Shown one piece after another: positions 1 through 40,497 of a DNA stretch of 40,497 nucleotides. The DNA is from Candidatus Calditenuaceae archaeon (GTDB taxonomy: Archaea; Thermoproteota; Nitrososphaeria_A; Caldarchaeales; Calditenuaceae): positions 1-40,497 of the forward strand of contig JANXEE010000012.1 in assembly GCA_025058225.1 (NCBI GenBank), written 5' to 3'. Within the stretch, counting starts at the first letter, position 1; each line of letters opens with the position of its first letter. Made by a program: the position numbers and the translations under genes. The notes under the pieces were generated by a model. It was given only the letters and a program-made list of their open reading frames with translations, ran no database searches and was not told the origin of the DNA.

Positions 1-19
1 GTAGCTGCCTTCACCGTAC

Positions 20-91
20 AGCCCGGGAGGGGATTCGAACCCCTGTAAAGCGGCTCTGCAGGCCGCCGCCTAGCCGCTCGGCCACCCGGGC
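20..91 (-). tRNA. tRNA-Cys (anticodon GCA)
   Basis: Read on the minus strand this folds as a full cloverleaf. The 7-bp acceptor stem is GCCCGGG/CCCGGGC. The anticodon stem GCGGC/GCCGC closes the loop CTGCAGA, which presents GCA, and the T-arm carries the usual TTCGAAT loop. The discriminator base is U73, as expected for tRNA-Cys. No CCA is encoded and no intron is visible. It is transcribed away from the TrpB2 gene. Confidence 0.95.
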
Positions 92-116
92 TCAACCTTC
101 AGAGGTCCACGTGAGC

Positions 117-123
117 ATTTAAG
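117..123 (-). promoter_or_regulatory. TATA-like box of tRNA-Cys
   Basis: The AT-rich element (CTTAAAT on the minus strand) is centred about 29 nt upstream of the mature tRNA-Cys 5' end, the usual archaeal TATA spacing. Confidence 0.5.
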
Positions 124-219
124 ATTGTCCCCGAAGAGCCACGAAGCACGCTCTTCTGCGATTTGACCCCGTAATGACAAACTTGAATACTGGTTCGGTT
201 CGATGTGGTTGCGCTGGAC

Positions 220-1623
220 ATGAGTCAGAGAAAGGTCGTTCTGGACGAGAACGAGTTGCCGAAGAGGTGGTACAACATACTCCCGGATCTTCCGGTGCCT
301 CTGCCACCACCCATAAACCCTGCCACCCGAGAACCTGTCAACCCACAGGACCTCGCGAGGATATTCCCCAAGGAGCTGATCGAACAGGAGGTCAGTCAGG
401 AGAGGTGGATCCAGATACCTGAGGAGGTCAGGAACGTCTACAGGCTCTGGAGGCCGACGCCGCTTTACAGGGCCGAACGTCTGGAGAAGCACCTGAAGAC
501 GCCTGCGAGGATCTACTACAAGTTCGAGGGCGTCAGTCCTCCGGGCTCCCACAAGCCCAACACCGCGGTCGCTCAGGTCTACTACAACGTAAAGGAGGGA
601 GTTCAGCGCCTTACGACTGAGACCGGTGCAGGTCAGTGGGGATCGGCGCTGGCCTTCGCGACGATGCTCTTCGGGGTGAAGTGTACCGTGTACATGGTTA
701 GAGCCTCCTACCAACAGAAGCCCTACAGGGCGCTCCTGATGAGGCTCTGGGGCGCGGAGATTCATCCCAGCCCGAGCGACAGGACCAACTACGGCCGTGG
801 TTTGCTCAATTCTAACCCCGATCACCCTGGCAGTCTTGGAGTCGCGATCAGCGAGGCGCTCGAGGACGCGGTCACCCACGACGACACGAAGTACTCTCTG
901 GGTTCGGTGCTGAATCACGTGCTGATCCACCAGACGGTCGTCGGCCTGGAGGCGAAAGAACAGCTAGCACAGCTCAACGAATACCCAGATGTCGTCGTAG
1001 GTTGCGTGGGTGGAGGGAGCTCATTCTCTGGGCTGTTCTGGCCCTTCTATCACGACGTTCACGCATCGAAGAAGGCCCCGAAGACGACGAAGTTCGTCGC
1101 CACCGAGCCTACCGCTTGCCCCACGATGACCCGGGGTGTTTACACCTACGACTTCGGTGACACCGCGAAGCTCACACCGCTTCTGCCGATGCACACGCTC
1201 GGATCGGACTTCATACCTGCACCGATTCACGCCGGAGGTCTCAGGTATCACGGTGACGCACCCACCCTCTGTTTGCTGCTGAAGAGGGGTTACATCGAGC
1301 CTCACGCCTACAACCAGACCGAGGTCTTCGAGGCAGCGACCCTCTTCGCCAGAACGGAGGGCATCGTGCCGGCTCCAGAGTCGTCTCACGCGATCAAATA
1401 CGTCGTAGACGAGGCCATCAGGTGCAAGAAGGACGGTGAGGAGAGGGTCATCCTCTTCAACCTCTCTGGCCACGGCTACTTCGATCTTCAGGCCTACCGC
1501 GATTACTTCGAGGGGAAGCTCCAGCCTCACGACTACCCGGAGGAGATGATCAAGGAGTCATTGCATAGGCTCCAGCTCGAGCTCCCTTGGGTGAAGGAGC
1601 TCCCGTACCTCAAGGGAATTTAG
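220..1623 (+). CDS. trpB2: Tryptophan synthase beta-like protein, TrpB2 type
   Basis: This is a PLP-dependent fold-type II enzyme of the TrpB2 group, which joins indole and serine (or phosphoserine) to make tryptophan. The PLP lysine lies in [10 protein letters not shown] (about K112). The catalytic glutamate lies in [10 protein letters not shown], and the phosphate-binding loop is VGCVGGGSS. The length of 467 residues and the long N-terminal extension fit TrpB2, not the shorter TrpB1. The ATG at 220 is preferred because a weak AT-rich stretch (182-191) would start transcription near 214; a GTG at 205 would add five residues. No trpA or other trp gene is nearby, which is common for trpB2. It converges with the FAD oxidoreductase gene, ending 39 nt before it. 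Confidence 0.93.
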
Positions 1624-1662
1624 GTGATCGCGTCCTCCAGAGGAACTTTCAGCGAAGGTCTC

Positions 1663-2934
1663 TCAGAAGACGAACGACTCGGGCTCCGCTCTCCTGTTCT
1701 TGATCCCCAGCCAAGAGACAGGCAGACGCTCACCGGTGTAGAGAACCGCCTCCTCCTCACCGAACGCGAGTGATGCGACTACCCTGCTCATGGCGTCGTA
1801 CTTCATGACACCGCTTCCGCTGCCTCCGGTGACCACAATCAAGTTGCTCCACCTGAAGGCGATGGGGTTCTCGTCGATAGTGTTGATCGAGTAGCAGCCT
1901 GCCCAGCTGCTGGTGGGCCTCACGTCCTTTAAGACCGGGAAGACTTTGCTGAGAGACGGATAGATGTTGTCATAGTAGAAGGTCTCTTCTGGAGCGAAAT
2001 CGATCCCCCAGGACCTACCGACGTCGTCGCTGAGGCCCGTCCAGAGCGCTCTCTCCCTCACCCTCGGCGTCAGGTAGGGGCCTCTGGGGAAGAAGGTCAT
2101 GGGCAACGTGGAGTACTCGTTGAGGCCGTCGACCTCGAAGAACTTCCTCAGCTCCCCCTTCGCGTCGATCGAGAAGACCTGCCGCTTCTTGGGCTTCACG
2201 TGTGAGTCCAAGCCCAGAGGGTCCAGCAGCTCGTTGATCCAGGCGCCCGTCGCGAGGACAACCAGATCCGCCCTCACCTCTGACCTATCAGACTCTATGA
2301 TATCGATTCGCTTCTCCTGCCATACCAGGGGCTCTCTGGGATGGCCTATCGAGACAACAGGCCCGAGCCTGAGCCTCCTGACGCGCTCGCCGAATCGGAG
2401 TTCAACGCCTGCGTCGGCTATCTCCTCGTGGAGGTAGTTCACGAGCTTCTCCACGTCCAAGTAACCCGATTGGTCCGAGAGGAGCGCGGCCTCTACGTTC
2501 TTCAGTCCCAGCATCTCAGCCTCCTCATCTCCTCTGAAGTCTAGCCTCATCCACGGCACAAGTGATCCGAGGTCGTCCGAGGAGAGGAGCCTCGCGTTCC
2601 CCTTCCTCACCATTTCGCGAATAGCTGCCTCATGGGTTTCGAGCTGATCTCCATTCAGGAGCACGAGATACCCAACGTTGTGCATACCTAGGTCCACCCC
2701 GGACCTCTGGAGGTCGCTCAGGAAGGAGACCGTTGACTCTGAGAGCATCCTGTTGAGCTCCGAGGTGAAGATGCCCTTCCTGTAGCCGCCGACGCTCCTG
2801 CCGGTGTTGCCCTGACCCGGTCCTGCGAGCGAGTCGATCAGAGCTATCCTTCCAGCGCCCCTCCTCGCCAAGTGATAGGCCGACCCAAGTCCGAAGGCGC
2901 CTGCACCGATCACGACCACGTCGTACCGATCCAA
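1663..2934 (-). CDS. FAD-dependent oxidoreductase, DAO family (sarcosine/glycine oxidase-like)
   Basis: This 423-residue protein opens with a dinucleotide-binding Rossmann motif (VVVIGAGAFGLGSAYHLARRG), followed by an acidic residue at the end of strand 2 (IALIDS). A late GGSGSG motif that would contact FAD completes the D-amino-acid-oxidase-type fold. Family members oxidise secondary or primary amines such as sarcosine, glycine, proline or glycerol phosphate; the substrate cannot be told from sequence. The start is TTG at 2934, 28 nt from a TATA-like box, so a leaderless mRNA is likely. The gene is single, and no ferredoxin-like or aminomethyltransferase partner lies beside it. Confidence 0.85.
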   Translation of the reverse strand: MDRYDVVVIGAGAFGLGSAYHLARRGAGRIALIDSLAGPGQGNTGRSVGGYRKGIFTSELNRMLSESTVSFLSDLQRSGVDLGMHNVGYLVLLNGDQLETHEAAIREMVRKGNARLLSSDDLGSLVPWMRLDFRGDEEAEMLGLKNVEAALLSDQSGYLDVEKLVNYLHEEIADAGVELRFGERVRRLRLGPVVSIGHPREPLVWQEKRIDIIESDRSEVRADLVVLATGAWINELLDPLGLDSHVKPKKRQVFSIDAKGELRKFFEVDGLNEYSTLPMTFFPRGPYLTPRVRERALWTGLSDDVGRSWGIDFAPEETFYYDNIYPSLSKVFPVLKDVRPTSSWAGCYSINTIDENPIAFRWSNLIVVTGGSGSGVMKYDAMSRVVASLAFGEEEAVLYTGERLPVSWLGIKNRRAEPESFVF

Positions 2935-2955
2935 TTCAACCGTTCAAGGCGCATC

Positions 2956-2966
2956 GGGCTATAAGG
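2956..2966 (-). promoter_or_regulatory. TATA-like box for the FAD oxidoreductase gene
   Basis: The minus-strand element CTTATAG is centred 28 nt upstream of the TTG start at 2934. It sits in a divergent promoter region shared with the geranylgeranyl reductase gene. Confidence 0.5.
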
Positions 2967-3019
2967 TCGTATCTTGACGCCCTGTCGCGTTAAGTTCAAC
3001 ACCGAGGGGCGCGATCACA

Positions 3020-3027
3020 TTTTATAA
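3020..3027 (+). promoter_or_regulatory. TATA box for the geranylgeranyl reductase gene
   Basis: TTTTATAA is centred 26 nt before the ATG at 3050, so transcription should begin at or next to the start codon (leaderless). Confidence 0.6.
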
Positions 3028-3049
3028 CGTCTCTGGTTGCGGACGTGTG

Positions 3050-4525
3050 ATGAAAGTCGATTACGACGCGGTCGTGGTCGGCGGTGGGCCGGCCGGTGCC
3101 CACACAGCTATGGCCGTCTCCAAGTTCTCCGGAGGGAACCTCAGGGTGCTACTCATCGACAGGAACACCCGCGAGGAGTTCGGCAAGAAGACCAAGAGAG
3201 GATGGGCCTGCGGCGACGCGGTCAGCAAGAGGAGCCTCGACCACGTGATGAACAAGCTCGACATCAGGTACGATCGGCCGGAAATCGAGCACCACGTGGA
3301 TGGTGTTCTAGTGATCTCGCCGGACCACGAGACTGAGGTCCTCTTCGACGGCGAGGGGTATCTCCTCAACAGGAAGCTCTGGCCGCAACGGATGCTCCAC
3401 TACCTCGAGAGTCTCGGGGTAGAGGTGAAGTTCGGTGTAGACGCGAGGTCTCTGATCGCCGAGAACGGCTTCGTGAGGGGCGTCCGTTGCACGACTTCCG
3501 ACGGGAAGCCCTTCGAGGTGAGGGCGAAGGTCGTCGTGGACGCATCAGGTTCCGCATCGGTGCTCAGGGCCAACCTCCCCATAGAGTCGAAGATGGAGAG
3601 GGAGATCGACAAGGAGCAGGACATGGAGGGTACGGGCAGGTACATCCTCGAGTTCGACAGGGTGCTGGAGGATCACACGTGGTTCGACCCGAAGTTCTGC
3701 ATCATCCACCTCGACCAGTTCCTCGCACCCGGCGGCTACTGCTGGACCTTTCCCAAGGGCGAGAGCAAGGTCAACATAGGACTGGGCGTTCAGAAGGCCG
3801 CGCTGGACAGGAGAAACGAGGCCCACGGTCTCAAGGACAACCTCTCGTCGCTCATCGATCAGTATCTGAAGGCCAATCGAGCGATCGTAAACCCGAGGGC
3901 CCCTGAAGGGTACGGCGACCTCGGCAACAGCTACAGCATCTGGCAGGTTCCCGTGCGACGTCAGAACGACTGTCTCGTGGCTAACGGGTTCGTGGTGATA
4001 GGAGACGCTGCGTGGATGCCTAGGCCCATCGACGCCGGCGGCATCGGCCCCGCCCTTTACGCGTCCGTGATACTGGGGAGGGTGCTGGTCGAGGCCCTCG
4101 AGTCCAACGACACCAGCGAGTCCGGCCTCTGGAGCTACAACGTCAACTACGTCCATGAGTACGGATATCAGATGGCCAGCTTCGAGGTGTTGAGGAGGTA
4201 CCTCCAGACCCTTCCCAACGACGACATCTCCTTCGGGATGAAGCATTTCCTCTCCCAGGACGACATCGAGAGCATCAAGAGGAGGGAGCACCCCAAGTTC
4301 CCCCTGCTCACGAACTTCCTGAGGGTCTTGATGGACGGTGAGCTGCGTCGCCGCGTCAGGGAGAGGCCCAAGCTGGCCAGGAGTCTGAGCTACGTGGCCA
4401 ACAAGAGCAGGCGCCTCATCTCCCTCTACCTCGACTATCCGGAGAGCCCCGGGGGATTCGAGGGGTGGCGGAGAAGGCTGCACAAGGAGCTCCGCGAGGC
4501 CAACGAAAGGCTCGGTATCTCCTGA
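3050..4525 (+). CDS. Geranylgeranyl reductase family protein (archaeal ether-lipid saturation)
   Basis: This flavoprotein of the digeranylgeranylglycerophospholipid reductase family saturates the isoprenoid chains of archaeal membrane lipids. The N-terminal FAD motif is VVVGGGPAGAHTA. The family signature GWACGDAV follows near residue 50, and the substrate-pocket motif GGYCWTFPKG lies near residue 230. The second FAD motif GDAAWMPRPIDAGGIGPAL is near residue 320. At 491 residues it is longer than the roughly 400-residue enzymes, with a basic C-terminal extension of unknown role. The ATG at 3050 is chosen over GTG 3047 by TATA spacing. It ends 3 nt before the stop of the convergent VIT gene. 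The family is clear; the exact substrate is inferred. Confidence 0.9.
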   Translation: MKVDYDAVVVGGGPAGAHTAMAVSKFSGGNLRVLLIDRNTREEFGKKTKRGWACGDAVSKRSLDHVMNKLDIRYDRPEIEHHVDGVLVISPDHETEVLFDGEGYLLNRKLWPQRMLHYLESLGVEVKFGVDARSLIAENGFVRGVRCTTSDGKPFEVRAKVVVDASGSASVLRANLPIESKMEREIDKEQDMEGTGRYILEFDRVLEDHTWFDPKFCIIHLDQFLAPGGYCWTFPKGESKVNIGLGVQKAALDRRNEAHGLKDNLSSLIDQYLKANRAIVNPRAPEGYGDLGNSYSIWQVPVRRQNDCLVANGFVVIGDAAWMPRPIDAGGIGPALYASVILGRVLVEALESNDTSESGLWSYNVNYVHEYGYQMASFEVLRRYLQTLPNDDISFGMKHFLSQDDIESIKRREHPKFPLLTNFLRVLMDGELRRRVRERPKLARSLSYVANKSRRLISLYLDYPESPGGFEGWRRRLHKELREANERLGIS

Positions 4526-4528
4526 ACG

Positions 4529-5440
4529 CTATCGAATCGCGCCCCTTATCCCGAAAGCCGAACCTAACGCCTCTCCGAAGAGGTAGGTGGCTATGGCGGT
4601 GCCCATCAGGAGGGCCGTGTTCTCGAGCGCCTCCCTCTTGAAGCCGAGGTCCTGTACGACCGCGACGTAGTAGGTGAAGAGGGTAGCCAGGCAAACCGCG
4701 AGGGACACGGAGGCCGCGAAGGCCGTTATCATGTCGTGGGTCAGGAAATAGGGAAAGGCCAGCAGAACCGTGCTCACCATGTACGCGAGCCCGGTCACCA
4801 GTCCGGAGCTGATGGGCGTGTGCCGCAGCTCGCTCTTCGCCTTCAGGTAGGCCGCGACACCCATGGATATCGAGGCCGCGAACCCGACGATGAGCCCCGC
4901 CACCCCCGCGACCAGAGTGGAGGCCGTCACACCGAGGAACCCGGCGTGCACGCCGGTTATCTCGATGATCGAATCGGAGAGCCCGAGCGCCACGAAGCCT
5001 ATGTACTTGAGTACAGGTTCGTCGAGCTGGGACATGAGGGACTTCTCGTGAACCTCCTCGTCCCTCAGGAACTCCTCGACCTTCTCCCTGAGGTCACCGT
5101 CGAGCCTCTCCAAGACTCTCCTGTACCTGGCAACGACCTCGGACTCGTGCCTCTCGAGCAGCTTGATGACGAAGACTATTCCCATCAACTTCCTCAGGAG
5201 AAGTATGAAGAACAGCCGGAGCCTCAGCCCCCTGACCTGCGCGGCCTCTGCGTACCCGCTCCAGAACCTGTAGTGCTTGTCCTCCATCTCGGAGAGCCGC
5301 TCGAGGAGCTCCCTCCTCGGGCCGTCCCGCTCCATTCTCGCGAGCTCCCTGTAGACGACGTGGTCGAAGTACTCGTCCTTGCTGAAGAACTCGGCGTCCT
5401 CAGATATCGACTGTCTGCTGGACTTGAAGCCTCCGCTCAA
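4529..5440 (-). CDS. Ferritin-like/VIT1-CCC1 fusion (membrane iron or manganese transporter)
   Basis: The 303-residue protein has two parts. Residues 1-165 form a rubrerythrin-like four-helix bundle with iron-ligand motifs: YRE, EDKHYRFW (ExxH), a later glutamate in LLERHESE, and DEEVHEKS (second ExxH). Residues 165-300 form a VIT1/CCC1-type membrane domain with about five TM helices, including GLSDSIIEITGVHAG and FAASISMGVAAYLKAKSE. Family members export or store iron or manganese; the soluble domain probably binds metal at the membrane. The start is TTG at 5440. It lies 6 nt downstream of the small coiled-coil gene, so both are probably one transcript. Function is known at family level; the metal and direction are inferred. 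Confidence 0.88.
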   Translation of the reverse strand: MSGGFKSSRQSISEDAEFFSKDEYFDHVVYRELARMERDGPRRELLERLSEMEDKHYRFWSGYAEAAQVRGLRLRLFFILLLRKLMGIVFVIKLLERHESEVVARYRRVLERLDGDLREKVEEFLRDEEVHEKSLMSQLDEPVLKYIGFVALGLSDSIIEITGVHAGFLGVTASTLVAGVAGLIVGFAASISMGVAAYLKAKSELRHTPISSGLVTGLAYMVSTVLLAFPYFLTHDMITAFAASVSLAVCLATLFTYYVAVVQDLGFKREALENTALLMGTAIATYLFGEALGSAFGIRGAIR

Positions 5441-5446
5441 CCGATA

Positions 5447-5596
5447 TTACCCCTCGAGCTTCGAGAAGAGGTCCTCAAGCTCCAACCTGAGCTCCTTCAC
5501 CTCGTTCTCGAGCTTAGCGATCGCCTTCCTGAGCTCCCTTACCTCTGCCTCCAGCGAAGCTAGCCTAAGCTCAACGTCTTTCAGAGTGTCCGTCAT
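5447..5596 (-). CDS. 49-residue coiled-coil protein upstream of the VIT gene
   Basis: From ATG 5596 the product is almost entirely a heptad-patterned helix: leucine/isoleucine/valine at a/d positions and Glu/Lys/Arg at flanking positions, for example LASLEAEVRELRKAI and LENEVKELRLELEDL. A TATA-like box at 5620-5627 lies 28 nt before this ATG, which favours it over longer in-frame starts at 5623 and 5662. It ends 6 nt before the VIT gene start. No domain is recognised. It may oligomerise or pair with the ferritin-like domain encoded next to it, but that is inference from position alone. Confidence 0.7.
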   Translation of the reverse strand: MTDTLKDVELRLASLEAEVRELRKAIAKLENEVKELRLELEDLFSKLEG

Positions 5597-5619
5597 CCAC
5601 TCCCCCTCCGCAGGGAGAT

Positions 5620-5627
5620 CCATAAAC
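5620..5627 (-). promoter_or_regulatory. TATA-like box for the coiled-coil/VIT transcript
   Basis: The minus-strand sequence GTTTATGG is centred about 28 nt before ATG 5596. It overlaps the in-frame ATG at 5623, which argues against that codon being the start. Confidence 0.5.
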
Positions 5628-5766
5628 TTGATGTCTGAAGGCGGCCCACCGTCGGCACCCACGAACGCGCTGGGTTTTGAGGAGAACCACCGAGTCCCCT
5701 TCAGATCGACAGGCGGTCAAACGGAGACGCTCTTATCCTCGGACCTTGAAGAGAGAGAATGGCGTC

Positions 5767-6729
5767 ATGAGATACGAATACACCGTATCGGCACCAGTTG
5801 AGGAGGTCAGGAGGTTCTTCTATGACCCGAGGAACCTCGAGAAGGTCTGGCCCAGTCAGTTCAGGATCAGGTTGCTCAGCGATCCAACACCTCTCAGGGA
5901 GGGGGCAGAGTACAGGGTAGCTGTACGGCTGCTGGGTCAGGAGTTTCCGGCCAGCTTCAGAATCGTCCAGCTCGACGACTCCGGCTCCGTCCACGAGACG
6001 TACGACTTCCCCTTCGGAAGGATCTGGCACAGACAGCGGTTTTCCCCGATGGGTCAGAAAACGAAGGTCTACGAGGAGTTCGAGGTCCGGGAAACACTGT
6101 TCCGACCCATCGCTGAAAAGGTCCTAGGCAGGGCGCTGAGTTACAGGCTAGAGGCGATCAGGAGCGCCTTTGGCGAGGGGCCGCAGCCCACCTTCAAGGA
6201 CCCGTTCAGGATACCGCTCCACCTCGGGAACGCGCTCAGCCTCCTCATGGTGGCACTGGCTGCACTCCTGATCGTTTACGACCTCCCGTGGCCCTTCTAC
6301 CCGCTGGGGAAGTTCGTTGCCTGGTTCCTGCTCTGGTTCTTCACCCATGACCTCCTCCACTGGGCGGTGGGGTCGCTGGTCGGCGTGAGGTTCAGCCACT
6401 ACTACATCGGTCTCTCTGCCATGGTCAACTGGCCATCATTCCCCGCCAAGTTGAAGCCCCTGGTCCTTGCGCTGGGCATCAAGATCGACAGGAAGAACAG
6501 CAGAGCGAGCTCCAGTGGCTTCGCGTCGATGTACTTCGCCGGGGCGCTGGCCTCGATGGTGTTTCCCTTCGCGGTACCTCTTTTCCTCCTCCTCAGGAGT
6601 CTCAACGACGTGGTTGGGTTGTTGCTGCTCGCGGCCTCCATCGGTAACGCGGTCTTCTCGTCCTACCTGAGCACCAAGTACGGCTGCATCGGCAGAGGCC
6701 TCAGGGCCCTCAGGACAGGTTCACGCTGA
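5767..6729 (+). CDS. SRPBCC (START-like) domain fused to a four-TM membrane domain with an HDxxH motif
   Basis: Residues 1-135 look like an SRPBCC/polyketide-cyclase-type ligand-binding domain: the opening strand MRYEYTVSAPVEEVRRFF, then PRNLEKVWP and a long C-terminal helix. Residues 155-308 hold about four hydrophobic helices (near 155-171, 184-206, 253-276 and 282-301). Helix 2 contains H194-D-L-L-H198, followed by H211-Y-Y, resembling an HExxH zinc site with Asp in place of Glu. Such a site is seen in membrane metalloproteases, but protease function is not established here. ATG 5767 is chosen over an upstream in-frame ATG at 5677 because the fold begins there and an AT-rich box (5730-5737) lies 33 nt upstream. 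No partner genes are evident. Confidence 0.7.
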   Translation: MRYEYTVSAPVEEVRRFFYDPRNLEKVWPSQFRIRLLSDPTPLREGAEYRVAVRLLGQEFPASFRIVQLDDSGSVHETYDFPFGRIWHRQRFSPMGQKTKVYEEFEVRETLFRPIAEKVLGRALSYRLEAIRSAFGEGPQPTFKDPFRIPLHLGNALSLLMVALAALLIVYDLPWPFYPLGKFVAWFLLWFFTHDLLHWAVGSLVGVRFSHYYIGLSAMVNWPSFPAKLKPLVLALGIKIDRKNSRASSSGFASMYFAGALASMVFPFAVPLFLLLRSLNDVVGLLLLAASIGNAVFSSYLSTKYGCIGRGLRALRTGSR

Positions 6730-6805
6730 TCAGTTACCAGACCAGGGCCTTCCGTTCCGTGAAGAGAGACGTTGATATCTGAGGCGTGGCGATTCTCGCG
6801 AGGAA

Positions 6806-7129
6806 GTGGTGGTTCACCGGACGAGGTTGAAGGTCACCGCGTCGTTCGGCGATGACTCCCTACCTCGATTAGATGAGCGTGTGCTCTCGAAGTACGGACT
6901 GGTGGAGGCCGTGACGTTGGCGATCGAGTCATTCGAGTCGAGAAGGGCGCTGGTGGAGAGGTTCGGAAACGACTTCCCCACGGTTCTGCCGGACCCCGTG
7001 ATCAAGGAGATCGACTCAGAAGAGCTGCGTTCCGCGGTGAAGGAGATGGGACTGGGTGAGGAGCTACCTTTGAGGTTCGGATACAGGAAATACTCTGTTC
7101 TCATCAGCGTCGAGGCGGGTTGTGGCTAG
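6806..7129 (+). CDS. Hypothetical protein, 107 residues
   Basis: I recognise no family. The product is soluble and charged, with alternating short strands and helices, for example RTRLKVTASF and a helix around VEAVTLAIESFESRRALVERF. The GTG at 6806 (or 6809) follows GAGG, and a weak TATA-like stretch (TTGATATC) lies about 30 nt upstream. The stop overlaps the ppdK stop in a shared CTAG. An opposing reading frame of similar length exists on the other strand, but its Ser/Thr/Pro-rich composition looks non-coding. Confidence 0.5.
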   Translation: MVVHRTRLKVTASFGDDSLPRLDERVLSKYGLVEAVTLAIESFESRRALVERFGNDFPTVLPDPVIKEIDSEELRSAVKEMGLGEELPLRFGYRKYSVLISVEAGCG

Positions 7130-9786
7130 ACCGTGACCGCTTGCACGACCTTGCCCTTGAGCGTTGCCCTCGCTGCGGCCAGCCTCGCTATGGGTATCCT
7201 GAAGGGTGAGCAGCTGACGTAGTTCAGGCCTGCGCTGTGGAAGAACTCGACGCTCTTCGGCTCGCCTCCGTGCTCCCCGCAGATCCCAACCTCGAGCCTC
7301 GGGTTGGAAGACCTGCCCTCCTCGGTCGCCATCCTCACGAGCCTCCCCACACCCTCCTGGTCCAGGATCTCGAAGGGGTTCTCTTTGAGCAGGCCCTTAT
7401 CGAGGTACGGCGCCAGGAACTTTGCCTCAGCGTCGTCCCTGCTGAACGCGAACGTCGTCTGGGTGAGGTCGTTCGTACCGAAGGAGAAGAACTCGACGTG
7501 TTTCGCGATCTCGGACGCTGTCAGCGCTGCCCTCGGGGTCTCGATCATCGTACCGAACTTGTAGCGGATCCTGGTCCCCATCTCCCTGAAGACCTCCTCC
7601 GCAGTCTCCTCGACTAGCCTCCTCAAGTACGCCAGCTCGGTGGCCATGGAAGTCTGGGGAATCATTATCTGGACCTCCGCAGTCTCGCCCTCCTCCCTCA
7701 ACACCTCGATCGCCGCCCTCAGTATCGCCCTGACCTGCATCCTGTAAATCTCGGGATAGGTGACCGCGAGCCTGCAGCCTCTATGGCCTATCATCGGGTT
7801 GTGTTCCTTGAGCTGCTCGACCTTCTTTAGGAGAGACAGCTTCTCGGCCAAGTGCTCCTCCTTCACGCCCGTCATCTTGGACTCGTAGACCTCCGTGAGC
7901 AGGGCCTCCTGTGAGGGGAGGAACTCGTGGAGCGGGATGTCCAGAAGCCTCACGGTAACCGGGAGGCCCTTCATTGCCCTGAAGATCTCCTTGAAGTCTC
8001 CCAGCTGCAGCGGGAAGAGCTTATCGAGCGCGCGCAGCCTCTCCTCCAGGGACGCAGCCATTATCATCTCCCTAACGATGGGCAGTCTGTCCGGCGCGTT
8101 GAACATCCTCTCGGTCCTGCAGAGTCCGATGCCCTCCGCACCGAACTCCCTCGCCTTCCTCGCGGCCTCTGGTGTGTCAGCGTTCGCCCTCACACCCAGC
8201 CTCTTGACCTCGTTAGCCCAACTCAGGAGCGTCCTCAGCTCCTCGGTCATCTCGGGTTCCACGGTGGGCACCTCTCCCAGCATCACGTTACCGGTCGATC
8301 CGTCAATCGTTATGACGCTTCCCTTACTGACCACAAGACCTGTTTCGGTGACGAACCGTTCGCTCTCCAAGTCGATCTTGATGCTCTCGCAACCGACCAC
8401 CGCTGGTTTTCCCATGCCCCTGGTCACAACCGCGGCGTGGCTCGTCATACCTCCCCTGCTGGTCAGAACGCCCTGCGCAGCGATTATGCCCCTGATGTCG
8501 TCGGGGGTGGTCTCCGGCCTCGCGAGGATCACCCTCTCCCCCCGAGAAGCGAGTTGAACTGCCTCGTCCACGTCGAATATGACCTTTCCGGTTGCCACGC
8601 CGGGAGACGCGTTGAGCCCTTTGGCTATGGGTTCGACCTTCGCCCTCGGGTCGAGCCTCCTGTGGAGCAAGTGAACGAGCTCGGACGGTTCAACTCTCAT
8701 GAGAGCCTCTTCAACAGTGATGAGTCCTTCCCTGACCATGTCAACCGCTATCTTCACGGCTGCCTGCGCGGTCCTTTTCCCGTTGCGGGTCTGAAGGAGG
8801 TAGAGCTTGCCCGACTCGACCGTGAACTCGAAGTCCTGCATGTCCCTGAAGTGTCTCTCCAGGAGGTTTGCGACCTCACGCAGCTCCTCTCTCAGTTGTG
8901 GGTCGACGCTGTCGATGTGCATGGGCGTCCTTATACCTGCGACGACGTCCTCTCCCTGTGCGTATGGTAGATACTCACCGTAGAGCTTCCTCTCCCCCGT
9001 CGACGGGTCCCGGGTGAAGCCCACGCCTGTCCCGGAGTTAAGCCCGAAGTTCCCGAAGACCATTACTTGGATGTTGACGGCCGTACCCAGTTCGTCGCTG
9101 ATCTTATAGTACCTCCGGTACTCCACAGCCCTCGGGTTGTTCCAAGACCTGAATACCGCCTCTATCGCCATTTGGATCTGCTCCCATGGGTCCTGCGGAA
9201 ACTCCCTCCCCGAGTGTTCTCTGATTATTCTCTTGAACTCATCAATAATAGACTTCAGCGCCTCGACGGAAAGCTCATGGTCGTGTTCGACGCTTTCCTT
9301 CTCCCTGTAGCGCTTCAGTACCGCTTCGAACCTCTCTCCGTGTATGCCGAGTACGATCCTCCCGAACATCTGGAGGAGCCTTCGGTAGGCGTCGTAGGCG
9401 AACCTCTCGTTTCCCGTCGTCCTCGCTAGTCCCCTGACGACTTCGTCGTTGAGGCCGACGTTCAGGATCGTGTCCATCATACCGGGCATCGAGTAGGGTG
9501 CTCCCGATCTGACAGAGACCAGAAGGGGTCTCTCGGGGTCCCCGAGCCTCTTACCCGTCTTCAACTCAAGCTGCCTTAACTTCTCAGATACCTGAGCCAT
9601 CAGTCCCTCCGGCAGCCTTCCGTTATTGCGGTAGTACTCCCTGCAGACATCCGTGGTGATGACGAGGCCCGGCGGAACCGGGAGGCCTGCTGCGCTCATC
9701 TCAACTAAACCGTATCCTTTGCCCCCTAGCTCGTACCTGGTGAGACCCTTCGCCTCCTCGAAGAGGAAGACGAGTTGTTTTGACAT
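7126..9786 (-). CDS. ppdK: Pyruvate, phosphate dikinase
   Basis: This enzyme interconverts pyruvate, ATP and phosphate with PEP, AMP and PPi, and serves gluconeogenesis or glycolysis in the cytoplasm. The 886-residue length is normal. An N-terminal ATP-grasp region (GGKGYGLVEM; GMMDTILNVG; GFTRDPSTGE) is followed by the swivelling phosphohistidine domain with TSRGGMTSHAAVV, where the phospho-accepting His lies near residue 450. The C-terminal TIM barrel has the PEP-site motifs GLCRTERMF, GTNDLTQT and the catalytic cysteine in GICGEHGGEP. ATG 9786 is preceded by two AT-rich elements (9792-9799 and 9815-9825). All key residues are present and the gene is transcribed alone. Confidence 0.97.
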   Translation of the reverse strand: MSKQLVFLFEEAKGLTRYELGGKGYGLVEMSAAGLPVPPGLVITTDVCREYYRNNGRLPEGLMAQVSEKLRQLELKTGKRLGDPERPLLVSVRSGAPYSMPGMMDTILNVGLNDEVVRGLARTTGNERFAYDAYRRLLQMFGRIVLGIHGERFEAVLKRYREKESVEHDHELSVEALKSIIDEFKRIIREHSGREFPQDPWEQIQMAIEAVFRSWNNPRAVEYRRYYKISDELGTAVNIQVMVFGNFGLNSGTGVGFTRDPSTGERKLYGEYLPYAQGEDVVAGIRTPMHIDSVDPQLREELREVANLLERHFRDMQDFEFTVESGKLYLLQTRNGKRTAQAAVKIAVDMVREGLITVEEALMRVEPSELVHLLHRRLDPRAKVEPIAKGLNASPGVATGKVIFDVDEAVQLASRGERVILARPETTPDDIRGIIAAQGVLTSRGGMTSHAAVVTRGMGKPAVVGCESIKIDLESERFVTETGLVVSKGSVITIDGSTGNVMLGEVPTVEPEMTEELRTLLSWANEVKRLGVRANADTPEAARKAREFGAEGIGLCRTERMFNAPDRLPIVREMIMAASLEERLRALDKLFPLQLGDFKEIFRAMKGLPVTVRLLDIPLHEFLPSQEALLTEVYESKMTGVKEEHLAEKLSLLKKVEQLKEHNPMIGHRGCRLAVTYPEIYRMQVRAILRAAIEVLREEGETAEVQIMIPQTSMATELAYLRRLVEETAEEVFREMGTRIRYKFGTMIETPRAALTASEIAKHVEFFSFGTNDLTQTTFAFSRDDAEAKFLAPYLDKGLLKENPFEILDQEGVGRLVRMATEEGRSSNPRLEVGICGEHGGEPKSVEFFHSAGLNYVSCSPFRIPIARLAAARATLKGKVVQAVTV

Positions 9787-9909
9787 GGTTCGCTATATAG
9801 TTGTCAACTCCATTTCAAAAATATTATGGTTTATTGAACTGATTTAAACGGAGGAGCGTGAGGACGGCCGGTAAAGGTAAAGACCGCGCCGAGAAGGCCG
9901 TAAATTCGG

Positions 9910-10686
9910 ATGGCCATAAAAGGACTGGTACTGGATCTGGACGGCACGGTCGTGATAGGGTCCCGGTTGGTCGAAGGGGGGGCGGAGGCGATCTCCGCCA
10001 TAAGGAACGTTGGCCTCAAGGTGGCGTTCCTCACGAACAACTCCACCTACAGTGTCAGGCATGTATACTGGAAGCTCAATTCGCTCGGTGTCGAATGCAG
10101 GCTCGATGAGGTAATCACCTCCAGTCATGCAACCGCGAAATACCTCCTCGAGAATTACGGTCAGGTGAGGGCTTACGTCGTCGGCGAGGCCGGGCTGTTC
10201 GAGGAGCTGGTCAGGTCCGGACATCTAGTCGTCGGTGCAGCAGAGTCGGAGGTCGTCGTGGTTGGGCTCGACAGGTACGTCACCTACTCCAAGCTCGCTG
10301 ATGCGTGTCAGGCGATCGCGAGAGGCGCCGAGTTCGTTGCCACGAACAGGGACAGATACCTCCCCCTGGAGAGCGGAATGGTTCCGGGCGCTGGATCGAT
10401 CGTCGCGTTCATCGAGGCCGCAACCAACAGAACCCCCACGGTCGTGGGCAAACCGAACGTCGAGATGCTCGAGAGGTCCTTGAGAAGGATGGGTCTGAAG
10501 AAGGATGAGGTAGTCGTTGTTGGCGACAACCCTGAGACCGATGCAGAGATGTCCTTCAGGGCTGGCGTCAAGTGCGTCATAGTTGGCAGGCACCCCGACC
10601 CCTTGTGGGTCCAACGTGGCGTGAGGTTCGCAAGGAGTCTAAGCGATGCGGTGGAACCTCTGGTTAAGGGGCACTCTGGCGATTGA
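9910..10686 (+). CDS. HAD-superfamily IIA sugar/nucleotide phosphatase (NagD-like)
   Basis: All HAD-IIA motifs are present in 258 residues: motif I LVLDLDGTV with the nucleophile Asp, motif II FLTNNST, the motif III lysine within VVGKPN, and motif IV VVGDNPETDAEMSFRAG. The large C2-type cap lies between motifs II and III, as in NagD, PNPPase and phosphoglycolate/glycerol-phosphate phosphatases. The substrate is not predictable. The start codon ATG lies in AATTCGGATGGCC. The last 48 nt overlap the 3' end of the convergent gene for an unknown protein. Confidence 0.88.
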   Translation: MAIKGLVLDLDGTVVIGSRLVEGGAEAISAIRNVGLKVAFLTNNSTYSVRHVYWKLNSLGVECRLDEVITSSHATAKYLLENYGQVRAYVVGEAGLFEELVRSGHLVVGAAESEVVVVGLDRYVTYSKLADACQAIARGAEFVATNRDRYLPLESGMVPGAGSIVAFIEAATNRTPTVVGKPNVEMLERSLRRMGLKKDEVVVVGDNPETDAEMSFRAGVKCVIVGRHPDPLWVQRGVRFARSLSDAVEPLVKGHSGD

Positions 10687-11085
10687 CCTGAGTTTCTCCT
10701 CTGGATAGTCTAACGGGTTCACCAGGAACTCCAACTCAACCCGGTCGAAGTCCCAACCGCATTCCCTCGAGATCGTCGTAAGCTGGTCATCGAGCCTACC
10801 CTCGACCTGCAACTCGACGTGCTCTCCGGCAGGCAGCCTCAGGTTGAACAGGGGCGTACTGATCTCACGCTCGATCATATATCCCACATACCCCCTCAAG
10901 GTAGGCCGGCCGTTCATCCTACCGAGTATGATCAGAAGCGGGCCGCTCGAAGGCTCCACCGAACACGAGTGCATCGTCATCCTGATGTCGCCCAACTGGT
11001 TCGCTGCTTCCCAGAAGCTTGACTCGACGTACTTCCCGATCACAACTCGCTCCGAAAGGGTAACCCTTCTGATCTGTTTCTCCAT
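10639..11085 (-). CDS. Hypothetical protein, 148 residues
   Basis: I recognise no family. The sequence is mixed alpha/beta, with a strand-rich middle (GPLLIILGRMNG; LRGYVGYMIERE) and a C-terminal segment EFLVNPLDYPEEKLRSIARVP. It has no signal peptide, TM helix or cysteine motif. ATG 11085 is chosen because a TATA-like box at 11107-11115 lies 26 nt upstream; a GTG at 11103 would add six residues and sit too close to that box. The 3' end overlaps the HAD gene by 48 nt tail to tail. Confidence 0.6.
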   Translation of the reverse strand: MEKQIRRVTLSERVVIGKYVESSFWEAANQLGDIRMTMHSCSVEPSSGPLLIILGRMNGRPTLRGYVGYMIEREISTPLFNLRLPAGEHVELQVEGRLDDQLTTISRECGWDFDRVELEFLVNPLDYPEEKLRSIARVPLNQRFHRIA

Positions 11086-11106
11086 GATCCACCTCCGCAC
11101 CACTCC

Positions 11107-11115
11107 GATTTAACT
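11107..11115 (-). promoter_or_regulatory. TATA-like box for the 148-residue hypothetical gene
   Basis: AGTTAAATC on the minus strand is centred 26 nt from ATG 11085, implying a leaderless transcript. Confidence 0.45.
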
Positions 11116-11226
11116 ACGAGTCGTCGACCGCGCCCGAGCGTTCAGCTGGACGGTCAATCGCACCGCATGAAATGGGAGAAGACCAGTCGATCGACGTCCC
11201 GGCACTCACATGTGTAACGGGTCATA

Positions 11227-12465
11227 ATGGATATACCCAAGAAGTCACGACCTCAGACGTGGTTGAGCCTCAGGGAACTGCTCGATGAAGAGGGACTGAT
11301 GGCGGAGAGGTGCGTCAGGTGTGGTTTCTGCAACTCCGTCTGTCCCACCAGCCTGGTCAGTTCGGCCTACAAGCCATCGAGGACGTCGAGAGGCAGGATG
11401 GTCCTGATTCAATCGGCGCTTGAAGGGGCCATTCCAGAAGTGTTCGATGAGGAGCTAGCGGAGCTCATGGACCTCTGCTTCGGTTGCAACAGGTGCGTGA
11501 AAGTCTGTCCGGCCGGAATACCCATACCGGACGTTGTGAGGCGGTACAGAGAAGCGTATCACAGCGCCGTCGGCGTGAGGGGGGAGGAGATGCTCGCACT
11601 GAGGTATCACAGATACGCAGTGACGCTCTCGAAGGTACCACGTCCGGTCACCGGCGTCTTGAGGTCTAAAATAGGTAGGCTCTTCCTCGAACGGGCCTTC
11701 GGTATTTCGAGGGACGCTCCACTCCCATTGCCAGAGGGCGGAAACTTAGACGATAAGCTGCGTGACATTCGGCCTCCCAGATGGACCAGGAGGTTCGCGT
11801 TCTTCCCTGACACCTTCTACCGATACGTGAAACCTTCGGCGGCTCTCAGACTCGCCGACCTGCTGTCGCGTCACCAGATCTCCCTCTCTTTACCTCCTCA
11901 AACCGATTCCGGCATATTATTGTACGAATACGGTTTCTATGATCGACTCCGCGAGGTGACCCGCATCAACGTCCTCAGCCTCATCGAAAGGGTAAGGGAG
12001 GGCGAGCAGGTTCTCACGTGTTCCCCTGCAGCGACGCTGATGCTCCGGTTTGTCTACCCGAGGGTCCTTGCGACGAGGGAGGCTGAAGTGTTGGCCGAGA
12101 ACGTCGTCGACATCAACGAGCTTCTTCTGGAACTCGTAGAGTCCGGCTCCAGACCTCCTGAGCCTCAGGTCGGTGAGGTCACGCTCCACTCCAGCTGTCT
12201 CTCACAGTTCCTGGGACTGACCGAGAAGATAGCGCGTGCTCTTAGAGCCTCTGGCGCGTCGCTGCGGGACTTGAGGAGCGATTGCTGCGGAATGGGAGGG
12301 GTTTGGGGCATTTACGCGAAGAGAAGGGCTGTCGCGGTGGAGCTTTGTGACAGGCTTGTAAGCGGACTCCGGGGGCATCTGGTCACCTACAGCGAGACGT
12401 GTGCTTCGCACATCCAGTCGGTGTACGCCGGGCCTGTCGTTTCTTCATTCGAGTTCTTCGTTTGA
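11227..12465 (+). CDS. GlcF/GlpC/HdrD-like iron-sulfur protein with CCG domain
   Basis: The N-terminus carries two [4Fe-4S] motifs, CVRCGFCNSVCP near residue 31 and CFGCNRCVKVCP near residue 84, as in electron-transfer subunits of glycolate oxidase, anaerobic glycerol-3-phosphate dehydrogenase and heterodisulfide reductase. The C-terminal CCG domain is complete: HSSC, then SDCCGMGG and SETC. In the first CCG domain the expected double-cysteine motif reads TDSG before LLYEYGF, so it has lost its cysteines while keeping a later TC. No FAD-linked partner (GlcD/GlpA type) is adjacent. It probably carries electrons between a flavoprotein and quinone or ferredoxin; the partner is unknown. Confidence 0.8.
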   Translation: MDIPKKSRPQTWLSLRELLDEEGLMAERCVRCGFCNSVCPTSLVSSAYKPSRTSRGRMVLIQSALEGAIPEVFDEELAELMDLCFGCNRCVKVCPAGIPIPDVVRRYREAYHSAVGVRGEEMLALRYHRYAVTLSKVPRPVTGVLRSKIGRLFLERAFGISRDAPLPLPEGGNLDDKLRDIRPPRWTRRFAFFPDTFYRYVKPSAALRLADLLSRHQISLSLPPQTDSGILLYEYGFYDRLREVTRINVLSLIERVREGEQVLTCSPAATLMLRFVYPRVLATREAEVLAENVVDINELLLELVESGSRPPEPQVGEVTLHSSCLSQFLGLTEKIARALRASGASLRDLRSDCCGMGGVWGIYAKRRAVAVELCDRLVSGLRGHLVTYSETCASHIQSVYAGPVVSSFEFFV

Positions 12466-12482
12466 GTTGAGAGATGCGTCTA

Positions 12483-12567
12483 TGCGGGGGGTGGGATTCG
12501 AACCCACGAACCCCTACGGGACAGGGCCCTCAACCCTGCGCCTTTGACCAGGCTTGGCTACCCCCGC
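12483..12567 (-). tRNA. tRNA-Leu (anticodon GAG)
   Basis: The minus strand folds into a class II tRNA of 85 nt. The acceptor stem is GCGGGGG/CCCCCGC with A73. The anticodon stem CAGGG/CCCTG encloses the loop TTGAGGG, giving GAG. A long variable arm (TCCCGTAGGGGTTC) precedes the T-arm GTGGG/CCCAC. The long variable arm, A73 and GAG anticodon agree on leucine. No CCA and no intron. Confidence 0.95.
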
Positions 12568-12821
12568 GGTCCAATACCCATCACCGAAAACCCACGTCGT
12601 CCTATTAGCCTTAATGCCGGAGGGGTGAGCGGGCAAAGACTTTCACCCGCAACGCGATCGCGGGTGCGCGACTCCGTGGGTGAAGAAGTTTAAGGACGCA
12701 TGTAGCTCGGGAACCCCGACAGCCAGTCGGAGCGGTTGCAGACTTCATGTAAAAGATGGGTGCCGTTCGGCGAGGTCAGAGAAAAATAAAAGAGCTTAGC
12801 ATCAAGGTGATTGGCAGAGCT
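12568..12821 (+). other. Structured intergenic region before ileS; possible small RNA or leader
   Basis: This 254-nt stretch holds no convincing gene but has several signals. A TATA-like CCTTAATG (12609-12616) is followed 25-30 nt later by a long hairpin whose arms TTTCACCC (12641-12648) and GGGTGAAG (12678-12685) enclose a second CGCG/CGCG stem (12653-12656 with 12667-12670). A second TATA-like element TTTAAGG (about 12689-12695) lies about 25 nt before a compact hairpin CCGAC-AGCCA-GTCGG (12716-12730). A third AT-rich box (12781-12792) serves ileS. The upstream signals could drive a small RNA or a structured leader; I recognise no known family. Confidence 0.35.
12781..12792 (+). promoter_or_regulatory. 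TATA-like box for ileS
   Basis: The A-rich GAAAAATAAAAG lies 30-40 nt before ATG 12822. This is the reason for starting ileS there and not at an in-frame ATG at 12756. Confidence 0.45.
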
Positions 12822-15800
12822 ATGTACGCGCTTCCGCCGATATACGACCCTCTAAAGGTCGAGGAGGAGGTGGCTAGGTTCTGGAGGGAGCACGACATCC
12901 CCAGGAAGTTCATCGAGCACAACAAGGGAGGGCCCATCTTCTCCTTTCTGGAGGGGCCTCCCACGGTCAACGGGTACATGCACGTCGGTCACGCACGGGG
13001 AAGGGTCTGCAAGGACGTCGTCCTCAGGTTCAGAACCATGCAGGGGTTTCACGTCTGGAGGAGGGCGGGATGGGACTGTCAGGGCCTTCCGACGGAGCTC
13101 GAGGTCGAGAGGACGCTGGGCATCAAGTCGAAGAAGGACATCGAGGCCGTGGGGATGGAGAGGTTCGTCGAGGAGGCCAACAGACTGGTCGATCACTACA
13201 TCCAGCGCTGGAGGACCGATTCCGAGAGGCTGGGCCTCTGGCTCGATTACGACACGGCCTATGAGACCAGGAACGAGCGCTACATGGAGCACATCTGGCA
13301 CTTGTTGAAAAAGGCTCACGACGACGGTGACTTAGCGCTCAGCTACAAGGTCGTTCCCTTCTGCCCACGCTGCGAGACCCCTCTGTCGTCCCACGAAGTC
13401 TCTCAGGGATACGAAGAGGTGGAGGACTACTCGCTCTATGTGCTCTTCCCCATCGAACAGAGACCCGGGACATACGCGGTGATCTGGACCACGACGCCTT
13501 GGACACTGTTAGCCAATGAGGCGATCGCGGTGAGCGGGGAGGAAGGTTACGTGGAGGTCAGGACGGGCCGGGGAAATTTGATCGTGGCGGAGAAGCTGCT
13601 GGATCAGGTCAATACGAACGTCGGGCTTGGTGTCGTCGAAGTCGTAAGGAGGTTTCAGGGGTCTGAGCTCGAGGGGCTGAAGTACAGGCATCCTTTCATG
13701 GAGGAGGTGGAGGTCCACGGCACGCACCCTCATCCGGCTCACACGATCGTCTCAGCGGAGTTCGTCTCGATGGAGGAGGGGACGGGGTTGGTGCACATCG
13801 CACCGGGTCACGGCCCTGAGGACTTCGAACTCGGGAAGAGGTACGGACTTCCGGTGTTCTGTCCCATCGAGTCTAACGGCTTATTCACTGAGGAGGTCGG
13901 TCCGTTCTCCGGTAAGAATCACAGGGAGGCGGCCGGTGAGATCATCGATCTCCTCTCCGCAAAGGGGCTTCTTCTACACAGGGGCGCGGTAGTTCACAAC
14001 TACCCTCACTGCTGGAGGTGTGGAACGCCGCTCGTTTACCTCGCCAGCAGGCAGTGGTTCCTCCGGGTTGACAAGATAAAGAGGCTCATGCTCGAGGAGA
14101 ACGGCAGGGTGAAATGGGTCCCGGCATGGGCAGGGTCTGCGAGGTTCCGGGAGTGGCTCGAGAACGCTGAGGACTGGTGCATCTCTAGGACCAAGATATG
14201 GGGGACGCCGCTGAACGTCTGGACCTGTGAGTCCTGCGGCTCGAGGAGGGTCGTCGGGTCGAAGGCCGAGATCGAGAGGGATGCGGTCGAGGTCCCGAGG
14301 CCGCTCAGGCTCCACAGGCCGTGGATCGACGCGGTCGTCTTCAGGTGCGAGAGGTGCGGGGGGGTGATGAGGAGAGAGCCGTACGTGCTCGACACCTGGC
14401 TCGACTCGGGCGTCGCGCACTTCGCCAGCGTCGACTACCTCTCCAACCCCAACCTCTTCAACAGGCTCTTCCCGTACGACTTCATCACGGAAGCAATCGA
14501 TCAGACACGTGGTTGGTTCTACACGCTGCTCTTCACGTCAGCCTTAATCTTCGGCAGATCACCGTTCAAATCAGTCCTGACCCAGAGCCACGTGCTCGAC
14601 AAAGAGGGCAAGAAGATGTCTAAGAGCAGGGGCAACGTCATCTGGGCGACCGAGTCCTTCGATAGGTTTGGTGTCGACAACCTGCGCGTCTACCTACTCA
14701 TCAAGTCGCAGGTTTGGGAGTCGATGAACTTCGACCCAGAAGAGATCAAGCACGTTCAGTCCAGCCTCAACATCTTCTGGAACGTGGTCTCCTTCGCGAA
14801 GACGTACTTCGACCTCGACAAGTACGATCCGGAGAGGGAGGGATACGACGCTTACCAGAGGTACTCCGAGCCCGAGGACAAGTGGATAGTCTCGAGGGTG
14901 AACTCCCTGATCAGGTCGGTGACCGCCTCCATCGACAGGTACGAGCTGACCGATGCGGTGAGGGCGCTTTTGAGGTTCGCAACCGACGAGTTGAGCAGGA
15001 AGTACATCAGGGCTGTCAGACGCAGGTTCTGGGAGGAGAGCAGGTCCTCGAAGAAGATCGCCTCTTACGCCGCAACTTACTACGTAATAGTGAGGTATCT
15101 CGCGATGCTATCGGCCTTCGCGCCCTACGTCGCCGAGTACCTCTATCAGCGAATAAGGACCAAGTCGATGCCTGAGAGCGTCTGTCTGCTGAGATGGCCC
15201 AGGGTAGAGGAGGAGAAGGTCGACCAAGAGCTAGAGGACGCGATGGAGGTGGCAGATGACGTCATCGCCGCTTCCCTTAACGCCAGGCAGAAGGCCGGAT
15301 ACAAGCTCAGGTGGCCTGTGTCGAGGGTCGTAGTATCGCCCAACTCTCCCAGGGCGAGGGACGCAATACTCAAGCTCTCCGACTATCTGGCCAAGATGAC
15401 TAACGCCGTCAAGGTCGAAGTTCTAGAAGTCGGCGGGTCTCCGAAGGAGTCTTCGGCGGAGTTGGAGCCCGTTCTGAGCGAGCTCGGTCCGGCAGCCGGC
15501 AGGAGGTTGCACGACGTCATAGAGGCCCTGCGCGTTTCAAGACCGCATGAAGTCTTAGAGTCGCTCAACAACAGCGGTGAGTACGTCCTGAATCTACCAG
15601 ACGGCACGGTCTTCGCCCTTAAGGCTGAACACGTCCGGGTGGTGGAGAGGCTCCCCGAATGGCTCAAGTCCTCGGAGGGGAGGTTCTCGACCGTTTACGT
15701 GGACCTTAAGGCCGACGAGGCGCTCAAGTCGATGGCCTTCGCTAACGAGGTGATCAGAAGGGTTCAGGTGATGAGGAAGGAGACGAACCTCGAGCTGACG

Positions 15801-16016
15801 GAGGTCGTCGACTGTAGCGTGTACATCTCGGAGCCTCTGAAGCTCGAGGGGCTGAGAGCCCTAGTCGAGCATATAGAAGAGGAGACGAGGACCAGGCTCG
15901 ACCTAGTGAGTTCGCCGCCGACCGCGGATGAGTTCGAGAGGGTTGGCGAGTGGGACGTCGACGACACTAAGCTCGTCGTTGGACTCATGAGAAGGAAAAA
16001 AGTTGGGATTGGCTAA
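12822..16016 (+). CDS. ileS: Isoleucyl-tRNA synthetase
   Basis: This class I synthetase charges tRNA-Ile. The 1064-residue length is normal for the archaeal/eukaryotic type. The HIGH-equivalent motif is PTVNGYMHVGHARG near residue 53. The CP1 editing domain contains TTPWTLLANEA. The KMSKS loop is GKKMSKSRGNV near residue 597, preceded by DQTRGWFYTLL. Zinc-type Cys pairs are seen in FCPRCETP and WTCESCGS. The C-terminal anticodon-binding helical region has LNARQKAGYKLRWP. The start MYALPPIYDP is typical. The last 14 nt overlap the start of rio2, so the two genes are probably co-transcribed. Confidence 0.97.
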   Translation: MYALPPIYDPLKVEEEVARFWREHDIPRKFIEHNKGGPIFSFLEGPPTVNGYMHVGHARGRVCKDVVLRFRTMQGFHVWRRAGWDCQGLPTELEVERTLGIKSKKDIEAVGMERFVEEANRLVDHYIQRWRTDSERLGLWLDYDTAYETRNERYMEHIWHLLKKAHDDGDLALSYKVVPFCPRCETPLSSHEVSQGYEEVEDYSLYVLFPIEQRPGTYAVIWTTTPWTLLANEAIAVSGEEGYVEVRTGRGNLIVAEKLLDQVNTNVGLGVVEVVRRFQGSELEGLKYRHPFMEEVEVHGTHPHPAHTIVSAEFVSMEEGTGLVHIAPGHGPEDFELGKRYGLPVFCPIESNGLFTEEVGPFSGKNHREAAGEIIDLLSAKGLLLHRGAVVHNYPHCWRCGTPLVYLASRQWFLRVDKIKRLMLEENGRVKWVPAWAGSARFREWLENAEDWCISRTKIWGTPLNVWTCESCGSRRVVGSKAEIERDAVEVPRPLRLHRPWIDAVVFRCERCGGVMRREPYVLDTWLDSGVAHFASVDYLSNPNLFNRLFPYDFITEAIDQTRGWFYTLLFTSALIFGRSPFKSVLTQSHVLDKEGKKMSKSRGNVIWATESFDRFGVDNLRVYLLIKSQVWESMNFDPEEIKHVQSSLNIFWNVVSFAKTYFDLDKYDPEREGYDAYQRYSEPEDKWIVSRVNSLIRSVTASIDRYELTDAVRALLRFATDELSRKYIRAVRRRFWEESRSSKKIASYAATYYVIVRYLAMLSAFAPYVAEYLYQRIRTKSMPESVCLLRWPRVEEEKVDQELEDAMEVADDVIAASLNARQKAGYKLRWPVSRVVVSPNSPRARDAILKLSDYLAKMTNAVKVEVLEVGGSPKESSAELEPVLSELGPAAGRRLHDVIEALRVSRPHEVLESLNNSGEYVLNLPDGTVFALKAEHVRVVERLPEWLKSSEGRFSTVYVDLKADEALKSMAFANEVIRRVQVMRKETNLELTEVVDCSVYISEPLKLEGLRALVEHIEEETRTRLDLVSSPPTADEFERVGEWDVDDTKLVVGLMRRKKVGIG

Positions 16017-16890
16017 AGTCTTAAGGGCGGCTTCGGGGCTAACCGATAGACACTTCAACGTTCTCCGGGCCGTCGAGCGGAGCTCCGTGAGGGGCAAACT
16101 CGCACGCGTCGAGTCGGTCGCGAGGGCGGTGAAACTCTCGGAGGGGTACGTCGAGAAGCTTCTGGGTGACCTGCACGATGCCTCCCTGGTCTGGTCGCCG
16201 ATGGGGAGGAGGTCCGGTTACCTCCTGACCTACGCAGGCCTCGATGCCCTCGCCCTCGGGGTGATGTTGAGAAGGGGCATCATCGCTTCGGTGGGGGGCG
16301 AAATAGGTGTCGGGAAGGAGTCCGACGTATACGTCGCGGACACGCCGGAAGGCGAGCGGGTCTCCCTCAAGCTCTACAGAGCCGGGCGCGTGAGCATGAC
16401 CAAGTACAGGAGAACCAGGGACGTACCTTCAGAGCTGGGTAGCTACCTCGCTGCGTCGACACGCTTCGCGGCCAACGAGGTTCACGCTCTCAGGATTCTG
16501 AGCGGGGCCGGGCTCCCGGTGCCGCTCCCTGTTTACAGGAACAGACACGCGGTCGTCGCGCAGCTGATCGACGGACGCATGCTGGTGAAGGCCAGATCGT
16601 TACCCAGATCGCCGGAGATAATACTGGAGGAGCTCCTCAGGGCAGTCAGGGACGCATACCTGGCAGGCGTGATACACCGTGACCTGAGCGCCTACAACGT
16701 GCTCATCGACTCTGAGGGCAGACCCTGGATAATTGACTGGCCGCAGTGGGTGAGCAGAGACCACCCCAACGGACTCTTTTACTTCAGGCGCGACGTCTCA
16801 AACCTCGTCGACTTCTTCGCGCGGCGCTATCACGTGGAGATTCCACCCTCACTGGTTGAGGAGTTCCTGAAGTCAGTCACACAAGCGTGA
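16003..16890 (+). CDS. rio2: RIO2-type atypical serine kinase/ATPase
   Basis: RIO2 acts in maturation of the small ribosomal subunit. Residues 1-90 form the winged-helix domain found only in RIO2. The kinase core follows, with P-loop GVGKESDVY, ATP lysine in SLKLYR, catalytic loop VIHRDLSAYNVL and metal-binding IIDWPQWVSRDHPN, which is the RIO2 form of the usual DFPQ segment. The 295-residue length is normal. The TTG at 16003 overlaps the ileS 3' end by 14 nt and follows an A/G-rich stretch (GAAGGAAAAAAG) that may serve for ribosome binding; a second TTG at 16009 is possible. Confidence 0.93.
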   Translation: MGLAKVLRAASGLTDRHFNVLRAVERSSVRGKLARVESVARAVKLSEGYVEKLLGDLHDASLVWSPMGRRSGYLLTYAGLDALALGVMLRRGIIASVGGEIGVGKESDVYVADTPEGERVSLKLYRAGRVSMTKYRRTRDVPSELGSYLAASTRFAANEVHALRILSGAGLPVPLPVYRNRHAVVAQLIDGRMLVKARSLPRSPEIILEELLRAVRDAYLAGVIHRDLSAYNVLIDSEGRPWIIDWPQWVSRDHPNGLFYFRRDVSNLVDFFARRYHVEIPPSLVEEFLKSVTQA

Positions 16891-16918
16891 GCTGTGTCAC
16901 CTGGTTCTGGGTAAAATT

Positions 16919-16927
16919 ATTATAAAT
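16919..16927 (+). promoter_or_regulatory. TATA box for the two-TM zinc-ribbon gene
   Basis: TTATAAATA lies about 33 nt before ATG 16956, and 24 nt before an alternative in-frame TTG at 16947. Confidence 0.5.
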
Positions 16928-16955
16928 ACGACCCTGGAAAACCCAGTTGGTAAGC

Positions 16956-17609
16956 ATGGTCTCGAAGATCACCTTAGGGCTGGTGCTTTCGGTCATGGGG
17001 CTCGGCGTTGCCCTCTCCCCGACCCTACTCTTTATCTTCACCCTAGGGACGCCGTTCGGTGATGCCCTTGCTACGGAAATAATTCCCTCGGTCCCGTTGT
17101 ACCTCGTCCTGTCGATGGTGGGCGTACCGCCGTCGATAGTAGGAGCTCTTCTCTTCAGGAGGGGCATCAGGGAGTTGGTCGCCTCACAGGTGCTCGAGTC
17201 GATGCTCGAGACGAAGTCGGAACCGAGTGTTGGAGTGACGAATCACCCGAAGGGGGGCCGTCCGGTCTCACCCGACCCCAGTGCGGTCCCCGCAAAAACG
17301 AGTCCCAACACCTCCAGCAGACCCGTTAAGACATCCGTCCCACCCACTCAAACGACGAGTCAGCGACCCGTCGGGCAGTTGCAGAGGTTCTCGGTCAAGA
17401 CCAAGAGCGAGTGGAAAGTCTGTCCCGGGTGCGGTCAGAGTGCCGAGCTCGATGCCGAGCGCTGCAGTTACTGCGGCCACGGTTTCCCCAAGTCTTCAGC
17501 GGACTCCTGCCCTGTTTGTGGGGCCCCTCTCACATATGCCAGGCGAATCACCGGAGACCTTTACGCATGCGGCATCTGCTTCAGCGAGCTCGTCAAGGCC
17601 ACGGCCTGA
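16956..17609 (+). CDS. Membrane protein with two TM helices and C-terminal double zinc ribbon
   Basis: The 217-residue product has two hydrophobic helices (about residues 5-30 and 45-67). A long Pro/Ser/Thr-rich linker of about 75 residues follows, then two Cys4 modules: CPGCGQSAELDAERCSYCG and CPVCG followed by CGIC. The zinc ribbons would face the cytoplasm if the short N-terminus is inside. I recognise no named family; double zinc ribbon proteins of this layout are common in archaea and mostly uncharacterised. The low-complexity linker is confined to this gene. It is followed 74 nt later by the LSm gene. Confidence 0.75.
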   Translation: MVSKITLGLVLSVMGLGVALSPTLLFIFTLGTPFGDALATEIIPSVPLYLVLSMVGVPPSIVGALLFRRGIRELVASQVLESMLETKSEPSVGVTNHPKGGRPVSPDPSAVPAKTSPNTSSRPVKTSVPPTQTTSQRPVGQLQRFSVKTKSEWKVCPGCGQSAELDAERCSYCGHGFPKSSADSCPVCGAPLTYARRITGDLYACGICFSELVKATA

Positions 17610-17683
17610 CCACGCAGATGACCTGTATCCGCACGGGAATACCCTTAAGAGGTTCTGGGGCGGAAAGCGTCTGAGAAGGGAGA

Positions 17684-17923
17684 TTGTCTTCGCAGTCAGG
17701 AAGGCCGATCGAGGTGCTGAGGAGTTCGGTGAACAAGGAGGTTCGGGTGGTCCTCAAGAACGACGCTGAGTACGTGGGAAAGCTGATCGAGGTCGACACC
17801 TACATGAACCTCGTGCTGGAGCGCGTCGAGGAGTACGTTAACGGTAACCGACGTGCCTCCTACCCTCACCTGTTGATACGCGGGAACAACGTGGTCTACG
17901 TTGCTGTCGTCGAGAACATCTGA
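17684..17923 (+). CDS. LSm (Sm-like archaeal) RNA-binding protein
   Basis: The 79-residue protein carries the Sm1 motif (VVLKNDAEYVGKLIEVDTYM, followed by NLVLE) and the Sm2 motif (LLIRGNNVVYVAVVE). Archaeal LSm proteins form heptameric rings that bind U-rich RNA. The TTG start at 17684 follows GAAGGGAG, a good ribosome-binding site, and a TATA-like CTTAAGA (17644-17650) lies 37 nt upstream. This is one of the few genes here that seems to have a leader. It lies 57 nt before the SAM synthetase gene. Confidence 0.92.
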   Translation: MSSQSGRPIEVLRSSVNKEVRVVLKNDAEYVGKLIEVDTYMNLVLERVEEYVNGNRRASYPHLLIRGNNVVYVAVVENI

Positions 17924-17980
17924 GGAGTTTAGGACAGGGGGTAAATCAAAATAGGAGCCTTCTCAAAGAGACGCGAAGGC

Positions 17981-19219
17981 ATGACGACGCAGACCCGAAC
18001 CGTGGTGTTTGAAGAGGTAAGGTCACTTCCGGTCCACAAGCGCGACGCCGAGATCGTCGAGAGGAAAGGGGTCGGACATCCCGACTTCATCATAGACTCC
18101 ATCTGCGAGGCCTCGAGCGTAAAGCTCTCCAAGTACTACATGGAGCGCTTCAACAGGATACTTCACCATAACCTCGACAAGGGCCTTCTGGTGGGCGGTA
18201 GGGCGGCGCCCCGCTTCGGGGGCGGCGAGTTGCTGGAGCCCATACTGATCGTGGTAGCGGGGAGGGCTACGACGAGAATCAACAACGCTGACAGCAACGA
18301 AGAGATACCGGTCGGTGAGATGATACTTGAGGCAGGGAGGAACTTCATCAGGGAGAACTTCAGGTTCTTAGACCCCGATAGGCATGTAATCTTCGACTAC
18401 AAGGTCAAGCCAGGAAGCGTTGACTTGGTGGCTGTCGTTGAATCCCCCGACGTGGTTCCGCTGGCCAACGATACTTCCTTCGGCGTCGGGTTCGCCCCCT
18501 TCACGCCCTTAGAGAAACTGGTGTTGATGGTCGAGAGAACGATAAACTCCAAGGAGTTCAAGTCGCGTATCAAGGAGAGCGGCGAGGACTGCAAGGTCAT
18601 GGGGTTGAGGTTGGGCAGTAAGGTCAACCTCACCGTCGCTGACGGAATCGTCTCTCACCTGACGTACGACCTCGACCACTACGTCAACGTGAAGGAGGAG
18701 ATAGCGGACGCGATAGCGGATCTGGCCGCTAAGTTCGTGTCCGAGTACGAGGTGACTGTGAACGTCAACGCCGCAGACAGGATCTTCCCCGGACAGCCGG
18801 AGAGGAGTACGGTTTACCTCACCGTGACCGGGACGTCCGCGGAGCAGGGCGACGACGGTAACGCCGGCCGCGGCAACAGGGCCTCAGGGCTCATAACACC
18901 GTTCAGGTACATGTCGATGGAGGCGACCGCAGGAAAGAATCCAGTCTCCCACGTCGGCAAAATCTACAACGTCCTCGCGTTCAAGACGGCCGCCAGGATC
19001 TACGAGAGCACCGACGCCTTCGAGGAGGTTTACGTGAAGCTGCTCTCGCAGATAGGGAGGAGGATAGACCAACCGCTCTCGGTAACGGTCAACTACATTC
19101 CCGCGAGGGCCGTCAGGTCAGGAGACGTCTACGAGGTCAACAGCATCGTCAACGAGGAGCTCGATAACATCACCAAAGTCACCGCGGATATCCTCGATGG
19201 CAAGGTTACCCTCTTCTGA
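17981..19219 (+). CDS. S-adenosylmethionine synthetase, archaeal type
   Basis: This enzyme makes S-adenosylmethionine from methionine and ATP. The archaeal form is distinct from bacterial MetK and is about 400 residues; this one has 412. Diagnostic stretches are [18 protein letters not shown] near residue 27, the glycine-rich ATP loop [12 protein letters not shown] near residue 75, and [20 protein letters not shown] in the C-terminal half. ATG 17981 follows an AT-rich element (17943-17953). SAM made here would feed the methyltransferases and radical-SAM enzymes encoded in the same window. It converges with elp3, leaving 2 nt between stops. Confidence 0.96.
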
Positions 19220-19221
19220 GG

Positions 19222-20802
19222 TCACCGTAGCTCCTTCCCCACGTAGGGCCCCGCCCTCCTGTAGCCCAGCTTGTAGTAGTACTCCCTAACGCCCACGCCG
19301 CTTATCACCAGCACCCTCTCGAACCCTTCCGAAGCTGCCAGCTCCTCCGCGCTCCTCATGAGCTCGGTTCCCACCCCCCTGTGCTGCCAAGACGCTGGGT
19401 CCCTCATCCCGACCGGCACGACGGGCCCGTAGACGTGGAGCTCCCTGACCAGTGCCGCGCCCTCCGTCAACTCCGTCAGTCGCCTCTTCGGAAGCCTGAG
19501 CCTCAGCAGCCCCGCGAGGAGGCGGTACTTCGGGTCCTCATAGGAGATGAAGACCTCCTCTCCGCCAGAGGCGTCATAGCGCAGCTCGCTGATCTCGAAG
19601 GTCACGTCTGATGGGTCGACCCCAACCCAGGCCTCGGGGTTGCCGACTTCCCTGCACCTGACGCACGTGCACTTCTTCCCTCTTTCCCTCATACGCTCCT
19701 CGACCAGCTGTCTCAGGTTACCCGGCCAGGCACCGGCAGCGACCACATCGTTGGGTATCTCCCTCCGGATCCTGTTCACCCTCACGTACGGCGGTACGAC
19801 GCTCAACCAGTCCGAGAGCAGCTCGACCATCTCCTCGATCGTGTAAGGTACGTAGTCTCCGCGCTCGTACATCCTGTGAAGGGGCGTATCAGGGAGGACC
19901 ATCGTCGGGTAAATCTTCAGGGCATCGGGTCTGAACCTCGAGTCCTCGAAGAGCTGCTTGAACCATCTCCTGTCGTTCTCGGGCGTGCTGCCAGGAAGTC
20001 CCGGCATCACGTGGTATGTCACCTTGAACGCCCTGTCGCGCAGATCCGCAGTGGCCTCGGCTACGTCCTGCACCGTGTGTCCCCTCCTCGCCAACGCAAG
20101 AACTCTGTCGTCGAGGGCCTGGACCCCTATCTCGACCCTCGTGACACCGATTTTGAGGAGCTCATCGCCCACCGAGCCCCTCGACCAATCAGGCTTCGTC
20201 TCCACCGTTATCCCCGACACCTTGGGCCTTGTGACCTCGGCCCTCTCGAGGGCTTCCTCGAGGGACGATGACGGGCCGTGAAGCCCGACCAGCGCCTCCT
20301 TCACAGCACTCCTCTGGAACTCACCCGGTGCGGCGGTGAAGGTGCCTCCTATGAAGACGAGCTCGACCTTGTCGACCCGATGGCCCATCCCGCGCAGCCT
20401 AGAGACCTGAGTCTGAACCTGAAGTTCGATGTCGAAACCTATCGACTTCGCGAACGCCACCCACGCCTCCCTTCCAGTGTAGCTCTGAGGGTTCCCTGTG
20501 CTCCCACCTCCCGGGCAGTAAACGCAGCGACCGTGAGGGCAGAGGAACAGCGGCAACACTACCGTGATCACCGATACACCGGACCTCGTCTTAACGGGCT
20601 TCTTCCTGAGGGCCTCTGCGATCTCCAGTTGTCCCATCTCCAACAGGGCCTCTATCACCTCCCGGTCAGAAGGGACGCGCTGTGCCCTGAACGCCCTCGC
20701 GACCTCTACCTTGACCCTGTTGGCCTCGCCCTTCTTGTCTATCCGTCTCCTGACGATCTCGGCCGCTACGGCCTTCGAAAGCTCCGATCCGGGTCCGCTC
20801 AT
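19222..20802 (-). CDS. elp3: Elp3-type tRNA uridine-34 carboxymethyl synthase (radical SAM + GNAT)
   Basis: Elp3 modifies C5 of U34 in tRNA anticodons using acetyl-CoA and SAM. The N-terminal radical SAM domain holds the 4Fe-4S motif in CPHGRCVYCPGG near residue 88. FIGGTFTA and VETKPDW follow, with the long-range CTCVRC cysteines near residue 400. The C-terminal GNAT domain has SWQHRGVGTELMRSAEE and REYYYKLGYRR. The 526-residue length is typical. The ATG at 20802 overlaps the nitroreductase stop by 4 nt, so the two are probably co-transcribed and translationally coupled. No other Elongator subunit is nearby, as is usual in archaea. Confidence 0.95.
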   Translation of the reverse strand: MSGPGSELSKAVAAEIVRRRIDKKGEANRVKVEVARAFRAQRVPSDREVIEALLEMGQLEIAEALRKKPVKTRSGVSVITVVLPLFLCPHGRCVYCPGGGSTGNPQSYTGREAWVAFAKSIGFDIELQVQTQVSRLRGMGHRVDKVELVFIGGTFTAAPGEFQRSAVKEALVGLHGPSSSLEEALERAEVTRPKVSGITVETKPDWSRGSVGDELLKIGVTRVEIGVQALDDRVLALARRGHTVQDVAEATADLRDRAFKVTYHVMPGLPGSTPENDRRWFKQLFEDSRFRPDALKIYPTMVLPDTPLHRMYERGDYVPYTIEEMVELLSDWLSVVPPYVRVNRIRREIPNDVVAAGAWPGNLRQLVEERMRERGKKCTCVRCREVGNPEAWVGVDPSDVTFEISELRYDASGGEEVFISYEDPKYRLLAGLLRLRLPKRRLTELTEGAALVRELHVYGPVVPVGMRDPASWQHRGVGTELMRSAEELAASEGFERVLVISGVGVREYYYKLGYRRAGPYVGKELR

Positions 20803-21314
20803 GACCTCAAAGGCGTTCCGTAACGCCCCTCGTAGGACAGCTCGCTGAGCGGTCGCCTGCTCTTCCTTCCGATCAGCCTCCTGTCCGGGTAGCCGAACCC
20901 CGCTATCAGGTCTATCGACCTATGCTCGGGAATGCCGTACCTCTCCCTGATGGCCCTCTCGTCGAAGCCGGTGGTGATGCAGGAGACTATGCCCCTACTC
21001 CATGCCTCGAGCTGCATGTAAGTGAGGGCCCTTCCCGCGTCCAGCCTGTGATAAGGGAATGAAGGGTCGGTCGTCACGATCACCGCGAACGCTGCACCCG
21101 TCAACCACCGGCCGCTCGGCGCGTGGTCTGCGAGCCACCTGAGCTCGTCCTTGCCTTCAACGAGCAGGAACCTCCAGTGTTGGGAGTTCTTGCCGCTGCC
21201 CGCCCACCTGGCTGCATCCAACACGGCCAACACGTCCTCCCTCGGAACAGGCCTGTTGGAGAAGCTCCTCCAGTCGAGTCTCTTGCGTATCGCTTCGGAG
21301 ACCGTCTGGGACAT
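20799..21314 (-). CDS. Nitroreductase-family FMN oxidoreductase
   Basis: The 171-residue product has the FMN-binding opening RKRLDWRSFSNRPVPREDVLAVLDAARWAGSG in outline: an Arg-rich start, then NSQHWRFLLV, a typical nitroreductase segment. Later come LEAWSRGIVSCITTGF and GFGYPDR. Family members reduce nitro compounds, quinones or flavins with NAD(P)H; the substrate is unknown. It is the first gene of a pair with elp3 (4-nt overlap). ATG 21314 lies 29 nt from a TATA-like box. Confidence 0.88.
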   Translation of the reverse strand: MSQTVSEAIRKRLDWRSFSNRPVPREDVLAVLDAARWAGSGKNSQHWRFLLVEGKDELRWLADHAPSGRWLTGAAFAVIVTTDPSFPYHRLDAGRALTYMQLEAWSRGIVSCITTGFDERAIRERYGIPEHRSIDLIAGFGYPDRRLIGRKSRRPLSELSYEGRYGTPLRS

Positions 21315-21337
21315 CCCATAAACCGCCTATGCCTCGG

Positions 21338-21346
21338 GATTTATGC
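21338..21346 (-). promoter_or_regulatory. TATA-like box for nitroreductase-elp3
   Basis: CATAAATCC on the minus strand is centred about 28 nt from ATG 21314. Confidence 0.45.
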
Positions 21347-21397
21347 TCTCCCCTGCATACGAATGGGCCGCGGAGGTTCGACAGAAGTGGTGTGATG

Positions 21398-21405
21398 AGT
21401 TTATG
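21398..21405 (+). promoter_or_regulatory. TATA-like box for the nuoM-like gene
   Basis: AGTTTATG is centred 28 nt before ATG 21430 and selects that codon over GTG 21427. Confidence 0.4.
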
Positions 21406-21429
21406 AGGACAGAGTGAGCGCTGATCGTG

Positions 21430-22881
21430 ATGTCGATCGCACCGGACATTCCGACGTTACTGCTCATGGTCGTAATCCCGATAGGTTTCGCACCTCTGGC
21501 TCTCATTTACGGTCGCATAGCGGGATGGAGGGGGGCCGCCTTGATGTCCGCGGTAACCCTCGGCGCACCTTTCGTACTGACGCTCCTCCACCTCCCCGAC
21601 GTCCTCGGAGGCAGAGTCGTAGAGGTGTCGGTACCGTGGTTGCCTCAGCTGGGTCTCACGCTCGGCTTCAAGCTGGACGGCCTCAGCTACTTCTTCCTCC
21701 TCCTGATCACCCTCGTGGGGTTCCTCTCGAGCGTCTACTCCTGGCGTTACATGGAGCAGGAGAGGGCCCTTGAGGTGTACTACCCGCTCCTGATGCTCTT
21801 CGTGGGAGGGATGATCGGTGTGGTGCTCGTCACGAACCTCTTCCTCTTCTACATCTTCTGGGAGGTGATGCTGATACCGAGCTACTTCCTCATCGCCTAT
21901 TGGGGAACCGGGAACGCTCGGATAATCGGGTTCAAGTACTTCGCGATGACCCACGCAGGAGCGCTCTCCCTGCTCGCGGGGATCATCTGGCTCAACGCCC
22001 TCTACGGCAACGTCGAGTTCTCGACGATCGAGAGGATGGCGGCCGCGAGCCCGAGGCCCGAGCTGGTGGTGATATCCGCGCTGATTCTCGTGGGAGCGGC
22101 GGTCAAGATGGCCCTCTTCCCGGTTCACACGTGGCTCCCAGACGCCCACGCGGAGGCGCCGACGCCGATCAGTGTGCTCCTGAGCGGTGTGATGATAAAG
22201 ACAGGTGCGTATGCGTTCGCGAGGATCGTGATCGGTATGCTGGGCGACGCCTTCCGCGTCTACTCGGACTTCGTCGCGCTCCTCTCAGTCGTAACGATGA
22301 TCTGGGGCGGCGCGATGGCCCTCGTCCAGACGGACATTAAGAGAATACTGGCGTACAGCTCGGTCAGCCAGATCGGTTACATCTCCTTCGGGCTCTCGGT
22401 GCTATTGCCACTCGGCGTCAACGGCGGCCTCCTTCAGGTCTTCACCCACGGACTCGCGAAGTCGCTGCTCTTCATGACCGCCGGTGTCATAATCCACTCG
22501 GTGGGTGAGAGGGACGTCAGAAGGCTCGGTGGCCTGATGGCGACCATGCCCTTCACCGCGGTGGCGTTCCTCGTGGGGGGCCTGTCAATCGCTGGCACAC
22601 CTCCGCTCGCAGGGTTCTTCAGCGAGCTGGTGATCTTCCTCGGAGGTTTTCAAGCCGGCCTCTGGACGTTGACGTTCGTCGCGATACTCGCAACCGGCAT
22701 AACGCTCGGTTATTACACCAGGGCCTTCATGTACGTCTTCCAAGTGGGGGAGCACAGACACGCGCACCAACCACCCGTCAGCATGTCGGTCCCTATGGCT
22801 GTCCTGCTGGCTCTGATAGCGGCCTTCGGCCTCTACTTGCCAAACGTCCAATCTCTGATACTGTTCTGGTTGGGCGGCTAG
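21430..22881 (+). CDS. nuoM: NADH-quinone oxidoreductase subunit M-like proton-pumping subunit
   Basis: This 483-residue polytopic protein (about 13-14 TM helices) belongs to the antiporter-like subunits of complex I and related hydrogenases and Mrp antiporters. The TM5 glutamate is in FWEVMLIPSYFLIAYWG. The lysine helix is AAVKMALFPVHTWLPDAHAEAP, shown here in parts: VKMALFPVH and TWLPDAHAEAPTPIS. The middle motif is LVQTDIKRILAYSSVSQIGY. Length and motifs favour NuoM over NuoL or MrpD. No other nuo, hydrogenase or Mrp gene is within the window, so this is a lone subunit gene. It may join a complex encoded elsewhere or act as a stand-alone antiporter-like protein. Confidence 0.85.
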   Translation: MSIAPDIPTLLLMVVIPIGFAPLALIYGRIAGWRGAALMSAVTLGAPFVLTLLHLPDVLGGRVVEVSVPWLPQLGLTLGFKLDGLSYFFLLLITLVGFLSSVYSWRYMEQERALEVYYPLLMLFVGGMIGVVLVTNLFLFYIFWEVMLIPSYFLIAYWGTGNARIIGFKYFAMTHAGALSLLAGIIWLNALYGNVEFSTIERMAAASPRPELVVISALILVGAAVKMALFPVHTWLPDAHAEAPTPISVLLSGVMIKTGAYAFARIVIGMLGDAFRVYSDFVALLSVVTMIWGGAMALVQTDIKRILAYSSVSQIGYISFGLSVLLPLGVNGGLLQVFTHGLAKSLLFMTAGVIIHSVGERDVRRLGGLMATMPFTAVAFLVGGLSIAGTPPLAGFFSELVIFLGGFQAGLWTLTFVAILATGITLGYYTRAFMYVFQVGEHRHAHQPPVSMSVPMAVLLALIAAFGLYLPNVQSLILFWLGG

Positions 22882-22898
22882 CTACGTCTGGTCTGAAC

Positions 22899-23795
22899 CT
22901 AGAGGGCCTTCACTCCGTTGCGAGGGTCCCTCTTGACTAGGTTGAACTCCTCGAGGATTCTCTTGAACACCGGCCCGGGTCGGCCGTCGTTGATCGGCAA
23001 CTTGTTAACGAACCCTATCGGTACCAGCTCCGCACCGGTACCGGTGACGAAGGCCTCGTCGGCGGTCATGAGCTCAACCGGAGTGAGGTCTCGCTCGATG
23101 AACGGAATTCCTAACCTTCCTGCGATCTCGATCACAACGGCCCTCGTTATGCCCGGCAGTATTCCGGCAGTCACCGGAGGAGTGAAAAGCTTTCCGTCCC
23201 TCACGATGAAGAGGTTGGCACCGGTGGCCTCCGAGAGGAAACCTCGGCTGTCGAGCATGATGGCGTCGTCTGCACCGGCCTCGATCGCCTCAATCTTCGC
23301 CAGTATCGAGTTGAGGTAGTTGAGGGACTTCACCTCGTGGCTGGTCGCGTAGACAGGGTCACGCCTAGTGGAGCTTATGATCACAGATACCCCGTATTCA
23401 CGCTCGCCCTTTCCCAGTATCGGCTCGAGGTGCTCGACGATGACGATCACGCTCGGCCTCTCGCACTTCCTCGGGTCCAGTCCTAAGTCACCAACACCCC
23501 TCGTCACGACGAGCCTGATGTACGCGTCCCTGAAGCCGTTGGCCCTGACCGTCTTCACGACGTCGTTGATCATCGTGTCCTTGTCGATCGGTATCCTGAG
23601 CCTCAGGACCTTCGCGGAGTTGTAGAGCCTGTCGATGTGCTCCTTGAGCTTAAAGATTAGACCGTCGTAGACCCTGATGCCCTCGAAGACCCCGTCACCG
23701 TAGAGGAGGCCGTGATCGAAGACCGAGACCTTCGCCTGCGACTTGGGATAAAGCTCGCCGTCGATGTACACCAGAGGCTCGCGCGACTGCCCCAT
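22899..23795 (-). CDS. ilvE: Branched-chain amino acid aminotransferase (class IV)
   Basis: This PLP enzyme transfers amino groups between glutamate and the keto acids of leucine, isoleucine and valine. The opening VYIDGELYPKSQAKVSVFDHG is seen in part, with VFDHGLLYGDGVFEGIRVY as the class IV signature. The PLP lysine is in SHEVKSLNYLNS near residue 158, followed by DDAIMLDSRGFLSEATGANLF. The 298-residue length is normal. It lies 21 nt downstream of the DUF309 gene, and a TATA-like CACATATTG (about 23818-23826) 27 nt upstream suggests its own promoter. A D-amino-acid aminotransferase or ADC lyase is less likely. Confidence 0.93.
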   Translation of the reverse strand: MGQSREPLVYIDGELYPKSQAKVSVFDHGLLYGDGVFEGIRVYDGLIFKLKEHIDRLYNSAKVLRLRIPIDKDTMINDVVKTVRANGFRDAYIRLVVTRGVGDLGLDPRKCERPSVIVIVEHLEPILGKGEREYGVSVIISSTRRDPVYATSHEVKSLNYLNSILAKIEAIEAGADDAIMLDSRGFLSEATGANLFIVRDGKLFTPPVTAGILPGITRAVVIEIAGRLGIPFIERDLTPVELMTADEAFVTGTGAELVPIGFVNKLPINDGRPGPVFKRILEEFNLVKRDPRNGVKAL

Positions 23796-23816
23796 GACCG
23801 TGATAACGCTCGGGTC

Positions 23817-24425
23817 TCAATATGTGTTACGCGCACTTCCCCGACGGACCAGTCCTATCCTCCCGAAGGCGGCCTGGCCCTCCTTGAAGGTCATCGTGAT
23901 CTGATCAGCGATCTCCCGGATGTCCAGTCCTCTGTACTCTCGAAGGCCTGACGCTTTTAGCTTCTCGAGGGCCCTCCCGAGCAACCTGAAGTAACCTTCG
24001 GCGTCGCCCACTTGGAGCTTGACGTGCGCTGCAGCTAGGAGTATGAGACCGTTCAGGAGCGCCTTCTCGTCGCCGGATGACCTCCTCCAGAGCGCCTCGA
24101 GGGACTCGTGGGCCTCCCAGTACCTCCGGTCACCGTAGAGCGTCAACGCCCTCTCGAAGGGGTCGACATCGCCCTCGTCAACCCCTACGGCTACGTGGTA
24201 CAGAACCTCCCCGATGGCCCGAAGCCGCTCGATGACCTCGTGTACCCGTTCGGTTCGGAGATCCACCTCGACCCTGAGGTCCGAGATCCTGACCTCGATG
24301 ACGCGAGCGTCCGTGCCACTCAGCAGCGTTTTTACCCTCGAGACCAGCTGTCCGTGATCGGAGGGCTTCCAGCCCCGGTTGGGGAGCGCGATCAGATAGC
24401 GCATGACCCTGAAGACTTCGCTCAC
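23817..24425 (-). CDS. DUF309-domain protein with a unique N-terminal domain
   Basis: Residues 90-180 match the DUF309 pattern: FERALTLYGDRRYWEAHESLEALWR, here read as YGDRRYWEAHESLEALWR, then LLNGLILLAAAHVKL. This is an all-helical domain of unknown biochemical role. Residues 1-85 are a separate alpha/beta region (MRYLIALPNRGWKPSDHGQL; RVIEVRISDLRVEVDL) that I do not recognise. The ATG overlaps the eL15 stop by 4 nt (ATGA), so translation is probably coupled to the ribosomal protein. The position suggests an RNA- or ribosome-related task, but this is inference. Confidence 0.78.
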   Translation of the reverse strand: MSEVFRVMRYLIALPNRGWKPSDHGQLVSRVKTLLSGTDARVIEVRISDLRVEVDLRTERVHEVIERLRAIGEVLYHVAVGVDEGDVDPFERALTLYGDRRYWEAHESLEALWRRSSGDEKALLNGLILLAAAHVKLQVGDAEGYFRLLGRALEKLKASGLREYRGLDIREIADQITMTFKEGQAAFGRIGLVRRGSARNTY

Positions 24426-24952
24426 TCGAAGGGTTGGAGGGCCTGCCCGACGGGCTTGATGCCCGTCCTCGAGAGCCTCTTCACCACCCTTCTCCTCAGG
24501 GGGTCCGGTATCCTCAGCTGACGGTCGTTGTACACGGAGGGGTGATACGGATCGACCGCGATCACCTCGAACCAGTGGTAGAGGCTGTCGTAGGTGAGCG
24601 GATAGCCGCCGAGCACGTGGAGGTTCGGGTACTTCCTCTTCGCTCTCTCGATAGCCTCCTCCAGCGCCGTGACGTTCACTTTGTGCTTAACGACTCCCAG
24701 CGCCCTCGGCCTCCTCCCTGAGTTCGGCCTCGGTCTCGAAAACCCTCCCTTCCTCACCCTGACCCTCAGCACGACGAAACCTCGCTTCGCCCTGTACCCG
24801 ATCTGTCTGGCCCTGTCGATCCTCAGCGGCTTCTCGACCCTAACCACTGATGGCTCCTTCCTCCAGCCGATTCTCCGCTCCCTCAGGAGTTTGACGAGGT
24901 CCTCGGGCCTCTCCCTCCACAGCTCGTTGAGCCTCGCATATGCTCCGGGCAT
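24422..24952 (-). CDS. rpl15e: Ribosomal protein eL15 (L15e)
   Basis: This is a large-subunit protein of archaea and eukaryotes. Typical stretches are RIDRARQIGYRAKRGFVVLR, VRKGGFSRPRPNSGRRPRAL and LHVLGGYPLTYDS, with the basic loop between them and WFEVIAVDPYHPSV near the C-terminus. The 177 residues from ATG 24952 are close to the archaeal norm. That start is supported by a TATA box 25 nt upstream (24973-24981) and by the family N-terminus MPGAYARLNELW; a longer frame reaching 25021 would overlap the preceding gene. It is coupled to the DUF309 gene by a 4-nt overlap. Confidence 0.96.
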   Translation of the reverse strand: MPGAYARLNELWRERPEDLVKLLRERRIGWRKEPSVVRVEKPLRIDRARQIGYRAKRGFVVLRVRVRKGGFSRPRPNSGRRPRALGVVKHKVNVTALEEAIERAKRKYPNLHVLGGYPLTYDSLYHWFEVIAVDPYHPSVYNDRQLRIPDPLRRRVVKRLSRTGIKPVGQALQPFE

Positions 24953-24972
24953 CGGAGGTGATACTCGAGGGC

Positions 24973-24981
24973 TTTTAAAAA
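24973..24981 (-). promoter_or_regulatory. TATA box for rpl15e
   Basis: TTTTTAAAA on the minus strand is centred 25 nt from ATG 24952, predicting a leaderless mRNA for the eL15-DUF309 pair. Confidence 0.6.
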
Positions 24982-25010
24982 GCATTAACGACCGTTGGAC
25001 CGTTAGGGGG

Positions 25011-26009
25011 CTAGAGGACATCGGGTGGGGGGAGGGCCCTCGCTATCGACCTAATGGCCTCTTCGGGGCTCGGGCCGAGCGGATATCCGAAGCAGACCTG
25101 CGTCACACCAGACTTGAACATTTCAACCAAGTGATCCTCCAGCTCGCTGACGGTGCCGAAGAACGCGAACTTCCTCACCACCTCCTCCGCTCTATCCAGA
25201 GGGCCCTCTAGGATCTCCTCGAGCGATTCGAGGTCGAGTCCCATGTGACGAAGCATTGGCGAGTTGCCGACCAGTTGCACGAGGTATGTCTTTAGGGCTG
25301 GCACTAGGGTCGAGAGCGCGGCCCTTCTGTCGTCGGAGACGTAACAGAAAGGCCTCGCGATCAGCTCGAAGCCTTCGGGGTCCATGGTCGTGGACTCACG
25401 CACCTCCCTCGCGTTCGACGCCATCAGCCTCGCGTAACTCGGGTCCCAGAGGTTGTCCACCACCACACCGGCGACGAAGGGCATCGCAGCCGCGATCGCG
25501 CCCAGCCTCTTCCCCGAGGTCCCCACGTAGATCTTCGGAAGTTTGCCGATGGCCCAGTCCACGGTCGGCGAAGAGCTGTTACCCCTCAGAAGCCCGTGCA
25601 GTTCCTTCAGATAGGCGGCCAGCTCCTCAACCCTAGGCCTCGTCCTCCCTATCAACTCGCCGAAGGCTCCCCTCGATATCCCCAGCAACGCCCTCTCACC
25701 TGCGACCTCTTTGAGCGCCGCTGCGAACCTCGCCAGCACGAGGGGGTCGTAAGCCAACGCCGGGACCGTCACAGGACCGACTGTCACGCGGATCGTCTCC
25801 CTCGCGATCAGGAAGGCCGAGGCCCACGCAGGTCGATGCGGCAGGTGTTCGTAGAGGTGGACTGAGTCGAACCCGAGCTTCTCGGCGAGCTTCGCAAGTT
25901 TGGTGATGTCCTGGTGCGACCTGTCACCCTCGAGAGCTATTCCGAGGGACACACGTCTCCTAGAAGTTTCCACACCGGCTTCGACCGTCTCATCGCCGGA
26001 GCGAGCCAA
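25011..26009 (-). CDS. LLM-class flavin/F420-dependent oxidoreductase
   Basis: The 332-residue protein follows the luciferase-like monooxygenase TIM-barrel pattern: SLGIALEGDRSHQDITKLAKLAEKLGFDSV in outline, VGPVTVPALAYDPLVLA, and GERALLGISRGAF with the phosphate/flavin-binding glycine loop. The pattern PKIYVGTSGKRL is also typical of F420-dependent members, such as methylene-H4MPT reductase-like enzymes. The reaction is not predictable; F420 is only a family-level guess. TTG 26009 lies 28 nt from a TATA-like box. The first about 18 residues are poorly conserved in character, so the true start may be slightly downstream. Confidence 0.83.
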   Translation of the reverse strand: MARSGDETVEAGVETSRRRVSLGIALEGDRSHQDITKLAKLAEKLGFDSVHLYEHLPHRPAWASAFLIARETIRVTVGPVTVPALAYDPLVLARFAAALKEVAGERALLGISRGAFGELIGRTRPRVEELAAYLKELHGLLRGNSSSPTVDWAIGKLPKIYVGTSGKRLGAIAAAMPFVAGVVVDNLWDPSYARLMASNAREVRESTTMDPEGFELIARPFCYVSDDRRAALSTLVPALKTYLVQLVGNSPMLRHMGLDLESLEEILEGPLDRAEEVVRKFAFFGTVSELEDHLVEMFKSGVTQVCFGYPLGPSPEEAIRSIARALPPPDVL

Positions 26010-26033
26010 GTCTCAACAGGCGTCCGAAAGCCT

Positions 26034-26050
26034 CGATTAAGTTATTAACT
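26034..26050. promoter_or_regulatory. Divergent TATA-like elements for the LLM oxidoreductase and eS1 genes
   Basis: CGATTAAG (26034-26041) lies 28 nt from the LLM start on the minus strand. GTTATTAACT (26041-26050) lies 27 nt before ATG 26073 of the eS1 gene on the plus strand. The two boxes abut, so the two promoters may compete. Confidence 0.45.
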
Positions 26051-26072
26051 CCGGTTCCGGAATGGCGCGCAG

Positions 26073-26687
26073 ATGCCCGAGGAGCGTCTGAAGGGCGAGT
26101 ACGTGATAAGGTCACCCAAGTACTTCGGCGAGCGGGAACTGGGATTCACGTATGCTGACCATCAGGGTAAGCTCGTAGGCAGAACCGTTACCGTGAGCCT
26201 CTACAATCTCACCGACGACCTGACTAAGCAGTACATGCTCGTCAAGTTCAAGGTGGTCAGGATCAACGGCAGGTACGCCGAGACTATCTTCTACGGCCAC
26301 GAGTACGGAAGGGAGTACCTCAGGAGCCTGATCAGGAGGGGTACGACGATGGTCGATGGTGTTTTCGATGTCTTCACCAAGGACGGTTTCGGGTTCAGGG
26401 TCTACGGCGTGGTCTTCACCCAAAAGCGGATCAGGAACGGCAAGATCAAGGACATCAGGAGGACGATGAAGTCCGTCTTCGAGGAAGCGGCGGCTCGTCT
26501 CAACCACGACCAGTTCGCAATCGAGATGGTCCTGGGTAAGATGGGGTCAGACGTCTTCAACCAAGTTAAGAAGATACTGATACCGAGGCACGTCGGCGTC
26601 TACAGGTCCAAAGTCATCTCGATGCCTGAGTGGGTGTACAGCTCCTCAGAGCCGCCCGCCCAGACCGCCGAGGTCGTCAGATCTTAG
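26073..26687 (+). CDS. rps3ae: Ribosomal protein eS1 (S3Ae)
   Basis: This is a small-subunit protein of archaea and eukaryotes. Typical segments are GRTVTVSLYNLTDD, FKVVRINGRYAETIFYGHE, YLRSLIRRGTTMVDGVFDV and the IKKI-type C-terminal block VFNQVKKILIPRHVGVYRSK. The 204-residue length is normal. ATG 26073 is leaderless by TATA spacing. The 3' end overlaps the convergent small gene by 11 nt. Confidence 0.95.
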   Translation: MPEERLKGEYVIRSPKYFGERELGFTYADHQGKLVGRTVTVSLYNLTDDLTKQYMLVKFKVVRINGRYAETIFYGHEYGREYLRSLIRRGTTMVDGVFDVFTKDGFGFRVYGVVFTQKRIRNGKIKDIRRTMKSVFEEAAARLNHDQFAIEMVLGKMGSDVFNQVKKILIPRHVGVYRSKVISMPEWVYSSSEPPAQTAEVVRS

Positions 26688-26994
26688 ATCCGGTCCCGAA
26701 CCTCCTGAGATAGTAACCTTCCTCGCGCTTCTCGACCAGCCCCCGTACTCCCTCGTGCAGGATCCTGGACTTGAGCTCCTCAGCCTCCCTTTCGTTCAGC
26801 TCTCCCTTATCCAGAAGGTAGTTCACGACCCTGATTGCCTCCTCGTCGTTTGAGCACCTCGCGAGGTAATCGATCGGGCGCGGCATGAACCCCCTCAGGA
26901 AGTCCGCGCTCGTCCTCATCTGAGGCCTCGACTTCAGCTCCACTGAGAGGTGAGGGAAGACCTTCTCGAAGTCGTCGACGTCCCACTCGCTCAC
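26677..26994 (-). CDS. DUF2095-like small archaeal protein
   Basis: The 105-residue product resembles DUF2095: an FEKVFPHLSVEL segment near the N-terminus, then IDYLARCSNDEEAIRVVNYL, GELNEREAEELKSRI and a C-terminal GYYLRRF. It is helical and soluble, with unknown function. The start GTG 26994 is chosen because a TATA-like GATATAATA (27014-27022) lies 24-25 nt upstream; a GTG at 27009 would add five residues but is too close to the box. The family assignment is from memory of the pattern and is moderately sure. Confidence 0.65.
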   Translation of the reverse strand: MSEWDVDDFEKVFPHLSVELKSRPQMRTSADFLRGFMPRPIDYLARCSNDEEAIRVVNYLLDKGELNEREAEELKSRILHEGVRGLVEKREEGYYLRRFGTGSKI

Positions 26995-27013
26995 GACCCA
27001 TAATCTCACCCCC

Positions 27014-27022
27014 GATATAATA
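27014..27022 (-). promoter_or_regulatory. TATA-like box for the DUF2095-like gene
   Basis: TATTATATC on the minus strand lies 24-25 nt from GTG 26994. The same AT-rich patch might also serve the opposite-strand methyltransferase gene at 27073. Confidence 0.4.
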
Positions 27023-27072
27023 GGGTTCAGCGCGTTGCCATCACGAGGTTCGTGCAGTATTAATGAACTTCG

Positions 27073-28242
27073 TTGCAGGTTGATGCGAGATTGAGGGCCA
27101 TAGCGACGACCTTCACCGGCCTCGAGGACGTAGCGTCGGCCGAGGTGACGTCTTTGGTCGGGAAGAGGGCGGAGCCGGACGTCTCCAAGGTAATCGTCGA
27201 CTGCGACATGAGGGACTTGGTGAAGCTTGTGCTTGCATCTCGGGGGATCAACAAGGTGTTCCTAGAGCTCCTCAGCTCTAACGTCAATGGACTTCTGGAG
27301 ATCAGCAGCGTCGTGAGGTCAATCGACCTCAAAGAGGTCGTATTCCCTGATCAGACGTTCGCTGTCAGGGCCATCAGGGTCGGCAACCACGACTTCACCA
27401 GCCTAGACATAGCGTCAGCTGTAGGAGGTGCGATCATCCAGTCCTACCTCAACGACACCGGTGTGAGGCTGAAGGTGGATCTCAGGAACCCAGACGTCGA
27501 GTTCTATGCCTTCCTGAGGGACGATCGGTTCACCCTAGGCGTGAACTTGGTAGGCAGGTCGTTGCAGAAAAGGTTCTACAGGGTCGCTCATCTCAGGACA
27601 GCCCTCCCGGCCACACTGGCCTACCTCATGGTCAGATGTTCCGGGTGGTCGAGCGATGTGGCGCTCATCGATCCGTTCTGTGGCTCCTGCACTATACCGA
27701 TAGAGGCGGGGTTGGCGGGACTGAACGTCTGCCCAACGGTCTACAGAGACTCGAGAGATCTTGCGCTTACCAAGCTTAGGACGGTGAACCGTGAGGTCGT
27801 CGAGTCGGTGAGGTCTGAGCTGGTGCGGTCTGAACGGAGGGAAACTGAGCTGCGAATCCTCGGGTCAGACGTCTCGTCGAGGGCCCTCGAGGCTGCGCGG
27901 AGAAACGTCGATGTTTCCGGGTTGTCGGAGAAGGTGCGCCTAGCGAGGGTGGACGCACAGAACTTCGAGAACTGGCCGGGCTGCAGGGAGTTGGGTGATG
28001 ACGCCTGTGTGGTCACGGACCCTCCCTTCGGAATCAGGAGCGGCCCCCCAGATCCTTCCGGGTTCTACGTCAGGGCCTTCTCCTCCATCAGGAGAGGGCT
28101 CGGCGGTGGCACGCTGGTGGCCGTCTTCAGCAAGCAAGCCGTGGCCATGAAGTCCCTCGAGGAGGCTGGGTGGACTGTGTCCGAGTCGAGGAAGGTCAAG
28201 TACGGTCATCTGGAAGTCCTGTTGGTGAAGGCAACGGCCTAG
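27073..28242 (+). CDS. THUMP-domain tRNA guanine-N2 methyltransferase (Trm14-like)
   Basis: The N-terminal 150 residues form a THUMP-type RNA-binding domain (FTGLEDVASAEVTSL; QTFAVRAIRVGNHDF). The C-terminal Rossmann methyltransferase has LIDPFCGSCTIPIEAG, which binds SAM near residue 200, and the catalytic motif TDPPFGIRSG near residue 315. The 389-residue length and the GIRSG after the catalytic motif favour Trm14 (m2G6), but the Asp in DPPFG is also seen in TrmG10 enzymes. The TTG at 27073 is the first start after an in-frame stop; no clear TATA fits it, so the exact start is uncertain. Confidence 0.85.
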   Translation: MQVDARLRAIATTFTGLEDVASAEVTSLVGKRAEPDVSKVIVDCDMRDLVKLVLASRGINKVFLELLSSNVNGLLEISSVVRSIDLKEVVFPDQTFAVRAIRVGNHDFTSLDIASAVGGAIIQSYLNDTGVRLKVDLRNPDVEFYAFLRDDRFTLGVNLVGRSLQKRFYRVAHLRTALPATLAYLMVRCSGWSSDVALIDPFCGSCTIPIEAGLAGLNVCPTVYRDSRDLALTKLRTVNREVVESVRSELVRSERRETELRILGSDVSSRALEAARRNVDVSGLSEKVRLARVDAQNFENWPGCRELGDDACVVTDPPFGIRSGPPDPSGFYVRAFSSIRRGLGGGTLVAVFSKQAVAMKSLEEAGWTVSESRKVKYGHLEVLLVKATA

Positions 28243-28245
28243 CGC

Positions 28246-29007
28246 TCAGTCCATCCTCGGCGCGATGAGGTAATCGATCTTACCCCCCGAAAGGGGGAAG
28301 CTCAGTTTGATGGGTCTGTTGTTGCTGAGGTGCAGGGTCATCTCCTCCGAGAGTTGCTTCGCCGGCCGAATGATCTTTTCCAGATAAGCGACGCTGAAGG
28401 ATGCGGTGACGTCCGACCTCGTGTCAACCTCGTGGAGTGCCGCTCCACCCTTCGTGAACTTGTGCTGGGAGGACCTCGACTCCCCCTTGGCGAGGATGAT
28501 CAGCGAGTCGGGGCGTATGGTGATCCTCACGGCGTCCGAGATCGTCTTCGCGTCTTCTATCGCTTCATAGAACTCGTCGGAAGAGACCTTCACCCAGGCC
28601 TCGAAGTTGAGGTTCGGCGGGTTGATGGATGTCCCCATGGGCTCGAGCGTGCTGATGACGAAGTCCCTCTCTTTTCCTCCCCTAACGTCTGCTAGCTTCA
28701 CGGTGAGCCTTCTGACCTCATCGTCGTAAGAGATCGCCAGCGCCTCGCTCCTCTTAGCCCTTCTCAACAGCTTCACGAGTTCCTCGACGTTCAGGGTTAT
28801 CTCGATCTCCCTCGAGACCCGGTACTCCTCCGCAGATTCCTTTCTCAGCTCCAAGTCCACCAGTGATATGTGGGCTGGGTCCATCGCGGTCAGCCTCATC
28901 GACTCCGATGAAACCTTGAAAGTCCCCTCCTCTATAACCGCGGTGATCGCCCTAAGGACGTCGGTCATGTAGTCTGCGTTCGGGAACCTCAGGTAAACTA
29001 CCTCCAT
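28246..29007 (-). CDS. pcn: DNA polymerase sliding clamp (PCNA)
   Basis: PCNA encircles DNA and tethers polymerase and other replication factors. The 253-residue product has LRAITAVIEEGTFKVSSESM, the classic MDPAHISLVDLELR block and the interdomain region FVISTLEPMG. The C-terminal strands PIKLSFPLSGGKIDYLIAPRM complete the fold. ATG 29007 is chosen by family alignment (MEVVYLRFPNA) and by a TATA-like box 28 nt upstream; a GTG at 29025 would add six unusual residues. Only one PCNA gene is seen in this window. Confidence 0.96.
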   Translation of the reverse strand: MEVVYLRFPNADYMTDVLRAITAVIEEGTFKVSSESMRLTAMDPAHISLVDLELRKESAEEYRVSREIEITLNVEELVKLLRRAKRSEALAISYDDEVRRLTVKLADVRGGKERDFVISTLEPMGTSINPPNLNFEAWVKVSSDEFYEAIEDAKTISDAVRITIRPDSLIILAKGESRSSQHKFTKGGAALHEVDTRSDVTASFSVAYLEKIIRPAKQLSEEMTLHLSNNRPIKLSFPLSGGKIDYLIAPRMD

Positions 29008-29031
29008 GCCGTCCCCAACCCACACAGCGCT

Positions 29032-29040
29032 CGTAATAGC
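29032..29040 (-). promoter_or_regulatory. TATA-like box for pcn
   Basis: GCTATTACG on the minus strand is centred about 28 nt from ATG 29007. A second TAATAAG (29040-29046) lies further upstream. Confidence 0.4.
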
Positions 29041-29096
29041 TTATTACCGCTAACGGAGGGGTGTGGGCTAGCCCTCTCCAATCGTTGTCGTGGGTA

Positions 29097-29576
29097 TTAC
29101 GCGGCGATGAAGTCGGGGATTGATGAGATCTCCAGCAGAGCGTCGCAGTAGTAGCATCGCACGTAACCTTTCTCCTTCAGGACCGCGAACCTCCTTACGA
29201 CCGGCTCCCTCCTAGCGTTGGAGATGCAAGTGACCTCTGGACATCTCACCTTGCCGACGAGCTCCTCGGGCAGGTTCGGGACGTACTTCTGGACCTTCCA
29301 ATCTTTGATGAAGTTGATCGTCACGGTTGGGAAGAGGAGCTTGATCAGCGCTGCGTCGGGCTCCTTGATGAAGTAGTGGTAGAGCTTGATGACGTCCTTC
29401 TTCCCGTACTTCCTGCTGGGGACGCTCTTCAGGACTATCACCGAGACGTCGGGCTCCTTGATCAGCGACTCGACCTCGATGAGCTTCAGCACCTGATCGG
29501 CCCTCCAGTTCGGGATGTGATCGATCACGGTCCCCCAGTCTATCTTCCTCACCAGCAGCTGCTCCTCCGAGCTCAT
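29097..29576 (-). CDS. pyrI: Aspartate carbamoyltransferase regulatory subunit
   Basis: PyrI binds nucleotides and controls PyrB in pyrimidine synthesis. The N-terminal allosteric domain has GTVIDHIPNWRADQVLKLI, and the C-terminal zinc domain has CPEVTCISN and CYYC, a four-cysteine zinc site. The 159-residue length is normal. The ATG overlaps the pyrB stop by 4 nt, giving an operon pyrB-pyrI. Feedback by CTP/ATP is a family property, not visible in the sequence. Confidence 0.96.
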   Translation of the reverse strand: MSSEEQLLVRKIDWGTVIDHIPNWRADQVLKLIEVESLIKEPDVSVIVLKSVPSRKYGKKDVIKLYHYFIKEPDAALIKLLFPTVTINFIKDWKVQKYVPNLPEELVGKVRCPEVTCISNARREPVVRRFAVLKEKGYVRCYYCDALLEISSIPDFIAA

Positions 29577-30571
29577 CGCGCCTCACCCACCACAAGGGCG
29601 AAGATCGCCATTCTGGTAGGCAACCCGTAACTCGCCTGATCGAAGTACCAGGCGTGCGGCGTGCGATCGATCTCGGCGTCAAGCTCATCGACCCTCGGTA
29701 GCGGGTGCATCACTCCCAGCGAGGTCTTCGCGTACCGCAGCATGTCCATGTCAACCCTGTAGCTGCCCTTCAGCCTCTCGTACTCCGATGGGTCTGGAAA
29801 CCTCTCCTTCTGTAGCCTCGTCACGTAGAGGACGTCGAGCCTTGAGATCGCGTCAGGTATGTCCTGCTGCCTCGTGACCTTCGTGTACTTAACGTTCCTG
29901 TCGTTGAGGTAGAGCTCAACCTCCTGCCTCACCTGCAGAGCCGAAGGAGCTATGAAGTGAAGCTCCACGTCGTCGAAGTTCGAGACGAGATAGGCCAGCG
30001 ATGGAACGGTCCTCGAGAACCTCAGGTCGCCGAGCATGCCCAGCGAGATTCCATCGACCTCACCTCTCTTTTTGAGGATCGTGTAGACATCGAGTATCGC
30101 CTGGGTCGGATGCTCTTGGCTGCCCGATCCAGCGTTTATCACCGGTGCAGAGACCACATCGGCCGCGAATCTGGCCGCCCCCCTGGACGGATGGCGCATA
30201 ACGATGCAGTCAACGCCGTATCCCTCGAGCATCTTGAGCGTGTCGTAGAGCGTCTCGCCCTTGGTCAGAGAGGTCATCTCGGGCTCGTTGAGGGGCAGGA
30301 CATCTCCTCCGAGTCTCCTCGCAGCGATATAGAAGCTCGAGAACGTCCTCGTCGAAGGCTCAACGAAGAGCAGGGCTACCCTCCGACCCCTGAGGACTGC
30401 AGAGTAGGCGCTGGAGTTCGCCAGGACATCGTCCGCCACCTCGAAGACGAGTTCCAACTCGTCCCTGCTCAGGTCCTTTGCACTTACTATGTCCCTCCCC
30501 CTCAGGTCGCTCTTGAAAGCCGATCTCGTTTCGCGGTCGCCAAGCACGAAAACCCGCCGTCGTATCGGCAT
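29573..30571 (-). CDS. pyrB: Aspartate carbamoyltransferase catalytic subunit
   Basis: PyrB joins carbamoyl phosphate and aspartate, the first committed step of pyrimidine synthesis. The carbamoyl-phosphate site is VEPSTRTFSSF near residue 72. MRHPSRGAA near residue 126 and HPTQAILDVYTI near residue 154 are the other signature motifs, and HPLPRVDELD is near the C-terminus. From ATG 30571 it has 332 residues, slightly longer than usual (about 305). A still longer frame reaches 30652, but the extra N-terminus does not look conserved and would overlap the neighbouring divergent promoter. AT-rich elements (30578-30594) lie 10-20 nt upstream of ATG 30571, so the start may even be downstream. Confidence 0.95.
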   Translation of the reverse strand: MPIRRRVFVLGDRETRSAFKSDLRGRDIVSAKDLSRDELELVFEVADDVLANSSAYSAVLRGRRVALLFVEPSTRTFSSFYIAARRLGGDVLPLNEPEMTSLTKGETLYDTLKMLEGYGVDCIVMRHPSRGAARFAADVVSAPVINAGSGSQEHPTQAILDVYTILKKRGEVDGISLGMLGDLRFSRTVPSLAYLVSNFDDVELHFIAPSALQVRQEVELYLNDRNVKYTKVTRQQDIPDAISRLDVLYVTRLQKERFPDPSEYERLKGSYRVDMDMLRYAKTSLGVMHPLPRVDELDAEIDRTPHAWYFDQASYGLPTRMAIFALVVGEAR

Positions 30572-30628
30572 TGCCTTGTAAAAAGCGTTAACCGAGTCGG
30601 TGGGGAGTGGAGGTTCACCCCGGATAAC

Positions 30629-30638
30629 GGTTTTTGAG
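30629..30638 (+). promoter_or_regulatory. TATA-like box for the 58-residue membrane protein gene
   Basis: GGTTTTTGAG is centred 29 nt before ATG 30662, which supports a leaderless small gene. Confidence 0.4.
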
Positions 30639-30661
30639 GGGGCGCACACCATCGGAGAGCG

Positions 30662-30838
30662 ATGGGGCTACTGAAGGTCGGGCTGGTTCTGTTCTTCTTA
30701 ATCGCGGGTATAGGGACAGGTTTGATCGTCGGGGGCTACCTCTCGAGCAACACGACCTCGATGAGCCTGGGGATCGTCATCGCGTTCATCAGCGTAGTCC
30801 CGCTGCTGGGATCCGCGCTGTCCGGGCGCGACGGATAA
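30662..30838 (+). CDS. 58-residue membrane protein with two TM helices
   Basis: The frame ATG 30662 to TAA 30836-30838 encodes two hydrophobic helices (about residues 4-26 and 35-53). They are joined by the short polar loop GYLSSNTTSMS and followed by a charged tail GRDG. A GAGAGCG stretch and a TATA-like box at 29 nt precede it. The hydrophobic pattern and well-placed promoter argue for a real gene despite its size. I recognise no family. It is divergent from pyrB and ends 20 nt before the stop of the convergent UPF0147 gene. Confidence 0.6.
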   Translation: MGLLKVGLVLFFLIAGIGTGLIVGGYLSSNTTSMSLGIVIAFISVVPLLGSALSGRDG

Positions 30839-30858
30839 GGGAGCTTCGGGTTCAGGCC

Positions 30859-31140
30859 CTAATAATGCCCTGCCTTCACGGTCTCCAGGAGGGATATGGC
30901 CAACCAAAGCTGCGTCCTCGTGTAGGAGGGGATGTTGCCGTCGGAGAGGACGTCCTCTATCAACTCGATGGCGTTGGCCGCCCTGACCGACGGCGAGTAC
31001 CGCTCGTTGAAAAGCTCGTCCATGGCCCCTTTTACCGCCTTGCGGAGGTTTCGCGGAGCGGTGTTGTCGTTGGCGATCGTCTCCAGTATCTGGGCGATTC
31101 TCTTCCTCTTCTCTTCCCACGACCATCCCCCAGACTCCAC
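30859..31140 (-). CDS. UPF0147 family protein
   Basis: The 93-residue helical protein matches UPF0147: NDNTAPRNLRKAVKGAMDEL, SVRAANAIELIEDVLSD, and PSYTRTQLWLAISLLETV near the C-terminus. The function of this archaeal family is unknown. The GTG at 31140 follows GGTGAGGGGAAAGGG, a possible ribosome-binding stretch, and a TATA-like element (about 31173-31181) lies 37 nt upstream, so a short leader is likely. Confidence 0.88.
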   Translation of the reverse strand: MESGGWSWEEKRKRIAQILETIANDNTAPRNLRKAVKGAMDELFNERYSPSVRAANAIELIEDVLSDGNIPSYTRTQLWLAISLLETVKAGHY

Positions 31141-31219
31141 AACCCTTTCCCCTCACCGGGACCGGGGTGTTTGGGTATTAAGATTTGCAGCCACAACTCC
31201 AGGTACGCTCGATACGGTG

Positions 31220-32260
31220 CTACCTCGACCCATATCCGGGGAAGCGCGAGATGGTCTTTGCCACCTCCAAGTTACGCCTCCAGCTCTCCTGGTCTCTCAC
31301 CGCGACGACGATCACGCTCACGCCGTCGAGCATCACCGGCCTATAGGACAACCTGCTGAGAACGAGGTCCGCGAACTCTTTCAGCTCTGTGAACTTCGGA
31401 GAAGCTGATTGACCCAGCCTCTGCCTCGACTGGCCGAGCCACGCGTAGCCCTTGAACTCGACGAAGTTCGGCCTGCCCAGGTTGACGATCTCAGCGTACC
31501 CTTCGGGGTCCTTCATGTTCAGCCCCTTCACGAGCGTCAACCTGATGACCGTCCTGCAACCCCTGCGCTCGAACTCCTCAAGTAACGAGAGGCTCTCCAT
31601 CACCCTTTCGAAGGCGTCGGGAACCACCGACTTGGTGACCTTAACGTAGTCCTCCGGGTTGGTGGCGTAGACGCTCACGAAGAGGTTGGTCGGTATCGCT
31701 CCTCTGTCGAGCATCTCCCGGAGCCTGTGCGGCATGGTGCCGTTGGTGACCAAGAAGGTCGTCATGCCCCTCGAGTGGATCTCCTTAACGAGGTCCGCGA
31801 TCATGGGGTAGAGAGTGGGCTCACCGTCGAGGGAGATCGCGACGTGTGCCGGTCTCATCGCCAGCCTGTAGTACCCGCGTTCGGTCTTAGGGTTCCCCCC
31901 GAAACCCGAGAGCAACTCCCTCTGTGCCCTAACCATCTCCTCAACGATGGTCCGAGGATCGTCCCACTCCCTGCCGTGTGCCTTGTGTCTGTCAGGCCCA
32001 AAGGGCCTCCAGCACCACGAGCAAGCGAAGTTGCAGAAGTCCAGTGTAGGAGTCATCTGTATGCATCTTCCCGAGTCTATCCCGTAGACCGACTTGTAGC
32101 AGTTCCTGTCTCCCCTGAGCTTCGATTTGGTCCACCTGCAGACCTCGACGGCCGAGTGTCTCCGCCCGCCGATCACCCTGTACCCTGCCTTTCTGTACCT
32201 CTCGAGCCTGAGGTCGTCCATCTTCACGAACCGCAGCCCCGCCTCAGCACCGTCGGCCAT
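31220..32260 (-). CDS. taw1: 4-demethylwyosine synthase Taw1 (TYW1)
   Basis: This radical SAM enzyme builds the tricyclic base of wyosine in tRNA-Phe from m1G37 and pyruvate. The radical SAM motif is FCNFACSWCWRPFG (CxxxCxxC). The upstream cysteines in NCYKSVYGIDSGRCIQ would bind the second 4Fe-4S cluster. ISLDGEPTLYP and LVTNGTMP follow. From ATG 32260 it has 346 residues; this start is chosen because a TATA-like box lies 30 nt upstream, while a longer frame to 32311 would include that box. Its substrate m1G37 requires Trm5, which is not in the window. Confidence 0.95.
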   Translation of the reverse strand: MADGAEAGLRFVKMDDLRLERYRKAGYRVIGGRRHSAVEVCRWTKSKLRGDRNCYKSVYGIDSGRCIQMTPTLDFCNFACSWCWRPFGPDRHKAHGREWDDPRTIVEEMVRAQRELLSGFGGNPKTERGYYRLAMRPAHVAISLDGEPTLYPMIADLVKEIHSRGMTTFLVTNGTMPHRLREMLDRGAIPTNLFVSVYATNPEDYVKVTKSVVPDAFERVMESLSLLEEFERRGCRTVIRLTLVKGLNMKDPEGYAEIVNLGRPNFVEFKGYAWLGQSRQRLGQSASPKFTELKEFADLVLSRLSYRPVMLDGVSVIVVAVRDQESWRRNLEVAKTISRFPGYGSR

Positions 32261-32285
32261 GCTCCGTCCAGAGTTCGTTAAGCCG

Positions 32286-32294
32286 TCATTAAGT
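32286..32294 (-). promoter_or_regulatory. TATA-like box for taw1
   Basis: CACTTAATG on the minus strand is centred 30 nt from ATG 32260. Confidence 0.45.
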
Positions 32295-32319
32295 GTTTGG
32301 GTAAAACTCACGGGGACGT

Positions 32320-33333
<1,014 letters not shown>

Positions 33334-33399
33334 TTAATCATTCCCCGCTACCCATGAGAGTCCAGAAGTGGGGGCATTCTTGATTCCTCTGTCCGCAAA

Positions 33400-33408
33400 G
33401 TATTTAAT
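33400..33408 (+). promoter_or_regulatory. TATA box for tfe-trm56
   Basis: GTATTTAAT is centred 26 nt before TTG 33430, so a leaderless TTG start is predicted. Confidence 0.55.
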
Positions 33409-33429
33409 GAGAGGTCGCTCTATTATAAT

Positions 33430-33945
33430 TTGGGCAGTTTGTACTACGTCGATCCCTCGGAGGTCATCAAGCTCACAGAGGTCTTCGGGGGGGAAGATGC
33501 TACACAGGTCGTCAAGCTGCTCCTCGAGGCCCCTGGACTCTCGGACGAGGAGCTGGCGGAACGACTCGGTGTAGACGTCAAGCAGGTCAGGAAGACGCTT
33601 CACAAGCTGCTGGAGCTGTCGTTAGTCACCTACACGGTGACATACGAGAAGGAGAACGGCAAGAGGACCTTCAGGTGGCGGCTTCAGCTGGAGCAACTCG
33701 TCAGCACCGTACGGGGTCAAGCCATCAAGATCATCGAGAGGTTGAAGATGCTCAGGGACTTTTACGGGTCGAGCGTCGTCTACTGGTGCGGCAAGAGCAG
33801 CTGCAGGAAGCTGGAGTTCTCAGCGGCAGTCGACCACTTCTTCAAGTGTCCCTCCTGTGGCGACCCGTTACAACCCTTTGACCCGAGCGAGATGCTCAAA
33901 TCGATAGATGAGAAGATATCAGAGCTGAGCAAGTTGTTGAGATGA
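33430..33945 (+). CDS. tfe: Transcription factor E (TFE alpha)
   Basis: TFE helps open the promoter at the archaeal preinitiation complex. Residues 1-90 form the winged-helix domain (LLLEAPGLSDEELAERLGVDV, with KQVRKTLHKLLELSLV). Residues 115-150 form a zinc ribbon with cysteines in WCGKSSC and CPSCGDP; the first pair is spaced CxxxxC, not CxxC. A C-terminal helix follows. The 171-residue length is normal. TTG 33430 is selected by TATA spacing; a second TTG at 33439 is possible. The stop overlaps the trm56 ATG by 4 nt. Confidence 0.92.
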   Translation: MGSLYYVDPSEVIKLTEVFGGEDATQVVKLLLEAPGLSDEELAERLGVDVKQVRKTLHKLLELSLVTYTVTYEKENGKRTFRWRLQLEQLVSTVRGQAIKIIERLKMLRDFYGSSVVYWCGKSSCRKLEFSAAVDHFFKCPSCGDPLQPFDPSEMLKSIDEKISELSKLLR

Positions 33946-34520
33946 GCCGCATCACGGTTCTGAGGCTCTTTCACAGGATCGGGAGGGATGAAAGGGTCAC
34001 CACGCACGTCGCCCTCACCGCTAGGGCCTTCGGTGCCTCCGGAATCGCGATATCTGGAGATCGAGACGAGAACCTGCTCAACTCGTTGAGGGGCGTGACA
34101 GAGAGGTGGGGAGGGCCCTTCGAGGTGACACACGTCGACGACTGGTCGAGATACCTCAAGGAGCGGAGGTCTGAAGGCGACCTCTTGGTCCACCTGACGA
34201 TGTACGGCTTAAGCCTTCTCGAGGTGGTGGAGGAGCTCAAGCGCCTATCGGCGACGAGGGACATGGTGGTCATCGTGGGCTCCAGCAAGGTACCGATAGA
34301 GGTTTACGATCTGGCAGACTACAACGTGTCGATCGGAAATCAGCCCCACAGTGAGGTCGCCGCGTTGGCGGTCTTCCTCGACAGGCTCCTCGAAGGTCGC
34401 GTCTTCAGTATCGCGTTTCAAGGCGCTAAGATCGTCGTCGTGCCAGACCCTAAACGGAAAAGGGTGGTCAGGTCGGCCTGGGATCGGGAGCTACGTTTAA
34501 GAACAAAGGGTGAGTCTTGA
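33942..34520 (+). CDS. trm56: tRNA (cytidine-56-2'-O)-methyltransferase Trm56
   Basis: Trm56 methylates C56 in the T-loop of archaeal tRNAs and has the SPOUT fold. The signature opening is VLRLFHRIGRDERVTTHVAL followed by TARAFGASG. HLTMYGLSLLEV and VVIVGSSKVPIEVYDLADYN, with IGNQPHSEVAALAVFLDRL, form the knotted SAM site. The 192-residue length is typical. It is coupled to tfe by an ATGA overlap. Its last codons contain the promoter of tRNA-Val, which begins 7 nt after the stop. Confidence 0.95.
   Translation: MSRITVLRLFHRIGRDERVTTHVALTARAFGASGIAISGDRDENLLNSLRGVTERWGGPFEVTHVDDWSRYLKERRSEGDLLVHLTMYGLSLLEVVEELKRLSATRDMVVIVGSSKVPIEVYDLADYNVSIGNQPHSEVAALAVFLDRLLEGRVFSIAFQGAKIVVVPDPKRKRVVRSAWDRELRLRTKGES
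34495..34501 (+). promoter_or_regulatory. TATA-like box of tRNA-Val inside trm56
   Basis: GTTTAAG near 34495-34501 is centred about 29 nt before the tRNA 5' end and lies within the trm56 coding sequence. Confidence 0.45.
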
Positions 34521-34526
34521 TGCCAC

Positions 34527-34598
34527 GGGGCCGTGGTCTAGCGGCATGACGCCGCCCTCACACGGCGGAGGTCGCCGGTTCGAGTCCGGCCGGCCCCA
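34527..34598 (+). tRNA. tRNA-Val (anticodon CAC)
   Basis: The acceptor stem is GGGGCCG/CGGCCCC with A73. The anticodon stem CCGCC/GGCGG closes the loop CTCACAC, giving CAC. The D-arm is GTCT-AGCGGCATG-AC type and the T-arm is GCCGG/CCGGC. The 72-nt gene has no intron and no encoded CCA. Confidence 0.95.
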
Positions 34599-34776
34599 CA
34601 TCTTCGGCTCGTAATCGGGTTGATCGATTCTCATACGCGACTACACGAACTGTGGTTATTAGTACACAAGGGGAGAACCGTCCGACGGACACACCTAACG
34701 TTTGACCTCCCACGACCGCCCTCTGTGAACCTCTCATACCTCTATTCGTTTCGCCTCCCGACTCCCGCGGAAAGAT

Positions 34777-34797
34777 ATTTTAGGTCGAACCTAAAAT
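34777..34797. promoter_or_regulatory. 21-bp palindromic operator over the DUF169 gene promoter
   Basis: Two perfect 9-bp arms, ATTTTAGGT and ACCTAAAAT, flank a CGA spacer. The left arm merges with the TATA-like element GATATTTTA (34774-34782), 28 nt before GTG 34806. A dimeric repressor bound here would block TBP. The AGGT/ACCT half-sites recall metal-dependent DtxR-type operators, but the spacing is not the DtxR consensus, so the regulator is unknown. Confidence 0.7.
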
Positions 34798-34805
34798 TCT
34801 CTTCC

Positions 34806-35477
34806 GTGAACCCGTACAGGGAAAAGGCTGCAGAGATCGAGCAGCTGTTGAACCTGAAGAGACCGATAGTCGCCATATCGTTCAAACAGGAGAGCGGGAA
34901 GGGGCTCAAGCGATTCGACGGGAGCGTCTCGGCGAGTTGCGTGTTCTGGACTCAGGCCCTTGACAAGTCTTTCAGTACGGTGAAGGAACAGCACCTCAAC
35001 TGCAGTATCGGTTCCGTCACCCATGGGTTCAGGAAACATGAAGAGATAGCTCCGGGAAAGGGGTGTGCCGATGTCGATTACTTCATCGATCTGGGCTGGG
35101 TCTCAGCTGAAGACATCTCGAAGCTACCGACTTACGCCCACGAGAGCAAGACGGTCTCCTACGGCCCGTTGCGTGATGTCGATTTCAAGCCTGATGCGTG
35201 CTGCATCTTCTGCAACGCCGAGCAAGCCCTGTTCCTGATGACGGCCACCCAGCACATGATAATAGGGAAACCAGCGTGTGCCGCGTTACCCGTTGCGCTC
35301 AACAACAAGACGACGGTGATAAGCTTGGGGTGCACCGCGAGCCGGACTAGGGCAGGTTACGGACCCGATGAGCTGGTGGCTTTCATCCCCGGCGAGAAGA
35401 TCGAAGAGGTGTTCAACAGCCTTCGTCGCGTCGTCAACATCGAGAGGGCTGTCGCAAAGGCCGCGAAGGGAGGATGA
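34806..35477 (+). CDS. DUF169 family protein, cysteine-rich
   Basis: The 223-residue product matches DUF169 (ArCR family): KRPIVAISF near the N-terminus, GKGCADVDYF, and the block CCIFCNAEQALFLMTATQ followed by KPACAALPVALN and LGCTASRTRAGYG. About nine cysteines are spread through the sequence, including CCIFC, which suggests metal or cluster binding, though the family function is unknown. The start GTG 34806 follows the palindromic operator and TATA box, and the sequence upstream of it in frame does not look coding. It stands alone between tRNA-Val and pdxT. Regulation by a palindrome-binding repressor is likely. Confidence 0.82.
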   Translation: MNPYREKAAEIEQLLNLKRPIVAISFKQESGKGLKRFDGSVSASCVFWTQALDKSFSTVKEQHLNCSIGSVTHGFRKHEEIAPGKGCADVDYFIDLGWVSAEDISKLPTYAHESKTVSYGPLRDVDFKPDACCIFCNAEQALFLMTATQHMIIGKPACAALPVALNNKTTVISLGCTASRTRAGYGPDELVAFIPGEKIEEVFNSLRRVVNIERAVAKAAKGG

Positions 35478-35490
35478 ACCGTCCTAATCG

Positions 35491-35511
35491 TCTCACGTTC
35501 TTCTCGTGAGA
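35491..35511 (+). terminator. Hairpin after the DUF169 gene, possible terminator
   Basis: A perfect 7-bp stem TCTCACG/CGTGAGA encloses a pyrimidine loop TTCTTCT, 13 nt after the stop codon at 35477. No long T-run follows, so a termination role is uncertain. The rest of the gap to pdxT (35512-35645) holds only the pdxT promoter as far as I can see. Confidence 0.3.
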
Positions 35512-35613
35512 GGCTCCTCACCTACCGTTAGAGCTGGATCGGTTGGTTGACGTTCGACGTACGGCCCTCGGTCGGCGTCCCTCGCTTTACGGGACAAAAG
35601 TGGATGATCAACC

Positions 35614-35622
35614 GTTTTTATC
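35614..35622 (+). promoter_or_regulatory. TATA box for pdxT
   Basis: GTTTTTATC is centred about 27-28 nt before GTG 35646 and 37 nt before ATG 35655. Confidence 0.5.
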
Positions 35623-35645
35623 GCCGTGCACTCGTCTGAACCCGG

Positions 35646-36281
35646 GTGACTGGGATGGAGGGTCAGCTGAGGGTGGGTGTGACGACCTTTCAGGGAGACG
35701 TGGAGGAGCACCTGCTCGCGACCAAGGAGGCCATGAGGAGGCTCGGCGTCAGGGGAGAGGTGGTAACCGCGAAGCTGCCGGAGGAGATCAGCTCGGTCGA
35801 CGCGATCATCATACCCGGCGGTGAGAGCACCGTCATGAGTAGGCTCGCACAACGCACGAAATCCCTTGACGTGATCAGGAGGAGGGTCTTCGAAGGCCTA
35901 CCGGTCCTCGGGACGTGTGCAGGGCTCATCTTCTTGGCCAGCAGAGTTTACGACAGGGTAGTTGGTGAGACACGTCAGCCGATACTCGGCGTCCTCGACA
36001 TCACGGTAGAGCGCAACTCCTACGGCAGGCAGAGGGACTCCTTTGAGGTCCAGATACCTATACCGGCCCTCAAAAAGGACAGCTTCAGGGCCGTCTTCAT
36101 CAGGGCACCGTCGATCGTCGAGGTGGGAACTGGGGTCGAGGTGCTGGCAACGTACGCGGAGAGGGCAGTCGCCGTCAGACAGGGATCCGTCCTCGGCACC
36201 ACGTTCCACCCCGAGCTCTCGGGAGATACGGCGTTCCATGAAGTGCTCGTAGCTGAGGCGGTGAAGTACAGGAGGAGGTAG
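35646..36281 (+). CDS. pdxT: Pyridoxal 5'-phosphate synthase glutaminase subunit PdxT
   Basis: PdxT releases ammonia from glutamine for PdxS, which makes PLP. The motif VGVTTFQGDVEEHL is the family opening. IIIPGGESTVMSRL is followed by the nucleophile cysteine in VLGTCAGLIFLA (near residue 99), and the catalytic His and Glu lie in TTFHPELSGD near the C-terminus. The 211-residue length is normal. GTG 35646 fits the TATA spacing; ATG 35655 would be 3 residues shorter and is equally likely. The pdxS partner gene is not in the window. PLP would serve TrpB2 and IlvE, encoded here. Confidence 0.95.
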   Translation: MTGMEGQLRVGVTTFQGDVEEHLLATKEAMRRLGVRGEVVTAKLPEEISSVDAIIIPGGESTVMSRLAQRTKSLDVIRRRVFEGLPVLGTCAGLIFLASRVYDRVVGETRQPILGVLDITVERNSYGRQRDSFEVQIPIPALKKDSFRAVFIRAPSIVEVGTGVEVLATYAERAVAVRQGSVLGTTFHPELSGDTAFHEVLVAEAVKYRRR

Positions 36282-36336
36282 TAGCCGGCCAGAGGCTCGA
36301 AGTTTAGGGGGAAATTCTTTTATCGGGTTTTAAGTG

Positions 36337-36795
36337 ATGCGGTGCGTGGTTAGATACTGGTTGATGATCGCTAAGGACCACAGAGGGCGTGATGGAAAAC
36401 CAGTCTCAGCGAGGGCCATCGTGGAGAGGAGGGTAGCCAGCGGTGTGTGGTTCGTCTCCATCAAGAACCCTTACTTGAAAAAAGTCGGCGTGGGCGATAG
36501 GGGCATCATGCTGGCCCTAGGGAAGACCAAGAGGGAGCTGCTGGGTGACTGCACCGTAATCGGCGGCCCGTTTCCAATCGATGTACGCGTACAATCGTTG
36601 ATAGAGGGGGCTCCGTCCTCGGTGCTAACCCACTACCTGAGGATCGAGGGTCGTCTATGGCCTCAGGGAAGGGACCTCAAGGAATGCGTTGAAAAACTGA
36701 GCTTTGTCGGAGACGTTTCGAAGTGGTACGTTTACTTTCAGGGAAGCCTTAAGCCGCTCACCGATAACGACGTACAGGTGCTCATGGGACGTTAA
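36337..36795 (+). CDS. EVE-like domain protein
   Basis: The 152-residue product resembles the EVE/PUA-like fold: an opening VRYWLMIAKD, a mid region ASGVWFVSIKNPYLKKVGVGDRG in outline, GIMLALGKTKRELLGDCTVIGGPF, and a C-terminal KWYVYFQGSLKPLTDNDVQVL. EVE domains bind modified bases in nucleic acids or act in RNA-related roles, but the match is only by pattern. The TATA-like TTTTATC (36318-36324) lies only 16 nt before ATG 36337 and 25 nt before an in-frame GTG at 36346, so the true start may be GTG 36346. Its stop overlaps the stop of the convergent proteasome gene by 4 nt. Confidence 0.65.
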   Translation: MRCVVRYWLMIAKDHRGRDGKPVSARAIVERRVASGVWFVSIKNPYLKKVGVGDRGIMLALGKTKRELLGDCTVIGGPFPIDVRVQSLIEGAPSSVLTHYLRIEGRLWPQGRDLKECVEKLSFVGDVSKWYVYFQGSLKPLTDNDVQVLMGR

Positions 36796-37466
36796 GGCGC
36801 GACGATGAAAGGTCTCACGTACTTCTCGAAAAGTCTCCTCCTCTCAGGTTGTGAAAGCTCCACGTATCCCGTCGCTGGCGAGACGTAGGCAACCTCGATG
36901 CTGTCGCCGCTCCCTATGTCTCTCCTGATGGCAACAGCAACGGCCTTGTACGCCAGCTCGATCGCCTCGTCGAGACCCATTCCGTCCCTGAACTCAGACT
37001 CGAGGACTCCAAGGGCGATGGGTGAACCTGATCCGGTGCTGATCACCTTCTCTTCGGTCACGCCACCGAATGGGTCGACGTTGTAAATGTGAGGCCCTGA
37101 GTCGTCGTAGCCACCTATCAGCAACTGAGTTTGATAAGGGAAGAACCTGTAATAGAACAGGTAGGTCGAGAGCAACGTCGCTGCAGCCTTCACCTGCATG
37201 GGCTTTCCTTGAGTCACCTCGTAGTGCCTGACGTTCGCCCTCATCAGGTCGATGATTGCCTGAGCGTCCGCGACCCTACCGGCTATCGTCATAGCCATGT
37301 TATCCGCTACTTTGTGAACTTTCTTAGCCTTCTTGTGGGCTACGAAGAACCCTGCGGTAGCTCGGGTGTCGGTCGCAAAGACCACCAGGTCGTTCACCAC
37401 GAAGGCGAGCGTGGTAGTTCCGGTGCTCAGCGGTTGAAGACCTCGGGCCGCTCTGTCCCCGTACAT
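36792..37466 (-). CDS. psmB: Proteasome beta subunit
   Basis: This is the catalytic subunit of the 20S proteasome. A 16-residue propeptide ending in LSTG is removed to expose Thr17 (mature T1 of TTTLAF). The mature catalytic residues Asp17 (FATDTRAT) and Lys33 (AHKKAKK) are in the right places, and GSGSPIALGVLE follows later. The subunit is therefore predicted to be active. The 224-residue precursor length is normal. ATG 37466 is leaderless by TATA spacing (box at 37492-37499, 29 nt). The alpha subunit is not in the window. Confidence 0.96.
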   Translation of the reverse strand: MYGDRAARGLQPLSTGTTTLAFVVNDLVVFATDTRATAGFFVAHKKAKKVHKVADNMAMTIAGRVADAQAIIDLMRANVRHYEVTQGKPMQVKAAATLLSTYLFYYRFFPYQTQLLIGGYDDSGPHIYNVDPFGGVTEEKVISTGSGSPIALGVLESEFRDGMGLDEAIELAYKAVAVAIRRDIGSGDSIEVAYVSPATGYVELSQPERRRLFEKYVRPFIVAP

Positions 37467-37491
37467 TCCTGTGAGTCTGTTTCAATCGCCA

Positions 37492-37499
37492 CTAAAAGG
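37492..37499 (-). promoter_or_regulatory. TATA-like box for psmB
   Basis: CCTTTTAG on the minus strand is centred 29 nt from ATG 37466. Confidence 0.45.
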
Positions 37500-37546
37500 T
37501 GTTTGTGCCTGAGCCCATCTTGTCCGTTGAGCTCATCCGACACCTC

Positions 37547-37553
37547 TTTATCC
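37547..37553 (+). promoter_or_regulatory. TATA-like box of tRNA-Asn
   Basis: TTTATCC is centred about 30 nt before the tRNA 5' end at 37580. Confidence 0.45.
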
Positions 37554-37579
37554 TTCGATATCGGGAGAAGCAGGTTGGA

Positions 37580-37666
37580 GGGCCCGTAGCTCAGCGGTAG
37601 AGCGCCCGACCACATGGGGCGACGCTGTTAACCGGAAGGTCGTGGGTTCGATCCCCACCGGGCCCG
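37580..37666 (+). tRNA. tRNA-Asn (anticodon GTT) with a 15-nt non-canonical intron
   Basis: The acceptor stem is GGGCCCG/CGGGCCC with G73, the T-arm is GTGGG/CCCAC and the D-arm is GCTC/GAGC. The anticodon loop CTGTTAA gives GTT (37627-37629). The anticodon stem closes only if 37609-37623 is removed as an intron between positions 30 and 31. A bulge-helix-bulge is visible: CGCC pairs with GGCG as the 4-bp helix, with 3-nt bulges CGA and ACG cut as CG/A and AC/G. The spliced stem has four pairs and one C27-A43 mismatch. G73 supports asparagine. No CCA is encoded. Confidence 0.88.
37609..37623 (+). other. tRNA-Asn intron (15 nt, position 30/31)
   Basis: ACCACATGGGGCGAC lies between G30 and G31 of the tRNA. 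Its CC and GG form the inner helix around an ACAT loop, and its GGCG pairs with exon CGCC. The canonical archaeal site is 37/38, so this is a non-canonical intron of the type known in Thermoproteota. Confidence 0.75.
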
Positions 37667-37682
37667 CAGCTGCCGATCCTCC

Positions 37683-38408
37683 TTAGATCCCTCCTTTGCC
37701 GAATTGATGCCTTGTCGACGAATCCCGCTGAGAAGCGATACCGGTGTCTTCTAAGTTTTGATAACCACGCCGTGCGATGAGTTTCCTCGTGAGGTAGAGA
37801 GCTGCACCGATAGCACCGGACTCGGCGGCGTGAAGGTTATGGGCTCCTGTGATCAGCCCTACGTCACCATCCCTCAGCGGCAGTTCTGCCTCGATCTTCT
37901 TCGCGAATGCGGGATGTTCGGCGGAGACGTCGCTGACCTCCGGCATTAGCAACTTTCCGGAGACGTAGCTGAGGACCATCGCGGCTTCAGCGCCGTACCT
38001 GATCGCTTGATCACGCTCTTCGAGCCCCTTGCCCACAGAGCTGGACCCACTCCTCACCACCACTCCGATGCTGTGCGTGAACCTCCACACGTCCTCCAAC
38101 AACAGGAGCTTGGGTTCGGTCATGAAATCACTCAGGCTCTGGAGGAAGTCCCTGCCTCGGTCGCTGAGGGTGCAACCTGACCTTATGACCGTGACCAGTC
38201 CTCTTTGAGCGAGCCTGTGAACTATCGTCCTGATGGTTCCCTCACCCACGCCGAGCCTCGTGCTAAGGGCCGACCTGCTCATGATGGCCTCCCTTTTCAG
38301 CGCGTACATGGTCCTGAGGTAGATGACGGGGCCGAGGTGCACACGCGTGCCGCCTCTTTCAGTCCCTTCAAAGAAGAAGGAGAGGTCCTCAGTCCCCTTG
38401 AGTTTCAA
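37683..38408 (-). CDS. DUF4443-like protein with N-terminal winged helix
   Basis: The 241-residue product has a MarR/DtxR-like winged-helix region at about residues 25-90 (MSRSALSTRLGVGEGTIRTI, then VHRLAQRGLVTVI). The C-terminal part (VVVRSGSSSVGKGLEERDQ; LPLRDGDVGLITGAHNLHAAESGAIGAAL in outline) matches the DUF4443 pattern I associate with archaea of the TACK group. It is likely a transcription regulator that binds a small ligand, but neither ligand nor target is known. The start is TTG 38408, with an AT-rich GCTTTAACTAT (about 38437-38447) 34 nt upstream. Confidence 0.75.
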   Translation of the reverse strand: MKLKGTEDLSFFFEGTERGGTRVHLGPVIYLRTMYALKREAIMSRSALSTRLGVGEGTIRTIVHRLAQRGLVTVIRSGCTLSDRGRDFLQSLSDFMTEPKLLLLEDVWRFTHSIGVVVRSGSSSVGKGLEERDQAIRYGAEAAMVLSYVSGKLLMPEVSDVSAEHPAFAKKIEAELPLRDGDVGLITGAHNLHAAESGAIGAALYLTRKLIARRGYQNLEDTGIASQRDSSTRHQFGKGGI

Positions 38409-38475
38409 AACCCTATCTCATAATCACGCTTACGGATAGTTAAAGCTTCCGTTAACCTTATGACGAACAGTTTGG

Positions 38476-38994
38476 CTAGAAAAGCTTAACCTGGGGCTCG
38501 ATGGGCGTCCTGAGGCTGTATATGGCGGGGCACCGTTCCTTGGCCTCTTCCACCAGCTGTTCTAGGACCTCCCTCGGCGAGTCACCCAGCAGGCGCACCT
38601 CAAACCTAACCGATCTGACTATCGGCTTGTCAGAGAGCCCCAGTGGTTTGGAGAAGTCGATCTCACAGGATCCCTTGACCTCTGCGGTGGTGAGCTTGAC
38701 GCCCTTCTCTGCAGAGACGCCGACCAGTGTGGCCATGAAACACGACGTCATGCCGACCAGGCAGTAGTGCATCGGACCTGGCCTGCTGCCGCTGCCTCCG
38801 AGGAAACCCGGTGAGTCGACCTCGATCTTGAACTCGCCGGCCTCGGCCCTGCATCTGGCGATGAACTGCACCTCGCTTGGCTCCGTCAACCAACTACCGC
38901 TGACTTCGATCGTCCTGACCGACTTGTCCGGCTCCGACCTCAGGAGCTCCATGGTCCTTGAGACCTTTTCGAGGTCGACGTTGTTGAACTTCAT
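38476..38994 (-). CDS. OsmC/Ohr family peroxide-reductase-like protein
   Basis: The 172-residue protein has the OsmC layout: an N-terminal strand domain (KIEVDSPGFLGG), then PGPMHYCLVGMTSCFMATLVG with the reactive cysteine, and a second cysteine in AKERCPAIYSLRTP. OsmC proteins reduce organic peroxides with two conserved cysteines. Both are present, with an extra Cys in CLVGMTSC, so the enzyme may be active. ATG 38994 is leaderless by TATA spacing. The gene is single. Confidence 0.9.
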   Translation of the reverse strand: MKFNNVDLEKVSRTMELLRSEPDKSVRTIEVSGSWLTEPSEVQFIARCRAEAGEFKIEVDSPGFLGGSGSRPGPMHYCLVGMTSCFMATLVGVSAEKGVKLTTAEVKGSCEIDFSKPLGLSDKPIVRSVRFEVRLLGDSPREVLEQLVEEAKERCPAIYSLRTPIEPQVKLF

Positions 38995-39015
38995 GCCTCG
39001 AGGAGTTTCAGCACC

Positions 39016-39024
39016 GTTATAAAC
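39016..39024 (-). promoter_or_regulatory. TATA box for the osmC-like gene
   Basis: GTTTATAAC on the minus strand is centred 26 nt from ATG 38994. Confidence 0.55.
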
Positions 39025-39043
39025 ATACGACCGTCACTCAACA

Positions 39044-39052
39044 CCTTAATAG
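39044..39052 (+). promoter_or_regulatory. TATA-like box for pheS
   Basis: CCTTAATAG is centred about 30 nt before TTG 39079 of pheS. It lies only 10 nt before an in-frame GTG at 39058, which is therefore a less likely start. Confidence 0.45.
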
Positions 39053-39078
39053 ATTGCGTGACCTCTCACGCGGCGGGT

Positions 39079-40497
39079 TTGAGCTCGGACTCGGGTAGGC
39101 TGACCCTTCATCCCATCGAGGCCCGGATACTCTGGGCCCTCTCCGCGTCTGGGCCATTGAGCTTCTCGGATCTCTCGAGGAGGTCGGGGCTGGACGTCGG
39201 CGCGGTCGCCAAGTCTGTTGAGAGGTTGGCAGCGAAGAAACTGGTTAAGGTCAGGGAGGTGACGACGAGAACGGTCGCCGAGCTGAGTGAGGAGGGCCTC
39301 GAGTACAGCATCAAGGGTTTTCCCGAGAGGAGGTTGGTCGACTTCCTGAAGGTCAGAGGCGGCAGGGCGAGCCTCAAGGAACTCGGATCGATCGAGGACA
39401 TGAGCGAGGACGGTGTGAGGATAGGAGTTCTGTGGGCGAAGAAGAACGGCTGGGTCGAGATCGCTAAGGAGGGTGATGAGACCACCGTGATGTTGCTCAG
39501 CTACCCCGACTACAGGACGGAGGAGGAGCTGGCTCTTGAGGCGCTCCGCTCCGGCGGGAGGAGCCTCGAAGAGTTGGGGGAGCTTGCTCGTGCCGTCGTG
39601 CGGCTCTCCAAGAGGGCCGGCATCGTGAGGCTACGTGAGGAGAGGGAGCACATCGTTGAGGCTACTACAGAGGGTGTTGAGGCCGTCAGGCTTGTAGAGG
39701 TGCCTATCGATGCTGTCAGTCAACTGACGCCCGAGCTGATCAAGACCGGCAGGTGGAGGTCGGTCAATCTGATCAAGTACGACGTCCTCGCGCCCGTGAA
39801 GCCGGTATTCGCAGCAAGGGAGCACCCTCTCACCACCCTCATCCGGAGGGTAAGGGAGGTCTTCGTGGAGCTGGGGTTTGAGGAGGTCCAAGGGCCGCTG
39901 GTGGAGCTGGCCTTCTGGAACTTCGATGCCCTCTTCCAGCCACAGGATCATCCGGCAAGGGAGATGCACGACACGTTCTACCTCGAGTGGCCTTCGAGGG
40001 GTGTGTTACCCGGGAGGCACGCTGAGGGCGTGAAGCGTGTTCACGAGACGGGTGGAGACACCGGCTCGACGGGATGGAAGTACAGGTGGAGCGCTGAGGA
40101 GGCGTCGAAGCTGATACTCAGGACCCACACGACCGCTACCACGATCAGATACCTGGCAGATCACGGAGACCCGCCGGTCAAGGTCTTCTCAGTCGACAGG
40201 ATCTTCAGGAACGAGAAGGTCAACTGGAAGAGGCTCGCGGAGTTCCACCAGATCGAGGGCATCCTGATGGACCGAGGAGTCGGGCTCAGGCACCTGATGG
40301 GCATAATCAAGGAGTTCTACGGCAGGCTCGGTTTGAGAGAGGTCAGGTTCAGGCCGAGCTACTTCCCCTACACGGAGCCCTCTGCTGAGGTCGATGTCTA
40401 CTTCAGGGACCTGGGGAAGTGGGTTGAGCTCGGAGGGATGGGCGTCTTCAGGCCGGAGGTTACACGGCCGCTGGGAGTTCAGCACCCCGTCCTAGCA
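39079..40497 (+). CDS. pheS: Phenylalanyl-tRNA synthetase alpha subunit (3' end outside window)
   Basis: The open frame runs from TTG 39079 to the window end without a stop (473 codons), so the gene is cut near its C-terminus; family length is about 490-510. The N-terminal 200 residues hold winged-helix DNA/tRNA-binding-like repeats. The class II catalytic core has FDALFQPQDHPAREMHDTFY, motif 2 in VDRIFRNEKVNWKRLAEFHQ followed by IEG, and the motif 3 region beginning ELGGMGVFRPEVTRPLG. It charges tRNA-Phe with PheT, which is expected downstream. Confidence 0.95.
   Translation, partial: MSSDSGRLTLHPIEARILWALSASGPLSFSDLSRRSGLDVGAVAKSVERLAAKKLVKVREVTTRTVAELSEEGLEYSIKGFPERRLVDFLKVRGGRASLKELGSIEDMSEDGVRIGVLWAKKNGWVEIAKEGDETTVMLLSYPDYRTEEELALEALRSGGRSLEELGELARAVVRLSKRAGIVRLREEREHIVEATTEGVEAVRLVEVPIDAVSQLTPELIKTGRWRSVNLIKYDVLAPVKPVFAAREHPLTTLIRRVREVFVELGFEEVQGPLVELAFWNFDALFQPQDHPAREMHDTFYLEWPSRGVLPGRHAEGVKRVHETGGDTGSTGWKYRWSAEEASKLILRTHTTATTIRYLADHGDPPVKVFSVDRIFRNEKVNWKRLAEFHQIEGILMDRGVGLRHLMGIIKEFYGRLGLREVRFRPSYFPYTEPSAEVDVYFRDLGKWVELGGMGVFRPEVTRPLGVQHPVLA

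Follow-up and report, generated by a model that had tools for sequence, protein, structure and literature searches.

The DUF169 locus and its promoter dyad

The window, by which we mean the whole 40,497-nt stretch of DNA that was analysed (contig C10 of its genome), contains a DUF169 gene whose product matches Pfam PF02596 at 82.9 bits, above the gathering score of 27. As a sequence-only reading of the window had it, the gene stands alone, between tRNA-Val(CAC) and a SNO/pdxT-like gene that begins at about 35646. The GTG start that it assigned is backed by two relatives: the ATG of the orthologue in a Calditenuaceae MAG (G002) aligns within about one residue, and the promoter and first codons are colinear in a second genome, G003. 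The features of the locus are as follows.

34527–34599, + strand: tRNA-Val(CAC), from ARAGORN; upstream neighbour of the DUF169 gene, outside the regulon
34774–34783, + strand: TATA-like A/T stretch GATATTTTAG, read from the sequence; overlaps the left half-site of the dyad
34777–34797, no strand: putative operator dyad, perfect ATTTTAGGT-CGA-ACCTAAAAT, a member of the TTTAGG-N5-CCTAAA family; matrix score 22.4
34806–35477, + strand: DUF169 gene, GTG start, 223 aa; PF02596 E-value 3.7e-23; start backed by relatives

The dyad is present as first described, with two 9-bp arms without mismatch and a 3-bp spacer; it begins 29 nt upstream of the GTG and ends about 8–9 nt upstream of it. The reading had also noticed no like dyad at another promoter, and there is indeed no second perfect one (arms of at least 9 bp, spacer of at most 8 bp) in the window. 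Because dinucleotide-shuffled windows give 0–5 perfect dyads of such size, the palindrome by itself is not significant. When the letters of the dyad are searched for at up to three mismatches, the window shuffles give 0 matches. Judged from such comparisons, the significance of the dyad is the recurrence of its letters, not its symmetry.

Copies of the dyad in the genome

Searching the genome of the window (G000, 1.17 Mb) with the dyad reveals one other place, ATTTTAGGG-ACC-CCCTAAAAT on contig C2, which is also a perfect dyad, the base changes in one arm being compensated in the other, and which stops 4 nt short of the GTG with which a DUF6512 gene begins. In pattern searches of this genome, TTTAGG-N5-CCTAAA occurs at 0–1 mismatch at exactly four sites: the DUF169 promoter, the DUF6512-SagB operon, and two tandem positions on contig C20, at and over the start codon of a gene for a 145-aa DtxR-family protein (locus L117, 4676–5110). 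At two mismatches, the number of sites equals that of the reversed-pattern control, i.e., background. On C20, the DtxR-family gene is followed by a ZnuA-type binding protein gene and then by an ABC ATPase gene (znuC), so that a zinc-type uptake transporter, the dtxR-znuA-znuC operon, is among the operator-bearing targets. All of the 0–1 mismatch sites lie at promoters and share a metal-uptake theme, a distribution that is not random. Of the earlier suggestion that DUF169 is a metal- or redox-responsive gene, the metal half is thereby favoured, and redox control is left without support. Since this genome is 73% complete, further targets may be missing.

The relation between these sites was probed using a matrix trained on dtxR/znuA sites alone, with the DUF169 and DUF6512 sites left out. 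The matrix scores 21.1–28.5 at the DUF169 promoters of four genomes (G000, G001, G002, and G010) and 19.4–21.7 at the DUF6512 promoters of five (G000, G002, G014, G017, and G029); all remaining DUF169 and DUF6512 genes score below 4. Because G014, G017, and G029 are members of a different family (f4), the link between DUF6512 and the operator is not a matter of mere close kinship. In the 259 kb of fetched sequence, every matrix site scoring at least 19 is at a dtxR/znuA, DUF169, or DUF6512 promoter. The score of 22.4 at the window site is expected by chance in a 120-bp promoter with a probability of about 2e-6 to 7e-6, and the site scores 23.3 with its own genus removed from the training set.

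Conservation of the operator across Caldarchaeales

A single-protein query with DUF169 returned nothing; an alignment query returned the loci of relatives, among them Ca. Calditenuis fumarioli (G001) and the Calditenuaceae MAG G002 (Aigarchaeota/Caldarchaeales), with both of which the genus of the window is placed. Among 61 genomes, the exact form TTTTAGGN5CCTAAAA is found only in this family, where, outside the window's own genome, it precedes DUF169 (G002 and G010), a decayed DUF169 (G003), and DUF6512 (G002). Upstream regions of DUF169 relatives, which the sequence-only reading had proposed to compare, keep the motif in G002, G010, G001, and the decayed copy of G003; several DUF169 and DUF6512 genes of relatives are without an operator site. 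In G001, the divergent dtxR and DUF169 genes have three tandem copies between them; these are located 5' of the TATA-like stretch of DUF169 and may act on dtxR alone. Between the window and G003, the operator is the same at 20 of 21 bases, with the sole change in the spacer, and the upstream region is the same at 143 of 172 (about 17% differ). The syntenic DUF169 gene of G003 (locus L023, contig C15, minus strand, about 4400–4850) has lost about 400 bp internally and is frameshifted; both arms of the operator are preserved.

Many genomes of families f1, f3, and f4 carry the shorter core TTTAGG-N5-CCTAAA at the promoter of their znu-linked dtxR gene, in 1–3 copies that usually lie over the start codon, often as two or three in tandem with a pitch of 16–17 bp. 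In genus g4, dtxR is unlinked to znu and has no site; four of the six such genomes (G006, G007, G010, and G011) carry it at znuA instead. Many further exact matches to the core occur across the order; those examined lie mostly inside genes with matrix scores below 17 and can be regarded as background. The exception is a promoter-like operator scoring 22.5 between MFS-like and luciferase-like genes in G021 (contig C15, 42093; locus L227, position 2094).

The DUF169 and DUF6512 operators lie over the T/A-rich TATA-like stretch or between it and the start codon, which is mostly 5–13 nt downstream; in G010, a second tandem operator copy intervenes before the start codon. The arrangement of TATA-like stretch and operator at the DUF169 promoter of the window also occurs at DUF6512 promoters.

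The candidate regulator and its metal

The half-sites had led the sequence-only reading to guess a DtxR-type reader, and the DtxR-family gene with the same operator at its own start, heading the znu-type operon, is very probably that reader. Its product contains the PF02742 dimerisation domain (G000:C20:62379–62579; 68.2 bits against 27), and the orthologue in G017 has PF01325 too. Invariant residues of the regulator include H80, H82, E86, C101, C120, C129, H131, H137, and C140. In the protein of the window's genome, the alignment places S, D, and A at the metal-ligand positions of the SloR E-x-x-E-H motif; because these ligand positions are lost, we do not class the regulator as a canonical Fe/Mn sensor, though it belongs to the DtxR superfamily. 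The nearest NCBIfam model to the binding protein of the C20 operon is AztC, below the cut-off, and its nearest PDB entries are YcdH and AdcA. Since the sensor is rich in Cys and His and the binding protein comes closest to zinc proteins, zinc is the best guess for the metal and the likeliest effector.

The same operator and regulator could instead respond to manganese or iron, in which case DUF169 would answer Mn/Fe limitation. Most DtxR-family proteins that have been characterised are sensors of Fe or Mn, the solved structures closest to the regulator are SloR, iron repressors, and SSO2273, and its best NCBIfam names, MntR and DtxR, point the same way from far below threshold. Against this stand the substituted SloR positions, with the invariant C101, C120, C129, H131, H137, and C140 in their stead, and the zinc-type affinities of the binding protein, and we regard an Mn or Fe effector as unlikely, though worth keeping in view. 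Much less probable is another reader altogether, such as a second DtxR paralogue or a MarR/Lrp-type protein, the likeness to the dtxR-promoter site then reflecting the descent of both from a general motif. The sister species do have another DtxR paralogue, a longer one; however, the dtxR-promoter sites and the DUF169/DUF6512 sites are alike enough for a matrix trained on one set to recognise either, the only DtxR gene detected in the window's own genome is the znu-linked one with its two sites, and the site turns up at znuA where dtxR is unlinked. It is barely credible that the dyad plays no part in regulation and is either a palindrome formed by chance or a hairpin in RNA: perfect 9-bp dyads do arise in shuffled windows, but other genomes repeat the letters themselves, not symmetry alone, at the promoters of homologues, the arms in G003 are intact despite flank divergence and a broken gene, and the sites precede the start codon and are not part of the probably leaderless mRNA.

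Proposed regulation of DUF169

In our preferred reading, the dyad is very probably the operator of the DtxR-family repressor that heads the znu genes of Caldarchaeales. The operator, its position at the promoter, its co-occurrence with regulator and transporter genes, and its conservation are seen in the sequence. A regulator dimer loaded with metal, likeliest zinc as corepressor, would occupy the dyad and cover the TATA box and the transcription start or start region, occluding TBP/TFB and keeping DUF169 off; competition of the repressor with TBP fits the geometry of the dyad. When the metal is scarce, the regulator would leave the dyad, and DUF169 would be expressed along with the regulator itself, znuA-znuC, and the operon of DUF6512, SagB, and a membrane protein. 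Metal-bound repression and release on starvation are predicted by analogy, from what is known of the DtxR family and from the uptake genes among the targets. Because the palindrome is very probably the site of the uptake-pump repressor, DUF169 and DUF6512 can be tied to the response to metal shortage, likeliest of zinc, and DUF169 would presumably serve metal-limited cells.

The closest precedent is Methanosarcina ZntR (MA0022), a DtxR/MntR-like repressor for which control of znuABC and of the repressor gene itself has been predicted (PMC2770081). Likened by the description of the regulon, the two systems share the same predicted logic, with the regulator gene and znu as targets, and differ in their accessory targets, COG0523 in Methanosarcina and DUF169 and DUF6512-SagB here. 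Archaeal genomes known by 2009 held no recognisable Fur/Zur homologues in a survey (PMC2770081). The logic of bacterial Zur regulons, in which zinc uptake and accessory genes are repressed at ample zinc, would be shared, although Zur belongs to the Fur family, which is unrelated to that of the regulator here. With DtxR/IdeR, MntR, and SloR/ScaR the regulator has in common PF01325 and PF02742, promoter-overlapping dyad operators, and the linkage to cluster-A metal uptake; it departs from them in its Cys/His-rich ligand set and the lost SloR positions. The classical DtxR box is longer than the present operator, with its TTAGG half-sites 5 bp apart.

A metallorepressor regulon in Aigarchaeota with two targets of unknown function is thus well supported by the sequence comparisons. 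As far as literature searches show, this regulon is undescribed, and the kind of system is already known. The work provides a regulatory assignment, through a metal-uptake regulon, for DUF169, a family of archaea and many bacteria, and for DUF6512, and names a candidate regulator gene, operator, and metal, in a field, archaeal zinc control, that has been little studied. A broader proposal, which we put forward tentatively and consider rather doubtful as a whole, is that DUF169 and the DUF6512-SagB-membrane protein operon form a zinc-starvation response in Aigarchaeota, read by a Cys/His zinc sensor on a DtxR fold. DUF169 would act in the cytosol, sparing zinc or handling metal, and the His-tailed membrane protein would work together with a flavoprotein exported by Tat and with a membrane partner rich in His as an unrecognised zinc-acquisition device.

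The DUF6512-SagB operon

The operon on C2 (locus L027, 9267–11233) encodes DUF6512, whose tail reads HAHHHHDH, together with a dehydrogenase of the SagB family and a multi-helix membrane protein rich in His. By eye, the SagB-family protein has an N-terminal twin-arginine-like signal. The His-rich membrane protein has no match in Pfam and might be a b-type cytochrome; taken together, the operon looks like an extracytoplasmic redox unit. The idea that DUF6512 stands in for an absent ZnuB permease was dropped, since an ABC-3 permease is encoded in the same genome at C32:24155. Among DUF6512 genes, the His tail is weakly associated with the operator, with species that are not independent (Fisher p=0.09; about 0.04 by hand, with the same dependence, when the decayed G027 copy is added). 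That copy, an apparently internally deleted second DUF6512 ending in ...LELFRDPLTGRYGLEAGHHHH, is preceded by an operator (locus L012, contig C6, 819–985) and lies directly 5' of a SagB-like gene; the copy before it is intact and lacks both the operator and the His tail.

The DUF169 protein and its other contexts

The CCIFC stretch of DUF169, which had been offered as an argument for metal, is not conserved in relatives and was abandoned as a metal site; among the cysteines of the protein, C66, C158, and C176 are conserved and C45 is almost invariant. The predicted structure is confident (pLDDT 94.9). Foldseek returns no match to this model at E-values of at most 0.001, the best TM-score being below 0.3, so that the weak matches suggesting likeness to PLP lyases are meaningless, and the sequence has no match among those of solved structures. 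The operator-linked DUF169 genes do not form one clade: they are scattered in the tree and require three changes. A single regulated lineage is thus unsupported, and several gains or losses are called for, which suggests repeated recruitment or loss. A second DUF169 paralogue in the same genome (G000:C30:10273–10848, locus L040) is 49% identical and has no operator.

In the literature, DUF169 appears incidentally, in SepRS clusters (PMC8762117), as a neighbour of TauE in Desulfovibrio (PMC4001038), and in the YedE selenium context (PMC5322559). In an Anaerolineae locus (L165, 2533–3714 and flanks), a Fur-family regulator gene lies immediately 5' of DUF169, with genes for an ArsP-type permease and a NicO-type membrane protein on the flanks; the Fur-family gene would be a second, independent tie of DUF169 to metal control. 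In Nitrospirales (L166, L168, L169, L175, L178, L190, and L215), the gene after DUF169 encodes a B12-binding radical SAM protein and the next one an ATP-grasp ligase, a neighbourhood that suggests a biosynthetic role of DUF169 in bacteria.
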